Assembly: GCA_021325295.1 (NCBI GenBank)
Contig: JAJPHM010000052.1
Coordinates: 62,001-126,000 of the forward strand
Length of the DNA stretch: 64,000 nt
Direction of reading: 5' to 3'
DNA from: Nitrososphaeraceae archaeon
GTDB taxonomy: Archaea > Thermoproteota > Nitrososphaeria > Nitrososphaerales > Nitrososphaeraceae
Shown here: positions 1 to 64,000 of the stretch, one piece after another
Position numbering within the stretch: the first letter of the stretch is position 1
How the letters are laid out: each line of letters starts with the position of its first letter
Position numbers and translations under genes: made by a program
The notes under the pieces: model-generated
Seen by the model: the letters and a program-made list of their open reading frames with translations, nothing else
Database searches by the model: none
Told to the model about the DNA's origin: nothing

Positions 1-750
1 AACTACAATGATATTTTCGTCAAGCATTTTACGAACTAAATCTTCAAGGGAATGAGTAGTAGCAATCCAAAAAAGGCCGGCAACAGCAGGCGGACTGGTA
101 AATGTTATTGCCTGTACAAGCCCGGAACGCATGCCATCAATCAGCTTTAGTACAGCAGCTTCACTTGGAGAGACATAGTTAAAGCCCATTTCCTTCAGGA
201 TTTCAGCACCGCCTTTTGAAAGGCTTTGAGAATACCTGTACGTTGAAAACTCTAACACCTCTGCCCCTTCTATCTTGAGGCTTTCTGTCAAAGTTGGCAG
301 TTGGGAACCATGCCAGAGGATGGCAATTCTTTTGCCGGATATTCCACCAGCTTTGAGGACTTGAGCTATTCCCTCAGCAGTATTGTTATCTGGCACAATA
401 TCTGTCTTGATCCCAAACTGGGCCAGGACAGCCTTGGGCTTGGCGCTTCTTGCAACGACAACAGAGTGTGAAAGTGCCTCGATCAATTCTCTATCTCTTC
501 CCATTTTCTTTGATGCAGAGATCAGAGAGAATGCCCCGGGGCCAGTCATAAAGACAACATAGTCCATTTTGGACTTCAAAAAAGCCTCGACAGTATTGCG
601 GGCCTCTGTAGATGCAGAGATCTCGCCACTTGTATCAAGGCCAACTGTAGGTGCAATATATGGAACTCCTCCAAAATTCTCTATCAGCCGAGCTAACTCG
701 TGCGCTCTTCTGCTGGCCGTTATGGCAACAGTGAGACCTGTCAGAGACAT
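1..750 (-). CDS. hemD: uroporphyrinogen-III synthase (C-terminus cut by window edge)
   Basis: Uroporphyrinogen-III synthase closes hydroxymethylbilane to uroporphyrinogen III, the branch point for haem, sirohaem and cobalamin. The frame is open from the ATG at 748-750 to the left edge, giving 250 codons with no stop, so the C-terminus lies outside the window. The N-terminus (MSLTGLTVAITASRRAHE) has the family's opening beta strand and Arg-rich turn. It is followed by VVFMTGPGAFSL and later a QAITFTSPPAVAGLF segment, both characteristic of the two-domain HemD fold. It lies 81 bp downstream of the MetH-domain gene on the same strand and may be cotranscribed with it. Together with cbiT at 12 kb this fits de novo tetrapyrrole/cobalamin synthesis. 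Family identity comes from motif recognition only. Confidence 0.85.
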   Translation of the reverse strand, partial: MSLTGLTVAITASRRAHELARLIENFGGVPYIAPTVGLDTSGEISASTEARNTVEAFLKSKMDYVVFMTGPGAFSLISASKKMGRDRELIEALSHSVVVARSAKPKAVLAQFGIKTDIVPDNNTAEGIAQVLKAGGISGKRIAILWHGSQLPTLTESLKIEGAEVLEFSTYRYSQSLSKGGAEILKEMGFNYVSPSEAAVLKLIDGMRSGLVQAITFTSPPAVAGLFWIATTHSLEDLVRKMLDENIIVV

Positions 751-831
751 CTTATCTTGGCTTCCTGTCCTTTTCTATCTATGGTTCGCTACTATCTTTA
801 TTTTTTGCCTAATGGTTGTTTTTGCAGTTCA

Positions 832-1788
832 TTAGCTGACTGTATGCTTATCCAGCATCTTACGCAACTCTTCAATATGCTTCGAGTTCGTGCCGCAGCA
901 GCCACCTATCATGCGAACCTTCTTGTATCTGCTTACAAAATCGCCTAAAACTCGGGCCATTTCATCTGGGGCCATCTTGTATACTGCTCTGCCTGCCTCG
1001 TTTTGAGGCATGCCTGCGTTAGGCATCACCAGAATAGGCAGGTCTTCCTGCTCGCTTAGCCACCTGACGCTTGGAGACATCTCGACAGGTCCAGTAGAGC
1101 AGTTCAAGCCAAAGGCAGTAATTTTCATGTCTGATACTGTAGTATATGCTGCCTGTATGTTTGTTCCAAGCAGCATCTTGCCATACTGATCCAGCGTGAC
1201 ATTGGCAATTATAGGAACAGCCTTGGCGACTTTTGTCATTGCTGCGTGGCAAGCTTCTATTGCAAGTTTTACTTCGAGAATATCTTGGCTTGTTTCAATC
1301 AGCAATGCATCTGCTCCACCCAGTACAAGCCCCTCAGCTTGAGCTGCAAATGCTTCCCTTATTTCTCCAAGGGGCTTTTGCCCAAGGTCAGGATCATTTG
1401 AGCTTGGCAGATAGCCAGATGGTCCCATTGATCCAATCACATATAGTGGCTTGCCGTTAGATTCAAATTCTTTGCAAACTTGGACCGCAAGCTCTGCTGC
1501 CTTTTTGTTAAACTCGACTGTTTTATCCCCAAAGCCATACTCTGCAAGCTTGAGCTTGTTTGACCCGAAGGTATTTGTTTCGATGCAGTCTGCCCCTGCT
1601 TGCAAATAACTTCTATGAATCTGCTTTATCCACTCCGGCCTTGATATATTCAAGCCGTCGTTGAAGCCATCTTTGCCGTCAGGAAAATCTTGAGGTTGGG
1701 GCGAGAGCTTCTGTATCTCTGTGCCCATAGCTCCATCAAACAAAAGGATCCTGTGCTGCAGCGCCTCGACAAAAGGCTCTTTTGCCAT
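832..1788 (-). CDS. homocysteine S-methyltransferase domain of split MetH
   Basis: This 318-aa protein matches the N-terminal homocysteine-binding module of cobalamin-dependent methionine synthase. It starts with LLFDGAMGTEIQ, continues with ETNTFGSN, and ends with the zinc-binding GGCCGT signature near residue 296; the third zinc Cys is probably in FGLNCSTGP. The pterin, cobalamin and activation domains of full MetH are absent, so the protein must work with a separate B12/methyltetrahydrofolate-binding partner not present in this window. Split MetH is known in archaea. The ATG start at 1788 gives a normal N-terminus directly before the barrel. It sits between asnS and hemD on the same strand. 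A plain cobalamin-independent homocysteine methyltransferase (BHMT/MmuM-like) is the alternative. Confidence 0.85.
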   Translation of the reverse strand: MAKEPFVEALQHRILLFDGAMGTEIQKLSPQPQDFPDGKDGFNDGLNISRPEWIKQIHRSYLQAGADCIETNTFGSNKLKLAEYGFGDKTVEFNKKAAELAVQVCKEFESNGKPLYVIGSMGPSGYLPSSNDPDLGQKPLGEIREAFAAQAEGLVLGGADALLIETSQDILEVKLAIEACHAAMTKVAKAVPIIANVTLDQYGKMLLGTNIQAAYTTVSDMKITAFGLNCSTGPVEMSPSVRWLSEQEDLPILVMPNAGMPQNEAGRAVYKMAPDEMARVLGDFVSRYKKVRMIGGCCGTNSKHIEELRKMLDKHTVS

Positions 1789-1857
1789 CTGATATTTGTC
1801 CGGGCATACTGCAGATATTAAAAGTATTAAGGTTACCTAGTAATCAGCAGCCGTGAT

Positions 1858-3165
1858 CTATGGCGATACTCTAGACATTGTTCTTGGAAAGAGAACTGTG
1901 TCCTTGATGTCCTCAACATTTGTTATCCACCGCATTAGCCGCTCAATCCCCAATCCAAAGCCGCCGTGCGGAACAGAGCCATACTTTCTCAAATCAAGGT
2001 ACCAGTCATATGCTGCAGGGTCAAGCCCCTCTTTTCTAATCCTTGAAGTGATGGAATTGATATCATCTTCTCTCAAGCCTCCGCTTGTTATTTCACCGAA
2101 ACCTTGAGGTGCAAGCATATCTGCTGCAAGCCCCAGACCCTTGCGAGAAGGATCCTCTTTTACATAGAATGGTTTGACCTCCAATGGGTATCCTATTACA
2201 AATATTGGTTTTGAGGCATTTTTGGTAAGCTCCCTTTCTGAGTCTATGTTAAGGTCATCTCCCCAGACAATAGACCGCTTTGTGCCGTCTTCCTTTTCTA
2301 CTCCAAAACCTCTTGACTGGAGAATCTCGATTGCCTTTTCATATCTGAGCCTCTCAAATGGCACCTGAACATTTTTGAGCTCACTTGTATCCCTCTTTAA
2401 AAATGCAAGCTCTTCCTTTCTCTCTGCAATGGTATTTTGGATGATATATGATACAAGCTCTTCCTGCACCCTGAGTATATCTTCAAGGTCGACCCAAGGG
2501 GCTTCGGCCTCCAAGTGAGAAAACTCTGCAAGGTGCCTTACTGTCCTTGATTTTTCCGCTCTAAATGAAGGAGTAAGGCTCCAGACGGGGCCGAGTGAAA
2601 ATATCATTGCTTCAAGGTACAGCTGAGCGCTCTGGGAAAGGTATGCATCTTCGTCAAAATACCTTAGCTTGAAAAGAGTAGACCCGCCTTCGACTGCTCC
2701 CTTGACAATAGTAGGAGCAGTCACCTCCATCCAACCATTATCTATGAACCACTGTCTTCCAAATTTGAGGACAGAATGTCGAATCTTTGCTATCGCTATC
2801 ATTCTCCTTGTCCTCAGGGCAAGGTGTCTCTTATCCAGCAAAAGTTGATCGCTTTGATATTCGCCTATTGGGTAGTCAATTCCGGCAATATTGAATACTT
2901 TTAGATTCTTACCCTTGATTTCAAACCCGCCTTCCGGAGCTCTGGAGTCTTGGCTCACAATGCCTACCACCTCGACAGAAGACTCTACTGTCAAATTGCT
3001 TACCTTTTCTGCTGGAAAAATGCACTGGATGACGCCGCCTCTGTCGTCTCGCACCAGAACAAATGTATTTTCTTTTTGCTTTCTGAGCCTGTGAACCCAG
3101 CCTCTAATCGTAACTTCCTTTCCTACGTAATCAGAGGACTTGATGTCGCTTGTCCGTAATGGCAT
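1858..3165 (-). CDS. asnS: asparaginyl-tRNA synthetase
   Basis: Class IIb aminoacyl-tRNA synthetase of 435 aa that charges tRNA with asparagine. The first ~110 residues form an OB-fold anticodon-binding domain (VTIRGWVHRLRKQ, VLVRDDRGGVIQC). The catalytic domain has class II motif 2 as FRAEKSRTVRHLAEF, where the Lys-Ser-Arg-Thr pattern favours AsnRS over the archaeal AspRS form, and motif 3 as HGGFGLGIERL near the C-terminus. The length is typical of a complete enzyme, so it is not the short archaeal asparagine synthetase paralogue that lacks the OB domain. It is followed by the MetH-domain gene after 69 bp. A non-discriminating AspRS is less likely but not excluded by reading alone. Confidence 0.88.
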   Translation of the reverse strand: MPLRTSDIKSSDYVGKEVTIRGWVHRLRKQKENTFVLVRDDRGGVIQCIFPAEKVSNLTVESSVEVVGIVSQDSRAPEGGFEIKGKNLKVFNIAGIDYPIGEYQSDQLLLDKRHLALRTRRMIAIAKIRHSVLKFGRQWFIDNGWMEVTAPTIVKGAVEGGSTLFKLRYFDEDAYLSQSAQLYLEAMIFSLGPVWSLTPSFRAEKSRTVRHLAEFSHLEAEAPWVDLEDILRVQEELVSYIIQNTIAERKEELAFLKRDTSELKNVQVPFERLRYEKAIEILQSRGFGVEKEDGTKRSIVWGDDLNIDSERELTKNASKPIFVIGYPLEVKPFYVKEDPSRKGLGLAADMLAPQGFGEITSGGLREDDINSITSRIRKEGLDPAAYDWYLDLRKYGSVPHGGFGLGIERLMRWITNVEDIKDTVLFPRTMSRVSP

Positions 3166-3231
3166 CAGTTAAGTTTCCAGTCTATTTCATTTAAAGTATA
3201 TTGTCCTCAAAAAACCATTTTCCATTCTATC

Positions 3232-3681
3232 CTACTCTGCCAATTCTATAGCGAAACGCAATGACCGGTATCTTTTGTAGTCGTCTGTCAAAACTTTTGC
3301 TAGGTTTCTGACAATGTCAGTCACGCTAACAATGCCAGCGATTCTGTTATCAGCCTCAAGCACTACGAGGCGCTTTATCTTACTCTTTGTCATTACCCTG
3401 GCTGCAGTATCGACAGAATCGTATGCCATTATTGTTATAGCAGGAGATGACATTATCTCCTCTATTCCGACCCGGCTAGCAGGAATATCCTTCGTTGACA
3501 CTTTTTTTAACAGATCATGTTCGGTTATGACTCCTACAGGTTGACCCTTATCATCTATTACAATAACAGAACTAATTCTGTTCTTTACCATCAGCTCTGC
3601 TGCATGTCTGGCAGTCATACCTGAATCTGCACCAATAGTCACAACCTTTCTATCCGACATTATCTCGCTGACTGCACTCAT
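3232..3681 (-). CDS. two-CBS-domain protein
   Basis: A 149-aa protein made almost entirely of a Bateman module. CBS1 (about residues 7-60) contains ISSVIVIDDKGQPVGVITEHDLL and CBS2 (about 73-130) contains IKRLVVLEADNRIAGIVSVTDIV. Such modules usually bind adenosyl nucleotides or SAM. There is no attached enzymatic domain, so it probably acts as a stand-alone sensor with an unknown partner. It lies upstream of asnS on the same strand (66 bp gap) and faces the Nudix gene divergently. It is one of three CBS-containing proteins in the window, the others being the HPF fusion at 31 kb and GuaB. The target is unknown. Confidence 0.85.
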   Translation of the reverse strand: MSAVSEIMSDRKVVTIGADSGMTARHAAELMVKNRISSVIVIDDKGQPVGVITEHDLLKKVSTKDIPASRVGIEEIMSSPAITIMAYDSVDTAARVMTKSKIKRLVVLEADNRIAGIVSVTDIVRNLAKVLTDDYKRYRSLRFAIELAE

Positions 3682-3888
3682 ACCGTTAGCAATGGTAGAT
3701 AAAGAGACATTGCCTTTTTATGTTTACAGCATGACCGTGTACGTTATTCCATGGGAAAGCAGCGGGTACTTAAAATCAAAAGGCAATACATACCATACCT
3801 GCACACGTACTTGCATACATTTTACAAATAAATACTGAAAAGCAAAGCCAGCCAAGGTAAATAACCGGGAATGCAGGCTGTCAAATGA

Positions 3889-4455
3889 ATGAAGAGAACA
3901 GGAACCGCTTTGGGTTCATGGAGGCGCCTTGAAACCAACAAGATATATGAATTCAAGGATAGAAACACCACCTACCTTGAGCTATATCAGGATAGAGTAA
4001 GGACACCTGCCGGCAAAACCATGTCCTACATCTGGTACACATCATCTGATGTTGTGGTTATAGTTCCATTCTTGAACAGTGATACACTGATTATGATAAA
4101 CCAGTATCGATACCCTCTAAGAAAGACACTACTGGAATTTCCAGCAGGACACATTGAGAATGGAGAAAAGCCAAAAGAGACTGCAGACCGTGAGCTTGAA
4201 GAAGAGACAGGCTACAAAGCTTCATCTATGGAATGCATTTACAAATATCATCCATCTGTTAGCAAGTCAAAAAACATAGTTTATGTCTTCAAGGCTACCG
4301 GACTGACCAAGGGAAGGCCAAGGCTTGACGAAACTGAAGATATCTCTATCAAAGAGGTATCAATAGGCGAGCTGCGCAAAAAGATACATCGGAAAGAGGT
4401 TGAAAATGCTGGCACGTTGATTCCATTTTTCTTATGCTGTACCGAAATAAGATGA
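3889..4455 (+). CDS. Nudix hydrolase, ADP-ribose pyrophosphatase-like
   Basis: A 188-aa Nudix protein. The Nudix box is intact: GHIENGEKPKETADRELEEE, including the catalytic REXXEE element that binds divalent metal. The preceding YRYPLRKTLLEFPAG matches the ADP-ribose/NDP-sugar pyrophosphatase branch, in which an Arg and the LxxPAG turn shape the substrate pocket. It probably hydrolyses a nucleoside diphosphate linked to a sugar; the exact substrate cannot be read from sequence. The chosen ATG at 3889 overlaps an out-of-frame ATG at 3885. The N-terminal ~15 residues are poorly conserved, so the start is uncertain. A short hairpin follows the stop. Confidence 0.85.
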   Translation: MKRTGTALGSWRRLETNKIYEFKDRNTTYLELYQDRVRTPAGKTMSYIWYTSSDVVVIVPFLNSDTLIMINQYRYPLRKTLLEFPAGHIENGEKPKETADRELEEETGYKASSMECIYKYHPSVSKSKNIVYVFKATGLTKGRPRLDETEDISIKEVSIGELRKKIHRKEVENAGTLIPFFLCCTEIR

Positions 4456-4460
4456 GCAGA

Positions 4461-4486
4461 AAAGGGCTTTGCTAAAACCGCCCTTT
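4461..4486 (+). terminator. 7-bp hairpin after Nudix gene
   Basis: AAAGGGC at 4461-4467 and GCCCTTT at 4480-4486 form a perfect 7-bp stem with a 12-nt loop, five bases after the Nudix stop codon. A T-rich stretch follows only weakly. Archaeal termination relies mostly on U-runs, so calling this a terminator is tentative; it could also be an RNA-processing or stability element. Confidence 0.3.
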
Positions 4487-4530
4487 GTTCAAAAAGCCTG
4501 CAGTTTGTCAAAATTATCCATCATTGACGA

Positions 4531-6627
4531 ATGCCTAAAGAAACCATTGGTAGGCAATACATTTATCATTCTAGGTTTAGTTACACGCAAGCATACTTGC
4601 TTGGAGCTTACAGAAAAGTGAGACAGTTGCGCAATATTAGAATTACATTAGCTCTAAGCATTATCTTGGTAATAGGAATTGTTGGTTCTGCTTTAAATGA
4701 TGGTCAAGACCCCATTCACATTCTTAGAGAAGCATTTGGCCAGCAGATCTCCTCTCAACCTGTATTGAGTGCTGGTGTAAGTGTATCTGGAAATGCAAAT
4801 CCTTCAGGGTTTGTTCATGGCGAGGTTGCGCACATCAATGGATGGTCAAATGGATATGTACCTAGCGAATCAACAGGTCTTCTCCCCACTCCAGATACCA
4901 ACTTTACGATAGACATTGTAAATCCTGGAAACGTCACTATTCTTCATGCAAAGCTTGCAGCAGATAATCAAGGAAATGTGTTCTACTCTCTTCCAATATC
5001 AAGTAACTTTACCTTTGGCGAGTATGACATTCTCTATACTGTAGAGAGCAAAGGGTACAAGACCATAACTCCATACTCGCCAGATCTAGATGTTCACTAT
5101 GTTCCATCAAGATTCTTTGTTGTATGGTCTACCCAAGACATAATAGCGCCGACAACATCCGTCGAAAAAAGTGTACAAGACAATTACAAATTCAAAATCA
5201 TGCAGCCTAGTCTCAATGATGCCAGATCAAACATGACGCTTGTCCAATTTGGATCTGGTATCACGCTCAACGCAACCCTTTGTCCTCCTCTGAATGATTT
5301 AATTTCAAATACTAGTTTTGTAGATACATATTCTCACATATCTACACATGACTCACCTCCGACTCCTTCAATTGCAATTGTGACTGATTTTCTACCACTC
5401 GACAAAAGTGGTACTGTATATTCGTACGCTGAGAAGGCTCCAGGTACCATTGTCGGTCAAGACACATGTTCAGATCCTTTTCAAATTTCATCTGGTGTAC
5501 TTGCAGCTTCAGATAAATGGTCAGTTAACGCAACCGCCTATTTTATTCCGCAAAATGATACGACACACGTGGTTGCACTTCAGAGCAACAGGATTATCTT
5601 TGAAGTTGCCAATAGGATATATGGTAGCAACAATGTAACTCCCATAAAGCTTGACCAAACAAAGTACCACAATACTGTTCCACTAGATTGGAGTCCAGAT
5701 GGCAGATCAATTCTTTTTGCCTACCAGTCTAGTAATGCTAGTGCAGACAGACAAAAGATGGGAATACTGTCATTTGATACTCATAATATCACAGAACTAA
5801 ATCCGTTTGCACGCAGTCTTGGGAGCATAGTTGGTGAACCGTCAATTTCACAGGCCAAGTTCATTTCTCCATCTGGCAACAAAATCTTGATATTGTATGG
5901 TGGCGATTTGTTTGCCTACAACCTATCTCAAAATACAACAGAGAGACTTACATATTCTGGTTCAGTAAGCAATTTTGGCGTTACTTCTGACAGTCATGTT
6001 CTATACAATGAAAATGGAAATTGGGTACTGTCTGATTCGGAATTAAAAAACTCAAAGGCAATATCAGTTCTAGGGAAATATTCAGTAGGTATTGCAATCA
6101 GTCCGGATGGTACAAAGGTGGCTTACAGAAAGAGCTTTGCCAATGACAATAGCCAAACAGCAAGTGAAGTATTGGCCTACTATGATTTGACTTTGGGCAA
6201 AGAATTTGTCATCCCAAATACAGATCATATCTGCGGGCCTGCGCCTGTTTGGGCCCCTAATGGATACGATATTGTGTACACTGAGGAGAGCTGTACAAGA
6301 GGATGGCCCGGTGGCATTCTCTGGATGACTGACACTCACGGTGGTTTTAAGGAGACGATAGTACCTGCATCAAACGACCGTCCAACCAATTATATTTTTA
6401 GCCCTGACGGCAAGTATCTTTTGTTCTGTTTTGATTATAGCAATCAGGCTCCAGATAATATTGCTCAGATGATAGGTGGACCTGCTGACTTTTACCTGAT
6501 GGATTTGGCTACACCTGTGCCTGAGTTTCCATTTCCCATGATGGAATTGCTGATAGGAGCTGTGTTGTCTGGCATAATTAGCATGAGTATATTAACCAGA
6601 AAGAAAGGAGGAAGTCAAAAGAAATGA
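4531..6627 (+). CDS. surface TolB/WD40-like propeller protein with PEF-type C-terminal anchor
   Basis: A 698-aa protein probably exposed outside the cell. A hydrophobic helix at about residues 37-57 follows a basic N-terminus. An Ig-like region (residues ~80-200) comes next. From ~380 onward there are repeated TolB/WD40-like blades marked by WSPDGRS, ISPSGNK, ISPDGTK, WAPNGYD and FSPDGKY. The C-terminus reads VPEFPF at about residue 662, then a hydrophobic helix and a basic tail (TRKKGG). This tripartite layout is like the PEF-CTERM/PEFG-CTERM archaeosortase signals. Many Asn-X-Ser/Thr sites suggest glycosylation. No enzymatic motif is visible; a role in binding, envelope structure or regulated proteolysis is possible. 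The ATG start is the first in frame after the hairpin. Confidence 0.8.
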   Translation: MPKETIGRQYIYHSRFSYTQAYLLGAYRKVRQLRNIRITLALSIILVIGIVGSALNDGQDPIHILREAFGQQISSQPVLSAGVSVSGNANPSGFVHGEVAHINGWSNGYVPSESTGLLPTPDTNFTIDIVNPGNVTILHAKLAADNQGNVFYSLPISSNFTFGEYDILYTVESKGYKTITPYSPDLDVHYVPSRFFVVWSTQDIIAPTTSVEKSVQDNYKFKIMQPSLNDARSNMTLVQFGSGITLNATLCPPLNDLISNTSFVDTYSHISTHDSPPTPSIAIVTDFLPLDKSGTVYSYAEKAPGTIVGQDTCSDPFQISSGVLAASDKWSVNATAYFIPQNDTTHVVALQSNRIIFEVANRIYGSNNVTPIKLDQTKYHNTVPLDWSPDGRSILFAYQSSNASADRQKMGILSFDTHNITELNPFARSLGSIVGEPSISQAKFISPSGNKILILYGGDLFAYNLSQNTTERLTYSGSVSNFGVTSDSHVLYNENGNWVLSDSELKNSKAISVLGKYSVGIAISPDGTKVAYRKSFANDNSQTASEVLAYYDLTLGKEFVIPNTDHICGPAPVWAPNGYDIVYTEESCTRGWPGGILWMTDTHGGFKETIVPASNDRPTNYIFSPDGKYLLFCFDYSNQAPDNIAQMIGGPADFYLMDLATPVPEFPFPMMELLIGAVLSGIISMSILTRKKGGSQKK

Positions 6628-6822
6628 GACACAGGCTTCGACTGGCTATTAAATACCAAAGATAGCTATTGGATCAGAATGTCGCAAAATTGAAGATGGT
6701 CAGGTGGTTCTTATCAAACATTGCCAGATTCAATGATTCTTCCTATTGTAGGTCGACTGGTATCAGGTATGGCAGTAACTGTCATTTTTAGTATATGAGC
6801 AGAAGACAGAAGTTAACGGTAT

Positions 6823-8166
6823 CTACTTGGGGATATGCAAAATGACTATGAGTAATGAGGTATAGAGGTAGTAGACTGCAAGATTTGCGAGAGCCACTAT
6901 AACACCTATTTTTGTAAATTCAAAAAAACTAAAAGCTTTGATGCCTCTTGACTCTGCGGCTTCGATAATTATGATATTGCTTGCAGCACCCAAGATAGTC
7001 AGGTTGCCAGCGATAGTGCTGGCTGCTGCAAGCATCATCCATTGCCCCACATATGCACCTGTGAATCCATTACTAGTCATTACGAAATTGTACAAAGCTA
7101 CAAAAGGGACATTGCTCATGATCTGGCTGAGCCCCACACTGACCAGTGCAATTACTCCATTGCTTTGCAGAGGATCTTCTTTGTTTGGAGAAGGAAGATG
7201 TGACATTATCAGAGAAATTGCACCAGATGACCACATTGCCGAGGTCACGACAAACATGGCTGCAAAAAAGATCAAGATAGAATAATCAACTCTTTTCATT
7301 ATTTCTATTCTGTCGCGGCTCAACCCATACAAAGCTGCAGCTCCGAGCATGGCAATAGTGCTCAAACTAAAACTAGCAACATGCAGAAAGCGAAGCAATT
7401 CAGATATGAAAAAACCTGCGAGTATAGCAAGCAGGATAATAGTTGAGAGCCTTGCAAGCTGTGGTGAAGTCTGGCTGCCATTGCTGCTTTTATCTATGAT
7501 AACGCCCTCCGTGGCTTCGTCACTGCCATTGTCTTGTACTTTGGCCTGTAAAGGCATCAGTTCCTTTCTAAAATATGTCTTTAAAATAAAACAGGTAGAG
7601 AAGAGGTTGATTGCAGTCGGGATTCCAAGAAATGCAAGAAAGCTTGTGAATGGAAGCGGAATCCCGCTTTGAATTGCAATCAGAAGATTCTGCGGGTTTC
7701 CAATAGGTGTCATAACACTTCCTACTGTAATGCCAAAGGCAAGTGACATTAGCAGCACAGCTGGCCTTACCCCAAGTTTTCTCGACACGTAAGCCACAAT
7801 GGGAATCCCGAGTAGAGCTATTGTATCATTTACCAAAAATGCTGCAAGAAATCCCATCCCGACTACAAATATGATAAATAATGAGTCAATGTTACCTGTC
7901 CTTGACAGCATGGCGGAAGCCACTCTACCGAGTACACCTGACCGGTCGAGTGCTGATACTATGCTAAACATTCCAAACAGAAAACCAATAACATCTAGAT
8001 TGACAGATTTTATCGCATAATCTATCGTCACAACTTGCAGCCCGACCATTAACCCAGCGCCAATTAACATAGCAGTCCAGATAGGAACATGCAATCGCCG
8101 CCTTCCGATTATAAGAGCATATACAAGGGCAAATACAGCAAGTGCGGCATATTCTGACCCTTGCAC
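6823..8166 (-). CDS. ArsB/NhaD-type anion or cation permease
   Basis: A polytopic membrane protein of 447 aa with about 11 hydrophobic helices, belonging to the ion transporter superfamily (ArsB, NhaD, DASS/CitT). Visible family signatures are VNDTIALLGIPIVAYVSRKL in the first half and SVMTPIGNPQNLLIA, in which the TPIGNPQN hairpin is the substrate/ion-binding motif. A second-half equivalent is SNVPFVALYNF with later AGNLTILGAASNIIIIE, so both inverted repeats are complete. A central acidic/Ser-rich loop (DNGSDEATEGV) separates the halves. The substrate (arsenite, Na+/H+, dicarboxylate or sulfate) cannot be assigned, and no ars or nha partner is adjacent. The predicted start ATG at 8166 precedes the first helix directly. 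Confidence 0.82.
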   Translation of the reverse strand: MQGSEYAALAVFALVYALIIGRRRLHVPIWTAMLIGAGLMVGLQVVTIDYAIKSVNLDVIGFLFGMFSIVSALDRSGVLGRVASAMLSRTGNIDSLFIIFVVGMGFLAAFLVNDTIALLGIPIVAYVSRKLGVRPAVLLMSLAFGITVGSVMTPIGNPQNLLIAIQSGIPLPFTSFLAFLGIPTAINLFSTCFILKTYFRKELMPLQAKVQDNGSDEATEGVIIDKSSNGSQTSPQLARLSTIILLAILAGFFISELLRFLHVASFSLSTIAMLGAAALYGLSRDRIEIMKRVDYSILIFFAAMFVVTSAMWSSGAISLIMSHLPSPNKEDPLQSNGVIALVSVGLSQIMSNVPFVALYNFVMTSNGFTGAYVGQWMMLAAASTIAGNLTILGAASNIIIIEAAESRGIKAFSFFEFTKIGVIVALANLAVYYLYTSLLIVILHIPK

Positions 8167-8319
8167 GAAAAGCTAGGATTGTAGAGCTGACTTTAATTTC
8201 TATGCTAGCATTTTGGCCGAACAGTTGGCATCAATAGGTGGTCTCGGTAGTCCCTTCTCGTATATCCTTTTTGTTTCCTTCTGGTCTCATGTACCAAAAT
8301 TCTATTTCACATCTTTTTA

Positions 8320-8679
8320 TCATATGCCATGTGCCCATCTATGAGCATACAGCTCTTCGTAAAATGGAGTTGTGTAGCCGCACATCTCACAGGTTAGGAG
8401 CTCCAGTTTTGCATTCTCTGGTGGAATGCCTACAGTATAGATGTTTTCGAATTTAATTACCTTGTATCCTTCAAGTTCCGGATTTGATTGCAAAAAGCTA
8501 TCCAGCAGCATCTTTACCTCTTCATCAGTTAACTTTAGTTCTGCTCTATCAATTTCGATCTCATCTTCCTTAATGGACACAAAGGTATGGCAATTGTCTA
8601 TCCTATCTGAAATATAGGTGTAAATAGAATGAGCAAGCTGAGTGTCACCCGCACAGTTTATTATTAACAAACCAAGCAT
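8320..8679 (-). CDS. small protein with C-terminal C2H2 zinc finger
   Basis: A 119-aa protein. The last 25 residues form a canonical C2H2 finger with Cys97, Cys100, His113 and His117 (CX2CX12HX3H). The N-terminal ~90 residues are acidic with an alpha/beta pattern (IKEDEIEIDRAELKLTDEEV) and match no family I recognise. The fold could bind nucleic acid or act as a protein adaptor. It is divergently oriented to a 43-aa C2H2 protein 250 bp away, and the permease gene lies downstream on the same strand. Small C2H2 proteins are common in thaumarchaeal genomes, mostly without assigned function. Confidence 0.7.
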   Translation of the reverse strand: MLGLLIINCAGDTQLAHSIYTYISDRIDNCHTFVSIKEDEIEIDRAELKLTDEEVKMLLDSFLQSNPELEGYKVIKFENIYTVGIPPENAKLELLTCEMCGYTTPFYEELYAHRWAHGI

Positions 8680-8929
8680 GTGCTGTTACACTTTTACGTG
8701 TCGCTATCAATAATAATCAATATGCTACGTATATTGGCACTCAATTTTTTGATTGGGCAATAGGTTTGTGCGAGGATTTTTTGGCAAATGCGCATAGTTT
8801 GCCTAGGTTCAACATCAATATTGTTAATTGACAGAATGACTGATTGCTGCCTTTGGTGTGTTGAATGACCTATGATGTCATTATTACGGCATTACAAAGT
8901 AATTTATCAAATGATGGCCTATAAAGTGT

Positions 8930-9061
8930 ATGGACCAAGGAGAGCCAGGACTAGATTATGATGACCCTAACCTGAATCCACTGATCTGTGACATATGCAA
9001 GCAGACATTCAACACACTAGATCAGCTTGGAGAGCACCAAAAAGTTGAGCATGATATGTAA
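8930..9061 (+). CDS. 43-aa C2H2 zinc-finger microprotein
   Basis: A short frame, ATG at 8930 to TAA at 9059-9061, encoding 43 aa. Residues Cys20, Cys23, His36 and His41 give CX2CX12HX4H with the expected Phe27 and Leu33 core positions (ICDICKQTFNTLDQLGEHQ). The N-terminus is acidic (DYDDPNLNP), so it is more likely a protein-interaction finger than a simple DNA binder, although that is inference. There is no in-frame upstream ATG. It is divergent from the 119-aa C2H2 gene and is below usual gene-calling length limits. Confidence 0.65.
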   Translation: MDQGEPGLDYDDPNLNPLICDICKQTFNTLDQLGEHQKVEHDM

Positions 9062-9528
9062 AGCTGCATATCATATAATATGGATTTTGTCGGCGCCTAG
9101 ATTGCAAAAAATGCTGATTCCAACTCGCTATCCGGCTTTTGTAGATATCATTGCCAGACAAATTTCCAAGTTTCAGGTATTCATTTAGATGTATAATTTT
9201 GGAATTTCAGCCATACGCATACAATGAGCAGCCTGCTGCAAAATTTCAAGATATTGCAGTGCAAATGCCAATACTGTTCTCACCTTTCCAGAAAGAACTG
9301 ATGAATGATAACTGCCAATGCTGCTGTATTGAAGATGAATTTGCATTGCTGTCGATGCAGGAATAACAAGTATAATTGTAATCTAAACATAGTCCTTGTG
9401 AATCGAAGAAGCTGAATATTATGCTAAAGTAGTTAGTTGACCTGTCATGCCCTTTTGTAAATAGAACAATTGTAAGCAAAGCAATCTTTCCACCTGTTTT
9501 TGTCTTTGTTAGGCTTGTTGATGGAATA
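9062..9528. other. 467-bp intergenic stretch, no supported gene
   Basis: This lies between the C2H2 microprotein and the 3' end of the NEMF gene (convergent). It is AT-rich with only short frames. The longest (9151-9366 plus) starts at TTG and shows no conserved pattern. A 26-aa frame beginning at ATG 9224 contains a CKCQYC cluster but lacks the rest of a zinc finger. I see no RNA fold or repeat here. Confidence 0.5.
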
Positions 9529-11544
9529 CTATGTGCTTTCCGCTTCCCTCTCTGATTTCATTTCCTGTCTCCCTTCGCCTTTTCCGCTGAAGGATATTTT
9601 TGACTGTCCGGTTGGAAGTGCCCGGATATAATCATCCAAGCTGATTTTCTTTATAAAATCCTCAATCTCGGATTGCTCTATGGCGGCCGCAGCTGCAGCA
9701 AGCTCACTTCTAACCTTCTTGGCAGCGCTCATAGGATCCATACCTCCTTGTACAAGAACTGCATATACGAAGCACTTTTTTCTTATTGCGTCTGGCGGTC
9801 CACAAACAAGAGCTTGCTTGCCGCTAATATCCGCAATTCCAATAGCAAGTCTTAACTCAATTCCTTTCAGATAATTGCGCTTTCCTTCAATTACAAAAGA
9901 GCCTTTTGGCAGGAACTGACCTGTTGGTGCCCCTTTTTTCACCTGTTCCGGCATGACCCAGTATGCGTCTGCACTGGATAGTCCGTCTTTCCAAGCCCTG
10001 CTAAATGACACGGTTGCCTGTGCCACTTCCCGCAAACTCTGGTTAATTTCGCCCAATTCAGCCTGCTTGGCAGCGTTTTTTACAATAAAGAAAGGTGAAC
10101 CATGGACTTCCGCATGAAATACAATATCATGTTCTGTCAGATGCTTGCGCACAAGGGCAGAGTTTGATGATGCATCTCTTCCGCCTATCGCCAACAGCCC
10201 GTCTGTTGTTATGAACCAGCGATATCGCTCGTACCATTCCCTGACTACCTGCTGCTTTGCATCAATTTTTTTGTGTATAGTAGCAGTCTGGGTCCGCAAC
10301 TTGTCTATCTGGACAAGCAGCTTTTCCTTTGCCTCATCAATCGACTTGCTTCCTCTTTCCATTTCCTTTGCTTTGGCATAGAGCATTGAAGCAATCTGGG
10401 CAAGGTTTAGATTAGAATCTAGCCGCACACGCTCGCTGGCCACCTCTAGATAATTTATGCCCTTGTCTCGGATGACTGCACCAGAGTTTGAAGCAAGGAT
10501 CTCTTTTGCTGAGGATTCATCAAGTCTTTGGATACCAGTGCGGAGCGACGACATGAACTCGCCGGCAAGCTTTCTAATTGCAGAAGCCTTTTGCAGGACC
10601 TGATCCTTTGCCTTGTTCTGCTCTTCCAAGTCATGTTCTAATACTGATATCTGCCGGTCTAGCTCAACTGTTTTTGTCCCTCTGCTGTGCTCAAGTATAT
10701 CATTGCTGAGCACCTCGTCAACAGCGTCTGCATAAGAGGCTGCACTTTTTGCAGTGCTGGCTTCCAAACCTGCAATTCTGATAGGCAGGGCATCTTGTGG
10801 CTTGCCGTCGGCAAAGATTAGCACAGGATCATGCTTTGCTTCAGTGACAATTCTCTCCACGAGCTCTTTGGTAGCAGCATAGATTCTGTCTAGTTGCTCA
10901 TCTGAAAGCTGACCCACCTTTGTGACAGGACTAATTCCTGCAGCATAGGCGATCTCTTCTACAAACTTTTTTGGGAGAGACAAGTTTCTGCCGATCCAGC
11001 GCAGGATATCAAGATCTTTATTTTTGTTACGCAAAAGGCGTAGCTGTTCTGCAGATATTGTAAAAATATCCAAGCCCCTTGAAGGCGGCGGGGCATACTT
11101 GAGCCCCACTTTGAGAGTTCTGTGCCTCACTTCTATAGGTCTCAGTATTGCCAATATCTGCAGGCTTTCGTCACACAGCACGATGTTTCCTTCGGCAAAG
11201 AATTCGCCGATAACAATCCTGAGCCGGCCATCGAGCTGCCTGAACCTTAACACAACAATACGCTCACTGCCCATCTGCTCAAGTGACTCAAACTTGGCCC
11301 TTTCAATTTCGGCCTTCAGCGCAGTTTCCAAGACATTTTCCTGCATCTGCTTGAACTTTAGTTTTGTAATCCATAGTCCCTTGATAGAGAGGACAAGCAT
11401 AATGTCTTGGCTTGTCGGATGGTGCAGTCTGAAAAGTAGTGAATCTTCCGTAATGGCAGAAATATTGCTGACATAATACCCCGTGGTAACCTTTTCTTTT
11501 ATCCGGTCTACCATGTAACGAAGCTCTATTCCAGATAGTTCCAT
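9529..11544 (-). CDS. NEMF/Rqc2/RqcH homologue (NFACT protein)
   Basis: An archaeal member of the NFACT family, which binds stalled, split large ribosomal subunits in ribosome-associated quality control and can support C-terminal tailing of nascent chains. The NFACT-N domain spans about residues 1-200 and a helical/coiled-coil hairpin about 290-430. NFACT-R carries GGRDASSNSALVRKHL and DIVFHAEVHGSPFFIVK. The NFACT-C domain is absent, as in many prokaryotic forms. I chose the ATG at 11544 because MELSGIELRYMV matches the family N-terminus; an in-frame ATG at 11589 would add 15 residues. The segment corresponding to the usual Asp-Arg motif reads GSERIV, with Glu in place of Asp. The gene is divergent from the small membrane protein gene. 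Confidence 0.85.
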   Translation of the reverse strand: MELSGIELRYMVDRIKEKVTTGYYVSNISAITEDSLLFRLHHPTSQDIMLVLSIKGLWITKLKFKQMQENVLETALKAEIERAKFESLEQMGSERIVVLRFRQLDGRLRIVIGEFFAEGNIVLCDESLQILAILRPIEVRHRTLKVGLKYAPPPSRGLDIFTISAEQLRLLRNKNKDLDILRWIGRNLSLPKKFVEEIAYAAGISPVTKVGQLSDEQLDRIYAATKELVERIVTEAKHDPVLIFADGKPQDALPIRIAGLEASTAKSAASYADAVDEVLSNDILEHSRGTKTVELDRQISVLEHDLEEQNKAKDQVLQKASAIRKLAGEFMSSLRTGIQRLDESSAKEILASNSGAVIRDKGINYLEVASERVRLDSNLNLAQIASMLYAKAKEMERGSKSIDEAKEKLLVQIDKLRTQTATIHKKIDAKQQVVREWYERYRWFITTDGLLAIGGRDASSNSALVRKHLTEHDIVFHAEVHGSPFFIVKNAAKQAELGEINQSLREVAQATVSFSRAWKDGLSSADAYWVMPEQVKKGAPTGQFLPKGSFVIEGKRNYLKGIELRLAIGIADISGKQALVCGPPDAIRKKCFVYAVLVQGGMDPMSAAKKVRSELAAAAAAIEQSEIEDFIKKISLDDYIRALPTGQSKISFSGKGEGRQEMKSEREAEST

Positions 11545-11677
11545 GCTTTTAATTGCACTTGCTAGACAGTGGCTCCTTATATTCTGCATCGTATCCTGCC
11601 AAAGCTAAAGGAAAAGGAAGAGAGCAGACCGCAAGAAATTAAACCAAGCTGCCGTTAATGACACAAAGTAAGATAGA

Positions 11678-11974
11678 TTGGATGTCCTAGACAGGGTTTA
11701 TTACATGAGGGCAATCGTGGGAGTCGTTGCAGGGATAGTTGCGGGGTTTATTATAGCTCCTGGGACAGACCAGTCAACTGCTGTAGGGATAAGTGTAATG
11801 ATAGGCATAATCTTTTACATAATATCAATAGCGATAGGAAGAGGCATAGCGAAAAATATTCCAAAAGAACAGCGCAAAAAGGTGGCTACAAGCGGAGTAT
11901 TTCCGTTTATTTTTTTGCTGATAATGTTTATGATTCTGGTCTTTACTGCGCTACACCAATCGCTGGTAAGCTAG
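11678..11974 (+). CDS. three-helix membrane protein, possibly EMC6/Rab5ip-like
   Basis: A 98-aa membrane protein with hydrophobic segments at about residues 11-30, 34-53 and 70-93, separated by a basic loop (KNIPKEQRKKVA). The RAIVGVVAGIVAGFI opening and the overall size and topology resemble the archaeal EMC6/Rab5-interacting family, proposed relatives of membrane-protein insertion factors. This match is by pattern only. A TTG at 11678 is used as start because homologues seem to carry a short polar N-terminus; the ATG at 11705 is an alternative that would leave only the hydrophobic core. It is followed by cbiT on the same strand 60 bp later. Confidence 0.7.
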   Translation: MDVLDRVYYMRAIVGVVAGIVAGFIIAPGTDQSTAVGISVMIGIIFYIISIAIGRGIAKNIPKEQRKKVATSGVFPFIFLLIMFMILVFTALHQSLVS

Positions 11975-12034
11975 CTGGCTGGCGGGGGCTACAAGATACA
12001 ATGAAAGGAACAAACAATGGGGGAAGTGTCATAA

Positions 12035-12619
12035 ATGTTGTGGGACTTTCAGACGCCCGGAATTTCTGATGCACTCTTTGAAAGGACAGAAGATGTTCCT
12101 ATCACTAAAGAAGATATCAGGGCTATTGTGATAAGCAAGCTGCGCCTGAAGGCAGGATACTCTGCTATTGATATTGGCTGTGGAAGTGGAAGCATTACCG
12201 TAGAGCTCTGCCTCCAGACAAAAGGTGCAGTCTATGGAATTGATTCTGATGAAAAGGCCATTGAGCTGACACGCAAGAATTTAGGCAAGTTTGGAGTAGC
12301 TGCAAAACTGATCCATTCTAGAGCCCAAGATGTGCTGCCATCTCTTCCAGAAGTAGACGCAGTAATAGTCGGCGGGACATATGGCGACACAAAGCGTGTG
12401 ATACAGATGGCGGCAAGCAGGTTAAAGAAGGGAGGCAGGATAGTAATAGACACTATCCTGATAGAGACAATGTACCAGGCTCTGGAGGCGGTCAGTGAAT
12501 TGGAGCTGGACGAAGTAGAAGTCACCCAAGTAACCATCGCCAAGGGGCGCAAGGTGACTACTGGTACGATGATGCTGGCAAGAAACCCTGTCATGATAAT
12601 TTCGGCGACAAAGCGCTGA
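12035..12619 (+). CDS. cbiT: cobalt-precorrin-6B C15-methyltransferase (decarboxylating)
   Basis: A 194-aa SAM-dependent methyltransferase. The N-terminus (TPGISDALFERTEDVPITKEDIR) followed by motif I AIDIGCGSGSITVEL is diagnostic of CbiT, which methylates C15 and decarboxylates the ring C acetate in the anaerobic cobalamin pathway. Motif II (VYGIDSDEKAIELTRKN) and a later AVIVGGTYGDT stretch complete the Rossmann fold. The length is normal for the separate archaeal enzyme; in bacteria it is often fused to CbiE as CobL. No other cob/cbi gene is in the window, so the pathway is scattered. It shares a strand with the upstream membrane protein gene. Confidence 0.88.
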   Translation: MLWDFQTPGISDALFERTEDVPITKEDIRAIVISKLRLKAGYSAIDIGCGSGSITVELCLQTKGAVYGIDSDEKAIELTRKNLGKFGVAAKLIHSRAQDVLPSLPEVDAVIVGGTYGDTKRVIQMAASRLKKGGRIVIDTILIETMYQALEAVSELELDEVEVTQVTIAKGRKVTTGTMMLARNPVMIISATKR

Positions 12620-12626
12620 GGATTCG

Positions 12627-12661
12627 TGTATGTATGATACATACATGTATGCATGCATGCA
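12627..12661. repeat. perfect 9-bp palindrome plus alternating TGCA repeat
   Basis: Positions 12627-12645 form a perfect inverted repeat of 9-bp arms around a single G at 12636. A self-complementary TGCATGCATGCA run follows at 12650-12661. It lies eight bases after the cbiT stop in the gap between convergent genes. Possible roles are a bidirectional termination/processing hairpin or a protein-binding site. Confidence 0.5.
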
Positions 12662-12752
12662 CTCAGTTTCAATCCAGCTAGTGGTTGAATTTACTTTGCA
12701 ATAGATTGGCTGATCAATGATTTATTGTTCATCCTCGATAGTCCTATCTACA

Positions 12753-13646
12753 TTATCCGCCGGTTAGTCTTGCTATTGCCATATCGAGGTACACTCTATC
12801 GATCTCAAATCCAACAAAAGAGACTCCCAGCTTCTTTGCGGCTATGGCAGTAGAGCCTATTCCTGCAAATGGGTCTACTACTAGCTTTGCATCACCGTGA
12901 AGTTTGATGCACATTTCTGGTAGTTTTGGAGGAAACGTCGCTGGATGGGGTCTTTCACTTCTGTTCTGTATTGTTTCATAAGGAATGAACCAAGTGTTGC
13001 CTCTGTCGCGCTTATCCTGCCTTGCAGCTTTCCATCTGCCAATATTTGTCTTGTCCTGATAGGGCACTCCTATTGCCAGTTTGTCAAGCTTTGCTGTTCC
13101 TTTTTTGGTAAAATGAAAGATATACTCATGGCAGTCATTTAGGAATCTTTCACTGACAATTGGCTTGAAATGGCCAACAGTGACGTCGCCCGGAACATTT
13201 GAACTGTTACCCGCGTCAATCCTACTTATTGCTATTGATTTTATCCAATGGACAATATTCTGAAGCACAAAATGTTTTCTCAAGGCAAACGCAATATCCC
13301 ATGCTATCCATTGGTCTGTAGGCTTGTTGCCGACATTTAGGAAAAAGGAGCCGTCGTCTCTCATAGCACGCTTTACAGCTATTCCTATCTTTTCAATCCA
13401 TGCAAGGTAGCTTTCTCTTGGCAAGTTGTCACTATAAAGACTGTAACCTGTGCCAATATTGTATGGGGGAGAAGTGACGACCACGTCTGCTGTCTTTTCA
13501 TTCAAGCTCTTTTCTAGGCCGACCAGACAATCCAGAAGGTAGAACCTGATGGATGAACCCGTGCTATCTGGTGGCATAACCCAGTAAGGAGTGAGGCTTT
13601 GGCCTTGCATATTGAGCTTGGGAGACAGATATTCTACAGGCGGCAA
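12753..13646 (-). CDS. beta-class DNA methyltransferase (N4-cytosine/N6-adenine)
   Basis: A 297-aa site-specific DNA methyltransferase. The catalytic motif IV is TSPPYN (about residue 60) and the SAM-binding motif I is DPFAGIGST near the C-terminus, followed by [16 protein letters not shown]. The order IV before I defines the beta class. The Ser-Pro-Pro-Tyr form favours N4-cytosine methylation, but N6-adenine cannot be excluded. The middle region ([17 protein letters not shown]) probably holds the target-recognition determinants. No restriction endonuclease is nearby, so it looks like an orphan methylase for epigenetic marking. A second orphan lies at 52.5 kb. The start ATG at 13646 leaves a ~25-residue leader before the fold. 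Confidence 0.85.
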
Positions 13647-13831
13647 GCATTTATCCTTTACAATTTAGCCCCTATCTTCTGGAAGCATTTGGCCCCTAGT
13701 TGCTAGCAGAATATAGATAGACAGGTAGGTAGACAGTTACATTGGCTATGTTCAGTTATCCAGCCCATTTTACTGTAAGAGTGTTATGATGGTATTAAGA
13801 ATGAGGCGGTGCGGCATAACTTGAAGATTTG

Positions 13832-13993
13832 GTGCCAGAAGACAGCAACGAAGGTTCTGTCGCCGTCTGCTTGCATCAGTGCAAGAGATGCGGCATAATA
13901 TACAGCTGTGGCCATGGATGCCACCAGCCCTTCAATAGCGGTTACTGTCCACATTGCTCATTTGCCGAGCTGCCGTCCGCTAGCGTAGCATAG
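13832..13993 (+). CDS. 53-aa Cys/His-rich zinc-ribbon microprotein
   Basis: A frame of 54 codons from GTG 13832 to TAG 13991-13993; a TTG at 13829 is an alternative start. The protein contains seven Cys (13, 17, 20, 26, 30, 39, 42) and four His. C17-X2-C20 and C39-X2-C42 make a plausible zinc ribbon, while C26-X3-C30-H31 could complete a second site. The density of metal ligands in such a short frame is unlikely by chance, which is the main support. No upstream Shine-Dalgarno is seen. It lies between the convergent atpI and the divergently oriented DNA methyltransferase. No family is recognised. Confidence 0.6.
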   Translation: MPEDSNEGSVAVCLHQCKRCGIIYSCGHGCHQPFNSGYCPHCSFAELPSASVA

Positions 13994-14041
13994 GCAAATT
14001 GAAGGAAATTACTTTTAACTTTAGTCTTGCCAGCATTGCTT

Positions 14042-16078
14042 TTAGCTCTTCGAGGCTGCCTTCTCTTCTTCCTTTAATTCAAACTGGTCATAAGTGAACT
14101 TTCTGCTGCTGCCAAAAGGTCTAAAAGGCCTTCCATTTCCATGGTAGAATTTAGAGAAGAATTCGACATAGATAAGCCTAGCCCCCTGAATGCCAGGCTC
14201 AAATACTCCAAGAACTATGTTGAATATGTGGCCGATGAAAAAGATTATCACTCCAAGAACAACATAAGGTATTGTGTGATGGAGAGTCTTTACAAAGATA
14301 AAGTCAATAACATCTGCCAGAATAACAGACGCAAGCAGAATACCTACAATTCTGGTATATGACAGTATATGGCTCACTATTGACGGCAGCTCCATTATTG
14401 CTCTGACTCCTTCTCCTACAAACATCAGCCCTATTCCACCAAAGATCAGGCCGAAATAAGCAATGCCTTCTATATGTCTGGCTGGATTTATGTGGCCATG
14501 GTGCAATAGCGCCAAGCCTGTGAGAACAACACCCCAGCCAAAGACAAGCCATCCTAGCTTGCCGATAACATGCTTCTTTTCTCCCTCTCTCATGGCGTTG
14601 ATTATTCCAAGTACAAGACCAAAAGAAACCATACCAAGGCCGATGTATCCACTTATAAGCAAAAGCTTGCGAAGGCCAAACGTCCCTATTGGATCAAGGA
14701 ACGCTCCATCCGCTGGCAGATGCAGACCTAAACTGTGGTTCAGGTACTGGAACAAATACTGATTAATATGAAATCCAAAGTACAGGTTGAACATGAACCC
14801 CAGAATGATTGCTATTATGGCACCGGGAGTCATTGCTTTTGCCAATTTCACCATTTGAGTTGGCCGCAATATGGTCTTTGCAAAGCTCATCAGTGGCCTA
14901 GGCATAATATTCAGATCACGCTTGCCCCCCTGTACCCTCCTTATTACCCATCTTGAAACAAGGAGAATTACAAGTCCGTATCCAACGTCTCCAAGCATCA
15001 TGCCATAAAAGACAGGGAATATGAGTCCAAAGATTAGCGTAGGATCAAACTCTTCGCCTGAAGGTAGAGAGTAAAAGCGTATGAATGATTCAAAGACCCT
15101 AAAGCGTTTTGGATTAGCAAAGAGTGTAGGCGGGCTCTCTTCTGTGTGCAGCTCATAAACGAATATGCCTTGAGAATGTTTTTCAAATGCCCTTTTGAGC
15201 TGCTCGATTCTTGACTCTGGAACCCATCCTTCTAGAGCAAATGCGTCTTTTGTGACGCCAAGGCCATCTAGCACCTCGAGCTTTTTGGTCTCTATTTCCA
15301 GCTGCTCTTCAAGACTCAGTATCTTGCCATAATTTTCCTTCGAGATTTCAGCCAGCTGACCTTCAATTTGTTGAAGCTTGGAAGAGATCTGAGCATGAAC
15401 AGCCTTCTGCTCGCTTATTATCTTGTCTGGTCTGCCGGTCAGCTTTGGAACAGGCTCTAGATGAACACCATGAGCCTGCACCACTGTCGCAAGAGCATGC
15501 GACGGAAAAGCTGGAAAGACTACCAAGACAATGCGAGTTGTATCCTTGCCTTCTGAAGAATACAGAACAACATCATTGGCATTGGGCTCCAGTGCTTTTC
15601 TGAACGCAGCAAACCTTGTTGTATCCACACGGCCAAAATATGATTTGGCAGAGGATAGATGCAGAACCCGAAGGTCCCCCGGAAAGAATGAGAACTCGTC
15701 AAGCAACTTGATATTATTTTCAGTCTCTCTTAGGTCTGTGAGAAGGTTTTCCCTTTCCCTCTGAAGCAATGCCACTTTGGCATCTATTTTTATGGACTCG
15801 GCAGTCTGCATCATCTCTTCAGTGGAAGCAAAGCGTATTTTTGTAGAAACAGGGATTGCAGGCAGCGCAGACTTTAAAGCCCTTATTCTCAGCAGTTGAT
15901 CAGAAACATGTCGATAGAGGTCGCTTTCTCGTTCGCTTTTTACAATTGAAGCAACTTCTTTTGAAAGAGGTTCAATCTGGACTACTCCGAGGTCATGAAG
16001 TATGGAGACAACCTTTTGTCTCTCCCTCTTTAGTCCAAGTACGGCTATACGCTTCATAGAGACGGGCTTTAATACCAT
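14042..16078 (-). CDS. atpI: A-type ATP synthase subunit I (a)
   Basis: The 678-aa membrane stator subunit of the A1Ao ATP synthase. The soluble N-terminal half (to ~340) has coiled coils that connect to the peripheral stalks. The C-terminal half has 7-8 transmembrane helices starting near GEEFDPTLIFGLIFPVFYGM. The helix SYTRIVGILLASVI carries the expected essential Arg that lines the ion path next to the c-ring. The length is normal for the archaeal subunit. It is the last gene of the operon, 131 bp after atpH, with a purine-rich leader (GGGAGGAGG) upstream of the ATG. Placing I and H at the end of the operon differs from the common euryarchaeal H-I-K-E-C-F-A-B-D order. Confidence 0.93.
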   Translation of the reverse strand: MVLKPVSMKRIAVLGLKRERQKVVSILHDLGVVQIEPLSKEVASIVKSERESDLYRHVSDQLLRIRALKSALPAIPVSTKIRFASTEEMMQTAESIKIDAKVALLQRERENLLTDLRETENNIKLLDEFSFFPGDLRVLHLSSAKSYFGRVDTTRFAAFRKALEPNANDVVLYSSEGKDTTRIVLVVFPAFPSHALATVVQAHGVHLEPVPKLTGRPDKIISEQKAVHAQISSKLQQIEGQLAEISKENYGKILSLEEQLEIETKKLEVLDGLGVTKDAFALEGWVPESRIEQLKRAFEKHSQGIFVYELHTEESPPTLFANPKRFRVFESFIRFYSLPSGEEFDPTLIFGLIFPVFYGMMLGDVGYGLVILLVSRWVIRRVQGGKRDLNIMPRPLMSFAKTILRPTQMVKLAKAMTPGAIIAIILGFMFNLYFGFHINQYLFQYLNHSLGLHLPADGAFLDPIGTFGLRKLLLISGYIGLGMVSFGLVLGIINAMREGEKKHVIGKLGWLVFGWGVVLTGLALLHHGHINPARHIEGIAYFGLIFGGIGLMFVGEGVRAIMELPSIVSHILSYTRIVGILLASVILADVIDFIFVKTLHHTIPYVVLGVIIFFIGHIFNIVLGVFEPGIQGARLIYVEFFSKFYHGNGRPFRPFGSSRKFTYDQFELKEEEKAASKS

Positions 16079-16209
16079 CTTGTTTCTCTTGCCTCCTCCC
16101 TATTCCTTTCTCCCTCTCTCTTGATCACTTTTCTTCTATCTGCCATCATATTATATTATCACTCGCCTGGTCTGACCATTCACCCATTTAGCTAGCAAGC
16201 AACAATCGA

Positions 16210-16587
16210 TTAATCAATACCTTTGACAATGATGTCAATAACAGCCTTCATTACCTTGGGGTTTATCTGGAAAGATACTGACTTTGATTTTGCTTCAGCA
16301 TCCTTTATTATTTTTTCAGCCTCTGCATTTGCAGTTTTTCTGGCCTCTGCGATACTGTCCTCAACCAGCTTTTCACCACCATGCTTTGCCTTGCTTATAG
16401 CCTGTTCTGCTTCCAGCTGCAGACTCTGTATTTCTTGATCAACAACCTTTTTCTTGTTATCTATTTCGATCTGCGCTTTCTCTTCAGCATCTTTGATTTT
16501 CTCTAAAATATGGACATAGTCTGAGCTAGTTGGCACAGCTTTGTGTTCGCTCTTTTCAACCTTGCTTGCCTGTTCCTGTTTAACCAT
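16210..16587 (-). CDS. atpH: A-type ATP synthase peripheral-stalk subunit H
   Basis: A 125-aa charged protein. Residues ~27-100 form one long helix/coiled coil rich in Glu, Lys and Ala (EEKAQIEIDNKKKVVDQEIQ), typical of subunit H (eukaryotic G), which pairs with subunit E in the peripheral stalk. The C-terminal ~20 residues (PKVMKAVIDIIVKGID) resemble the short capping segment of archaeal H. Identification rests on coiled-coil character, length and operon position, because sequence conservation in this family is weak. A purine-rich AAAGGGAG lies upstream of the ATG. Confidence 0.8.
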   Translation of the reverse strand: MVKQEQASKVEKSEHKAVPTSSDYVHILEKIKDAEEKAQIEIDNKKKVVDQEIQSLQLEAEQAISKAKHGGEKLVEDSIAEARKTANAEAEKIIKDAEAKSKSVSFQINPKVMKAVIDIIVKGID

Positions 16588-16634
16588 CTTTTTTCATTTT
16601 TCTCCCTTTTGTTTACCTCTACTTCATTTTTTCT

Positions 16635-16763
16635 CTAGAAACCTATCATGTACTTTACGATAAGCAAAAGTGCAACTATGCTTCCTAGGATGTTGCCAAT
16701 TTTGAAGGCTCTCATGATTGTGTAGAATTTTTTCTGTTCAGGGTTTGCAAAGCTACTCTGCAA
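16635..16763 (-). CDS. 42-aa single-helix membrane peptide in ATP synthase operon
   Basis: A 43-codon frame beginning at TTG 16763, which overlaps the last codons of atpD, and ending at TAG 16635-16637. The peptide has a polar N-terminus (QSSFANPEQKKFY) and one hydrophobic helix (about residues 21-42, GNILGSIVALLLIVKYMIGF). Translational overlap with atpD and position before atpH point to a real operon member. In Methanosarcina mazei the A-ATPase operon ends with ahaG, a small hydrophobic protein after ahaD; this peptide is a positional analogue, but homology is not shown. A role as an accessory membrane subunit or assembly factor is inference. Confidence 0.6.
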   Translation of the reverse strand: MQSSFANPEQKKFYTIMRAFKIGNILGSIVALLLIVKYMIGF

Positions 16764-17430
16764 TAATCTCCTCCCCCTTTGCTTCCTCTAATGATGCTGC
16801 CTGCTCCCTTTCTCCCATCTTGCGCTTTACAGTCTTGAGCATAATAAAGGTGTCCCGTTCCATCTCGTCCAGCCGGAATGTTATGAATTTCACCGCTGCC
16901 TGCAGCCTGGGGATGAAAACATTCTCAATTGCATTTGACTTTCTTTTTGTTTTTTCAATCTCATACAAGAGTTTTCTCAAAGCTGTCTCTTTCTCAGCAA
17001 CGTCAAGGACAATGCGATGGACTTCTTGAAAAGATTTGATAGCCTCATTGATCGATGTTGGAAGTTCCAGAAGATGTTCAGTAAGCAGCTGCTGCCTGGC
17101 GCCGCCTTCAAGTTTAGGGATACGGACGCCCATAACATTTTTGGACATTATCTGAAGATTGGACAGCTGTGGAATTTTCATTGCTTCGTTCTCCAATCGC
17201 ATAGATCCGGCCAGCATTTCAGCCATTCGGATGCTTTCATAACCTTTTAGCAGCTCCGCCTGCAGGCCGCTTCGAAGCGCAGCTGCAGTTTTGCTAGTAT
17301 TAAAAAACTCTAAAATCAAAGCCTGCCGCTTTAGTTTCAAGAGCCGCAGCCCTTTCTTTGCAATCAGTATCCTGCGCTTGGTACGTATGTATTCAAGCCT
17401 TGTAGGACGGATATTGATTGCTGTGGGCAC
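16753..17430 (-). CDS. atpD: A-type ATP synthase central-stalk subunit D
   Basis: A 225-aa subunit D, the rotor-shaft coiled coil that turns inside the A3B3 head. The N-terminus (PTAINIRPTRLEYIRTKRRI) and the following LLKLKRQALILEF are characteristic, as is the C-terminal antiparallel helix (FIPRLQAAVKFITFRLDEMERD). The GTG start at 17430 is fixed by a strong Shine-Dalgarno seven bases upstream. The Glu-rich C-terminal tail (EEAKGEEIIAE) overlaps the start of the 42-aa membrane peptide gene, suggesting coupled translation. The gene follows atpB by 18 bp. Confidence 0.92.
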   Translation of the reverse strand: MPTAINIRPTRLEYIRTKRRILIAKKGLRLLKLKRQALILEFFNTSKTAAALRSGLQAELLKGYESIRMAEMLAGSMRLENEAMKIPQLSNLQIMSKNVMGVRIPKLEGGARQQLLTEHLLELPTSINEAIKSFQEVHRIVLDVAEKETALRKLLYEIEKTKRKSNAIENVFIPRLQAAVKFITFRLDEMERDTFIMLKTVKRKMGEREQAASLEEAKGEEIIAE

Positions 17431-17437
17431 TTTTTTT

Positions 17438-17445
17438 CCTCCTTT
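17438..17445 (-). promoter_or_regulatory. strong Shine-Dalgarno for atpD
   Basis: On the minus strand the sequence reads AAAGGAGG, seven bases before the GTG start of atpD. It decides the GTG as start and shows that operon-internal genes here use SD-type initiation. Confidence 0.8.
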
Positions 17446-17448
17446 AGA

Positions 17449-18845
17449 CTAGCTTCCTGCGCCGCCTTGGGCTTTTCTCTTGCCATACTTTGCAATAAAT
17501 TCTGGCTTTACACGCTTCATTTCTGATTCGTCAAGCTCTGCCAAGAGTTCCCAGCCGATGTCCAGCGTCTGCTCTATTGAGCGGTTTTCATCAAAACCTT
17601 GGTTTACAAATTTGCGTTCGAAATTATTGGCTACCCTTAGGAACTTTCTGTCTGATTCACTCAATGCCTCTTCGCCAACAATAGCAGACAGCGCTCTGGC
17701 ATCTTTGCCCTGAGCATATGTTGCGTAAAGCTGATCCGCAAGGCTTCTATGGTCTTCTCTTGTTCTTCCCTTTCCGATGCCTTGGTTCATAAGTCTTGAG
17801 AGGCTAGTGAGGACGTCGACAGGCGGGTGTATGTCTGCCCTGTGCAGGTCTCTGCTCATGACAATCTGACCTTCTGTAATGTATCCTGTCAAGTCAGGAA
17901 TTGGATGAGTGATGTCATCAGCTGGCATTGTAAGAATCGGAATCTGGGTTACAGAGCCGTTCTTTCCCTTTATCTTGCCTGCACGCTCATAAATAGACGA
18001 GAGGTCGGTGTACATGTAACCCGGGTATCCCCTTCTTCCCGGAACCTCTTCACGTGCGGCAGAAATCTCTCTTAATGCCTCGCAGTAGTTAGTCATGTCG
18101 GTGAGTATGACCAGCACATGCATTTCTCGCTCATATGCTAAATATTCTGCAGTAGTGAGAGCAAGCCTTGGAGTGAGGATTCTCTCCATTGAGGGGTCGG
18201 AAGATAAGTTCAGAAATAGAGCTGTCCTTTCCAGAGCGCCGCTCTCTTCAAACTGTTTTATGAAGAAGTTGGCCTCTTCTGTGGTGATTCCAATTGCTGC
18301 AAATACTACCGAAAAGTTTTCGGAGCCGCTCAACACCCTAGCTTGCCTTGCGATCTGCGAAGCAAGAAGATTGTGTGGAAGGCCCGCGCCAGAGAATATT
18401 GGAAGCTTTTGTCCTCTTACAAGCGTGTTCATTCCGTCAATGTTTGACATGCCTGTCTGGATAAACTCAGATGGCTCCTCTCTTGAGTATGGATTGATAC
18501 CAGAGCCTACAAGATCGTATTTTTGTTTTGATACTATTTTTGGACCATTATCCCGTGGATTACCAAGACCGTCAAATACCCGGCCTAGCATTTCATCAGA
18601 GACAGACAGTGTAGCAGTCTCGCCCAAAAACCTCGTTGAAGTCCCGGCTGTGCTCAGCCCCATTGTCTGGCCGTAGACCTGTACTACTGCAAGACCCCTG
18701 CGTGTATCCAGCACTTGTCCTTGTCTTCTATCGCCGTTGGCCAGTTTAATTTCAACCATTTCTCCGTATGCAGCATTCTCTACCCCTTCGACAAATATAA
18801 GAGGCCCTGCGACCTTTGCCAATGATTTGAATGCAATCTTGGACA

Positions 18846-18846
<1 letters not shown>
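17449..18846 (-). CDS. atpB: A-type ATP synthase regulatory subunit B
   Basis: A 465-aa non-catalytic nucleotide-binding subunit that alternates with A in the hexameric head. Recognisable segments are [15 protein letters not shown], the degenerate nucleotide loop [11 protein letters not shown] in place of a Walker A motif, [20 protein letters not shown] and [21 protein letters not shown]. The lack of a GKT loop distinguishes B from A. The start is GTG at 18846, whose first base is the last base of the atpA stop (TAGTG), giving a one-base overlap and probable translational coupling. The length is normal. Confidence 0.95.
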
Positions 18847-20612
<1,766 letters not shown>

Positions 20613-20643
20613 ACTACGATCACTATTATCTTGTTATCCCATT

Positions 20644-20988
20644 CTATTCCATCTTGATACTTATGCCAAGCACTCTCTTTGCAAGTGAAGATATCGACTC
20701 TTCTTGCACACTGCCCTGCAGTGAAGGCATAAAGAGCACCAGAGGCTCGATTGATGCCTCTATCTTTGACCTAAAGGCAGCCGAAAGGCTTTCGCTGACA
20801 GACTGGCTTGCAATGATTAACGCATGTTCGCGTGAAGAAAAGAGTCTTTCCATGATCTTTCGTGCTTCCTCTCCGGAAGCGACAAAAGTATCGTTAACAC
20901 CAAGAAGCCTATAGCCTATTACAAGCTCGCGGTCTCCTACAACCGCAATTTTTCCAGCATAATCCAATTTTTTTTGCTGCTTAGACAT
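20644..20988 (-). CDS. atpF: A-type ATP synthase subunit F
   Basis: A 114-aa central-stalk subunit. It has the CheY-like alternating fold: KIAVVGDRELVIGYRLLGV at residues 12-30, a middle LIIASQSVSES strand-helix, and a C-terminal helix (SISSLAKRVLGISIKME). The VGD and GYRLLGV elements are the strongest family markers. Length and position between C and A agree with subunit F. The gap to atpC upstream is 66 bp. In homologous complexes F binds subunit D and modulates ATPase activity. Confidence 0.9.
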   Translation of the reverse strand: MSKQQKKLDYAGKIAVVGDRELVIGYRLLGVNDTFVASGEEARKIMERLFSSREHALIIASQSVSESLSAAFRSKIEASIEPLVLFMPSLQGSVQEESISSLAKRVLGISIKME

Positions 20989-21054
20989 TCTGCCTTATTT
21001 TACTCCTGCATTTCATTCTGTTCATTTGTCTGCCGACCAATCATTAGCCTATCA

Positions 21055-22122
21055 CTATTCATAAAGCAACATCGAATTAATCCTCTCAGCTGAGAGGTTA
21101 TAGCGCTTGCCATAGGCGATCCTTCTTATATTTTCTCGCTCATGTTCTGCGACAATGATGAAATAGAATATTGTACCAATGGATAGGGCAATATTCTTAA
21201 GTTTTTTAATATAATTTATATAGATAAATTTATCCAATGCAACTTCAAAATCAATGAGGCTATTTGTTTTTTTGTACTGAGCCAGTGCTGAACCCAATAC
21301 AAATCGGCCTTCTACTCTTCCTACAAGCTCTGCCACGTTCTTCGCGTTATAGAATTCAGAAAGCTCATTTAAAGGAATCTTTCCTCCTTCAATTAGGTGT
21401 CTGCTGACTATTTCTCTGTCTATACCCGAATCTTTTGCCTTGAGCAAACTTAGAATGTTTTTCTTATCTATCTCAGTCCTTACCATTTCTCTTATGATAC
21501 CTTCGTCGCCTTGGAAGAACCTGAGCGATTCTAGCAATTGTTTGTAATAAAAGGCCTGCATTGCAGTCATCATAGGGCCCAAATCTCCGCTCTTTTGATA
21601 GGAATCCAAATGTTGCATCAGAATTGTGCCATATGGATATTTTACGAGCTGGTTTACCACCCCATCTACTCCTGTCTGCGCCAAGATAATTTTCATTTCA
21701 TCATGGGGAATATTGCCGGCAGTTATACCAGCCGGAAAATTCCTACTGGAAACCAAGAAAGGTTCGGTTTCTGTTATTGTTTTCCCCATGCTCTTTGAAG
21801 ATAAAATCAGCTCAATATTGTGAATGTCCCATTTTAGAAAGTAGGCGCGTACAGCCACCTTGCCGTTAAATGGCGTAGCTTCAAGTGCAATCCTATTAGT
21901 ATTCACAAGATGGGCATTGAGCGCAACTTCGAGCAGTTCTGGAGGCTGGTACGTAGAAGCGGCTTTTTCAATTTCAGGTCCATACCAGGTTGATTCCAAC
22001 ATCTTGGCCATTTCGTTTACATCTTTGGCTTTGATAAGGTTCTGCATTGTTTCCTTTGAAAGCAGGTTTACAGAAAGCGCCTGAAGCCGGCCGAAAGAAG
22101 ATGAATACTGTGATGTCGGCAT
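21055..22122 (-). CDS. atpC: A-type ATP synthase subunit C (central-stalk adaptor)
   Basis: A 355-aa subunit C, the funnel-shaped protein that couples the c-ring to the central stalk (eukaryotic d, formerly named AC39). Three-fold repeated helical bundles are expected; visible hallmarks are YFLKWDIHNIELIL in the first third, TEIDKKNILSLLKAKD in the middle and the C-terminal IVAEHERENIRRIAYGKRYN. It starts with ATG at 22122 one base after the atpE stop, implying coupling. The length agrees with archaeal orthologues. Confidence 0.92.
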   Translation of the reverse strand: MPTSQYSSSFGRLQALSVNLLSKETMQNLIKAKDVNEMAKMLESTWYGPEIEKAASTYQPPELLEVALNAHLVNTNRIALEATPFNGKVAVRAYFLKWDIHNIELILSSKSMGKTITETEPFLVSSRNFPAGITAGNIPHDEMKIILAQTGVDGVVNQLVKYPYGTILMQHLDSYQKSGDLGPMMTAMQAFYYKQLLESLRFFQGDEGIIREMVRTEIDKKNILSLLKAKDSGIDREIVSRHLIEGGKIPLNELSEFYNAKNVAELVGRVEGRFVLGSALAQYKKTNSLIDFEVALDKFIYINYIKKLKNIALSIGTIFYFIIVAEHERENIRRIAYGKRYNLSAERINSMLLYE

Positions 22123-22123
22123 G

Positions 22124-22681
22124 TTAGAGCATTTTCTCCACTAAGGAGCCTTTAATTTGATCTTCGTTATTCCTCAAAAGCTCCTCAAATGTCAAGTCAA
22201 GCTCTTTTGTTCCCTCTTTATTCTCGGCCAATATCCCGCCAATAGTCTGGATCGCTGGGCCCATTGTGATTCCCAGATCTTTTAGAATAGGTCGGTCCTG
22301 CTCGCGGCACCTGATGACTATATCAGGCCCGAGCTTTTTCTTTGCTGAAGAGATCATCGCCTCCAAGACTTTTCTGTACTCTGAGCTCTTTGTGAAGTTC
22401 TTCAACTCTTCTGTTATTACACTCATTGCAGATTCCAGATTGGAATTGATAGCATCAAAGAGTATCTTTTTGGCCTGGAGTCTTGAGGCTTCAATTATTC
22501 TGGCAGACTCTCTTTCTGATTTTGCTTTTGCTTCCTTTGCGTACCGCTCCTTGATTTCTGCCAAGGCGGCGTCCCTTTCGCTCAGTATCTGTGCTTTTTT
22601 TTGAGCCAGCTCGCTATCTAGGCGTTGGAGGTCACCCTTCTTCCTGTTCTCTATTTCATAGACGAACGTCTCTATGCTCAT
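22124..22681 (-). CDS. atpE: A-type ATP synthase peripheral-stalk subunit E
   Basis: A 185-aa subunit E. The N-terminal half is a long helix rich in Glu, Lys and Ala (QRLDSELAQKKAQILSERDA), which pairs with subunit H. The C-terminal half is an alpha/beta globular domain ending in GGILAENKEGTKELDLTFEE, typical of E where it contacts the B subunit. Start ATG at 22681 lies 15 bp after atpK. The naming follows archaeal A-ATPase usage. Confidence 0.9.
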   Translation of the reverse strand: MSIETFVYEIENRKKGDLQRLDSELAQKKAQILSERDAALAEIKERYAKEAKAKSERESARIIEASRLQAKKILFDAINSNLESAMSVITEELKNFTKSSEYRKVLEAMISSAKKKLGPDIVIRCREQDRPILKDLGITMGPAIQTIGGILAENKEGTKELDLTFEELLRNNEDQIKGSLVEKML

Positions 22682-22696
22682 GCGTCATGACATCCG

Positions 22697-23038
22697 CTAC
22701 AGTATGCCCAGCAGCAGGATTATACCAAGTACAAAGCCAATGATCCACAATGTCTCAGGGATGACAAAGAAGAACAATACCTGACCGAACTTTTCTGGCT
22801 TTTCGGCAATTATTCCCATACCTGCAGCGCCAATACCTTGCTGCGCATTACCAGTGCCGATCAGACCACCGGCAATAGCAATTGCAGCTGCAATTGCAAG
22901 CAGAGGCTTTCCCAAGCTTGAATTGGCAGAAGCACTTGTTTGGGCAAAAGCGTGAGTTGAAAATAATGCAAAAATCGCTACTGCCAACCCCGCCGATATC
23001 ATACCTGCAGAGAATTTTAATCGTCTGGCCCGCATCAT
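22697..23038 (-). CDS. atpK: A-type ATP synthase proteolipid subunit K (c) with signal-like N-terminus
   Basis: A 113-aa rotor-ring proteolipid. The C-terminal ~75 residues form the usual two-helix hairpin: GGLIGTGNAQQGIGAAGMG in helix 1 and FFFVIPETLWIIGFVLG in helix 2. The Glu of PET is the ion-binding carboxylate and a Gln in helix 1 is the likely partner. The N-terminal ~40 residues contain a basic start, a hydrophobic helix and an AFA-Q stretch that looks like a cleavable signal peptide. It is the first gene of the operon and has a TATA box about 42 nt upstream. H+ or Na+ specificity cannot be settled by reading. Confidence 0.92.
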   Translation of the reverse strand: MMRARRLKFSAGMISAGLAVAIFALFSTHAFAQTSASANSSLGKPLLAIAAAIAIAGGLIGTGNAQQGIGAAGMGIIAEKPEKFGQVLFFFVIPETLWIIGFVLGIILLLGIL

Positions 23039-23074
23039 CGCTAAGGCTTCATTAGAGAGGCTATATTAATTTAA

Positions 23075-23086
23075 TTTTTTATATAT
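23075..23086 (-). promoter_or_regulatory. TATA box of the ATP synthase operon
   Basis: On the minus strand the sequence is ATATATAAAAAA, centred about 42 nt upstream of the atpK ATG. The predicted start of transcription would leave a leader of about 10-15 nt. Confidence 0.6.
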
Positions 23087-23457
23087 TGGATATTATCAGG
23101 ATTTACTCTCAGCATAAAACAATAGTTTTTAAATGCCTTTTCTGAACGGGATAAATTATTAAAACTGTATATTGATTTCGAATGTTTCAAGTTTCTTGTA
23201 TTTTTAGATCTGCTAGAATGCATCTTAAATGCCAACAAACCAAGCTATTTCCGCTACATCGACCTTCGCAGACTTCAGTCTCATCTATCTAGCTATCGTA
23301 TAACCATTTTTTGCTTTCAATTTAGTTCGGTCCAAAACAATTAACCTAAGGCCTTTTGACTGTACTATTCAGCGTCGCTAATAGGCGCGCCTCTCTACTA
23401 GGGTTTCTCTCAAATATCCGTATTTTCTTTTTAAGAAAGTTATTAGATTGATTACCA
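23087..23457. other. intergenic region between ATP synthase operon and AKR gene
   Basis: About 370 bp between divergent genes. The part next to atpK is very AT-rich and holds its promoter. Towards 23458 the composition is mixed, with no conserved short frame, tRNA-like fold or long repeat that I can support. Confidence 0.4.
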
Positions 23458-24474
23458 GTGGCAAAAGCAGACCTAGAGCGGTATTCGCTTGCCTCCAACC
23501 TTACAATTTGTAGGATACTCAATGGCATGTGGCAGGTTGCAGGCGGACATGGACACATCGATTCACGGCTAGCAATTGCAGAGATGATGAAATACCATGA
23601 TGCAGGCTTTACTACATGGGATCTGGCTGATATCTATGGCCCTGCTGAAGATTTCATAGGCGAATTCAGGCAGCAACTTTTATCCCAAAGAGGAAGCGAT
23701 GAGATTACTCAGGTGCAGACCTTGACAAAGTGGGTTCCGCAACCAGTCAGGGTAACAAGACGCATGGTTGATGAGAGCATATCAAGATCCCTGAACAGGA
23801 TGAAAGTAGACGTTCTGGATCTAGTGCAATTTCACTGGTGTGACTACAACAACCCATATTACATGGATGCACTGACATATCTCTCTGACCTCAGGGATTC
23901 AGGAAAGGTCAAGCATATTGGCCTTACTAATTTTGATACGGAACGCATAGAGGACATGATAGATGCGGGCATCAAAATTGTTTCAAACCAAGTGCAATAT
24001 TCTATCATTGACAGGCGTCCCGAGGTAAAAATGGCTCAGCTTTGCCAGAATAATCACATCCAGCTATTGGCGTATGGCACCTTATGCGGTGGCCTTGTCT
24101 CCGAGAAATATTTTGGAAGGTCCGAACCATCTTTGCGCGATTTGGATACGCTGAGCCTGCGTAAATACAAGCGCATGATAGACGCTTGGGGAGGATGGAG
24201 CCTATTTCAGAAGCTTTTGTCAACATTAAAAGATATTTCGGAAAAGCATGGTGCAAGCATTGCAAATGTTGCAACTAGGTATATCCTTGACAAACCAGCT
24301 GTAGCAGGTGTTATTATTGGAGCCAGGCTTAGCATAACCGACCATAGATATGATAATGCCCGCACATTTGCCCTAAAGCTAGACGGGGACGATCAGAGTA
24401 GAATCGATCAGATCCATAACGAATCAAACGATTTGTTTGAGGCTATAGGCGATTGTGGAGACGAATACAGATAG
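23458..24474 (+). CDS. aldo/keto reductase
   Basis: A 338-aa NAD(P)H-dependent oxidoreductase with the AKR (beta/alpha)8 barrel. The catalytic tetrad is visible as Asp and Tyr in TWDLADIYGPAED, Lys in QTLTKWVPQP and His in LVQFHWCDY. Cofactor-binding strands include HIGLTNFDTER and, near the C-terminus, AVAGVIIGARLS. The substrate is unknown. The start is a GTG at 23458. The C-terminus ends at a short acidic tail. The neighbouring genes (ATP synthase on one side, a membrane peptide and mptE on the other, opposite strand) give no functional hint. Confidence 0.85.
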   Translation: MAKADLERYSLASNLTICRILNGMWQVAGGHGHIDSRLAIAEMMKYHDAGFTTWDLADIYGPAEDFIGEFRQQLLSQRGSDEITQVQTLTKWVPQPVRVTRRMVDESISRSLNRMKVDVLDLVQFHWCDYNNPYYMDALTYLSDLRDSGKVKHIGLTNFDTERIEDMIDAGIKIVSNQVQYSIIDRRPEVKMAQLCQNNHIQLLAYGTLCGGLVSEKYFGRSEPSLRDLDTLSLRKYKRMIDAWGGWSLFQKLLSTLKDISEKHGASIANVATRYILDKPAVAGVIIGARLSITDHRYDNARTFALKLDGDDQSRIDQIHNESNDLFEAIGDCGDEYR

Positions 24475-24708
24475 ACAGACAAATAACGCCGATTGGAACA
24501 ATTCCTTCATTCAGTCACATAGTTAGACGCGATGTCAGGGTGTCAAACTCGCAAATATTTGGCAAAACACTGACTATTTCGGGTCTCAATTAGGCTATCT
24601 GGCAGGTATCCCAAGCTAATATCAAACCATCTCCTCCTAGTCGGATATGACCATGCAGAATGCGACAGGGGCGTATAGAGGACGACATTTTTGGATGTTT
24701 TCTTCCTC

Positions 24709-24879
24709 CTACTCTCTTTTTCTGTCTTTTTTTCTTCTTGCATTGAGCCTGAAAATTATTATCACTGCTATTCCCCACAGTATCAGCGCTATAGCCTGCT
24801 GCTGCAGAAACCAGGCTGCTCCGCCGGCAGCTGCCAGAATAATTCCTATTATTCCATAGGATTGCCTCTTTTTGACCAA
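24709..24879 (-). CDS. 56-aa two-helix membrane peptide
   Basis: A 57-codon frame from TTG 24879 to TAG 24709-24711. After a basic start (VKKRQSYG) come two hydrophobic segments (about residues 9-25 and 29-43) joined by a QQQ turn, then a very basic tail (RLNARRKKDRKRE). This charge pattern follows the positive-inside rule. It begins 44 bp downstream of mptE on the same strand and could be cotranscribed with it. The start codon is not certain, since a GGAGAT lies 14 nt upstream. No family is recognised. Confidence 0.55.
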   Translation of the reverse strand: MVKKRQSYGIIGIILAAAGGAAWFLQQQAIALILWGIAVIIIFRLNARRKKDRKRE

Positions 24880-24922
24880 GATTGTACTATTATCTCCTGT
24901 TTCATGTTGTTAGTACTGCTAG

Positions 24923-25750
24923 TTACCTTGCTTTAATTTCAAGAGACTCAAAGCCTCTGATCGGCTTTTTTGAAGTATCTAGCATTTTCGAGCGGGATTG
25001 TTTTGCAAGCATTTCAAGCAGTCTCTTTCCAGCCTTCATTTTCTGTTTCTTTAGCTCAACGTCTTTTGCATCCGTTTTTGAATATTTGCCAATACTATCT
25101 CCAAACTCCATTCCGACCAGGACTATCTCCCTGGCACCAAATTCTTCAGCCAGGAATACGCACCTGTCTCCATCAGTAAATCCGCCGAAATTATAGACAT
25201 TCGCTACTGGCATCACCTGTGTAGAGCCTACAATATGCCGAAGTTTCGGGACTATCTTCTTCAGCATTGTAATATTGTCGGCGTGCGCATGGACAACCAT
25301 GATCGCTCCTTTTTTGTCCGCCTTTTGCAGATATGAGGGGTTGCCGTCAAGGTCAGTGACAACAATATCAGGCATAATTTTATTTTCGATAAGCGGCTCT
25401 ACTGTTCCATCTGCAGCTATTTTGACGTATTTGCGGCCCTTCTTGATAAATTTGATATGCTCTTCCAAGCCAGGTCCTGCGCCTATGATCATTACTGGCT
25501 TGCCGGTAATCTTTTTTTGCAGAATCTTTGGCTCAAGAGCTTTTCTTTTTATCATTTTCGAAAGCAGGTTTGCTGCCTGTTGATCTTTTTCGGTACTATA
25601 GCCAAATTCTGCTCTGATTTCCTGATAGTATGGGAACCAGTCTGCGAATTTCACGCCAGAGGTTGCGTAATGGGTGTTAATAATATCTTCGACATGAATA
25701 TGGTACAGTCTCAGAGCATGATCAATACTCAGCCAGTTAGAAAACACCAT
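24923..25750 (-). CDS. mptE: 6-hydroxymethylpterin diphosphokinase, MptE type
   Basis: A 275-aa protein of the DUF115/MptE family, the archaeal enzyme that activates 6-hydroxymethyl-7,8-dihydropterin with ATP and replaces bacterial FolK. Diagnostic elements are KPVMIIGAGPGLEEHI at about residue 85, IAADGTVEPLIENKIMPDIV, VTDLDGN, VVHAHADN and GFTDGDRCVFLAEEFGA. These Gly- and Asp-rich loops bind nucleotide and metal. The product feeds dihydropteroate synthase, which is encoded in this window at 59-60 kb. The ATG start at 25750 is about 15 residues before the first conserved helix. A small membrane peptide gene follows. Confidence 0.85.
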   Translation of the reverse strand: MVFSNWLSIDHALRLYHIHVEDIINTHYATSGVKFADWFPYYQEIRAEFGYSTEKDQQAANLLSKMIKRKALEPKILQKKITGKPVMIIGAGPGLEEHIKFIKKGRKYVKIAADGTVEPLIENKIMPDIVVTDLDGNPSYLQKADKKGAIMVVHAHADNITMLKKIVPKLRHIVGSTQVMPVANVYNFGGFTDGDRCVFLAEEFGAREIVLVGMEFGDSIGKYSKTDAKDVELKKQKMKAGKRLLEMLAKQSRSKMLDTSKKPIRGFESLEIKAR

Positions 25751-25861
25751 TTTAGTTCCATGTTTATGGTAGCCAAAAAGAAAACGATTGATTTTATCTA
25801 CTCATAGAGCGACATTGCGCAGGACAAAATCGTGACCTTACTCTTATAAGCAATCGCATTC

Positions 25862-25870
25862 TATAAATAA
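25862..25870 (+). promoter_or_regulatory. TATA box, leaderless promoter of DegT gene
   Basis: TATAAATAA centred 27 nt before the TTG start at 25893. With archaeal spacing this places transcription start at or within a few bases of the start codon. Confidence 0.65.
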
Positions 25871-25892
25871 AAAAAGGCAGTCTGATCAATAG

Positions 25893-27029
25893 TTGACAAC
25901 CCATACCCTATCAGGTTCAATTCCCATAAACAAGCCATGGATTGGCGAGGAAGAAAGGCGGGAAGTAATAAAAGTCTTGGAGGAAAATGCACTCACGACG
26001 GCAGCACGCGACGGGGGAAAGAGAGTGCGGGATTTCGAGTCGCTTCTCAGAAATTATCTAAACATAAAGCATGTCGTTGCAGTCAATTCTGGGACTTCAG
26101 CTTTGCATGCAGCACTGCTTGCAGCTGACATTACACAGGGAGAAGTTTTGCTTCCGTCATTTACATTTGTGGCTACCGCAAATGCAGTAATAGCAGCCGG
26201 TGCCAAGCCTGTATTTGTGGACGTAAGAAAGGACGATTATACTATAGAGATGTCAGATTTGAAGTCAAAGATAACAGCCAAGGCCAGAGCAATTATACCA
26301 GTTCATTTGTATGGCCATCCTGCAGAGATGGATGAACTTGTTGACTTTGCAGAAAAACATTCACTGCACATTATAGAGGATGCTTGCCAGTCATTGGGCT
26401 CTACGTACAAGTCGAAGCAGACTGGGACATTTGGTTTGGCTGGTTGTTTTAGTCTCTATGCGAGCAAGGTTCTTACAGCTGGAGAAGGTGGAGCGGTGGC
26501 AACTGACAATGACGAGATAGCTGACAAGCTGAGGATGATCAGAAACCATGGTATGGTCGAAGGCTATGATACAAGAGTATTTGGCTTAAACCTTAGGCTG
26601 CCAGAATTAAGCGCAGCGGTGGCAAAGGTTCAGATGCAAAAGCTGCCTGATATGCTCAGAAAGAGAAGGCAAAATGCAGAGAAGCTGACAGAACTTTTGG
26701 CTCCGGAAGCCAAGAGAAATGGTCTGGTATTGCCTCATGAAACCAGTGATACGATATTCAACTGGTATCTCTATACTATAGCATTGCAGAAGAACATCAG
26801 GGATAGGGTTAAGGGCAAGCTAGTCAGTGAAAGGATCGGTGCCACGGTATACTATGATCCACCGGTTCACAAGACGCCATATTATAGCGAGGTTTGTCCG
26901 GGGACAAAACTTGCAAATACAGAGTGGTGCTCGACACATGTGCTATCCCTTCCAGTCCATCCGTCTGTAACAGAACCAGACATCCAGCACATAGCTGGCA
27001 GCCTTCTGAAAGCAGTAGGACTTGAGTAA
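25893..27029 (+). CDS. DegT/DnrJ/EryC1/StrS-family aminotransferase
   Basis: A 378-aa PLP-dependent aminotransferase that typically aminates keto-sugars bound to nucleotide diphosphates for surface glycans. The N-terminus INKPWIGEEERREV, the cofactor-binding AVNSGTSALHAALLAA and IIEDACQSLGSTY, and the PLP lysine in FSLYASKVLTAGEGGA are all present. The C-terminal IGATVYYDPPVHKTPYY loop helps select the substrate sugar. A TTG at 25893 is the start, supported by the TATA box 27 nt upstream. No glycosyltransferase or sugar epimerase is adjacent, so the pathway is unresolved. It faces away from mptE. Confidence 0.87.
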   Translation: MTTHTLSGSIPINKPWIGEEERREVIKVLEENALTTAARDGGKRVRDFESLLRNYLNIKHVVAVNSGTSALHAALLAADITQGEVLLPSFTFVATANAVIAAGAKPVFVDVRKDDYTIEMSDLKSKITAKARAIIPVHLYGHPAEMDELVDFAEKHSLHIIEDACQSLGSTYKSKQTGTFGLAGCFSLYASKVLTAGEGGAVATDNDEIADKLRMIRNHGMVEGYDTRVFGLNLRLPELSAAVAKVQMQKLPDMLRKRRQNAEKLTELLAPEAKRNGLVLPHETSDTIFNWYLYTIALQKNIRDRVKGKLVSERIGATVYYDPPVHKTPYYSEVCPGTKLANTEWCSTHVLSLPVHPSVTEPDIQHIAGSLLKAVGLE

Positions 27030-27126
27030 TCAAATGTATGTATAACTATAAGATTAAGGAATGTAAGATGCTTCCCTAATCTGACGACCTGATATAGACA
27101 GGCATTACTCTTTTATACTAAAAATT

Positions 27127-28350
27127 TTGAATTTTTCGTCGTTGAGGCTGATAATCTATACTGGCAAGGGAGGCACAGGCAAGACAGTTACATCATGTTC
27201 AACTGCGATCAGGCTTGCCCGACTGGGCTACAATACCTTAGTAGTCTCCGCTGACCCGGCACATACTTTGAGTGACGCCTTTATGGTGCCCAACATAGGA
27301 AGCGAGCCAAAGCAGATTATCAATAATCTGCAGGCTCTACAGATCGACCCCGTTGTCGAGATGAGCAAGCAGTACAGTACAATACTCTCCTACATGGCGT
27401 CAATATTTTCTGCAAAGGGTATTGATGAGACACTGGCATATGAAATAGCAATGCTACCCGGTACAACTCAGCTTTTTTCTCTGCTCAAGATCGAGGAGGT
27501 AGAGCGAAACAAGACGTTTGATGCATTAGTGCTTGATATGCCTGCTTCTGGAGAGGCAATGCGATACCTCTATTTTCCAAAGCTGGTGGGGAGTATTGGA
27601 AGAAAGCTGACGGGCCTTGCAGGCATGTTCAGTGGCGTTGCCAAGATCTTTCAGCCGCTTTCCAAGATTCCGGCGCCTACAAAGGATGTTCTCCAAAGTG
27701 AATTGCAATTGCTGGACCGTCTAGATGCTCTATCTGACATTGTTAAAAACCGCAATATAACCACCTTGAGGCTCGTGGCCAACCCGGATATATTTAGCAT
27801 TGAAAATGCAAAGAGGGCATTCATGTCTGCATGTCTTTACGAGATCAATGTGGATATGGCTATAATTAACAAGATAATGCCGCCAACTGCCGTAGGCTCT
27901 GAGTATTATGCAAACTGGGTACAATACCAGCAGCAAAAGGTACAGGATGCAAAGTCAAACTTTTACCCACTACCAGTAAAAGAGGTCCAGCTCTATAATA
28001 CAGAGCTCAGGGGCATCGACATGTTGGAAAGACATGCTCAGATGATTTTCGGCGACAGTGACCCTGCCTCTAGGTTTTACAATGGCAAACCCTTTACTTT
28101 TACCCCTGAGGGCCGGACTTTGCATATGGCCGTCACAGTTCCATTCACCGAAAAGGATGATTTTGATATTGAACGCTACGGAGACAGGTTGACAATAAAG
28201 GTAAAGAGTGCAACAGGTACGGTAGTAAGCATAGTGCCTCTACCAATCGCGGCGGCAGGCCTCAAGCTTGCAAAAGCAAAGCTAAATGATCATGAACTGA
28301 ATCTGCTCTTTGAAAGGGAAAATGATAGAGAAAAGGAAAAGCAGATGTAG
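27127..28350 (+). CDS. ArsA/Get3-type ATPase with C-terminal HSP20-like domain
   Basis: A 407-aa single-copy ArsA/Get3 ATPase. The deviant Walker A is GKGGTGKT at residues ~13-20, with the intermonomer Lys. Switch I reads SADPAHTLSDAF and switch II DMPASGEAMRY, the latter diverging from the usual DTAPTGHTL. The last ~70 residues (HMAVTVPFTEKDDFDIERYG) form the small HSP20/alpha-crystallin-like domain attached to some bacterial and archaeal ArsA proteins. No metal-binding Cys pair is obvious, so arsenite export is unlikely; tail-anchored membrane-protein targeting or a chaperone role is more plausible but unproven. TTG start at 27127. It precedes the zinc ferredoxin gene. Confidence 0.85.
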   Translation: MNFSSLRLIIYTGKGGTGKTVTSCSTAIRLARLGYNTLVVSADPAHTLSDAFMVPNIGSEPKQIINNLQALQIDPVVEMSKQYSTILSYMASIFSAKGIDETLAYEIAMLPGTTQLFSLLKIEEVERNKTFDALVLDMPASGEAMRYLYFPKLVGSIGRKLTGLAGMFSGVAKIFQPLSKIPAPTKDVLQSELQLLDRLDALSDIVKNRNITTLRLVANPDIFSIENAKRAFMSACLYEINVDMAIINKIMPPTAVGSEYYANWVQYQQQKVQDAKSNFYPLPVKEVQLYNTELRGIDMLERHAQMIFGDSDPASRFYNGKPFTFTPEGRTLHMAVTVPFTEKDDFDIERYGDRLTIKVKSATGTVVSIVPLPIAAAGLKLAKAKLNDHELNLLFERENDREKEKQM

Positions 28351-28445
28351 AAACAGAAGAATCGACACGAGCCAAGGAAACAGTTGAAGAGCTTCTGGCT
28401 TTGTTTTTGCATATCTTATCTTTGCAGCTGTCAAACCCCACATCG

Positions 28446-28454
28446 TTTATATAA
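28446..28454 (+). promoter_or_regulatory. TATA box of zinc-ferredoxin gene
   Basis: TTTATATAA lies in a longer AT run, about 36 nt before the ATG at 28486, so a leader of roughly 10 nt is expected. Confidence 0.6.
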
Positions 28455-28485
28455 TATATATCTCGACTATGTCTAAGAAAGAGAT

Positions 28486-29022
28486 ATGCCAATTGATCCA
28501 GACTTTCCTAGGAATCATCATTCAATAGGCAAGCATAAGCACGCTGATGGCGAGCACTACCACTTTGTTTGGGGGCCGGGCAGAACAGCAGAAGCCGCAG
28601 AAAACGAAGAGGTCAAGGCTTCTTATGCTGCCAGAGGAGAACAGTTAGTCCCATTGGGCGTTCATGGAACCATGGTTGCTGTCGACTGGGACTCTTGCGT
28701 GGCCGACGGTGCGTGCATAGAAGCATGTCCAGTGCAGGTATTTCAATGGTACAGAAGTGAAAATGACGTTCCTGCCAAGGACATGGTCAATGCAACAAGT
28801 GCAGGCACAGGCAGCAATGTGAAGGAAGAGCGCAAAGATCATACCGATAAGGCAGATCCTATTAGAGAACATGATTGTATCTGGTGCATGGCCTGCGTTT
28901 CAGTATGTCCTCCTCAGGCAATAAAAGTAGATCAATCCAACTTGGAATTTCATGAAAAGGCTTCAGGGACATTCAACGAAGCCCTTTCAAAGAGCAGTGC
29001 GCCTCCACCTCACGCGCACTAG
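28486..29022 (+). CDS. zinc-containing dicluster ferredoxin
   Basis: A 178-aa low-potential electron carrier of the Sulfolobus zinc-ferredoxin type. The His-rich N-terminus ([17 protein letters not shown]) supplies the zinc ligands. The first cluster motif is [12 protein letters not shown], where Asp occupies the position that permits a [3Fe-4S] cluster. The second is [12 protein letters not shown] for a [4Fe-4S] cluster. A ~30-residue charged insertion ([20 protein letters not shown]) separates them and an N-terminal extension ([18 protein letters not shown]) adds length, so it is longer than the ~103-aa Sulfolobus protein. It probably serves 2-oxoacid:ferredoxin oxidoreductases. Confidence 0.9.
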
Positions 29023-29027
29023 CCTAC

Positions 29028-29067
29028 TTTTTCCCTTTATCGATTTTGTTTTTTCTATCTATCTTTT
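29028..29067 (+). terminator. U-rich terminator after zinc ferredoxin
   Basis: Runs of T5, T4, T6 and T4 lie within 40 bp starting six bases after the ferredoxin stop. Multiple U-tracts without a hairpin are the usual archaeal termination signal. Confidence 0.55.
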
Positions 29068-29160
29068 CTGTCTTATGCCATTATCTCTCTTCCATTCTCT
29101 AATTATCTTCATACACTGCTAAGTCGAATTAAAGTTAAATCAAGGTACCGCACTATTCAA

Positions 29161-29802
29161 TTGTTGTCAATCCTTTCTGATTCGTATATGGGTATTTTTC
29201 TTCCACAGGAAATTCCCAGCAGGATAATGCAGTTTATGTCTTCCAAAATTGAATTTCCATTTATACAAAGTGATGAAACGGTAGGAATCTTTTTTCTATT
29301 TGGCAAAGAATTTGGCTCAAGGCAGGAAGCACAAATCAGAGCTACAACAGATCTTGCGCGGCGGACAGTAGAGCAGATTGCAAGAAATATCAGGTTGTAT
29401 CGCAGCATGCCAAGCAAGCTTGACTCTAGATACATACGGGAAAATTATACCAAAAGGTCACTGCAGATAGTTATTGAATGTCAGCCAAGAGGCTTGATAG
29501 AAGGTTCAGAACAGAGCCAGAAGGCTGCCTCGACGGGTCCGAACCAGATAAACAGGCGCATCTCCTCCGATCCAGAAATTCTGTCAGAATGCTATGCGCA
29601 ACATATAGCACACTACAGGCAAGATTATTTTTTCGAGTTATTCCAGCCATTTAGAAAAGAAAAGTTACCACCACTTTTGCAAACAAGACTTGAAGGGCGC
29701 ATGCTGATGCTTGGGTTTAATGTAAAAAGCGCAGAGATGCTACCGTTTGTGGGTCCGCTTGAGCCATTCTTTATGTGGTTGCAGAGTCAGCAGAGGGTTT
29801 GA
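29161..29802 (+). CDS. conserved-looking hypothetical protein
   Basis: A 213-aa soluble protein with a TTG start at 29161. I do not recognise it. The N-terminal half mixes hydrophobic beta-like stretches (TVGIFFLFGKEFG) with an amphipathic helix (RATTDLARRTVEQIARNI). The second half is basic and aromatic (AHYRQDYFFELFQPFRKEK). There are no Cys clusters, nucleotide-binding loops or membrane segments. It is convergent with the next gene, 40 bp away. Normal composition and codon use support it being expressed. Confidence 0.6.
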   Translation: MLSILSDSYMGIFLPQEIPSRIMQFMSSKIEFPFIQSDETVGIFFLFGKEFGSRQEAQIRATTDLARRTVEQIARNIRLYRSMPSKLDSRYIRENYTKRSLQIVIECQPRGLIEGSEQSQKAASTGPNQINRRISSDPEILSECYAQHIAHYRQDYFFELFQPFRKEKLPPLLQTRLEGRMLMLGFNVKSAEMLPFVGPLEPFFMWLQSQQRV

Positions 29803-29842
29803 TGCAATGCAGCTTCAGTATAGGATTCTCAGGTCAGACTAA

Positions 29843-30391
29843 CTAAAAATTCGATGAATGATCGATTACTCTTACCATATTTTTTACGTCAAAGACCATT
29901 ACTTGTCTTGGTAGGTTTATAGTTAATAGACGCTCCTGAGGAGGGTTATGCTTTAAAACGTGAATAAGAGACCCTTTGCCAATTTTCTTGCCACTTCTTT
30001 TTTCAATCGTCACTTCTGGATCAAATAGCGCATCAAATGCAAACAGGTAGGTGCTTCCCCATAGATTTACAGAATATTCCACCCTGTAGTATGGAATTGA
30101 TAGCCGCGGAAACATCAGGGCAGTTGCTGCGTGCAGGTTTTCATTAACATCATGCATTCTTCCATGGAAGTCATCTACAAACGGCACCTTCGCATACACA
30201 GTTGAATTTGCAGATTTTCTTGTGCATATCTGTTCATAGTGCTTGAATTGGACATCAGGTAGTGTTGCAGGACCATATTTTGCATCGTCATGGAGGCTAA
30301 TTCTTCGATTGACTAGAACTTTATCTGATGTTTCTACGAGCCGGCGGATATTTTCTACAAACTGGTGCTCATTGCACTCGTATAGGGGCAT
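29843..30391 (-). CDS. hypothetical protein
   Basis: A 182-aa soluble protein with ATG start at 30391. No family is recognised. The sequence is rich in beta-forming and aromatic residues in the middle (IPYYRVEYSVNLWGSTYLF) and ends MVFDVKNMVRVIDHSSNF. It has no signal peptide or metal-binding cluster. It lies 12 bp downstream of the FeoA-like gene on the same strand, so both are probably in one transcript. Confidence 0.6.
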   Translation of the reverse strand: MPLYECNEHQFVENIRRLVETSDKVLVNRRISLHDDAKYGPATLPDVQFKHYEQICTRKSANSTVYAKVPFVDDFHGRMHDVNENLHAATALMFPRLSIPYYRVEYSVNLWGSTYLFAFDALFDPEVTIEKRSGKKIGKGSLIHVLKHNPPQERLLTINLPRQVMVFDVKNMVRVIDHSSNF

Positions 30392-30403
30392 AAGTAGCTA
30401 CTC

Positions 30404-30688
30404 CTAGCTGCTGGCAAGTTGGCTGTCTATACTGCCAATTACTTTTGAGATGGTGGTGCCCGAGCCGCAGATTGTAATGATTGGATCCTTGGGGTATGCA
30501 TCACCGATTTCGTCTGAGACTGTGATGGTCTCCTTACCCCGAACGTACAGCATCCTATTCCAGTACTTGCCGTCTGTAATGATTGTTACAGAACCCCCGG
30601 GTATAAAGCCCATCTCTGATAGACTTGACTGTATCCTATCTACGGGGATAAGCACAGAAATTGACTTTAGCCTCCGCATGCTGTCCAT
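30404..30688 (-). CDS. FeoA-like SH3-fold protein
   Basis: A 94-aa protein. The segment LSEMGFIPGGSVTIITDGK followed by MLYVRGKETITVSDEIG matches the pattern of the small FeoA/DtxR C-terminal SH3-like domain (MGxxPGxxV, then RG and a beta strand). FeoA proteins act with the ferrous-iron permease FeoB, but no feoB is nearby. It might be a free regulatory domain. The match is by pattern and is moderate. Probably cotranscribed with the downstream hypothetical gene. The start ATG at 30688 is 133 bp from the divergent tRNA gene. Confidence 0.6.
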   Translation of the reverse strand: MDSMRRLKSISVLIPVDRIQSSLSEMGFIPGGSVTIITDGKYWNRMLYVRGKETITVSDEIGDAYPKDPIITICGSGTTISKVIGSIDSQLASS

Positions 30689-30787
30689 CTATACTTTTTA
30701 ATCTCATTTCAGGTATAAAAATCGGTCGCATATTGAATAGAATATTTGCTATCGTCTTTTTGGAACGGGCGACTGCAATCTAGCCAA

Positions 30788-30796
30788 TATATAAAA
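30788..30796 (+). promoter_or_regulatory. TATA box of tRNA-Ser
   Basis: TATATAAAA centred about 30 nt upstream of the first tRNA base at 30822, the expected archaeal distance for a tRNA promoter. Confidence 0.7.
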
Positions 30797-30840
30797 GTAG
30801 GAATCCAAGTTTAAGAAATGGGCAGATGTGGCAGAGTGGT

Positions 30841-30874
30841 CTTCTTGCTCGCATATGTGTGCGTAAGAACACAA
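30841..30874 (+). other. non-canonical D-loop intron of tRNA-Ser
   Basis: A 34-nt insertion after AGTGGT of the D loop. TTCTT and AAGAA inside it pair, enclosing a CGCA/TGCG hairpin, and exonic GTG can pair with CAC just before the 3' site. This gives a bulge-helix-bulge-like fold with a three-pair central helix and bulges GTC and AAT. Exact splice points could shift by a base or two. Confidence 0.7.
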
Positions 30875-30892
30875 TAATGCGTCGGCCTTGAG

Positions 30893-30928
30893 TCCTTTAC
30901 AAACCGAATCCGCCAAAAAAGGCAAGCC
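30893..30928 (+). other. canonical 37/38 intron of tRNA-Ser
   Basis: A 36-nt insertion between anticodon-loop positions 37 and 38. Exonic CTTG (30887-30890) pairs with CAAG (30923-30926), with three-base bulges AG|T and CC|A on opposite strands, and intronic CCTTT pairs with AAAGG. This is a perfect bulge-helix-bulge for the archaeal splicing endonuclease. Confidence 0.88.
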
Positions 30929-31084
30929 AGCCGATTCGCCCTCGGGCGATCAGGAGTTCGAATCTCCTCATCTGCGCCATTTTCTTATTCTACTTCGCTC
31001 GCGAGTGTCTTTTCAGATCTATGTCTTTCCATTGTTTCATTGGCTGTTGTCTTATCTATGTTTCTGGCAAACAACAATGCCAGT

Positions 31085-32191
31085 TCAAGCCTTTCTGGCA
31101 GATTCTCTGTGCTGCCTGTCTTTTACTTTTTGGCTATGTTCTGACTTGATTCTTCTTTCAAGCCTTGCAATCAAATCCTTGGATGCACTTATTGGATCAT
31201 AACCTACAGCCTTGGCATCAATTATCCCCCTAGTGGTCATGAGCCGCGTTCTGAGCGAGTATTTACGCGTTTTATGTTTGTCGGCATAAATCACCACAGA
31301 TCTGACGTCTTCGATTCTTCCCTGTATCTTTTTGAGAAACCTTGACATCTGGTCTTGGATTTCTCTCCGAGCTTCTGCCTCATCAAGATGTGATATGTGG
31401 ATTATAGGCTCGCTTTTTTTTGGCAATACCAGCTCTAAAGCATCCTTGGGTGTGACTACGCCAATAGGTCTGCCATCACCTACAACGACAATTTCTTCCT
31501 TATTCCTGAAACTATCAAGAACAGTATTGAGTTTGGAGCCTCTCTCCACAGAGATAGCCTTTCTTATTATGTCTTTGACCTTTACATCCCTAATGTCAGC
31601 AATCCCGCCGCTTACAGCTGCTGACTTGCTCGTTCTTTCTCTAGGAGTTGAAATTATTCGGCCAATATCCAAGGCATTTATTGTGCCCTTGAGTATACCT
31701 CGTGAATCTATGACAGGCAGCCTCGAGATATTGTATCTTCTCATTTTAGATATTGCATCGGCAAGCTTGGTATCCTCCTCGATGACGATTGCTCCTGACA
31801 TGACTTCATCTACCGTTGCATGGCCAAAATCTGCCGTCAGAACTATGTCTGTCTCGCTGACAATTCCCGCCAAGTTTCCCTTTCCATTTTTAACAACAGG
31901 CAGGGCACGGTTTCCGCTACCTATTACAAGCTGCGCTGCTTTTTCAATACTATCGTCAGGATCAAGTGTTGGTGTCCTGACTATAAAGCTCTTTAACTTT
32001 GACGAAGGCATGGGATTGGTGGCAAGAAATTGCTTTGCAAATATCATCCCTGCATATCTGCCGCCATCATCGACTATCGGTATCTGATTAATGGATTTAT
32101 CCGTCATGATGCTGAAAGCTTTTGCAACTGTATCTTCTGCACTCAAGCTGAAGACGTTTCCAACCATGATATCAGAAACTTTCATGCTCAT
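31085..32191 (-). CDS. four-CBS-domain protein fused to HPF/RaiA-like ribosome-hibernation domain
   Basis: A 368-aa protein. Four CBS motifs lie at about residues 5-55, 65-120, 125-180 and 200-250 (for example GGRYAGMIFAKQFL, RGILKGTINALDIG, DGRPIGVVTPKDAL). The last ~105 residues have the HPF/RaiA pattern: RFLKKIQGRIEDVRSVVIYA, then KYSLRTRLMTTRG, then SKDLIARLERRIK with a basic tail. HPF-type proteins occupy the decoding centre and silence ribosomes during starvation. Linked to CBS domains, which bind AMP, ADP or ATP, the protein could sense energy state and switch ribosomes off. That function is inference; the domain order is visible. The gene is divergent from the sugar-dehydrogenase gene with 89 bp between starts. 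Confidence 0.82.
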   Translation of the reverse strand: MSMKVSDIMVGNVFSLSAEDTVAKAFSIMTDKSINQIPIVDDGGRYAGMIFAKQFLATNPMPSSKLKSFIVRTPTLDPDDSIEKAAQLVIGSGNRALPVVKNGKGNLAGIVSETDIVLTADFGHATVDEVMSGAIVIEEDTKLADAISKMRRYNISRLPVIDSRGILKGTINALDIGRIISTPRERTSKSAAVSGGIADIRDVKVKDIIRKAISVERGSKLNTVLDSFRNKEEIVVVGDGRPIGVVTPKDALELVLPKKSEPIIHISHLDEAEARREIQDQMSRFLKKIQGRIEDVRSVVIYADKHKTRKYSLRTRLMTTRGIIDAKAVGYDPISASKDLIARLERRIKSEHSQKVKDRQHRESARKA

Positions 32192-32280
32192 TATCTTTTG
32201 CGCCCTCTTTTTTCCAATTGCTTGCTCACAAACAAAAGGTCCGACATTACATTAAAAACCTTCCCTCTAGCACCTATCAA

Positions 32281-33405
32281 ATGAGCATGGATCGCCGCCT
32301 TGCCCTTACAGTCGCTGCCGCTGCAGCCGTTATTGCCATAAGTGCGGTGACAATTTACAGAGCACCCTCTGATACCTCTATACCAATTCCGCAGCCTGGC
32401 AGTCCTGGCGGCGGTAGCGCCGATAGAGGCATACAGATCGTAGCTAACAACTTGGATGCACCATGGGCAATTGATATTGCCAAAGACGGTAGGATCTTTT
32501 TTACCGAGATGACAGGCGAGATCAGGGTAATTTTACCCAACGGCACTCTCATAGCAGACCCGGCAGCTTACATAAATACCCAGCACCACGGAGAATCAGG
32601 CCTGTTGGGTCTGGCGTTGCACCCTAACTTTACAGAAAACCATCTGCTTTACATATACTATACTTACTCCAATTCAACCGAGGAAAAAATCTATAACAAG
32701 GTCGTAATGCTTACAGAAAAGGACAACAAGATAATTCAGGCCAAAGTAATAGTTGACCGCATTCCCGGAGCTGATAGAGACAACGGCGGACGGCTAAAGT
32801 TTGGACCTGACGGCAAGCTGTACATATCGACCGGTGATGCTGGGAATCCAGAACTTGCAGGAGATCCAGGATCTCTTGCTGGCAAGATCCTCAGGGTGAA
32901 CCCTGACGGAAGTATTCCAAGAGATAATCCATTCCCCGGCTCACCAGTATACTCATACGGGCACAAAGACATTCTTGGCATGGCATGGAATCCCCAGACT
33001 GGGGGGATGTATGCCAGCGATCAGAGAGAGGGAGAAGATGAAATTAACCTGATAAAGGCAGGTGCGAACTACGGGTGGCCTATTGTTGAATGTGCTGATG
33101 CTGAAAAGTCAGGCAAAGCTGTAATATGCTTCAGTCCTCAGATCTCTCCAAGTGGCATGGTATTTGCATCTTCTAGCCGGCTTGGATACCAGAACGACCT
33201 GATAATTGCTACGCTGAAAGGGCAGAGCCTCAGGCTAGTCGACTTCAAGTCGCAGACTCAGGAGAGTATACTGGTAGGTTACGGCCGAATGCGCGATGTC
33301 ATAGAGGCACAAGATGGTTCGCTTTATGCTATCACAAGCAACAGAGACGGAGAAGGAACGCCTCAACAAGGTGACGACAAGATTCTAAGGATAACCAAAC
33401 CATAG
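32281..33405 (+). CDS. exported PQQ-type sugar dehydrogenase-like beta-propeller
   Basis: A 374-aa protein of the glucose/sorbosone dehydrogenase (Gdh/YliI) family. An N-terminal hydrophobic helix (LALTVAAAAAVIAISAVTIY) acts as signal or anchor and a Pro/Gly-rich linker follows. Family motifs include LDAPWAIDIAKDGRIFFTE, HHGESGLLGLALHPNF, DRDNGGRLKFGPDGKLYIST and NYGWPIVEC. The His of HHGE and the DxDNGGR/GPDG turn correspond to catalytic and Ca/PQQ-binding regions in bacterial homologues. Whether PQQ is available in this organism is unknown. I chose ATG 32281 because it begins the signal helix; an earlier in-frame start at 32218 would overlap the promoter of the divergent gene. Confidence 0.85.
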   Translation: MSMDRRLALTVAAAAAVIAISAVTIYRAPSDTSIPIPQPGSPGGGSADRGIQIVANNLDAPWAIDIAKDGRIFFTEMTGEIRVILPNGTLIADPAAYINTQHHGESGLLGLALHPNFTENHLLYIYYTYSNSTEEKIYNKVVMLTEKDNKIIQAKVIVDRIPGADRDNGGRLKFGPDGKLYISTGDAGNPELAGDPGSLAGKILRVNPDGSIPRDNPFPGSPVYSYGHKDILGMAWNPQTGGMYASDQREGEDEINLIKAGANYGWPIVECADAEKSGKAVICFSPQISPSGMVFASSSRLGYQNDLIIATLKGQSLRLVDFKSQTQESILVGYGRMRDVIEAQDGSLYAITSNRDGEGTPQQGDDKILRITKP

Positions 33406-33545
33406 GGAACACAGGTTAATTCGGCTTCTTATGTTATGTATATCAAACATCATGCTCTGCTCTAGGTATTATTATATCAGATCAGCAGACGACCAGCTCT
33501 ACAAATAAAGGTAAGCATGCAAATAAAGCCAGCAAGGACAAACTG

Positions 33546-34808
33546 TTGGCAACCAAAAAGAAATTCTATGAGATGAGCAGAAAGGAGCGGCTGGCCTACT
33601 TGAAGAACAAGGCAAAGTTATCTGACGGCGACATAGATGCTATACTATCTCCTTTGAGCTTTGGTGCGGCAAACCAGATGATAGAAAATGCAATAGGAAC
33701 AATATCAATCCCCATCGGAATAGCAACAAATTTTGTTATAAATGGTCAAGAAAGGCTCATCCCTATGGCTATTGAAGAGCCATCAGTCATTGCTGCCGCA
33801 AGCAAGGCAGCAGGGATTGCCAAGAAGACTGGTGGATTTACCGCCGAAGCTAAGAGGTCGCTCATGATAGGACAAATTCAGGTCGTATCTGTTCCGGATC
33901 CTGTCAGTGCAAAAAGGAAAATTCTTGACGGCAGAAATAAAAGTGATCTGTTGGCTGTTGCAAATTCAAAGGGAAGGTCGGTTAGCGCGCTAGATATATC
34001 TGTAAGGGAGATGCAAGACAGCAGTCCAAACAAGATGGGCCACATGATGGTCGTGGAGCTGGTTGCTGACACCAAAGATGCAATGGGTGCCAATGCAATA
34101 AATACAATGTGCGAGGCAATAGCTCCAAAGATTCAAGAACTAGCAGGCGAGGGAAGCAACGTAGTTTTGAAGATACTTTCCAACTATGCCACCAGAAGGC
34201 TTGCCAGATGCAAGGCCGTTTTTGCAAAGGATGACATTGGAGGCGGCGAAGTCGTAAAGCGGATCCTATATGCATATGCTTTAGCCTATTCGGATACGTA
34301 TAGAGCAGTGACTCACAACAAGGGAATAATGAATGGAATCGATGCTGTTGCATTGGCTACGGGTCAGGATTTTAGAGCAATTGAAGCAGGAGCTCATGCT
34401 TATGCATCAAGAGACGGGACATATAGATCTCTGACAAGATGGCAGATGACAGAGGATGGCGACCTGGCAGGGGAGATTGAGCTTCCCCTCGCAGTCGGAA
34501 TCGTTGGAGGGATAGTGTCTGTCAATCCTATGGCCAAAGTTGCCCTGAAGATCATGGGCGTAAAAAATGCAAGCGAACTTGCCATGACCATGGCAGCGAC
34601 AGGGCTCGCCCAAAATCTGGCAGCAATAAGGGCTCTAGCCTCTGAAGGTATACAGAAAGGTCACATGGCGCTACATGCAAGGAATATTGCAGTAATGGCT
34701 GGCGCAAAGGGAAAGCAAGTCGAGCTAGTTTCTAGAAGAATTGCAAGCGAGGGAGCAGTTACAGTTAGTAGAGCAAAAGAGGTCCTTTCTGCTTTACGTA
34801 AAAAATAA
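33546..34808 (+). CDS. hmgA: HMG-CoA reductase, class II (bacterial type)
   Basis: A 420-aa 3-hydroxy-3-methylglutaryl-CoA reductase making mevalonate for archaeal isoprenoid lipids. The catalytic Glu lies in IENAIGTISIPIGIATNF. ERLIPMAIEEPSVIAAAS matches the class II enzyme of Pseudomonas mevalonii and differs from the class I ENPIG...PVGVAGP form. VADTKDAMGANAIN holds the nucleotide-binding part and the catalytic His lies in IQKGHMALHARNI. The N-terminal KERLAYLKNKAKLSDGDIDAIL is also class II-like. It starts with TTG at 33546. It precedes the his genes but has its own promoter and is not functionally linked to them. Confidence 0.9.
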   Translation: MATKKKFYEMSRKERLAYLKNKAKLSDGDIDAILSPLSFGAANQMIENAIGTISIPIGIATNFVINGQERLIPMAIEEPSVIAAASKAAGIAKKTGGFTAEAKRSLMIGQIQVVSVPDPVSAKRKILDGRNKSDLLAVANSKGRSVSALDISVREMQDSSPNKMGHMMVVELVADTKDAMGANAINTMCEAIAPKIQELAGEGSNVVLKILSNYATRRLARCKAVFAKDDIGGGEVVKRILYAYALAYSDTYRAVTHNKGIMNGIDAVALATGQDFRAIEAGAHAYASRDGTYRSLTRWQMTEDGDLAGEIELPLAVGIVGGIVSVNPMAKVALKIMGVKNASELAMTMAATGLAQNLAAIRALASEGIQKGHMALHARNIAVMAGAKGKQVELVSRRIASEGAVTVSRAKEVLSALRKK

Positions 34809-34846
34809 AGTATTGTCTAGAAATCTCGAGAAAGTAACAAACCAGA

Positions 34847-34855
34847 TATAAATAT
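34847..34855 (+). promoter_or_regulatory. TATA box of the hisG operon
   Basis: TATAAATAT centred 41 nt before the ATG at 34892. With a ~25-nt spacing the transcript would begin near 34876, downstream of the alternative TTG at 34874. This supports the ATG as start of hisG. Confidence 0.6.
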
Positions 34856-34891
34856 ATATTCCAATGGCAGGCCTTGCTCAACTATTCAACT

Positions 34892-35860
34892 ATGCCTACA
34901 GTAAAATTTGCCATTCCAAAGGGCAGCATAGAAGAACCCACCTTCAAGTTGCTGGAGCAGGCGTGGCAGACTGTCAGCGGGCGTGGGCGCACGTACCGCG
35001 TAAAACTCAGTGATCCTGAGATAGATGTCAAGGTTCTAAGACCTCAGGAAATTCCGACCTATGTGCAGGAAGGGTTCTACGATGTGGGCATTACAGGCAG
35101 GGACTGGATACTTGAGGCTAAGGCTGATGTCAAGGTATTGCTTGACTTAGAATACGGACGCGTAAAGCAGGTGATTGCAGTTCCTACAAGCTTTGAACAA
35201 AATGACCTGACAGGACTGATAACAGAGTTTGCGAAAAACAACAGGCCCCTCAGGATATCCTCTGAATACCTTACTACCACATCGGCTCACATAAAGTCAA
35301 ATCCAGCCTACAAGAAATATTTTGGGGATGCTGATCCGATGATTATTACACCGTGGCTGCGGGTAGGCAAGAACAAAAATGTGGAGATATTCCTCTCATT
35401 TGGAGCCACTGAAGCAAAGCCTCCAGAGGATGTAGATGCGATATTTGATATCACCGAGACAGGTACCACGCTTGCGCAGAACAAGCTCAAGATAATAGAT
35501 ACTGTGATGGAATCTACAGCAGTTCTTGTTGCAAACAAAAATGCGCTAAAAGACCCAGTAAAAAGAGAGAAAATAGCAGATATGGTTGCACTCCTGAAAG
35601 GTGTGGTAGAAGGGCGCAAGAAACTTCATATCTTTGTCAACGTACGAAAAGAGAATCTAGAAAAGCTCCTTTCAAGCCTGCCTGCGCTAAAAAGGCCCAC
35701 TGTCAGTCCTCTCAGCGAGGATGGATGGTATGGCGTAAATACAGTAATTGACAAAAATGAGTTTATCAAATTGGTGCCCAAAATGCGAAAAATGGCCCAA
35801 GGGCTTGTTGTAATGGAGCCCAGTCAGATCTTACCACTAGAGGAAATAAATTTGGACTGA
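34892..35860 (+). CDS. hisG: ATP phosphoribosyltransferase, long form
   Basis: The first enzyme of histidine synthesis, joining ATP and PRPP. Family features are VKFAIPKGSIEEPTFKLLEQ at the N-terminus, YDVGITGRDWI, and the PRPP loop DITETGTTLAQNKLK. The ~80-residue C-terminal region (KLHIFVNVRKENLEKLLSSL and following) is the ACT-like regulatory domain, so this is the hexameric long form that does not need HisZ and is normally inhibited by histidine. The ATG at 34892 is preferred over an in-frame TTG at 34874 because of the TATA spacing. It is followed by hisD after 5 bp. Confidence 0.93.
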   Translation: MPTVKFAIPKGSIEEPTFKLLEQAWQTVSGRGRTYRVKLSDPEIDVKVLRPQEIPTYVQEGFYDVGITGRDWILEAKADVKVLLDLEYGRVKQVIAVPTSFEQNDLTGLITEFAKNNRPLRISSEYLTTTSAHIKSNPAYKKYFGDADPMIITPWLRVGKNKNVEIFLSFGATEAKPPEDVDAIFDITETGTTLAQNKLKIIDTVMESTAVLVANKNALKDPVKREKIADMVALLKGVVEGRKKLHIFVNVRKENLEKLLSSLPALKRPTVSPLSEDGWYGVNTVIDKNEFIKLVPKMRKMAQGLVVMEPSQILPLEEINLD

Positions 35861-35865
35861 TATTC

Positions 35866-37158
35866 TTGAGCCTGATACGGATAGTTAATGTGGTTGATCC
35901 CAAGGCCGATGCTGCCAGGCTGCGCGGCTCAATGTCAGATGCTCTGAGCTCTTTGATTTTAAAAGTAAAGCCCATCATGGACGATGTAGCGCACAGGGGT
36001 GATTCGGCTATTGCAGTCTATACCGAAAAGTTTGAAGGAGTCAGACTGGATTCGTTCAAGGTTACAGACTACGAGATAGAACAGGCCTATAGGGCTGTCA
36101 CCAAAAGCCAAATACAGGCCATCAGTCTCATTAAACAGAGATTAGCCGCAACTGAACTTGCTCTGCTACGGCAGCTCAAGAGGATTCCGCCTGTCAGAGC
36201 AGACGGCATCTTCATCTGGCGCACAGCGCAACCTGTCTCCAGCGCAGGATGTTATATTCCTGGCGGCAAGGCGCGCTATCCAAGCACTGCAATTATGTGC
36301 GCTATCCCTGCAAAGATCGCTGGTGTAAAAAGAATAGTTGCAACCTCCCCGCCAAGGCAGGATGGCACGATTGACCCTCTTACCTTGGTCGCTGCTGACA
36401 TATGTGGAGTAGACGAGTTTTACAAAATTGGCGGAGCCCAAGCAATTGCAGCCCTTATGTTTGGGACAGCAACTATTGCACCGGTTAGCAAAATTGTCGG
36501 CCCCGGTGGGATGTTTGTAACCGCAGCCAAGATTCTTGCCTCAAGCAGGGTTTCAACAGATATGGTCGCCGGCCCCACAGAGCTAGTAATCTACGCAGAC
36601 GCAAATGCCAACCCAACGCTGGTTGCATTGGACCTTATCTCACAGGCAGAACACAGCAACGATACTGTCTGCGGGCTTGTGACAACATCTGAAAAGTTGG
36701 CAGTTCAGGTTAGCAATGAAATTGATAGCATTACAAAAAGTGTATCTAGGACAGATATTGTTAGGGCAAGTCTGCGGGAAAATGGATTCATTGCTATATG
36801 CGATAATGAAAAATCTAGCCTTGAATTTGTAAACGAGTTTGCTCCGGAACATCTGCAAGTAGTTTCAAAAAGGGCAAGAGCAATAGCAAAAAAAGTAACA
36901 TCAGCAGGGCTTGTGCTGCTAGGGGAATTCTCAGCATCGTCTGCCAGCGATTACTGCCTTGGATCAAATCATGTTCTGCCCACGCTTGGATTTGGCAAGT
37001 CAAGGGCATCGCTATCTGTTCTTGATTTTCTGAAAGTTGTAACGGTAGCAAAAGCAAGCAGACAGGGTCTAAGGAAAGTAGAGCCGGCCATAAAGGAAAT
37101 CGCTTATGCAGAGGGACTTTTGAACCACTATGAGGCAATCAGGAAGAGATTCAGTTGA
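35866..37158 (+). CDS. hisD: histidinol dehydrogenase
   Basis: A 430-aa zinc enzyme that oxidises histidinol to histidine in two NAD-dependent steps. Signatures include SAGCYIPGGKARYPSTAIM, YKIGGAQAIAALMFGT, KIVGPGGMFVTAAK and DMVAGPTELVIYAD. Zinc ligands correspond to Gln and His in SQAEHSNDT, Asp in ASDYCLGSNH and His in LLNHYEAIRK at the C-terminus. The length is normal. TTG start at 35866, five bases after the hisG stop. All four ligand positions are intact, so it should be active. Confidence 0.93.
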   Translation: MSLIRIVNVVDPKADAARLRGSMSDALSSLILKVKPIMDDVAHRGDSAIAVYTEKFEGVRLDSFKVTDYEIEQAYRAVTKSQIQAISLIKQRLAATELALLRQLKRIPPVRADGIFIWRTAQPVSSAGCYIPGGKARYPSTAIMCAIPAKIAGVKRIVATSPPRQDGTIDPLTLVAADICGVDEFYKIGGAQAIAALMFGTATIAPVSKIVGPGGMFVTAAKILASSRVSTDMVAGPTELVIYADANANPTLVALDLISQAEHSNDTVCGLVTTSEKLAVQVSNEIDSITKSVSRTDIVRASLRENGFIAICDNEKSSLEFVNEFAPEHLQVVSKRARAIAKKVTSAGLVLLGEFSASSASDYCLGSNHVLPTLGFGKSRASLSVLDFLKVVTVAKASRQGLRKVEPAIKEIAYAEGLLNHYEAIRKRFS

Positions 37159-37253
37159 GTTATAGCAGGCATCTGTTCGGCTACTGCAGATTAAGAATTG
37201 AATCAAAGCTCAAAGCAAAGAAAAAGCGAAGCAAAGAGAATGAACAATAAGAA

Positions 37254-38405
37254 ATGACTCGACCACAATCCTTGCGTAGGAATATATCTTCTTCACTCAA
37301 GCCCAAGCCCTCCAAACAGCCGGCGATAGACAGTGACAGGAACTGGCTTTCAGAAGAGCTAGATAGGATTAGTAGGCTTGATCGTTATGTCAAGCCGGAA
37401 AAAGTCAACAATGCCATAAAACTGGATTCAAATGAAAACTTTGTCTTGGATAAGGAGTTTATTTCAAAAGTTATTACGCGAGCAGTAGAACGGATCGACC
37501 TACGGGAGTATCCACTTAAGCAATTTGACGATCTGTCAGCTCAACTTGCAAAGTATTCTAAGGTGGACGAAAAATACATTGCAATAGGAAACGGCTCTGA
37601 TCAGATAATCGAACTTATTCTGTCAGTTATTGGCAAAGAACGCAGAGCAACTGTATTTACCCCAACTTTTTCATATTTTCTTAACCGCTGCAACCTGCAT
37701 GGCATAAAGACTGAACAGGTGCCACTGAACATGAATTTTACCCTCAACAAAACAGCATTTTTGAAGAGTGCTCGCAAATCAGACATCATATACATATGTT
37801 CTCCAAATAATCCTACAGGAACTCAATTTGACAAGCAGGTTGTTGTCGAAATCACAGAGTCGCTTGAAGACAAGCTTATTCTCATAGACGAAGCATATGT
37901 CGATTTTGCTGACTATTCCATGGCAGATTTTGCTACAAAACACAAAAGGAATAGCATAGTGGTTCTACGCACAATGTCAAAGGCATTTGGACTAGCCGGC
38001 GCAAGAGTAGGCTATGCCATAACAAACGAAAAGTTTGCAAGTGTATTTAGGTCAGTAATCCAGTCACCCTATCCTGTAAGCAGCTTATCACTTGAAATTG
38101 CAACTAATGCTCTTATGCTCTCCGAGCAGGTCATGGAAACAATCAACCAAATCAGAGCAGAGAGGCAGAGGATGATCAAACGGCTAGAGAAGATAAAATC
38201 GGTTAAAACATTCAGATCGGATGCTAATTTCTTGTTCATCGATACAGGGAACAGATATAGCCAAATTTCCAATGCACTAAGGAAAAATAGAATTATAGTT
38301 AAAATGCTCGGAGCAGTTGCTGGCTACAGCGGATGTATGAGAGTGACTATTGGCACCAGAGAAATGAATGAAAAATTCCTTCAGTGTATTGAAGGAGCAG
38401 TTTGA
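37254..38405 (+). CDS. hisC: histidinol-phosphate aminotransferase
   Basis: A 383-aa fold-type I PLP aminotransferase. SNENFVLDKEFI, AIGNGSDQIIELI, YICSPNNPTGTQFDKQ, LIDEAYVDFAD and the PLP lysine in RTMSKAFGLAGARVGYAI all match HisC. An N-terminal basic extension of about 40 residues precedes the fold. The ATG at 37254 was chosen as the only start before it. The stop overlaps the TTG start of the HAD phosphatase (TTGA), so the transamination and dephosphorylation steps would be translated together. Confidence 0.92.
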   Translation: MTRPQSLRRNISSSLKPKPSKQPAIDSDRNWLSEELDRISRLDRYVKPEKVNNAIKLDSNENFVLDKEFISKVITRAVERIDLREYPLKQFDDLSAQLAKYSKVDEKYIAIGNGSDQIIELILSVIGKERRATVFTPTFSYFLNRCNLHGIKTEQVPLNMNFTLNKTAFLKSARKSDIIYICSPNNPTGTQFDKQVVVEITESLEDKLILIDEAYVDFADYSMADFATKHKRNSIVVLRTMSKAFGLAGARVGYAITNEKFASVFRSVIQSPYPVSSLSLEIATNALMLSEQVMETINQIRAERQRMIKRLEKIKSVKTFRSDANFLFIDTGNRYSQISNALRKNRIIVKMLGAVAGYSGCMRVTIGTREMNEKFLQCIEGAV

Positions 38406-39403
38406 AACCGATGTCGGCTGGCGACCTGTTAGATAGTAAGACAAAACCGCAAATGCTGTCAAAACTTGATTGCATTCTCTTTGACGTTGATGGTGTCCTA
38501 GTAGACATCAGGAAATCATACAATATTGCTATCAAGAAAACAGTTGATTTTGTTCTAAAGCAGCTGTCAGGAAGGGATTATACAAATAGACTGGTTACTG
38601 ACGAGCTGATTTTGAAATTCCGGCAGACAGGTGGATTTAACAATGACACAGATACAAGCTATGTCATAATCCTGTCTGCCCTCGCATTTTCCAAAGCCGA
38701 GAATGTCGCAAGTATAAGCAAAATGAGAAAATTTCTTAACAGGGTCACAGAAAATGCTGATGAGGCGGGCATTACCTCAGTAGAGAAGTTTCTTTCCTTT
38801 AGTGGCTATGCAATAGATGAATTCAAGGATATTCTGTCATATCCCGGGCCAATAAGCCAAAGCTTGGTTGGAAGAGTATTTGATGAAATATTTTATGGGC
38901 CGAAGATTTTCAAAGAGCGAAGTAGGCTTGATCCGGCATATTATAACGGTAGGCCGATGATAGAAAATGATAGATTGGCTGTAAGCCAGAAGACAATAAA
39001 ACAGCTCTCTGAGACCTTTGGCGGGAAACTGGCAATAGTCTCCGGGAGAAGTAAACTGGCTGCAGAATACTCTCTAAAGCCGGTCTTTGGTTATTTTCAG
39101 CTAGATGCTTGCGTATTTTTGGAAGATGAAAAGCGGGAATACGCAAAGCCTAACCCCTACGCAGTAAAGAAAGCTATGGCAGCAATGGGAGCAAACTCTG
39201 CACTCTATGTTGGTGATTCTACCGAAGACCTGATTATGGCCAGAAGAGCAGAGAAGGAAACAGGCTGCAAGATCACATTTGTGGGGGTCTATGGGTGCAG
39301 CCCAGAGCCGCGTAAAACTGCAGCAAGATTGAAAAAAACCGGCGCAGATTTCATAGCTAAAAATGTAAATCAGCTTCCCGTCATGCTAAGAAAATTCAGA
39401 TAA
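38402..39403 (+). CDS. HAD-superfamily phosphatase, candidate histidinol-phosphatase
   Basis: A 333-aa HAD hydrolase of subfamily IA type. Motif I is ILFDVDGVLVD (nucleophile Asp28, acid/base Asp30), motif II is AIVSGRSK, the motif III Lys is in YAKPNPYAV and motif IV is YVGDSTEDLIMA. The gene overlaps hisC by four bases and lies in the his cluster. No other histidinol-phosphate phosphatase (HisB N-domain, PHP-type HisK or HisN) is present in the window. The function is therefore inferred from context. The TIGR01548-type HAD group, which occurs with or fused to histidine enzymes, may be the family; I recall this from memory. An ATG at 38411 is the alternative start. Confidence 0.8.
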   Translation: MKPMSAGDLLDSKTKPQMLSKLDCILFDVDGVLVDIRKSYNIAIKKTVDFVLKQLSGRDYTNRLVTDELILKFRQTGGFNNDTDTSYVIILSALAFSKAENVASISKMRKFLNRVTENADEAGITSVEKFLSFSGYAIDEFKDILSYPGPISQSLVGRVFDEIFYGPKIFKERSRLDPAYYNGRPMIENDRLAVSQKTIKQLSETFGGKLAIVSGRSKLAAEYSLKPVFGYFQLDACVFLEDEKREYAKPNPYAVKKAMAAMGANSALYVGDSTEDLIMARRAEKETGCKITFVGVYGCSPEPRKTAARLKKTGADFIAKNVNQLPVMLRKFR

Positions 39404-39463
39404 GCAATTCATTCTATAGATATCTGGTTGCCAGCAAAAAATAGCGTTGTTTGTTGCTCATCA

Positions 39464-39799
39464 TCATTGAGCAACTATGGCGCGCCTTCCCAAAGCAGGC
39501 GCCACTTCTTTGGCTGCAATTATAACAGCTATGGCCGCACCAACAGCAAGTCCTGCTAGTGCAAATACGGTCATCGGATCTACCCCTGATAGTGAAGGTA
39601 CACCATTTCCAAATGCCCCTGGCTGAGTGGCGACCTGCACCTTTTCGTGGGCCAGTTTTAACAATTCGCTATAACCGCTTGGAAGGCTGGTGTCGGTGCT
39701 GGTGCCAAATGCCACACGGACAGTGGACAGGATTGCTGCCAACCCGGCTAACATAGCTGCCGCAGTCTTGGTCAACCATCTTGATATTCCACCGAACAT
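39464..39799 (-). CDS. small membrane/exported protein, unknown
   Basis: A 111-aa protein with a signal-like N-terminus (RWLTKTAAAMLAGLAAILST), a polar middle of about 40 residues and a C-terminal hydrophobic helix (TVFALAGLAVGAAIAVIIAA) followed by a basic tail. This suggests an N-in or cleaved protein with a short extracellular loop. No family is recognised. It interrupts the his cluster on the opposite strand, convergent with the HAD gene (60 bp apart). Confidence 0.6.
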   Translation of the reverse strand: MFGGISRWLTKTAAAMLAGLAAILSTVRVAFGTSTDTSLPSGYSELLKLAHEKVQVATQPGAFGNGVPSLSGVDPMTVFALAGLAVGAAIAVIIAAKEVAPALGRRAIVAQ

Positions 39800-39957
39800 G
39801 CGACATCACCATTTGATCAAATTAGTAGTGATCCAAAATTTATTTTTTACTTATTTTCACAGATATGGCCGATTCTTTCACTGACCATTCCTGTTTATTT
39901 TCGACGGAAAAATTTTTATCCAGAAAATTGCTAATACAGAATAGAGGTCGATTGCAT

Positions 39958-40194
39958 ATGATGTTCAAGAATGCAAGAATCTCACGTGCAATCACAAATT
40001 GGCTACCTCTGAGTGCAATAGCAGCAGGAATAGCTGTAGTATCGGGTCTGCTGTTTCACCTGCACGCGATTAGGACACTAGTCGCTGCTATTGTCACTGG
40101 CGCTCTGGTATTTTCTGCATTTCTGCTTAGATCATATAGCAGGAAGGGAGGACAGGAAACCGGACAATATTTGGAGCCCAAAAGTAGCCAGTAG
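39958..40194 (+). CDS. 78-aa two-helix membrane protein
   Basis: From the ATG pair at 39958/39961 the frame encodes 78 aa. After an amphipathic basic start (FKNARISRAITNW) come two hydrophobic helices (about residues 15-35 and 42-58) and a polar Gln/Glu-rich tail. A longer frame from 39865 would cross the promoter region and looks artificial. TTTTTATC near 39913 could be its TATA element. No family is recognised. Confidence 0.55.
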   Translation: MMFKNARISRAITNWLPLSAIAAGIAVVSGLLFHLHAIRTLVAAIVTGALVFSAFLLRSYSRKGGQETGQYLEPKSSQ

Positions 40195-40216
40195 ATGTAA
40201 ATCCATAGTCTCCTAA

Positions 40217-40234
40217 TTTTTTATTTTTTCTTTT
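40217..40234 (+). terminator. U-rich terminator after 78-aa membrane protein
   Basis: Two T6 runs and a T4 run within 18 bp, about 25 bp after the stop codon at 40194, fit the usual archaeal signal. Confidence 0.5.
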
Positions 40235-40274
40235 CATTAACAATAATTAATTCAACATACTGCTTCGCACAAGT

Positions 40275-40400
40275 ATGCTGACAATAGCTCAGTTTCTTGA
40301 CCTTAAAATCCAGTATTTTGAAAGAAAACTTGTGCCACTTGGTATAATTTGCATTAGATCATCAATAGAGCAGGATGGAATAGCAATAATGGAACAATAA
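40275..40400 (+). CDS. possible 41-aa peptide
   Basis: ATG 40275 to TAA 40398-40400. The peptide (starting MLTIAQFLDLKIQYFERKLV) has a normal residue mix, but there are no motifs and no clear ribosome-binding site. It is the only plausible content of the 320-bp gap before hisB and may be fortuitous. Confidence 0.25.
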   Translation: MLTIAQFLDLKIQYFERKLVPLGIICIRSSIEQDGIAIMEQ

Positions 40401-40434
40401 TCAAAATGTACTTCTCTCTATGCTCATTCGCCAC

Positions 40435-40446
40435 TTTTAAATAAAG
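40435..40446 (+). promoter_or_regulatory. TATA box of the hisB operon
   Basis: TTTTAAATAAAG lies about 75 nt before the hisB ATG and would give a leader of roughly 50 nt. That leader contains an 11-codon frame (40485-40520) whose TGA overlaps the hisB start codon. Confidence 0.4.
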
Positions 40447-40516
40447 TATCTGAAGGAAAGAATGTATCAGGATCTCCGCGAGTTATGCAGACAGGAACTA
40501 GGATTGAAAGTGTGGC

Positions 40517-41098
40517 ATGAGAGCTGCCAAGATAGAGCGCGTTACGAAGGAAACCAGCGTTGTAGTCAATGTCAATATTGACGGTTCCGGTAAAACACAT
40601 GTAAGAACGAGTCTGCCTTTTATTGATCATCTTGTAAGCTCAATTGGCAAACATGGTATGATAGATATTGCCTTGACCGGCAAATCTAACGACGGTATAG
40701 CTCACCACTTAGCAGAGGATGTTTCAATTGCACTATCTCAGGCCATTGACAATGCACTAGGTGATAGGTCTAGGATTACAAGGTTCGGTTATGCAATGAT
40801 TCCGATGGATGAGTCTCTGGCATATGCCGCAATTGACCTTGTAAAGCGCCAATTCTCTAATATCCATCTGAACCTTACTAGAGATAGCATAGAGCAAGTT
40901 CCAAAGGAGGATATTGAACACTTTATTGGATCCCTCACACAGAACCTCAACGCCTGCACACACATTATGGTCGAATATGGCAGCAACGATCACCACAAAA
41001 TTGAAGCTGCGGTAAAGGCCTTTGCTGTAGCGCTTAGAATGGCTGCAAGCGTTGATACCAAACGAAAAGGAGTACCTAGCACTAAGGGTACCATGTGA
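40517..41098 (+). CDS. hisB: imidazoleglycerol-phosphate dehydratase
   Basis: A 193-aa monofunctional HisB (dehydratase only; no phosphatase domain). The manganese-binding histidine motifs are present as HHLAEDVSIALSQAI and NDHHKIEAAVKAFAVAL. RAAKIERVTKETSV and FIDHLVSSIGKHG are the N-terminal markers, with small departures from the common DHMLxxxxRHG. Because the phosphatase domain is absent, a separate histidinol-phosphatase is required; the HAD gene 1.1 kb upstream is the candidate. It leads the second his block and is followed by hisH after 7 bp. Confidence 0.93.
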   Translation: MRAAKIERVTKETSVVVNVNIDGSGKTHVRTSLPFIDHLVSSIGKHGMIDIALTGKSNDGIAHHLAEDVSIALSQAIDNALGDRSRITRFGYAMIPMDESLAYAAIDLVKRQFSNIHLNLTRDSIEQVPKEDIEHFIGSLTQNLNACTHIMVEYGSNDHHKIEAAVKAFAVALRMAASVDTKRKGVPSTKGTM

Positions 41099-41105
41099 TG
41101 CGAAG

Positions 41106-41861
41106 ATGGCAGGAGCAGAAACCACGACTGCAGAGCCAGCCGCAGAAAGTAATAGAAGAATTAAGAGAGCTGAAGGAAAGAGAGGCAAGATATCAGGCAG
41201 AGATAACACAGATGCGGAAGGGCCAAAGATTGCAATTTTCGACTATGGAGCTGGAAATATCTTTAGTCTAAAATCAGCCCTTGAAAGAAACGGAGCGGCA
41301 AGCGTTTCGGTAATACGCAGTCTGCAAAATCTGAACAGGTTCAATGGGTTGGTTTTGCCCGGGGTAGGAAACTTTGACCCGGCGATAATGTCAATCAGGG
41401 CGGATAGAAAACGTTTTGTCAATGCCATCGATGACGGTATACCTATAATGGGAATCTGCCTCGGGATGGAAATGTTATTTGATAAAAGCGAAGAAGGCAG
41501 CCTCGACGGCCTAAAGATATTTGATGGTAAAGTAATGGCTCTACCAAAGACCAAGGTAAAGGTTCCACATATGGGGTGGAATAATCTAGAGATTAACATT
41601 TCAAGAAGGAGCAGGCTGCTTGAAGGTGTAGGCAACGGAGTGTGGGTATACTTTGTCCATTCATACCACGCAGTGCCTGAGGATGAGAGCATAGTCATGG
41701 CAAGCTCAAATTATGGAGTCAGCATTCCTGCAGTGATTGAGAGAGACAACTTGATAGGAGTACAATTTCACCCGGAGAAATCAGGAACTAGTGGAGCGAT
41801 TATGATCAGAAATTTTCTCAGGATGTGCAAAGAACAAAAAATAACAAGGGCAGCTGAGTAG
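41106..41861 (+). CDS. hisH: imidazole glycerol phosphate synthase, glutaminase subunit
   Basis: The class I glutamine amidotransferase that channels ammonia to HisF. The nucleophile Cys is in GICLGMEMLFD, the His-Glu pair in GVQFHPEKSGTSG, and the oxyanion loop region in LVLPGVGNFDPA. From ATG 41106 it has a ~38-residue basic, low-complexity N-terminal extension (ETTTAEPAAESNRRIKRAEG) before the fold begins at KIAIFDYGAGN. A more upstream TTG would overlap hisB by 47 bp and is less likely. The extension is unusual for HisH and may be disordered. Confidence 0.9.
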   Translation: MAGAETTTAEPAAESNRRIKRAEGKRGKISGRDNTDAEGPKIAIFDYGAGNIFSLKSALERNGAASVSVIRSLQNLNRFNGLVLPGVGNFDPAIMSIRADRKRFVNAIDDGIPIMGICLGMEMLFDKSEEGSLDGLKIFDGKVMALPKTKVKVPHMGWNNLEINISRRSRLLEGVGNGVWVYFVHSYHAVPEDESIVMASSNYGVSIPAVIERDNLIGVQFHPEKSGTSGAIMIRNFLRMCKEQKITRAAE

Positions 41862-41865
41862 CAGG

Positions 41866-42591
41866 ATGAAAATTATACCGGCCATAGACCTAATGGAAGG
41901 CAAGGTTGTCAGGCTGGTTAAAGGCGATCCTGCCAATAAAACAATCTACAGCGATTCTCCCTTGGAAATTGCAAAAAGGTGGGAAAAATCAGGTGCGGAC
42001 ATGATCCATGTCGTAGATCTTGATGCAGCGTTGCAAACAGGCAGAAATAACATCGGGATTATATCTGAGATAATAAAGGCAGCGGAGCTTCCTGTGCAGG
42101 TCGCCGGAGGCATCAGGTCAATTGAAGCGGTAAACGAGATGTTTCAGATGGGAGCCAGCAGAGTGGTTCTGGGCACACTTGCCTATAAAGACCCTTCTGC
42201 TGTTGCCGGCCTTGTCAGAAAAAATGGTGGCAGAAAGGAAAAGGCAAGAAAAATAGTGATTTCTATCGACCAGGTAGCAGGCAATGTAATGGTAGGCGGA
42301 TGGAAGGAGTCAACAAGCGTAAAAGTTTCTGACGCGATAAGCCGGTTTATGTCACTTGGCATAAACGAGTTTCTGCTTACCAGTATAGAAAAAGACGGTA
42401 CACTTCAGGGACCAGATGTGGCCTCGCTATCTATTGCCGTAACAGCCGGCGGAAAAGTTATTGCAAGTGGTGGAATTTCAAGCCTTCAGGATGTAATTAT
42501 TGTCAAGAATATAGGCTGCTCTTCAGTCATTCTTGGCAAAGCAATCTATGAAGGAATGCTGAGCATAGATAGGGCAAAGGCGATAGTTTGA
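41866..42591 (+). CDS. hisA: ProFAR isomerase
   Basis: A 241-aa (beta/alpha)8 barrel that isomerises ProFAR to PRFAR. The first catalytic Asp lies in IIPAIDLMEGKVVRLVKGD, the other in LLTSIEKDGTLQGPD, and the phosphate loops are VAGGIRSIEAV and ASGGISSLQDV. IDLMEGK distinguishes HisA from HisF. It starts at ATG 41866, four bases after hisH, and its end overlaps hisF (ATGA). Confidence 0.93.
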   Translation: MKIIPAIDLMEGKVVRLVKGDPANKTIYSDSPLEIAKRWEKSGADMIHVVDLDAALQTGRNNIGIISEIIKAAELPVQVAGGIRSIEAVNEMFQMGASRVVLGTLAYKDPSAVAGLVRKNGGRKEKARKIVISIDQVAGNVMVGGWKESTSVKVSDAISRFMSLGINEFLLTSIEKDGTLQGPDVASLSIAVTAGGKVIASGGISSLQDVIIVKNIGCSSVILGKAIYEGMLSIDRAKAIV

Positions 42592-43409
42592 TGCCGCTTG
42601 CAAAAAGAATTATCCCATGTCTTGACGTTGACGCGGGCAGGGTAGTAAAAGGTGTCCATTTTGCCAAAGTCAAAGATGCAGGCGACCCGGTTGAACTTGC
42701 CAAGAGATACAGCCAGCAGGGGGCAGACGAGCTTGTTTTCCTCGACATTACTGCTTCCCAGCAGAAGCGGGATACAATGAAGGGTGTTGTCAGAGAGGTC
42801 GCAAGAGTAATAGATATTCCCTTCACGGTGGGCGGAGGAATCAAAAAGCTGGAAGATGCCAGAGATATACTGCTTAGCGGAGCAGACAAGGTCTCTATTA
42901 ACACGGCAGCCGTCAAAGACCCTCAGTTAATCACACAACTGATGTCGATTTTCGGAAAGCAATGCGTAGTAGTAGCAATCGACGCAAAGAGAAATTATCA
43001 GGTAAACAAAGATAAGAAGAGAAAGCAGAATATTTTCAAAGCAGATAGAAGAGAATACTGGTTTGAAGTTAAAATTTATGGCGGTATGGAAGGAACCGGC
43101 ATAGATGCAATAGAATGGTCCAAGCGCGTTGAATCTTTAGGGGCGGGGGAGATTCTGCTTACAAGCATAGATGCAGATGGAACCGAAAATGGATATGATA
43201 TTGAACTGGTTGATGCGATTTGCAAGTCTGTCAATATCCCTGTTATCGCTTCAGGCGGCTGCGGGAGCCCGTCGCATATGTTCCAAGTGTTCAAAGATAC
43301 AGACGTAGATGCAGCGCTGGCTGCATCAATTTTTCATTACGACAAATCCACTGTTGATAAGGTAAAAAAATATCTAATGGAAAATGGGATAAAAGTTAGA
43401 ATAGAATAG
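42588..43409 (+). CDS. hisF: imidazole glycerol phosphate synthase, cyclase subunit
   Basis: A 273-aa (beta/alpha)8 barrel that uses ammonia from HisH to convert PRFAR to IGP and AICAR. The markers are RIIPCLDVDAGRVVKGVHF with catalytic Asp, VVVAIDAKRNY, and LLTSIDADGTENGYDIELV with the second Asp. ASGGCGSPSHM provides the phosphate loop. It starts with ATG at 42588, overlapping hisA by four bases. hisI/hisE are not in the window, so those two steps must be encoded elsewhere. Confidence 0.94.
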   Translation: MMPLAKRIIPCLDVDAGRVVKGVHFAKVKDAGDPVELAKRYSQQGADELVFLDITASQQKRDTMKGVVREVARVIDIPFTVGGGIKKLEDARDILLSGADKVSINTAAVKDPQLITQLMSIFGKQCVVVAIDAKRNYQVNKDKKRKQNIFKADRREYWFEVKIYGGMEGTGIDAIEWSKRVESLGAGEILLTSIDADGTENGYDIELVDAICKSVNIPVIASGGCGSPSHMFQVFKDTDVDAALAASIFHYDKSTVDKVKKYLMENGIKVRIE

Positions 43410-43544
43410 GATGGCTAGATGTTTTCTTGTTCTATCATAATAGAAATGAAGAGGTGCCGAGCTGACAATAATAATTTCTTGCTTTGTTTTCTTGTTATAT
43501 TGAAGTAGAAAAAATAAATGTCGAAAAAATAAAAGCTGAATAGA

Positions 43545-43904
43545 ATGGATAACAATGTTGGAGTCGGTGGCGATATGGGTGTAAATAACAATCCATCAAG
43601 GCTACAGATTGATACCCATCTTCAAAATCTTCAAGAGCCCGCCAGATCGGCAATGGTAACTATCAGAAATTTTGTAAAGTCTCTTGGAAACAATGTGATC
43701 GAAGAGATCAGGCCTCATAGAATTGTTTATGCAAAAACCTTGAATTTCAGGACATTTCTTGATGTCAGGCCCCTTGGAGATTCACTTGCTATAACGATAC
43801 GGAAAAGCAGGGCAGGTCAGCCCATACAGGCTGCCATAAAAACAGTGCAGGATGCTGAGGATATAAAGTTACAGATTGCAGAGGCCTTTGAGAGAATTCA
43901 ATAG
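43545..43904 (+). CDS. DUF5655-like small protein
   Basis: A 119-aa soluble protein. The pattern LQEPARSAMVTIRNFVKSLG, then YAKTLNFRTFLDVRPLGDSL and a final VQDAEDIKLQIAEAFERIQ resembles the DUF5655 domain found alone or attached to nucleases and helicases. The function is unknown. The first 25 residues are Asn/Gly-rich and probably disordered. Its 3' end overlaps the acylphosphatase gene by 7 bp in convergent orientation. Not part of the his operon (135-bp gap). Confidence 0.7.
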   Translation: MDNNVGVGGDMGVNNNPSRLQIDTHLQNLQEPARSAMVTIRNFVKSLGNNVIEEIRPHRIVYAKTLNFRTFLDVRPLGDSLAITIRKSRAGQPIQAAIKTVQDAEDIKLQIAEAFERIQ

Positions 43905-44227
43905 TTTACCCTGAAATCCTGAAACTCACCAGTATATGGCTGGTATGTTATACTTACATCATCCACCTCAGCCTTTGGCGGACCAGCATGGCACCATTCA
44001 ATTACTTGGCCAACATTGGTTTCGTCACCCTCAAATACTGCTTCCACTCTTCCATCACTCAGATTACGAACCCAGCCTGTGACATTGTGCCTTGTAGCTA
44101 CTATTCTGGTATTCTGCCTAAAGTATACACCCTGAACTTTGCCGTGTATGAATACATGTGCCCTGATTTTTTTGTTCTTATCTGACTTTTCTTTCAGGCG
44201 GTGTGGCGGACCAGAAGGCAAAGTCAC
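43898..44227 (-). CDS. acyP: acylphosphatase
   Basis: A 109-aa enzyme hydrolysing carboxyl-phosphate bonds. The core GKVQGVYFRQNTR provides the catalytic Arg and phosphate loop, and GWVRNLSDGRVEAVFEG the catalytic Asn. Compared with the usual ~92 residues there is a 20-residue polar N-terminal extension, read from a GTG start at 44227. A shorter start would remove it, but no internal ATG precedes the core. Physiological substrate unknown. Confidence 0.9.
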   Translation of the reverse strand: MTLPSGPPHRLKEKSDKNKKIRAHVFIHGKVQGVYFRQNTRIVATRHNVTGWVRNLSDGRVEAVFEGDETNVGQVIEWCHAGPPKAEVDDVSITYQPYTGEFQDFRVNY

Positions 44228-44457
44228 CTCATTTCACTTCACTTTTACTGATTATCAAATCAAATTGGCCTGATTTAAAAACGTAGCTTGCTTGCGCTAT
44301 TATGTTACGCTATGTTCCAAGCCTCTTGTTTTCGAGTAGAAAGGAAAGGAAAAGAAATGAATAGAGACGGACAGCGAAAAAAGGAAACTAGTCAGTCAGA
44401 GACCCATCTAGCTTGCTTGACTGACCTGGGTTGTCCTGCTTGCTACTCTATTCTATT

Positions 44458-45855
44458 TTACTCTAACTCTCCGCCCTCTTCAGCAAACAATTGTGCAAAG
44501 GTTGTTCCCTTTCTGACCAGCTTAAATTCTCCGTCACTATTTTTCATGACAATCGGTGGCTTGGTCTGGCAATGGAACGGCATATTGAAGACTACGGAAT
44601 ATGCTCCAACATTATAGAAAGACACGTACTTGCCAACGTCTGCTTCGTAGAGGCTCGATGCCTTCGATAACGGGAAAACATCATACGTATCGCAAAGTCT
44701 GCCAGCAAGGTGTATGTTCTTTGCTCCGGTGTTGGCTGCATTTATGGTGTTGACTTTGTTTTTGCCACCATTGTTATTGAGAATGCTTTCCTCTTCGCTA
44801 GTGCTGCTGTTTACCTGTGGCACTATTTCTTGGGGATATTCCTGTTTTAGGAGGGCAGCATCTAATAGTATGTGGTAGCCTGCGTCGACAATCACGATCT
44901 TGTGTTCGTTATACTCTTTTGTGTTTACAATTCTGGATATGAGAATTGATGACTCTGCTACAAGAAACCTGCCGCTCTCTATCATCAATGTAAATGCGCC
45001 GTGTGTTTCAGCCAGCAGGTTTAGCTTTTCAATATGGTTCCGGGCCATTTGGGCAGGAGTCGGCACTGGGTCATTGTAAAAGACAGGGGTTCCTCCTCCA
45101 ATGTCGAATGTCCCGATCTGGAAGTTTGGATATTCTTTTTTCATCTTAGTTATGAACGCATCCATCTTGTCAAGAGCATGTGTATAGCATGAAAAGTCTG
45201 TGATCTGTGAGCCAAGATGGAAGTGAAAGCCTTCAAATTTTAGCAAGTCGTTGCCCATTAAGTGCCTTACCATTTTTGTTGCACTGTCAATTGTTCCGCC
45301 GTTAAATGGAACACCAAACTTGCCATTTCTATATGAAGCACGCACTTCAGCTTTTACTCCTACCTCAGGGTTGACTCTTATCATGGTTAGAGGCTTGACC
45401 TCTAGCTTGCTTGCAGCCTTGGCAAGATTGGTCATGCCGTTGAATGAGCTGACAACAATTTTTCGCACTCCTGTCTGCAACACCTCAAGGTACTCGTCCT
45501 GCTCTTCCGTAACGCTTGTATAGATTATATTTTCTGGATCGCCTTTGCATTGTCTGACAAAATAAAGCTCTCCGAGGGATGTCAGATCGAATGTTATGCC
45601 ATCCTTCATAAAAGCCCTAATGATTGCGGGATTGAAATTTGCTTTGATAGAATATGCGACCTTCACTGGGCCTTTGAATCTGGAATAGGCTCTATGCAGC
45701 TCTCTGACTTTTGCGTGCAGTGTATCTTCGTCGACAAGATAAAGTGGTGTGCCATATTGTTTGACTAGTTTGCTGATGTCGTTGTGCGTTGCAAAGCGGT
45801 TTAGCGCAACCGCTGCGGGCTTTTCTACAAGTTGAACCTGTGGATTTTCCACCAA
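44458..45855 (-). CDS. LysA-like fold-type III PLP decarboxylase
   Basis: A 465-aa decarboxylase of the diaminopimelate/ornithine family. The PLP lysine lies in VKVAYSIKANFNPAI and the phosphate-binding loop in FDIGGGTPVFYNDP. HFHLGSQITD and MIESGRFLVAESSIL are further markers, and the C-terminal active-site Cys is in HLAGRLCDTYDVF. A Ser/Asn-rich insertion of ~35 residues (SSTSEEESILNNNGGKNK) precedes that motif. The substrate could be diaminopimelate, carboxynorspermidine or another dicarboxylic amino acid. No dap gene is nearby, and thaumarchaea are thought to make lysine by the aminoadipate route, so the role is uncertain. Start ATG 45855. Confidence 0.82.
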   Translation of the reverse strand: MVENPQVQLVEKPAAVALNRFATHNDISKLVKQYGTPLYLVDEDTLHAKVRELHRAYSRFKGPVKVAYSIKANFNPAIIRAFMKDGITFDLTSLGELYFVRQCKGDPENIIYTSVTEEQDEYLEVLQTGVRKIVVSSFNGMTNLAKAASKLEVKPLTMIRVNPEVGVKAEVRASYRNGKFGVPFNGGTIDSATKMVRHLMGNDLLKFEGFHFHLGSQITDFSCYTHALDKMDAFITKMKKEYPNFQIGTFDIGGGTPVFYNDPVPTPAQMARNHIEKLNLLAETHGAFTLMIESGRFLVAESSILISRIVNTKEYNEHKIVIVDAGYHILLDAALLKQEYPQEIVPQVNSSTSEEESILNNNGGKNKVNTINAANTGAKNIHLAGRLCDTYDVFPLSKASSLYEADVGKYVSFYNVGAYSVVFNMPFHCQTKPPIVMKNSDGEFKLVRKGTTFAQLFAEEGGELE

Positions 45856-46072
45856 TTTCTTTTTGTTGTTTTATCTAAAAAGAAATAACTTAAAAACATT
45901 GCCCCCGGAAAATCAGGTGAAAAGGTATTACTCTGCCAAAAAATTCAGACCCGATTAGGTACGATTGGCTTGATGCTGTTGCGTTGTTGTAGTATTGCAA
46001 TTTTTTGTGGATTGTGTTAGCACGCTATGCTAGCATTTGCAATTGTTGTAAATGTGGAGCGAGCGATAATGG

Positions 46073-46119
46073 AAAAAAAGAGAAAGGAAGAGGAGGAGAA
46101 AAGGGAAGAAATAAAAAAA
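46073..46119 (-). terminator. polypyrimidine terminator after cdc48
   Basis: On the minus strand this is a pyrimidine tract with T7 runs at each end, starting about 30 bp after the cdc48 stop codon. It fits archaeal U-rich termination. Confidence 0.5.
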
Positions 46120-46148
46120 CTGAATTTTTCCTGTTGCCTATTTGCCTG

Positions 46149-48317
46149 CTACCTGTAGTATGATACAGGGACCTTTTCTCCAGGTTTGCCTTCTCTCTGT
46201 GTCTTTATCTTTTTCACTGCTTCTTCAAAGTGCCGCATCATTACATGTGCTTCAGAAGCGTGTTTTGCAGCCTCTTCTGGCGTAGGATATTTTGCTAGAT
46301 ATTCATGCAGTACAAGGGAAACTGCAGTATTTGCGACTGCACTGGTATCAGCACCGCTAAACCCGTCTGTTAGATCAGCAATCTTTGCAAAGTCTACATC
46401 AGGCCCAATTGGCTTACCCTTACCATGTATCTCAAGTATTTTTTGCCTTGCGGGCTTGTCTGGCATTGGAACGAATACTATCTTGTCAAATCTTCCCGGC
46501 CTCAGAAGAGAAGGGTCGATCATATCAGCCCTGTTGGTAGCTGCAATTACCACTACGCCTGAAAGTGCTTGAATTCCGTCTAACTCAGTCAACAGCTGTG
46601 ATACAACACGCTCTGTTACCATGCTGTCCCCACCCATACCTCTTGTCGGAGCAATAGAGTCGATCTCGTCGAAAAAGACTACACATGGTGCTGCCTGCCT
46701 GGCGCGTCTGAATATCTCTCTTATTCCCCGCTCTGATTCGCCCACCCACTTGCTCAATAGTTCGGGTCCTCTTACGCTGATAAAGTTAGCTTCTGATTCG
46801 GTCGCTACTGCCTTGGCCAGAAGCGTCTTGCCGGTACCTGATGGTCCATGCATCAGTAGACCCTTTGGCATAGTGTGCCCAAGCTTGGCATATAGGTCAG
46901 GGTATCTCAATGGCCATTCCACAGCCTCCTGCAGCTCCCGCTTTACCTCTTCAAGCCCTCCGACTGCAGACCATGGAATATCGGGAGATTCTAGATAGAC
47001 TTCCCTCATGGCAGATGGCATTACCTCTTTGACTGCATTATCAAAATCTCCCATGGTAACAATTAGTTTGTTCAGCACGTCTGGCGAGAGCTTTTCATCT
47101 TCTAGGTTAAGCTCTGGCAAAAGTCTTCTCAAGCATTTCATTGCAGCCTCTTTGCAAAGGTATTCAAGGTCTGCCCCGACAAAGCCATGAGTTACTGCAG
47201 CTACTCTATCTTGGTCAACATCGGTGTCGAGTGGCATGTTCCTAGTGTGGATCTGCAGTATCTCAAGTCTGCCACGCTTGTCTGGAACCTTGATCTCAAT
47301 TTCCCTGTCAAACCTTCCGGGGCGCCTGAGCGCAGGGTCTATGGCATTTGGTCTATTAGTAGCAGCAATTACTATTACCTTTCCTCTTGCTTCAAGACCA
47401 TCCATAAGTGATAGCAGCTGCGAGACTACCCTCCTTTCGACCTCACCTGTTACCTCTTCTCTTTTGGGCGCTATAGAATCAATCTCGTCAATGAATATGA
47501 TTGAAGGAGCCTTTTCTTTTGCTTCCTTGAATATCTCCCTTAACCTCGCCTCGCTTTCACCGTAGAACTTGCTCATTATTTCTGGCCCAGATATGCTAAT
47601 GAAGTGGGCATTACTTTCATTTGCTACTGCCTTGGCCAGAAGCGTCTTGCCGGTACCTGGCGGACCATACAAAAGTACACCTTTAGGTGCCTCTATACCT
47701 AATTTTTCGAATATCTCAGGGTGGCGAAGGGGAAGCTCTATCATTTCCCTGACTTTTTGGATCTCTTCCTTCAGACCGCCAATGTCTTCATATGTAACTT
47801 GGGGAACCCCTCTTAGAGTCTCGCCCTTCTCTGCAATGTGGAAGATTGTCTTTTGTGTTACCAAGACTGCATCTGCAGCCGGCGTTACTCCGATTACTTG
47901 GAATGTTAGTCTACCTCCAAAATAAGGAACCATTACATTATCTCCCTTTATCAGGGGAACACTTTCGAGAGCATCTGCAAGATACCGCTCGTCTATTGGC
48001 GGTATTGCCTCCAGAGGAGCAACAATGACCTTCTCTGCAGGCACAGCCTTGATCTTTCTTACTACTACAGTGTCGCCAATGGCTATTCCAGCATTGTTCC
48101 TTACAAGGCCATCTACTCTGATTATGCCTTTTCCCTCGTCTGAAGGATAAAGAGGTAAGCACTTGGCAACTGTTCGGCGCTTGCCCCTGATCTCGATAAC
48201 ATCTCCAGTTGACGCGCCCAGAGAATCCATAGAGTCATAATCAATGCGGGCTACCCCGCGACCTACATCTCTGGTGTACGCTTCAAGTACCTTTAGGGAG
48301 AGAGTGTTCTGGCTCAC
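46149..48317 (-). CDS. cdc48: CDC48/p97/VAT AAA+ unfoldase
   Basis: A 722-aa double-ring AAA+ ATPase that unfolds proteins for degradation. The N domain (1-~185) has the double-psi barrel ([20 protein letters not shown]). D1 has Walker A GPPGTGKT near residue 217 and Walker [16 protein letters not shown]2 has a slightly altered Walker A GPSGTGKT near 490 and Walker [15 protein letters not shown], with both Arg fingers in RRPGRFD and LRPGRFD. The C-terminal tail ends in VPVSYYR, a possible proteasome-interacting hydrophobic-Tyr motif (HbYX-like sequence is not strict here). The GTG at 48317 is the start and a TATA box lies 28 nt upstream. Confidence 0.95.
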
Positions 48318-48340
48318 ATTAACACCTTGTTCATACTTGT

Positions 48341-48349
48341 CTTTATACC
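48341..48349 (-). promoter_or_regulatory. TATA box of cdc48 (leaderless)
   Basis: The minus-strand sequence GGTATAAAG is centred 28 nt upstream of the GTG start, so the message should begin at or next to the start codon. Confidence 0.65.
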
Positions 48350-48502
48350 TTTATTACCTTTCGCCCAGATCTAGAATAGTATATCTGCGCTTGTTCTGCC
48401 TGCACCCATTCTGACATTGACACCACATAGTAGTTATCTATCTCCTAAATAGGTATCAGGACGCATAAAAGCGGTAAAAAGTGCAAAATTAGCCGCAAAC
48501 AG

Positions 48503-48509
48503 TTTATAA
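48503..48509 (+). promoter_or_regulatory. TATA box of csl4
   Basis: TTTATAA centred about 33 nt before the ATG of csl4 at 48539; a leader of only a few bases is expected. Confidence 0.6.
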
Positions 48510-48538
48510 CCAGTCGCCCGTCCAATCACCGGTGTGCA

Positions 48539-49135
48539 ATGAAAAAAGCTGAGGATGAAAAAAGTCTTATTCTGCCAGGTGAACGAGTTGCGTCCATAGA
48601 GGAATTTGAAGGCGGAAAAAATACTTACCTTGCTCCTGACGGAACAATTAGATCGGCGGCAATAGGTAACAAGGTTTTGGATTTGAAAAGGAGGATAGTA
48701 AAGATCGACCAAAAGAATTCACCAATGCTCCCAAAGGTTGGAGATATAGTAGTCGGTTACATAGAAATGCTGTTTAGCAGCATGATCTCGGTGAGGATAC
48801 TTATAATAAATGACAAAGAGTCTACTGCAGGATTTAGTGCAATTGCCTCTGCCAAAGTTGGCGGGCGCGACAGAGACAGAAGAGGCAGAGTAGTTTTCAG
48901 GACTGGCGATATAATTCGAGGCAGGGTAATCAGCCTTTTGAATTCCACGATACATATCACAATTGCAGAGAAGGAGTTTGGAGTTCTTTATGCACTATGC
49001 TTCAACTGCGGCGGCGACACCGTCAGAATAAATGATACAATTAAGTGTATAGAATGCGGAGCATATGAAGAGAGAAAGCTGACAAATGATTACGGTAAGG
49101 AAACCTTCAGGCTAATCCACAAGGCAAGTAGATAG
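48539..49135 (+). CDS. csl4: exosome RNA-binding subunit Csl4
   Basis: A 198-aa cap subunit of the archaeal exosome. An N-terminal domain (LILPGERVASIEEFEGGKNT) is followed by an S1 RNA-binding fold (GDIVVGYIEMLFSSMISVRI) and a C-terminal zinc ribbon CFNCGGDTV...CIECGAYE. The four Cys are intact. In archaea Csl4 recruits DnaG and substrates to the RNase ring formed by Rrp41/42. The other exosome genes are not in the window. The ATG start fits the TATA box 33 nt upstream. It is followed by pheA after 24 bp. Confidence 0.9.
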   Translation: MKKAEDEKSLILPGERVASIEEFEGGKNTYLAPDGTIRSAAIGNKVLDLKRRIVKIDQKNSPMLPKVGDIVVGYIEMLFSSMISVRILIINDKESTAGFSAIASAKVGGRDRDRRGRVVFRTGDIIRGRVISLLNSTIHITIAEKEFGVLYALCFNCGGDTVRINDTIKCIECGAYEERKLTNDYGKETFRLIHKASR

Positions 49136-49159
49136 ATAATTATCGAACAGTGGCTGGCA

Positions 49160-50128
49160 ATGACGGCAAGGTCTGCAGTTGCGGTCGCATTCCAAGGCGA
49201 ACGAGGGGCGTACAGCGAAATTGCAGCCCACAGGCATTTTCCCGCAGCAAACCTTGTACCTTTTCGGTCTTTTCAGGACGTGTTTGACTCTATCAAATCA
49301 GGGTCTGTGGACTATGCAGTAGTACCCGTAGAAAATTCAATCGAAGGAGCTGTCAGTGAAGTCTATGACCTGCTACTTCAAGTGAGCGGTATCACAGTTA
49401 CAGGCGAGATTTATCTCAGGATAAGGCACTGCCTGATCGCCAACAAGGGAGTCAAGGTCGACAAGATCAAGTCAGTCTATTCTCACCCTCAGGCCTTGGC
49501 TCAGTGCAGGACCTATTTGCAACAAAAGAAATTAGAGCCGGTGCCTGTTTATGACACCGCTGGATCTGTAAAGCTTGTCAAGGAACAAGGCCTGCAGGAG
49601 TCTGGTGCAATAGCAAGCAATAGAGCCGCGGACCTTTACGACATGGAGATAGTTGAAGAGGGAATAGAAGACAGAAAAAATAATTTTACTAGATTTCTGG
49701 TATTGTCAAAAACAAGCAAAGATACGCCAAGTGAAGATAGGTTAGAAGAGAAAACAAGGCTGAGAAAAGGGGCTGCCGAAAGTACAAGACAACACAAAAA
49801 GGCAAAAAAAACAGGCAAGAATGTAAAATCTGGCAGACTTGGATCAAAAGCTGGAATATCCAGTAATGAGAAGACGTCCATTATCTTTTCAGTTAGCCAT
49901 GTTCCCGGAGCGCTATTTGGAATTCTGAAAGAATTTGCAAGTCGCAAGATTAACCTAACAAAGATAGAGTCTCGGCCTACAAAGGAGACACCATGGGAAT
50001 ATAATTTCTATATGGATCTGGAAGGCAATGTAAACGACCGTCAAGTCCGGGATGCACTCGAATCAATAAAGAAAAAAACATCTTTTATCAAGATACTTGG
50101 ATCATATAGAAAGGCAGAATTTAGCTGA
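49160..50128 (+). CDS. pheA: prephenate dehydratase with ACT domain
   Basis: A 322-aa monofunctional prephenate dehydratase, making phenylpyruvate for phenylalanine. The catalytic domain (1-~190) carries AFQGERGAYSEIAA, VVPVENSIEGAVSEVYDLL and the NFTRFLVLS motif, whose Thr is catalytic. The C-terminal ACT domain (~230-310) contains VPGALFGILKEFASRKINL and ESRP, needed for Phe binding and feedback. Between them is an unusually long, strongly basic linker (~200-238, RQHKKAKKTGKNVKSGRLGS), absent from typical bacterial enzymes. The first ATG in frame was taken as start. Confidence 0.92.
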   Translation: MTARSAVAVAFQGERGAYSEIAAHRHFPAANLVPFRSFQDVFDSIKSGSVDYAVVPVENSIEGAVSEVYDLLLQVSGITVTGEIYLRIRHCLIANKGVKVDKIKSVYSHPQALAQCRTYLQQKKLEPVPVYDTAGSVKLVKEQGLQESGAIASNRAADLYDMEIVEEGIEDRKNNFTRFLVLSKTSKDTPSEDRLEEKTRLRKGAAESTRQHKKAKKTGKNVKSGRLGSKAGISSNEKTSIIFSVSHVPGALFGILKEFASRKINLTKIESRPTKETPWEYNFYMDLEGNVNDRQVRDALESIKKKTSFIKILGSYRKAEFS

Positions 50129-50263
50129 CAGACTGATCATAGCAAGTCAGTCATGCTATACCGGTTTTAGTTCGCTAACTGGTTGCAATTGTTTATTTAT
50201 CCATTTATCCACTTGCTACGCTGACTAACTGTGCCGGCTGACTAGTGATATTTATTTACTAGT

Positions 50264-50719
50264 TTATTTATTCTTGAACCTGAGGCCTATACCCACTACA
50301 ATAACTCCCGTGACTATGAGTGTCAGCTGGGCGCTTAGTTCAAGCGCGCTGCCTTTTGTGGGTGCATGTCCGGTGATATCCAGCTCTGAATTGCCCGTGT
50401 TCTTTACTTCAATTTTGTGTATACCATCCTTTTGGGCAGTAAAGCTATAGCTAAAGTTTGAAGAACCAATTTCTGACTTGATTACATTACTGTCTGGATC
50501 CAGAATGGTGATATTAAATGCAGAACCTGTAAGCGTTATATTTGCCACATTACCGGCATTCATATTGGGTGTCAAGGTATCCGAAAGCCCCGGGCCTACT
50601 TTGCCATCCAGTGCCACATCAACTGGAACATTTGAATAAATAGCAGCTGCGATCCCTATGGCAATGAATGCCAATCCAGCTCCCAGAGAAATATAGAAGG
50701 CTTTCGCCATTGACTTCAA
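50264..50719 (-). CDS. two-helix membrane protein with extracytoplasmic beta domain
   Basis: A 151-aa protein anchored by hydrophobic helices at both ends (about residues 8-28, FYISLGAGLAFIAIGIAAAI, and 127-147). The ~100-residue middle (NVANITLTGSAFNITILDPD and onwards) looks like a beta-sandwich lying outside the membrane, with several Asn-X-Ser/Thr sites. A similar pattern is seen in small thaumarchaeal surface proteins, but I recognise no named family. Start at ATG 50719 (an internal ATG at 50710 is possible). Divergent from the next gene. Confidence 0.65.
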   Translation of the reverse strand: MKSMAKAFYISLGAGLAFIAIGIAAAIYSNVPVDVALDGKVGPGLSDTLTPNMNAGNVANITLTGSAFNITILDPDSNVIKSEIGSSNFSYSFTAQKDGIHKIEVKNTGNSELDITGHAPTKGSALELSAQLTLIVTGVIVVGIGLRFKNK

Positions 50720-50773
50720 TCATTCGTGGCAATATAAATACTACAATCGCAAGATAACGAGGTAGAAATAGGA

Positions 50774-51265
50774 ATGTCGTCTTGGTCATTTCCAGTGAAG
50801 CTTGTCTTCTCAAGTCATCTGTATATCGCCCTTGCGGCTACCATTGCTGTAGCATTCTGGGTATTTTTCAATTTGTTTGATCAGCTTCTTTTCTTTTCTC
50901 CTACCGTCACCTTTTATCTGCCAGCTGATGCGGTGGATGGATTTGTGCTCTCCACCATAACCTCTGTTCTACTGGGAATTGTCATAAGCATGAATGTATA
51001 CCTTGTCAAGAACTCTGGACTAAGGATAGGAGGCTCGCTATTGTCCGGCTCTTCTCTGGGCATGCTTTCAAGTGCCTGCGCCAGCTGCTCATCACTTGGC
51101 TTTACGCTGGTTTCAGCCTTTGGCGGGGCAGGGGCTGCAGTCTCGACAATACTCACCGTTTATCAAGTTCCACTAAGACTCGCATCTATAGGGCTGCTCG
51201 TGTGGGCGTATTACTCTCTTCATAGCAAGCTGAGGAATGGATGCAAAATAGACAAAAAACCCTGA
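50774..51265 (+). CDS. four-helix membrane protein with CASC motif
   Basis: A 163-aa polytopic protein with about four hydrophobic segments (10-35, 52-77, 93-120, 128-147). A Gly/Ser-rich stretch ending in SSACASCSSLGF lies in the third helix and contains two Cys spaced by two residues inside the membrane, which is unusual. A Cys near the C-terminus (NGCKIDKKP) is cytoplasmic by charge. Possible roles include metal or thiol chemistry in the membrane, but no family is recognised. Confidence 0.65.
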   Translation: MSSWSFPVKLVFSSHLYIALAATIAVAFWVFFNLFDQLLFFSPTVTFYLPADAVDGFVLSTITSVLLGIVISMNVYLVKNSGLRIGGSLLSGSSLGMLSSACASCSSLGFTLVSAFGGAGAAVSTILTVYQVPLRLASIGLLVWAYYSLHSKLRNGCKIDKKP

Positions 51266-51381
51266 AGTATAACTTGCCTAAACTTGTTGAATTGGCCGAC
51301 CAATTGACGATATACCATATGAGTATTTGCAATCGATCTTGATTTGCTCAGAAAAGTTATGCAATGCCTTTGGAATAAACG

Positions 51382-51390
51382 TTAAATAAA
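51382..51390 (+). promoter_or_regulatory. TATA box of MDR oxidoreductase gene (leaderless)
   Basis: TTAAATAAA centred 25 nt before the ATG at 51411, placing transcription start at the start codon. Confidence 0.6.
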
Positions 51391-51410
51391 ATGTCAGGCT
51401 AGTTTTCAAG

Positions 51411-52433
51411 ATGAGAGCTGCATTTTTTGATAAAGCCGGGATTGAGAATTTAAGGGTCGGTGAATTTCCAGATCCTGTCACGACTGGTCACGATGTACTG
51501 GTAAAGGTACATACTGCTGGTGTCAACCCTATTGATTATTTTGCAATATCAGGCAGACACGGGCTAAAATCAGGTCCTGCACTTGTGGCAAAGCCTATGC
51601 CGCACATTGCAGGCGCCGAAATAGCAGGGACCATCTCAAAGCTGGGAAGCCATGTAAAAGACTTTGTAGAAGGCGACAGAGTTGCCATATATAGCAGATT
51701 GTTTGATGGAACGTGCGATTATTGTCGGGCCGGCCTTGAAATGCTCTGCAGGACAGGTGGGATAATTGGTGTTGCGTGCAACGGAGGGTTTGCAGAGTAT
51801 GTTTCAGTTCCTAGTAAAAATGTCTGCAAAATACCGGATGGCATGAGTTGGGAAGAAGCAGCCAGTATGTCAGTGACAGCCCTTACACCCTTCCATGCCT
51901 TGAGGGAGGCTCACCTAAGAGCAGGAGAGGGGTTGCTTGTATTTGGAGCATCAGGTAACACGGGGATGGTCGCAGTTCAGCTTGGCAAAATGGCAGGAGC
52001 CAGTGTCATTGCAGTTTCGAGCAAAGGCTGGGTGAGAGACTTGGGGCCTGACCATGTAATTGAGGACCGAAATACTGTAGTGGAACAAGTCAGAGAGTTC
52101 ACTGAAGGCAAGATGGCTGATGTAGTCTTGAACTCCCTCGGGGCAGAATCGTGGGAAGCAAGCTATGAATCAGTTGCTATCAATGGAAGGTGGGTAACGT
52201 TTGGTATTCTTACCGGTGCCCAAGTCAGCTTGGACCTTAGGTCTCTATACAACAAGCAGATAAAATTAATGGGCTCTACTGGAGGCACCATGGAAGAATT
52301 TCGAGAGCTTGTTAAAGAAGTTAAAGGTCTCAATGTGAGGGTATGGAAAAAGTTTGGCCTTGAGCAAACACGCGATGCACTGGATGCATTGTTTGCAAAG
52401 CAGAGGGACGGAAGGATTATGCTTGTCTTCTAG
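51411..52433 (+). CDS. medium-chain dehydrogenase/quinone oxidoreductase-like
   Basis: A 340-aa MDR protein. The catalytic domain has VKVHTAGVNPIDYFAISG and HIAGAEIAGTISKLG, and the Rossmann domain starts at LLVFGASGNTGMVAVQLGKM. A shortened structural zinc lobe with three Cys (GTCDYCRAGLEMLCR) is present, but the catalytic zinc Cys of alcohol dehydrogenases is missing: the equivalent site reads NPIDYF. This places it nearer the quinone oxidoreductase/zeta-crystallin group. NAD(P)H specificity and substrate are unknown. The ATG start is supported by the TATA box 25 nt upstream. Confidence 0.85.
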   Translation: MRAAFFDKAGIENLRVGEFPDPVTTGHDVLVKVHTAGVNPIDYFAISGRHGLKSGPALVAKPMPHIAGAEIAGTISKLGSHVKDFVEGDRVAIYSRLFDGTCDYCRAGLEMLCRTGGIIGVACNGGFAEYVSVPSKNVCKIPDGMSWEEAASMSVTALTPFHALREAHLRAGEGLLVFGASGNTGMVAVQLGKMAGASVIAVSSKGWVRDLGPDHVIEDRNTVVEQVREFTEGKMADVVLNSLGAESWEASYESVAINGRWVTFGILTGAQVSLDLRSLYNKQIKLMGSTGGTMEEFRELVKEVKGLNVRVWKKFGLEQTRDALDALFAKQRDGRIMLVF

Positions 52434-52555
52434 CCAGCATAACGCCTTCATTTGTTGCATTATTTTAACTTTGGAGTTTTCCTATGCGTTAGATACGGCT
52501 CGCTTAGATAGACTGGCAGAGAATCTCCAGTCTAGCCTAGTTGCTAGCTAGATAG

Positions 52556-53641
52556 CTACTTTGATTTTATTACTTGCATTTCCCTTGTAATAACATTGAC
52601 CAGCTTGCCATCATATCTTCCTGCTGAAGCATTTAGAATATTCTTTCTTGCAGTGTTGACATTTTCCTGATACAGGTCAATTCCAGTAAAGTTTCTGCCA
52701 GTCAGAGCTGCAACTATCCCTGTTGTTCCTCTGCCCATAAAAGGATCCAGCACCCAATCTCCTTCTTGGGAAGCAAAATTAATGATACGTGCAACAAGGT
52801 CTTCGGGAAATATTGCAAAATGCTCATTGCCGTAATGAGCTTTGGTGGATATCTCCCAGACGTTGCCTGGATTCTTTCCAGCAGGATTGCATACAGCAAA
52901 TATTGGGTAATGCTGGTGCTGCCCTATCCTCTTTCTTGTGGCGTGCCGCTTGAATTTCCTGTAGCAGGTCGGGCAGTATTTTTCTGGATCGTAGCCGTAT
53001 GCCCAAGAGATATCGGTAGTAGAAGGGAGTTGGTTAAAAGGAGTATTTGGTTTTGCATTATGGATGGTTTCTTGTAGCTTGGCAACTTTGTCTTTGTCTG
53101 GGTTGATAGGTTCGTATTGTATAAGGTGCGGAGGTGGGATCTTATTTCGTCCTTCTCTGGCCTCATTACCCTGGACTCTTATCAGATCAAGGTTAGTGTA
53201 AGATTTCTCGTTCTTTGATAAAAAGAGGATGAACTCGTAGGCTTGGGAAAGATTCTGCCTTGCTGAACTTGAAACATTATTTTTCTTGTACCAGATAATA
53301 TCGTCCCTGAACGTGTAGCCATTTTCAGCAAGTTTCAACGCCAGTCTATGTGGAATCATTAGCTTGTGCATATTGCGACGTGTATCACCTATTACTATCC
53401 ATAGAGAGCCGTCTTCGGACAGAATATGCCTGCAGGTGATAAAAGTTTCTGCCAGATCGTGAATAAATTCTGCATCAGTCTTTTCCTGTCCAAGTTCATC
53501 TTTGTTGTTGCCATAATACCTCTGTCGGTAGTATGGAGGTGAAGTTATAACAATTCGATATTTTCCTCTCTCGCCTGGCTTGTCTGAAAGGCTCCGAAGA
53601 ACTTTGCGAGCGTCACCTTGCAGCAGGTTGCAATGGACCAT
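52556..53641 (-). CDS. beta-class DNA methyltransferase with zinc-finger-like insert
   Basis: A 361-aa DNA methyltransferase. Motif IV TSPPYYRQRYYG lies near residue 33 and motif I DPFMGRGTTGIVAAL near the C-terminus, followed by TGIDLYQENVNTARK. A region in between (CPTCYRKFKRHATRKRIGQH) has a CxxC pair with His residues, probably a metal-stabilised target-recognition insert. N4-cytosine or N6-adenine specificity cannot be read. No restriction enzyme gene is beside it, so it appears to be an orphan. It differs clearly from the 297-aa methyltransferase at 12.7 kb. Confidence 0.85.
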   Translation of the reverse strand: MVHCNLLQGDARKVLRSLSDKPGERGKYRIVITSPPYYRQRYYGNNKDELGQEKTDAEFIHDLAETFITCRHILSEDGSLWIVIGDTRRNMHKLMIPHRLALKLAENGYTFRDDIIWYKKNNVSSSARQNLSQAYEFILFLSKNEKSYTNLDLIRVQGNEAREGRNKIPPPHLIQYEPINPDKDKVAKLQETIHNAKPNTPFNQLPSTTDISWAYGYDPEKYCPTCYRKFKRHATRKRIGQHQHYPIFAVCNPAGKNPGNVWEISTKAHYGNEHFAIFPEDLVARIINFASQEGDWVLDPFMGRGTTGIVAALTGRNFTGIDLYQENVNTARKNILNASAGRYDGKLVNVITREMQVIKSK

Positions 53642-53839
53642 GATAAGCTTGATTGGTCTCTGAAACTATGACGATTTAACCTTTTTGCGGTGCAACACTG
53701 CGCTCATTGGCGCTGTGAACTTGGCATGTCAAATTTCATAGTATTGCCCAGAAGCAGGTAAGTAGATGAAGAATTAAGGAAATGGAGATATTTGCTGGTA
53801 GGCTATTGCAGATTTGGCTCTGCCAGCAATTTCTTCTAG

Positions 53840-56299
53840 CTATCCTCTCGATCCGTTACCGGTCATGGCAGTAGAGTTTGTAACATTGCCCTCTGGAGTC
53901 TTGTAGTATTTTACAATTCCTCCATTGAAACCCAAATCAATTGCGTTAATCTGTATTGCAGGATCTGCAAGTGAGTTCATTTTCATAAGATTGTTGGAGA
54001 CTGTATAGAGAGTGTTGCCTATGTAAAAAGACCTATCGCCTTGAGATCCATAGGCGTAATATGTGCTGCTATCGGTTCCGTTAAAGTGTTCTATCTTTGC
54101 TTTCAGCGTAAAGCCGTGTTGAGGGTCTATTCCAAATACATAAAATCCGCGCCAGAATTCGGGGTTTATCCTGATCGGTGGTTCTGGCATAGGAGGAAAT
54201 GGCGATGATGTGCTGGCATTGCTGGAACCTGATTTTTCCCCAAGCGGCAGCGGAGGAACATACTGGGTCATTGTGACAGGGATAGATAGGATGTTCTTTT
54301 CTTTGCTAAAGAGCAGCGCCTTGTGGTCGTAGAGCACTTCAGAATCTGTCCCTATGCCACCAATCAGGTATGTGCCGACAGTGACAGGACTGGTGACGTT
54401 TGAGACATCAAATAGCGCTATCTTGACCCCGGCTGCCTGTACTGCTCCATATCCATTTTCTTCAGTATCTCTGCCAATTCCGATTATATGGTTCTGATCA
54501 TATGGATGAAGATAATCTGAAAACCCGGAAAGTTTGAGTTGACCCAGCACTTTTGGTTGGTCAGAAGAGAGATCTATTACAAAGAATGGGTCGATCTGCC
54601 TGAACGTTACCAGGTAGAGCCTGTCTCCCATAAACCGTGCTGCATAGATAGATTCGTCCGGCGCTATTCCTTCAAGGCTGCCAACTGTTTTCAGGCTGTC
54701 ATCAAGAACATATACATTGTTGGAATGATAGCTCTTGTACTGGGAGAAATAATCCAGCGTCGTTGCTACCCTGAATCGGCTGCCATTCTCATCCATAGAG
54801 AACTGATCAACAAGCCTGCCGGGAACCTCACCCCTTGCTATGTAATTGATAGAGCCATCATACCCGATGGCTATCTTGTGAATCTCTGTTTTCTGTATGT
54901 CTTTTTGCATCTTGATATCATATTCTGCTATGGAATTTTGGATGTTCTGAAAAAGCTGATCCTTTTCAGTTTCTGTGAGTGTGTTGTAATAGTCCTGTAA
55001 AAGACCTGATATTATATCCCACTTTTCTGGAGAGGCAAGCGTATCGTTCTGATCAACTGCTCTTATCTTTTCCTGCAGGCCTTGTGGAAGCATGGTAACT
55101 ACAGCCTTGAAAAAACGATCTTTGCTGTTTGATTGGTAGTAGTTGTACGGCATGTACTTCTGGTATGTGATGTAGAGATTCTTCTCAGATGCGTATACTG
55201 CTCCTGCAGGATCCATCAAGAAAGTCTTTGATACAAGGGTAGAGTTATCTTTGCCAAAAATACCAATAGATGTAACGGTAGTAAAGCCATAGTTCTGCTC
55301 AGGATTATCAAAATAGTAAATGTCAGGCATAGCAACGACTTTTGAGCCTTCCATTACACGTGGCACAATCGGATGGTTGTAATCGCTGATGCCAGTATTT
55401 GTGATGAGATACACATAACCCCCCACCATGCGGGCATCATTATAGTTGCCGGATACCTTGTAGTCATGAATGACCCGGGGATTTTGCCTGTCTGATATGT
55501 CCATTATGATGGCATGGGTCTTGGGCAAATAAACTGGCTGGGGCAAATAATCATACTGTGGTACGGCGTATTCCTGCGAGTAATCCTGATAGAATATAAC
55601 AAGCCTGTCATTATTCAGAAACATATTCTGCAGACTCTGGCCCGGAGGCAGGTCCAGGCCTATCTTTGAGACAATAGAAGCATTCTCTGCAGGATAAGCA
55701 TCTATGATCGTAAGCTTGTCCTGAGATAAAATGTAGACGTACTTGCCATCATTTTTGAGAAAGTCAGGTTCATCAACGTTTGTCACTTGGACGTTGGTAG
55801 TAGAATATGCTGGTCCAGTTGAGCTGCCAGAACTTGGCTGGTTTGCAAGCGAGGGCTGAGAAGATGAAGAGTACGGCAATGGAGCAGGTGCAGAAGCAGA
55901 TGGAACAGCTTGATTGACTTGTCCAGATCCCGTTGCTAGTTGAGGTGCCGGGCCAGAGCTAAAAAAAGATCCGGTAGATTGAAGTGCAGAAGCAAGTTCT
56001 TCCCTGCTTGATTGTGCCTGCTGGAGGAAACTCTGCAGCTCTTCAGTTGAAGAAAACCTATGCAGGGCCTGCGTAGAAGCTATCGGAAAGCTGATGCCAG
56101 TGATATTGCCAGTAGCATTTTTGGAAAGTGTAGCAGATTCTTCATGCACCTGACCCTGAATCGTGGAAAAAGATGGATTCGATGAAGAGATGACTTGGGC
56201 AGGTGACAACAAGTTGTTAGCTGAAGTTAAGAAAAACACAAGCGCTACAGCAGCTCCAGCGCCAGCAGCTACCATTACAATTGTCTGATGTCCTGCCAT
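53840..56299 (-). CDS. large secreted beta-propeller-domain protein
   Basis: An 819-aa exported protein. An N-terminal hydrophobic helix (IVMVAAGAGAAVALVFFL) serves as signal or anchor. A Ser/Pro/Gln-rich stalk (~70-165) leads into VTNVDEPDFLKNDGKYVYIL, the hallmark start of the PF09826-type beta-propeller. Blades with DISDRQNPRVI, DLSSDQPKVLGQL and LFDVSNVTSPVTVG follow. A helical insertion lies at ~400-470 (GLLQDYYNTLTETEKDQLF). Many Asn-X-Ser/Thr sites suggest glycosylation. There is no C-terminal sorting tail. The protein probably sits at the cell surface; its substrate or partner is unknown. ATG start at 56299. Confidence 0.82.
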   Translation of the reverse strand: MAGHQTIVMVAAGAGAAVALVFFLTSANNLLSPAQVISSSNPSFSTIQGQVHEESATLSKNATGNITGISFPIASTQALHRFSSTEELQSFLQQAQSSREELASALQSTGSFFSSGPAPQLATGSGQVNQAVPSASAPAPLPYSSSSQPSLANQPSSGSSTGPAYSTTNVQVTNVDEPDFLKNDGKYVYILSQDKLTIIDAYPAENASIVSKIGLDLPPGQSLQNMFLNNDRLVIFYQDYSQEYAVPQYDYLPQPVYLPKTHAIIMDISDRQNPRVIHDYKVSGNYNDARMVGGYVYLITNTGISDYNHPIVPRVMEGSKVVAMPDIYYFDNPEQNYGFTTVTSIGIFGKDNSTLVSKTFLMDPAGAVYASEKNLYITYQKYMPYNYYQSNSKDRFFKAVVTMLPQGLQEKIRAVDQNDTLASPEKWDIISGLLQDYYNTLTETEKDQLFQNIQNSIAEYDIKMQKDIQKTEIHKIAIGYDGSINYIARGEVPGRLVDQFSMDENGSRFRVATTLDYFSQYKSYHSNNVYVLDDSLKTVGSLEGIAPDESIYAARFMGDRLYLVTFRQIDPFFVIDLSSDQPKVLGQLKLSGFSDYLHPYDQNHIIGIGRDTEENGYGAVQAAGVKIALFDVSNVTSPVTVGTYLIGGIGTDSEVLYDHKALLFSKEKNILSIPVTMTQYVPPLPLGEKSGSSNASTSSPFPPMPEPPIRINPEFWRGFYVFGIDPQHGFTLKAKIEHFNGTDSSTYYAYGSQGDRSFYIGNTLYTVSNNLMKMNSLADPAIQINAIDLGFNGGIVKYYKTPEGNVTNSTAMTGNGSRG

Positions 56300-56922
56300 T
56301 TACTTTCAGAATCACTCCTTTCTTTTCCTTTCTTTTTTCGTTACCATTATTATACGATCTTTTGGTCTTAAGCCTAATCTTTAGAACAGTTGTTGGAAGG
56401 CCGTTCTAGCAGACTGAACATTACTGCAGATGAAAAAGACTGTGGCTTGCTAGCTTGACATGATGTCAGTTTGGCATGTTCTTGTTAAAGTTTTTGATGG
56501 CATTTTAGAATGTAAAGCTGCTTCATAGCCTTGACAAGATTGTCTTGCTAAAGATGGACTCCCAAGTCCAAGATATACTGCAACCACTACAAGAAAAACT
56601 CGAGCTGCTCTAATAGAGCGAGAATTACGTATAGAATGTCGGTAGCCGTTAGCGCAACCAGTTCTTTAAACAAATCAAAGTCACCAGTAATGAAATTATT
56701 TTGGATGTGATGAATTGGATAAGAAATTCATTAGAGTCAAAACGTCTTCGCTCAGGCAGGCTCTTAATTCACAATTGTTTCGCATTGTTTGACGACAAGT
56801 TTAACATGATAACGCATATTCTTGTATAAGCTGACTGCAGAGATAGAAGGGCTGAAAAAGCAACATCCTCCATCTCCATTTGCACCATCTTCAGCTCATC
56901 TGGACTATTTTTGCTCGATGAG
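56300..56922. other. 623-bp intergenic region, no supported gene
   Basis: Between the propeller gene and a small membrane peptide gene. It contains short frames only; the one around 56550-56710 has a Cys/Ser-rich translation but no recognisable motif, and no insertion-sequence ends or RNA fold are visible. The first ~60 bp next to the propeller gene are pyrimidine/AT-rich and probably hold its promoter. Confidence 0.4.
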
Positions 56923-57072
56923 TTATGCCACCACATCTTTGTATTTGAATTTGTGGGTCGTCAGTCTTCCAGCTCTTCTCTCTGAAGCAAAGAATGCAGC
57001 TATTATAGGCACTGCTATTGTAATAGCAATCGCAGGGGCAACCAACGAATCAAGAGCATATCCATATACCAT
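56923..57072 (-). CDS. 49-aa single-helix membrane peptide
   Basis: From ATG 57072 the frame encodes a short N-terminus, one hydrophobic helix (SLVAPAIAITIAVPIIAAFF, residues ~9-28) and a basic tail (SERRAGRLTTHKFKYKD). A clear Shine-Dalgarno GAGGTGA (57081-57087, minus) lies eight bases before the ATG, so this start is preferred over a much longer frame reaching 57240. The opposite-strand frame over the same helix is rejected. No family is recognised. Confidence 0.55.
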   Translation of the reverse strand: MVYGYALDSLVAPAIAITIAVPIIAAFFASERRAGRLTTHKFKYKDVVA

Positions 57073-57270
57073 TCCAATTCTCACCTCGACAATTATAGGA
57101 CGTTCTAAAATATAATTATTTTGGTATTTTGTCGTAATTATTATAAATAACCCATTTAGAGAACGGTGGTCATAAAATATGTCACTTAAATAGAGTGAAA
57201 TCACAATAAATTTGTAACTAGATGTCTTCAGAACCGGCAATTCTCCACTAGGACAGAGTTAAGCGCAAAA

Positions 57271-57510
57271 ATGAGATCGAGACAATATAGACATGGGCAT
57301 CATTATTTCAGAAACAAAAGACAACACAACCATAATGCGAGGTGCAAGTGTGAATGCAGCATCCCAAAACGGCACTTTACTGGATTTAATGGAACCGAAG
57401 TTTACATACATAGATTTGACGTATTCAGAGATGATGAACTACTACAAATTTCAGTAGAGCTTCCATACTTTTTTAAAGTCTCATATTCTCCAGACTTGAA
57501 TGAAGCATAG
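57271..57510 (+). CDS. possible 79-aa His/Arg-rich protein
   Basis: ATG 57271 to stop at 57510. The first 40 residues are basic and His-rich (RQYRHGHHYFRNKRQHNHN) with a CKCEC cluster. The second half (TGFNGTEVYIHRFDVFRDDE) looks like a beta-rich folded segment. Two differently behaved halves without a known motif make this uncertain. It may be a metal-binding small protein or a fortuitous frame. Confidence 0.35.
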   Translation: MRSRQYRHGHHYFRNKRQHNHNARCKCECSIPKRHFTGFNGTEVYIHRFDVFRDDELLQISVELPYFFKVSYSPDLNEA

Positions 57511-57595
57511 ATCCCAGCAGAGAAATCAGGCTGTAGGGTTCATGCAGTTGCCGAGGTACTATCCTATATAATGACAGATAAAGTAGCATTCTATC

Positions 57596-59035
57596 CTACA
57601 TTACGTCAACATCGTGAGGTTGGCTTTCTATAAAGCCTGCTGATGTTATCCGGATAAACTCGGCATTCTTTTGCATTTCACCGATTGTTTTTGCGCCGCA
57701 ATAGCTGAGACCCGATCGCAGACCTCCGGCTAGCTGCCTTATAATTTCGACTACGCTTCCCTTGTACGGAACAAGCGCTTCCACTCCTTCAGGTACATAG
57801 TCATTGAGGTCATCAGAATCAACCACCGATGAACCTTCTTCTCTGTATTTTCGGCCAAGCGAGGCATAGAAAGACGCCATGCCCCGATACATCTTGTATT
57901 TTTTGCCATTTTTCACCAGAGTTTTGCCGGGGCTTTCGTCTGTTCCCCCAAATAGGCTGCCCACCATGACAGAAGAAGCTCCTGCAGCCAGAGCCTTTGT
58001 TACGTCCCCTGAAGTTCTGATACCACCGTCGGATATTACTGGGACTCCATATTCTCTTGCCACCTTGACACTGTCCATTACAGCGGTAAGCTGTGGAACC
58101 CCGGAGCCCGTAACCACTCTTGTAATGCAGATTGATCCGGAGCCTACGCCTACTTTGACAGCATCGACTCCTGCCTTTATCAGGTCCCGCGCCCCTTCCC
58201 CTGTTGCAACATTTCCTGCCACAAGCTCGCAATCGGGGAATGCCTTTTTGATCATATGCACAGTATTTATGGCATTATCGCTGTGGCCATGGGCTATATC
58301 AACCACAATTATATCAGCGCCGGCCTCCAAAAGCGCATCTGCGCGCTCAAGATAATCTCCCTTCACTCCGACAGCGGCGCCCACAAGCAGCCTACCTTTC
58401 TTATCCTTGGATGCATGCGGGTACTGCTCCATTTTCATTATATCCTTGCTTGTAATAAGACCTACAATGCGCTTTTTGTCGTCTATAACTGGAAGCTTTT
58501 CAACCCTTTGGTTATGTATTATTTCCTTGGCCTGCTCTATGGTAGTGCCTGCCCTAGCAGTGATCAAGTCCTTGCCCTTGGTCATGACCTCCGAAACTTT
58601 GCGTTTGGTATTTTTTTCAAATGTTATGTCCCGTCGCGTGATTATGCCAGCCAGGCGGCCCTCTTCTTCTACAAGAAGGCCAGATACTCCATGCTCTGCC
58701 ATCATTTTCTGCGCCTCAGATACAGTGGCATCCGGTTTGATTGTATACGGCTGCTCGATTATGACCGATTCAGAGCGCTTTACCTTGAGGATCTCATCAA
58801 CTTGGTCTTCGATTGTCATAAATCTGTGTATGATGCCTATGCCGCCTTCTCTTGCCAAGGCGATTGCCATACCAGACTCTGTGACTGTGTCCATGTTGGC
58901 ACTGATAAGTGGCACATTTAGCGAAATGTTGCGTGAAAGCCTTGTCCGAAGGTCAGTCTGGGATCTGGATATTATTGGCGACCGTTTAGGGACAAGAAGA
59001 ACATCGTCAAATGTCAGACCTTCTCTAATGTCCAA
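57596..59035 (-). CDS. guaB: IMP dehydrogenase
   Basis: A 479-aa enzyme oxidising IMP to XMP, the first committed step to GMP. The (beta/alpha)8 barrel starts with EGLTFDDVLLVPKRS. The catalytic Cys is in GVGSGSICITRVVTG. The flap region includes KYREEGSSVVDSDDL, followed by VPEGVEALVPYKGSV. Two CBS domains (about residues 93-200, VSGLLVEEEGRLAGIITRRD and KRIVGLITSKDI) are inserted as usual and may bind nucleotides for regulation. A TTG at 59035 is the start. An AT-rich element lies 35 nt upstream. Confidence 0.94.
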   Translation of the reverse strand: MDIREGLTFDDVLLVPKRSPIISRSQTDLRTRLSRNISLNVPLISANMDTVTESGMAIALAREGGIGIIHRFMTIEDQVDEILKVKRSESVIIEQPYTIKPDATVSEAQKMMAEHGVSGLLVEEEGRLAGIITRRDITFEKNTKRKVSEVMTKGKDLITARAGTTIEQAKEIIHNQRVEKLPVIDDKKRIVGLITSKDIMKMEQYPHASKDKKGRLLVGAAVGVKGDYLERADALLEAGADIIVVDIAHGHSDNAINTVHMIKKAFPDCELVAGNVATGEGARDLIKAGVDAVKVGVGSGSICITRVVTGSGVPQLTAVMDSVKVAREYGVPVISDGGIRTSGDVTKALAAGASSVMVGSLFGGTDESPGKTLVKNGKKYKMYRGMASFYASLGRKYREEGSSVVDSDDLNDYVPEGVEALVPYKGSVVEIIRQLAGGLRSGLSYCGAKTIGEMQKNAEFIRITSAGFIESQPHDVDVM

Positions 59036-59066
59036 CTATTCCCTTGCTGTCTAGTCGGCCTGTAGC

Positions 59067-59074
59067 ATTATAAG
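59067..59074 (-). promoter_or_regulatory. TATA-like element of guaB
   Basis: The minus-strand sequence CTTATAAT lies about 35 nt before the guaB TTG start. Confidence 0.5.
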
Positions 59075-59158
59075 CGTTTCCTGTTGCATTGCATTAGCTG
59101 CAGGTCAAGGCAGCTCATGGTCAGCTTCTTCCTCCTCCCTTCCTTTCTTCCTTCACGG

Positions 59159-60103
59159 TCAGCATAAAAGCTGCAGCATCGTCAGGGCCTGGACTGTCTC
59201 TTTGACATTGTGCGTTCTGATAATATTTGCCCCATTTATTGTGGCTATTGTTTCGCATACAATGGATGGAACAAGCCGGTCCTCTGCCCTGTCAAGGCCC
59301 AGCAGATGGCCTATGAAGGACTTCCTTGAAGCAGAAATACAGATAGGCTTTGAAAGCTTTTTCAGGCTGCCGAGTCCAGATAGCACTTCGATATCACGGA
59401 TATACCATGGAATATCAGTCATTTTTGTAAAAAAGGAGTTTCTACCCTGCTCCCTGAAAAACCCAATTGATGGATCAACTATTATCTTGCTTTCTTGGAC
59501 CCTTGCTTGTTTAGCGATCAACAGAGTCTCTGCCAATGCTTTCAATGTTCCTGACATCTTGCCGGTAGATACCCTCTGGCTATATGCTCCGGCGATAAGA
59601 GCTCTGCCAGACCTTGCAACTACAGAGGCCATTTTTGCATCGTATTTGAGGCCGGTTACGTCATTGATACAATCAGCTCCTGCCTTGATAGCCTGCTCTG
59701 CAACAGCTGCCCTTACTGTATCGGCCGAGACTGGAAGCTGACAGACCTCCTTTACAAGCCTTATGGCGCGGGTTATCCGGCTTGTCTCTTCTTCAACTGG
59801 TATGAGAGTATCTATATAGGGTGCAGTGGACATTGCTCCGATGTCGATCATATCGGCGCCGCTATTCTGCATCTCCCTTGCAGCATTGGCTATGTCTTTA
59901 TCAGCAGTTCTTACCGAAGCTTTGTAGAACGATTCAGAGCTGACATTGATTATCCCCATTACCCGGACAGGGAATTTATCGCCTATAGACACACTGCCTA
60001 TAGATGCCAACCAAGTGCAGTCTGCCGGCAGGATATTTAATTCAATTTGTTGAAAGTAGAGGAGAATTGAATTATTAGCATTACTGGCACAACAAGTGCT
60101 CAC
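59159..60103 (-). CDS. folP: dihydropteroate synthase
   Basis: A DHPS barrel that condenses 6-hydroxymethyldihydropterin diphosphate with an aminobenzoate-type acceptor. RVMGIINVSSESFYKAS is the signature substrate loop 1, SGADMIDIGAMSTAPYID loop 2, and DCINDVTGLKYDAKMA plus KPICISASRKSFIGHLLG complete the pterin and phosphate sites. The common DIGGESTRPG is altered to DIGAMSTAPY, as in archaeal members. The start shown is a GTG at 60103 (314 aa); the first ~30 residues are not family-like, so the true start may lie nearer 60030. MptE at 25 kb would supply its substrate. Divergent from grpE. Confidence 0.88.
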   Translation of the reverse strand: MSTCCASNANNSILLYFQQIELNILPADCTWLASIGSVSIGDKFPVRVMGIINVSSESFYKASVRTADKDIANAAREMQNSGADMIDIGAMSTAPYIDTLIPVEEETSRITRAIRLVKEVCQLPVSADTVRAAVAEQAIKAGADCINDVTGLKYDAKMASVVARSGRALIAGAYSQRVSTGKMSGTLKALAETLLIAKQARVQESKIIVDPSIGFFREQGRNSFFTKMTDIPWYIRDIEVLSGLGSLKKLSKPICISASRKSFIGHLLGLDRAEDRLVPSIVCETIATINGANIIRTHNVKETVQALTMLQLLC

Positions 60104-60230
60104 ACCAAGCTACACACAATACAATTTCCCTTCCATTCTGCTTTCTCTCACCTTCTTTCCCTATCTCTCCTGTCGTTGTAGCAACAGGCGGCAAGTGATA
60201 TCTCTGCAGGCCGAACCAAACGATACGTAA

Positions 60231-60240
60231 TTATTAAAAT
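60231..60240 (+). promoter_or_regulatory. TATA-like element of the grpE-dnaK operon
   Basis: TTATTAAAAT centred about 29 nt before the TTG of grpE. No CIRCE-type inverted repeat is seen nearby. Confidence 0.5.
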
Positions 60241-60264
60241 CTTGATAACCAGTTTTGATACTCT

Positions 60265-60966
60265 TTGGAAGAAGCAGGAGAAGACGAATTTAGAGTTGAC
60301 ATAGAGGGAGAGGTCCAGAGAGAACAGCATGACCAAGACGCTACTAGCTTCCGCAGCCATCGAGCTGACAAAGAGAAAGATAATGACGCTTCAGGCAACA
60401 ATAGAAAAGTCTTGGATGATATGGCGGCACTAAAAGATGAGCTTGACCAGACAAAGCAAGAGCTTACAAAGGCTAAAGAATCTGCCGAAAATAACCTCAA
60501 CAGGCTAAAGTACCTGATGGCAGACTTTGACAACTATCGCAAGCAGATGGAAAAACAGCTCTCCTCGAAGGTAGAGGTCATGAAGGCAGACCTTTTGTTA
60601 AAATTTCTAAATATCCGCGATGACTATTTGCGCGCCCTGGCAGTGGCAAGGCAACAGAGCAAAGATCCAGTGGTCATTGAGGGCCTTGAGGGGATACTGA
60701 AAAATATTGACTCACTTCTGAGGTCAGAAGGAGTAGTAGAGATTGAGACTGTTGGGACGCCATTTGATCCTAACATACATGACGCTATTGCTTTCTCTCC
60801 ACGTGACGATTTGCCGGAAAATACTGTAACTGTGGAAATACGCAAAGGATACATGCTGAACAATAAAGTGCTGAGGCCAAGTCTGGTGGAAATATCCAAA
60901 AAGATAATTAAAAATAATGCTGACGAGACGAAAGAGTTAGAAAAGGAAGGAGTAGAAGGGAGATGA
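60265..60966 (+). CDS. grpE: nucleotide exchange factor GrpE
   Basis: A 233-aa co-chaperone. The N-terminal ~55 residues are acidic/basic and disordered. A long helix follows (LKDELDQTKQELTKAKESAE), then NLNRLKYLMADFDNYRKQME, the classic GrpE helix, and the C-terminal beta wing with NPIHDAI-type sequence (GTPFDPNIHDAIAF) and VTVEIRKGYMLNNKVLRPSLV. It exchanges ADP on DnaK. TTG start at 60265. It precedes dnaK by 11 bp in one operon. Confidence 0.92.
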   Translation: MEEAGEDEFRVDIEGEVQREQHDQDATSFRSHRADKEKDNDASGNNRKVLDDMAALKDELDQTKQELTKAKESAENNLNRLKYLMADFDNYRKQMEKQLSSKVEVMKADLLLKFLNIRDDYLRALAVARQQSKDPVVIEGLEGILKNIDSLLRSEGVVEIETVGTPFDPNIHDAIAFSPRDDLPENTVTVEIRKGYMLNNKVLRPSLVEISKKIIKNNADETKELEKEGVEGR

Positions 60967-60977
60967 TGATTGACTAA

Positions 60978-62852
60978 ATGGGCAAGATTATAGGAATCGA
61001 CCTTGGAACAAGCAACTCCGCTGCTGCTGCAATGATTGGCGGCAAGCCGACCATAATACAGGCTGCAGAAGGAACCTCTATTGGAGGAAAGGCGTTTCCA
61101 TCTGTTGTAGCGTTTACAAAGGAAGGTCAGCTTATTGTCGGTGAGCCTGCAAGGCGCCAGATGATTTCAAACCCTGAAGGCACCGTAATTGCGGCAAAGC
61201 GCAAAATGGGCACTGACTTTAAATTCAGAGTATATGGAAAAGAGTACACTCCGCAGCAGATATCTGCATTTATCCTGCAAAAAATAAAGCGTGACGCTGA
61301 AGCTTTTCTGGGCGAAACTGTAGATAGAGCTGTCATTACAGTTCCGGCCTACTTCAACGACAACCAGAGGCAGGCGACAAAGGATGCCGGGGAGATTGCA
61401 GGGCTTCAGGTCGTGAGGATAATCAACGAGCCTACTGCCGCTTCGCTTGCATATGGTCTTGACAAGGCGCAGAAGGACCTCAAGATAATGGTCTTTGACC
61501 TTGGCGGCGGGACGCTTGATGTCACGATAATGGAGATGGGAGGCGGGGTGTTTCAGGTCAAGAGCACGTCAGGGGATACCCAGCTTGGAGGCACAGATAT
61601 GGACAATGTCCTGATAGAGTACGTCCTGCAGGAGTTCAAAAAGCAATCCGGTCTTGACGTGAGAAACGACAAGGCTGCCATGATGAGGGTCCGGGAAGCT
61701 GCAGAGAAGGCCAAGATCGAGCTGTCAAACGTAGTCACCACCGAGATCAACCTGCCATTCCTTGCATATGACCCTGCGCAGGGACCGAAAAATCTGGTGC
61801 TTTCGCTGACAAGGGCAAAGCTGGAAGAGCTGCTCAGGCCGATTGTTGAAAGGTGCAGGGCTCCCACTATGCAGGCGCTGCAGGATGCAAAAATGACTCC
61901 AGCTGACATTGACAAGATCATACTGATAGGCGGTCCTACCAGGATGCCAATCATAAGACAGTTTGTTGCGTCAGTGATGGGAAAGGAGCCGGAGCGCGGT
62001 ATTGATCCGATGGAAGCCGTTGCGATGGGCGCTGCGGTGCAAGGCGCTATAATTGCCGGCGATGTGTCCACCGATATCCTGCTTGTGGATGTTACCCCCC
62101 TAACCTTGGGTGTAGAGGTTCTGGGAGGGCTGAAGGAGCCTCTGATTGACCGCAACACAACTATCCCGACCAAGAAAAGCAAGGTGTTTACCACTGCGGC
62201 AGACTACCAGACTGCAGTGACGATTCACGTTGTGCAGGGCGAAAGGCCGATGGCATCTGACTGCGTTTCGCTTGGCATGTTCAACCTGTCTGGTATTCCT
62301 CCGGCTCCAAGAGGCATCCCGCAAATAGAGGTCACTTTTGACATTGACGCAAACGGCATCCTGAATGTCACCGCCAAGGATATGGCTACGCAGAAGGAAG
62401 CCAAGATTACAATTTCGGCTACAACCAAGCTATCAAAGGACGAGATAGAAAAGCTCAAGAAAGAGTCAGAGCAGTTTGCAGAAGCAGACAAGAAAAAGAA
62501 AGAAGAAGCAGAGATCAAAAACGAAGCTGACAACTTGATTTACGCCACGGAAAAGCTGGTCAAGCAGGACATGAAGGACAAGGTGAGGCCGGAGCAGGTT
62601 ACAAAAGCAGACACGGCAATAAAGGAGCTCAGAGATGCCATGGCAAGCAATAATGTAGAGGCAATAAAGGCCAAGATTCAAGAGCTCAAGAATATACTCG
62701 GCGAAATAAGCACAGAGGCATACAGAAGTGCTGGAGCTGCTGCGGCTTCTGGAGCTGGAAGTGGAACTAGTGCTGGAGGGTATGGCGCTGGAGAGATGGC
62801 CGGCGGCCCGGGTCCATCATCTTCGTCGTCTACTTCGCCTCCACCACCATAG
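60978..62852 (+). CDS. dnaK: Hsp70 chaperone DnaK
   Basis: A 624-aa Hsp70. The ATPase domain starts [16 protein letters not shown], includes [18 protein letters not shown] and the [12 protein letters not shown] stretch. The linker [19 protein letters not shown] leads to the substrate-binding domain ([16 protein letters not shown]). The lid is followed by a Gly/Ser/Pro-rich tail (residues ~585-624), unlike the EEVD tail of eukaryotes. The ATPase has the bacterial/archaeal insertion pattern. Archaeal DnaK genes are believed to derive from bacteria. It is flanked by grpE and dnaJ. Confidence 0.97.
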
Positions 62853-62866
62853 TTGATAGAGCTGAT

Positions 62867-62890
62867 GAACAAGAACAAGAACAAGAACAA
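62867..62890 (+). repeat. four tandem GAACAA hexamers
   Basis: Four perfect copies of GAACAA, 15 bp after the dnaK stop and in the gap before dnaJ. Probably slippage-generated. No hairpin-forming partner is seen. Confidence 0.8.
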
Positions 62891-63021
62891 GTGGCCGTCT
62901 GGTAGTCACACCGTTATGCGTCGCGACAATAGCACGGGGAGCCGGAAAAAGTGCAACAGACAAAAGAAGCAATGCAAGGCTCCCAAGCTTGCGGTTCGTT
63001 GGCTGGTGGTGAGTCGTCAAA

Positions 63022-64000
63022 TTGAGTAACAAAAGGGATTATTATGAGGTTCTTGGCCTGACCAAGAATGCAACCACCGAAGACATCAAGAACGCATACA
63101 GAAAGCTGGCGCTGCAGTACCACCCTGACAGGAATAAATCACCTGGCGCCGAGGAAAAATTCAAAGAGATTTCTGAAGCCTACGCCGTGCTGTCTGACGC
63201 TGAGAAGAGGAAAAGGTACGATACGTACGGTCATGTCGGGGCTGAAGAGGTATTCAGAGGGTCCGAGGCCAATTTTGACGAAATATTCCGCGATATGGGC
63301 TTTGGAGGATTCAGAGACATATTTGAACAGATATTCGAACGGGGTGGCGGCTTTGGGTTTGGAGGCTTTGACCCGTTTGGCTTTGGCAGGGCGCAGAGAA
63401 GGAGGGGCCGCGACCTGCTCTATGACATGGAGCTTTCTTTGCGGGATGTCCTGAAAGGCAGAAAAGAAGATATCGAAGTCCCAAGACTTGAGCGATGCAG
63501 CACCTGTGCAGGAACAGGGGCGGCTCCGGGCACGCAGCCAAGAAAATGCTCAGTATGTAACGGCCAGGGGCAGACCCGGCGCGTCTACAATCAGGGCAGG
63601 TTTTCGACATTTGTGTCTGTGGAGCCATGCAGGACATGCAGGGGACAGGGGCAGATAATTGACAGGCCATGTGATAACTGCGGTGGCTCTGGGAGCGTAA
63701 GGACAAAGAAAAAGATAAGGCTAGAAATACCACCCGGGGTTGAGGATGGCATGACACTGCAGCTGAGCGGCGAAGGAGAGCCGCCGGAGCAGGGGCACGG
63801 GCAGGGTCAGCCCGGAGACCTTTTGGTAAGAATACATGTTGCACCGGATCCCCAATTTGAAAGGTTGCAGGATGGAAACCTGCTCCATAACCTTGGCCTG
63901 AAATTTACCGACCTTGTTCTTGGCACGGAGGTAAAGGTGCCTGCTGTCGAAGGCACAGAGAAGTTGAAAATACCACAGGGCACGCAGCCAAATACGGTAA
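63022..64000 (+). CDS. dnaJ: Hsp40 co-chaperone DnaJ (C-terminus cut by window edge)
   Basis: The frame opens at TTG 63022, the first start codon after a TGA at 63010, and runs to the window edge (326 codons). The J domain has YHPDRN with the HPD triad near residue 34. The Gly/Phe region ([14 protein letters not shown]) follows. Four zinc-finger repeats are intact: [24 protein letters not shown] and CDNCGGSG. The substrate domain begins [18 protein letters not shown]. It is a full type A DnaJ that stimulates DnaK. The C-terminus, including the dimerisation region, is not in the window. Confidence 0.95.

Follow-up and report, generated by a model that had tools for sequence, protein, structure and literature searches.

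Ammonia-oxidising archaea encode their rotary ATPase in V-type-like and A-type operons, with a count of nine subunits for the V-type-like one (Wang et al., 2019; PMC6863869). In that study, horizontal transfer linked with acid and pressure is made responsible for the scattered distribution of the V-type-like version, and its acquisition was proposed as an explanation for the entry of these archaea into acid soils and ocean trenches. In the window, by which we mean the whole stretch of 64,000 nucleotides from a Nitrososphaeraceae archaeon analysed here, an ATPase operon contains a short additional reading frame between atpD and atpH, which raises the question of whether the operon holds a further gene and whether its product might belong to the enzyme. 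The initial annotation had this frame begin inside the end of atpD and stop before atpH, an arrangement that is borne out and lies on the minus strand, a detail the annotation did not give (Table 1). The peptide, MQSSFANPEQKKFYTIMRAFKIGNILGSIVALLLIVKYMIGF, is read from position 16763 to 16635; its first 11 nt are shared with the end of atpD, and 47 nt separate its end from atpH, which corresponds to subunit H/G in the naming of Wang et al. (PMC6863869). The complete order is K-E-C-F-A-B-D-[peptide]-H-I. Searches of the window's genome returned one match to the peptide, one D subunit (PF01813) and one AtpB, so that by these searches the operon encodes its sole A/V-ATPase.

Table 1. Features of the A/V-ATPase operon in the window, in the order of transcription.
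Feature	Position	Strand	Basis and remarks
atpK, c-ring proteolipid	22697..23038	minus	PF00137, 3.8e-13
atpE	22124..22681	minus	PF01991, 1.8e-11
atpC	21055..22122	minus	PF01992, 1.1e-60
atpF	20644..20988	minus	PF01990, 1.2e-15
atpA	18846..20612	minus	named by place and by the same order conserved in related operons
atpB	17449..18846	minus	phmmer against solved A/V-type B subunits, E 1e-185
atpD	16753..17430	minus	PF01813, 3.4e-46; stop overlaps peptide start by 11 nt
Shine-Dalgarno-like AGGGGGAGGAG	16768..16778	minus	4 nt 5' of TTG, within the end of atpD
small single-span membrane peptide gene (span predicted)	16635..16763	minus	42 aa, TTG start, conserved frame after atpD, purifying selection
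atpH, peripheral stalk	16210..16587	minus	weak match to V-ATPase_G (0.071, below cut-off); place between peptide and I conserved
atpI, membrane stator subunit	14042..16078	minus	PF01496, 2.7e-25

To assess the conservation of the frame, we queried 150 genomes of the class with its 42-aa translation. At E ≤1, 34 genomes gave a match, and loci were drawn for 30 of the matches. All but one of these 30 lie directly after atpD; the remaining one falls inside a 436-aa frame without an adjoining atp gene. In the five genomes whose match is none of these 29 (G010, G017, G021, G028 and G047; E ≥0.09), it is distant from D or sits on a different contig. By tblastn, H is the next gene after the peptide in 26 of the 29 loci, the exceptions being L010, L026 and L029; phmmer recovered H of the first two in wider loci (L041 and L064), and L029 stops at the contig end. 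Within the peptide, Q10 is invariant, and N7, F13 and I16 are, together with it, the best conserved positions.

The substitution pattern was analysed in 23 of the 29 sequences, leaving out four long forms as well as L024 and L028. Over all pairs, the in-frame pN/pS has a median of 0.27, and 69 of the 80 pairs with pS below 0.70 stay below 0.5. The two other frames give 0.88 and 1.05 and contain stops in 23/23 and 20/23 sequences, respectively. The 25 short forms, as read, start with TTG (18), ATG (6) or GTG (1), and a GGAG occurs at most 16 nt 5' of the start in all 18 that use TTG. The frame is a real, conserved protein-coding gene under purifying selection. Conservation in 29 genomes together with the low in-frame pN/pS rules out a chance frame, and the annotated 42-aa frame within the ATP synthase operon is thus genuine, being kept after atpD in all 29 genomes with the same type of operon.

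In order to see which operons carry the gene, we classified the genomes independently of the peptide by the identity of their AtpB to that of the window. AtpB was detected at E ≤1e-60 in 143 of the 150 genomes, with identities of 74-100% in 29 genomes, 70% in G145 and at most 64% in all others. The peptide carriers are exactly the 29 genomes with the V-type-like AtpB (29/29 versus 0/114 of the others having AtpB; Fisher p = 6e-31, a value that ignores shared ancestry). Two genomes, G120 and G100, hold both operon types, and there the peptide adjoins the V-type-like D only. Across the class (150 genomes), the peptide is a marker of V-type-like operons alone, a result that goes beyond the initial annotation. 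A general feature of Nitrososphaeria is ruled out, as A-type and other operons (31 loci) lack the peptide.

The line that sets the 29 genomes apart matches the one that Wang et al. draw between V-type-like and A-type operons, as judged by AtpB identity, by gene order and by whether H is present. The subunit set with H and the gene order are those of the V-type-like operon described from acid-tolerant and hadal ammonia-oxidising archaea, and as there, the operon in some genomes sits beside an A-type operon (PMC6863869). The difference lies in the count, since nine subunits are given in that paper and the peptide would here be encoded by a tenth gene; the words peptide, hypothetical and transmembrane are absent from its main text (PMC6863869).

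A longer form of the peptide, 58-80 aa as read, is found in a deeper family of the class (four genomes; L025-L027 and L029) and in the same operon of G400, a single genome of another class (long-form loci L085 and L238). Here the shared core is preceded by the motif PKY[YF]YW[AG][KR].PPK (also given as PKYYYWAK.PPKP); in L029 no clear start codon is present 5' of this motif. In the operons of the deeper family, C-like and K-like genes also occur a second time, downstream of I and on the opposite strand (L063:4756-6102, L064:11567-13002 and L065:10660-12013).

G400 itself was the only match among 61 genomes of its class, and profile searches of 398 genomes of the phylum gave no convincing scores beyond the ammonia-oxidiser set and G400. 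The peptide profile had no convincing match in the Methanosarcina phylum (147 genomes), the two weak hits being without adjoining atp genes. Two scans of viral contigs returned no relative. In two bacterial plasmid atp operons no gene is annotated next to D within 260 nt; the plasmid records listed, 30 of 558, are all bacterial. The distribution within the phylum fits a transfer of the whole operon, peptide included. Thermoplasmatota are the proposed donors of the operon.

The initial annotation described a polar head and one membrane helix, and the predictions agree with it. The window peptide has a Lys/Arg-rich head with a net charge of +3, followed by a 17-residue hydropathy peak of 2.26 at residues 25-41, and AlphaFold2 predicts for the peptide alone a single helix (residues 8-40, mean pLDDT 86); as it was run without an alignment, the model supports helicity rather than position. 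In all 30 homologues the charge before the most hydrophobic 17 residues is +2 to +10 and the charge after them 0 or +1. According to the positive-inside rule, the net positive charge before the span predicts an N-in, C-out orientation. In many members the span is weakly hydrophobic (1.4-1.6 over 17 residues), so that a location in the membrane is likely, short of proven.

The family has no match over the curated cut-offs of Pfam, NCBIfam or PHROGs, the best Pfam line (Glycophorin_A, 0.0043) coming from 1 of 29 members, and no chain in the PDB matches it. The eukaryotic V-ATPase has short hydrophobic proteins in its subunits e and f and in its assembly factor Vma21, each with two spans, whereas the window peptide is predicted to have one. 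Like these proteins, and like CydX, the short protein found with the large membrane enzyme cytochrome bd (PMC4325964), it is short and hydrophobic, attached to or produced along with a large membrane enzyme, and of a kind that readily escapes notice; the general searches of Pfam, NCBIfam and the PDB gave nothing convincing for a relation to any of them. No report of the window peptide was found in the literature searched. What emerges is a real small gene family, of which we found no description, tied to a well-studied enzyme.

What could such a peptide do? Since every V-type-like operon examined has it and no operon of the other version does, it probably belongs to the enzyme as a small part that has escaped recognition, and we favour the reading that it is a resident small membrane subunit of the V-type-like A/V-ATPase. 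The strict association (29/29 versus 0/114), the exclusive attachment to the V-type-like D where G120 and G100 hold both operons, the constraint on the protein (pN/pS 0.27), the same operon in G400, the charge pattern in 30/30 homologues, the one predicted helix and the single copy all support a subunit, as far as sequences can. Against it stand the weakly hydrophobic span of many members and the missing match in the PDB. Ribosomes finishing D might re-initiate at the overlapping start of the peptide, in a coupled translation that would produce it alongside the neighbouring subunits. Its basic head would then stay on the cytoplasmic side while the C-terminal part spans the membrane once; the one long helix (predicted at about residues 8-40) could stand next to subunit I or the c-ring within the membrane sector and steady the interface of the two. 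If the V-type-like operon does have an unrecognised tenth gene, work based on nine subunits was incomplete.

Linkage to the operon would be expected equally of an assembly factor or a regulator. Vma21 and bacterial AtpI have assembly roles for other rotary ATPases, and a small basic single-span peptide encoded among subunit genes and tied to one operon type could likewise aid c-ring insertion or oligomerisation, or the docking of subunit I, before leaving. The sequence holds nothing that separates this role from that of a resident subunit; on the other hand, the strict one-to-one presence through transfer between lineages is also expected of a subunit, and none of the assembly-factor families known to Pfam or NCBIfam resembles the peptide, so that we regard an assembly factor as unlikely, if still a serious candidate. 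The strongly basic head, and the tie of this operon type to acid and pressure proposed by Wang et al. (PMC6863869), would suit a regulator that touches the c-ring or subunit I and inhibits ATP hydrolysis or limits proton leak in acid or at low energy. We consider this improbable: with no independent gain or loss in 29/29 genomes, the peptide is more constant than a conditional regulator is expected to be. A frame that is spurious, or a leader that couples the translation of D and H and whose sequence is unimportant, would account for the short length, the non-ATG start and the overlap with atpD, yet it can be given hardly any credence, as the amino-acid sequence is conserved in 29 genomes and beyond the class, and pN/pS is 0.27 in frame versus about 1 in the other frames.

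The question of descent cuts across these readings of its role. The initial annotation likened the place of the frame to that of the small ahaG gene of the Methanosarcina operon, whose product has been called unresolved in its membership and place in the enzyme (PMC4350412) and absent from Thermoplasma acidophilum and related genomes (PMC3750248). In named Methanosarcinales records, AhaG has 46-60 aa with one C-terminal membrane helix and is encoded directly after D. The loci come from a scan of genome contigs with the M. mazei AtpB, of which the best 80 of 237 were taken; 77 of these loci contain D, followed in 53 by an AhaG-like frame. An AhaG profile matched 45 of the 147 genomes of the Methanosarcina phylum at E ≤0.05, and in 29 of the 30 loci drawn, AhaG lies directly after D. 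In the exception (L231:1486-1683), the AhaG-like frame is situated between two K genes. Within the best 80 of 237 loci (L125-L204), none of the 22 Methanoperedens-type loci has an AhaG-like frame after D, versus 53 of the 55 others; the Methanoperedens grouping is our own and includes records titled 'uncultured archaeon' or 'Methanosarcinales archaeon'. This absence from Methanoperedens-type operons suggests that a related enzyme can do without a comparable part, which weighs against the window peptide being a resident subunit.

The window family and AhaG share the gene position directly after atpD in an A/V-ATPase operon, a polar head with an [EN]P-type turn, one C-terminal membrane helix and a similar size range, the short forms of the peptide having 42-52 aa and the long forms 58-80 aa. 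Their conserved cores differ, with W-x-I-S and G in AhaG versus NPQQ[KR]KF and R.FK.GNI in the peptide family, and the PKYYYW motif of the long form is missing from the aligned AhaG sequences. HMMER searches of peptide against AhaG gave nothing significant either way, and hhalign of the long-form profile against AhaG yielded a one-column hit only. With enlarged alignments, hhalign of the peptide against AhaG returned a score of 16.0 (probability 3.7%, E 0.012). Of 38 membrane slices taken from subunits I and K as unrelated controls, 7 score higher against AhaG; in the opposite direction the score is 13.1, exceeded by 3 of 38. Homology with AhaG is not supported, the score being within the range of these controls. 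The slot after D named in the initial annotation stands and the build agrees, while kinship is unproven. The reversed-alignment controls (9.9 and 9.4) score below the true pair (16.0), which leaves room for a remote link. A peptide that is a remote orthologue of AhaG, both derived from a common ancestral subunit after D and diverged beyond recognition, would explain the shared slot, size and build, but given the control slices, the null searches and the lack of a convincing match to the peptide profile in the 147 genomes of the Methanosarcina phylum we hold it to be rather unlikely. As families without detectable sequence kinship occupy the same slot after D, whether AhaG is part of the archaeal enzyme becomes a question again, and a testable one.

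The slot after D has further occupants. In A-type operons, in which subunit H was not found by Wang et al. (PMC6863869), a different, charged and soluble frame of 41-57 aa starts within 14 nt of the D stop in all 13 loci read (L031-L040 and L042-L044, e.g. L037; families f1-f5 and f9). Its alignment comprised 15 sequences, three of them from family f10, with L042 left out as near-identical to L039. By hhalign, no link between it and the membrane peptide is seen (E 0.87); its weak similarity to part of subunit H (E 0.0024, probability 12%) is of a kind that any charged helix might give. G145, whose AtpB is 70% identical to that of the window, has a third kind of operon, F-A-B-D-[41-aa single-span peptide]-H-I (peptide at L237:4330-4455). 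The build of this peptide is the same as that of the window peptide, and its similarity to either peptide profile is not significant (HMMER E 0.013 and 0.45 in one-sequence searches; 1.8 and -3.5 bits). It is conceivable, if doubtful, that small subunits differing from lineage to lineage generally dock at this slot, be it the window family, AhaG, the G145 peptide or the soluble A-type helix, that this part was swapped when the operon was horizontally transferred into ammonia-oxidising archaea, and that the window peptide forms an integral tenth subunit of the V-type-like enzyme which has yet to be described. G095, which is placed in the genus of G145, has an AtpB at 60% and the A-type layout. 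Four further loci (L045-L048, family f6) carry directly after atpD a frame of 247-253 aa, which we take, from its motifs, to resemble an rRNA adenine dimethyltransferase.

Follow-up and report, generated by a model that had tools for sequence, protein, structure and literature searches.

What does an archaeal protein made of four CBS domains and an HPF-like C-terminus do, and does it act on the ribosome? The question is raised by an open reading frame in the window (the whole 64,000-nucleotide stretch of DNA analysed here), which the first-pass annotation had read as a possible energy-sensing ribosome hibernation factor. We find that the encoded protein is a new member of the known HibA family and, judging from sequence profiles and a predicted structure, very probably a ribosome-parking factor. 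We put the probability that the gene belongs to this family and uses the hibernation mechanism, as carried over by analogy from P. abyssi HibA, at about 0.9. The features of the locus are the following.

31085..32191, minus strand: hibA-like gene, 368 aa (open reading frame; best PDB match of its profile, P. abyssi HibA chain 9sr9_H, E 2.1e-33)
31409..32185, minus strand: N-terminal CBS module with four CBS domains (Pfam PF00571, four matches; AlphaFold model)
31592..31648, minus strand: CBS3-CBS4 loop, residues 182-200 (model disorder at 185-198, conservation, 9sr9_H alignment up to residue 191)
31442..31453, minus strand: T247-P-K-D250 motif of CBS4 (conservation, profile alignment)
31088..31405, minus strand: C-terminal HPF/RaiA-like domain, residues 263-368 (profile, model, Foldseek, conservation)
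30822..30979, plus strand: tRNA-Ser(UGA), class II, with CCA encoded and two introns (ARAGORN intron option, intron removal, relatives)

The boundaries of the open reading frame are exact. Nearly all relatives of the protein use its second ATG (M3, position 32185) as their start, and the window gene therefore probably starts there as well. The frame is kept in Nitrososphaeraceae at 56-73% identity and stands alone, with a convergent tRNA gene downstream and a divergent open reading frame upstream (32218-33405, plus strand), which by its appearance we take to encode a PQQ-type sugar dehydrogenase. The host genome encodes an archaeal AmoA (E 3.4e-117), and named relatives belong to Nitrososphaera or Nitrososphaeraceae. 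Thus, the host is an ammonia-oxidising archaeon, as the first-pass annotation had supposed.

Pfam PF00571 matches four stretches of the protein (E 8.6e-39) and, together with the model, places the CBS domains at about residues 3-60, 66-120, 125-181 and 203-255. Nothing else was significant in the Pfam search of the protein, and the NCBIfam search returned generic CBS matches only, below the cut-off. Foldseek hits of the full-length model were dominated by CBS/AMPK-gamma structures, the CBS part resembling ribosome-bound archaeal CBS proteins (9znf, 9zng and Dri, 9e6q) as well as MJ1225/AMPK-gamma. Since this search was uninformative on the C-terminus, the C-terminal domain was folded alone.

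In the AlphaFold model, the C-terminal region consists of a beta strand (263-267), a helix (272-289), three strands (296-305, 311-319 and 323-330) and a long helix (333-367). Modelled alone, the domain retained the HPF topology (pLDDT 89.6), and the matches ranked 1-35 by Foldseek in the PDB were all HPF, RaiA or protein Y, many of them ribosome-bound; the best was 8fmw_W (E 2.7e-6), unrelated folds appeared from E 0.03, and the HibA chain itself was absent among the 50 matches listed. A profile of the domain built from 12 sequences and compared with PDB chains matched HPF (4v8h, E 2.8e-4; 2rql, E 3.3e-3) and also P. abyssi HibA 9sr9_H, at an E-value of 9.2e-3 that is weak for the domain alone. 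Nitrososphaerales have two HibA subtypes, type A, that of the window protein, and type B, and the domain profile also matches divergent relatives (profile-profile E 3.9e-8). Two divergent type B relatives, L128 (28.9 bits) and L113 (26.5 bits), score above the Pfam S30AE cut-off, and L128 carries CBS domains in the same chain as its S30AE match. Within the window protein and its whole genome, Pfam S30AE (PF02482) gave no match above the gathering cut-off, and phmmer with the C-terminal piece as a single sequence did not reach HPF (i-E 23); the silence of S30AE is resolved by the fold and profile evidence, which shows an HPF domain. The domain contains a conserved YxDKHKTRKYSxRxR stretch at residues 302-316, and its mean conservation is 0.74 versus 0.69-0.79 for the CBS module. 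Judged by model topology, Foldseek, profiles and transitivity via divergent relatives, the C-terminal HPF/RaiA domain is real. The structure check posed beforehand for this region thus returned the predicted beta-alpha-beta-beta-beta-alpha topology of HPF, along with profile matches to HPF and HibA, and the proposed architecture of four CBS domains followed by HPF/RaiA is borne out.

When the full-length profile was compared with all PDB chains, P. abyssi HibA was the best match, followed by the CBS chain 9l96_a (E 2.1e-29), whose alignment likewise includes the C-terminal domain. The loop between CBS3 and CBS4 provides a further point of comparison. It opens with P183-R-E185-R186, of which P183, E185 and R186 are invariant, and a PxE[RK] motif is found at the loop start in the majority of homologues of both types, A and B, the divergent ones included. 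The loop's counterpart in P. abyssi HibA is the PTC loop (190-207), an equivalence by position only, since 9sr9_H is aligned here no further than its residue 191. On account of the full-length profile match, the loop position and the PxE[RK] motif, we file the window protein as a HibA.

HibA was first described experimentally in 2026 (Nat Commun, April 2026; PMC13324472) as a protein of four CBS domains plus HPF/RaiA, present in 47% of archaeal genomes, in which the HPF domain carries two archaeal-specific insertions. The family-wide look at such fusions that had been recommended for this locus was overtaken by that work. HibA is abundant on idle ribosomes, where cryo-EM found it on 70S in three conformations; it inhibits translation in vitro, Thermococcus barophilus deleted for hibA recovers later and has less 70S, and HibA function was shown in Pyrococcus/Thermococcus (PMC13324472). 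By analogy, the window protein would bind, silence and protect ribosomes and bind nucleotides. Homology, predicted fold and the anatomy common to both proteins support the designation as a ribosome hibernation factor, from which we infer the role on the ribosome.

The mechanism carried over from HibA would run as follows. In starved or stressed cells, the HPF/RaiA domain at the C-terminus would enter the mRNA/tRNA channel of the 30S subunit at the decoding centre, and the four-CBS module would cover vacant tRNA sites of the 50S subunit, reaching the PTC via the CBS3-CBS4 loop, the P/E site or the L1 stalk. Inactive 70S particles would thereby be held together and protected until growth resumes. 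Adenine nucleotides at CBS3/4 may tune availability or release. In the T247-P-K-D250 motif of CBS4, T, P and D are invariant in the window family and match the T-x-x-D of P. abyssi CBS4; the motif is a likely contact of a predicted CBS3/4 nucleotide site. Because T247 and D250 are invariant, adenylate binding there is plausible, and by analogy the CBS3/4 pair of the window protein probably binds adenine nucleotides.

Whether such binding would make the protein an energy gate, with AMP or ATP at CBS3/4 making the HPF domain dock on the ribosome or leave it, is a matter of refining the HibA reading rather than opposing it. We consider this refinement unlikely. CBS modules usually bind adenylates, the invariant T247 and D250 fit such a role, and the P. 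abyssi HibA CBS module binds AMP, ADP and ATP (Kd 12, 65 and 113 uM, respectively), one nucleotide per module, at CBS3/4 (PMC13324472). However, the ribosome-bound states of P. abyssi HibA were unchanged by AMP and barely changed by ATP, and native HibA-ribosome complexes were free of nucleotide (PMC13324472). Of the earlier epithet "energy-sensing", the adenylate binding therefore stands for the P. abyssi homologue, and no notable nucleotide effect on its ribosome-bound states was seen.

Two further readings would give the ribosome a lesser role or none. The CBS module might serve mainly another partner, for instance replication or recombination proteins, with ribosome binding being secondary, as could be argued from Thermococcales pull-downs in which HibA came down with DNA replication/recombination proteins (work cited in PMC13324472) and from HhpR, a CBS-module protein that acts in transcription (PMC13324472). 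Yet idle ribosomes carry HibA in abundance and 70S pools shrink when it is deleted (PMC13324472), and the HPF domain and the CBS module are equally well conserved here, which makes this reading very improbable. Even less credible is an ordinary CBS regulator whose C-terminal likeness to HPF reflects a common alpha/beta fold devoid of ribosome function: the missing Pfam S30AE call favours it, but Foldseek, profile and transitive evidence all indicate HPF/RaiA, and the protein that matches best over the full length is a homologue characterised by experiment as bound to the ribosome. We thus retain the HibA reading, with nucleotide control as a possible addition.

The tRNA gene that was said to adjoin the window gene is indeed there, tail to tail with hibA and 105 bp from its stop codon. 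Default ARAGORN and Rfam found no tRNA at 30822-30979, a false negative caused by the introns. Removal of an insert of ~34 nt in the D-arm and another of ~35 nt in the anticodon loop yields a regular class II tRNA with a UGA anticodon; among 576 trial intron boundaries, which produced 558 calls, Ser-UGA was obtained in 138, and the other calls shift the anticodon frame. The call "Ile(tat)" made by the ARAGORN intron option was rejected, given the regular tRNA-Ser(UGA) obtained by removing both introns and the conservation of its exons. In seven relatives the exons are almost invariant and both inserts vary in length and sequence, the anticodon-loop insert being missing from the tRNA of L059; the inserts are therefore introns. 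The D-arm intron lies in a non-canonical place. The 3' half of the tRNA was found just past the hibA 3' end, by ungapped matches of at least 44/50, in 26 of the 28 relative loci of Nitrososphaeraceae examined (L008-L011 and L057-L080), and in L069, one of the two exceptions, the contig is cut off at that point. Thus, tRNA-Ser(UGA) is a conserved convergent neighbour of hibA across Nitrososphaeraceae. In L068, the 3' end of the tRNA apparently overlaps that of hibA.

Several genera of Nitrososphaeraceae seemed to lack the gene, and loss of HibA was considered for them; this explanation was rejected, as those genera carry type B, which was detected with a domain profile (A7) built from divergent relatives. 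Type B members in Nitrososphaeraceae are mostly open frames of 370-430 aa, and CBS domains are present in all five fused members checked in this family and its neighbours. Among 37 good Nitrososphaeraceae genomes, 16 have A only, 16 B only, three both and two neither, so that one or the other subtype is present in 35; this largely mutual exclusion (Fisher p 1e-5) is calculated regardless of kinship, and the pattern follows genera. The HPF-domain tree, limited by its 126 columns and by a long branch to the outgroup, separates A from B (98/98). Several Nitrososphaeraceae genomes (for example G001, G014, G021 and G232) contain two or more type B paralogues each; L132 and L133 are such copies, located at about 54.6 kb and 731 kb of G001:C1. 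L087 and L088, from the g2 genomes G127 and G134, are strongly diverged type A-like HibA proteins, and type B is present as well in the g2 genomes G134 and G162.

Type B extends to another family of the same order, f9, which we take, almost certainly, to be Nitrosopumilaceae. The type B profile is matched there in 128 of 250 genomes, including 86 of the 131 good ones, and in 14 of 22 genera, either as a CBS fusion or as a standalone HPF. In genus g44, presumably Nitrosopumilus, it is mostly a standalone protein of about 113 aa, as exemplified by L113 (G117:C1, about 614.7 kb), L095, L101, L103 and L114. These proteins are nested within B in the HPF-domain tree (126 columns, long outgroup branch), as would be expected had the CBS module been lost. 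We consider it likely that ammonia-oxidising archaea possess two anciently split HibA lineages, A and B, which largely replace one another, that B reaches the almost certain Nitrosopumilaceae, and that Nitrosopumilus lost its CBS module, retaining an HPF of 113 aa. Nothing on ribosome hibernation in N. maritimus came up in a literature search. In its text, the HibA paper names Nitrosopumilaceae as having no identifiable hibernation factors and mentions standalone HPF/RaiA-like proteins in 'Nitrososphaerales' (PMC13324472). About half of the genomes sampled from a family reported to be without such factors thus encode proteins with a recognisable HPF domain.

The type of system is already explained by the 2026 HibA paper, to which the present analysis adds the distribution of two subtypes and the homologues in the probable Nitrosopumilaceae. 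Should both subtypes be functional, an HPF-based dormancy system would be present in almost every member of Nitrososphaeraceae and in many Nitrosopumilaceae. The window protein is a concrete candidate dormancy factor for ammonia-oxidising archaea, which are slow-growing, often energy-starved and major nitrifiers of soil and ocean.

Among known systems, HibA itself (P. abyssi Q9UYR4, PDB 9SR9/9SRE) is the closest in anatomy, with four tandem CBS domains, then HPF/RaiA, and a CBS3-CBS4 loop, as in the window protein, and is of similar length (392 versus 368 aa); C-terminal sequence identity between the two is low, and the window lineage is known from sequence and model. Bacterial HPF and RaiA (pY), unlike the window protein, have no CBS module, and the window protein scores below the Pfam S30AE cut-off. 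The standalone proteins of g44 have an HPF domain homologous to that of the window protein but lack the CBS module and belong to the type B branch. Dri and Sri (9e6q, 9znf, 9zng and 9zni), found ribosome-bound in archaea, share the CBS-module fold with the window protein. Sri chains, 270-339 aa long, are CBS proteins, and Dri combines two CBS modules in one chain that lacks an HPF domain (PMC13324472), whereas the window protein combines one CBS module with an HPF domain.
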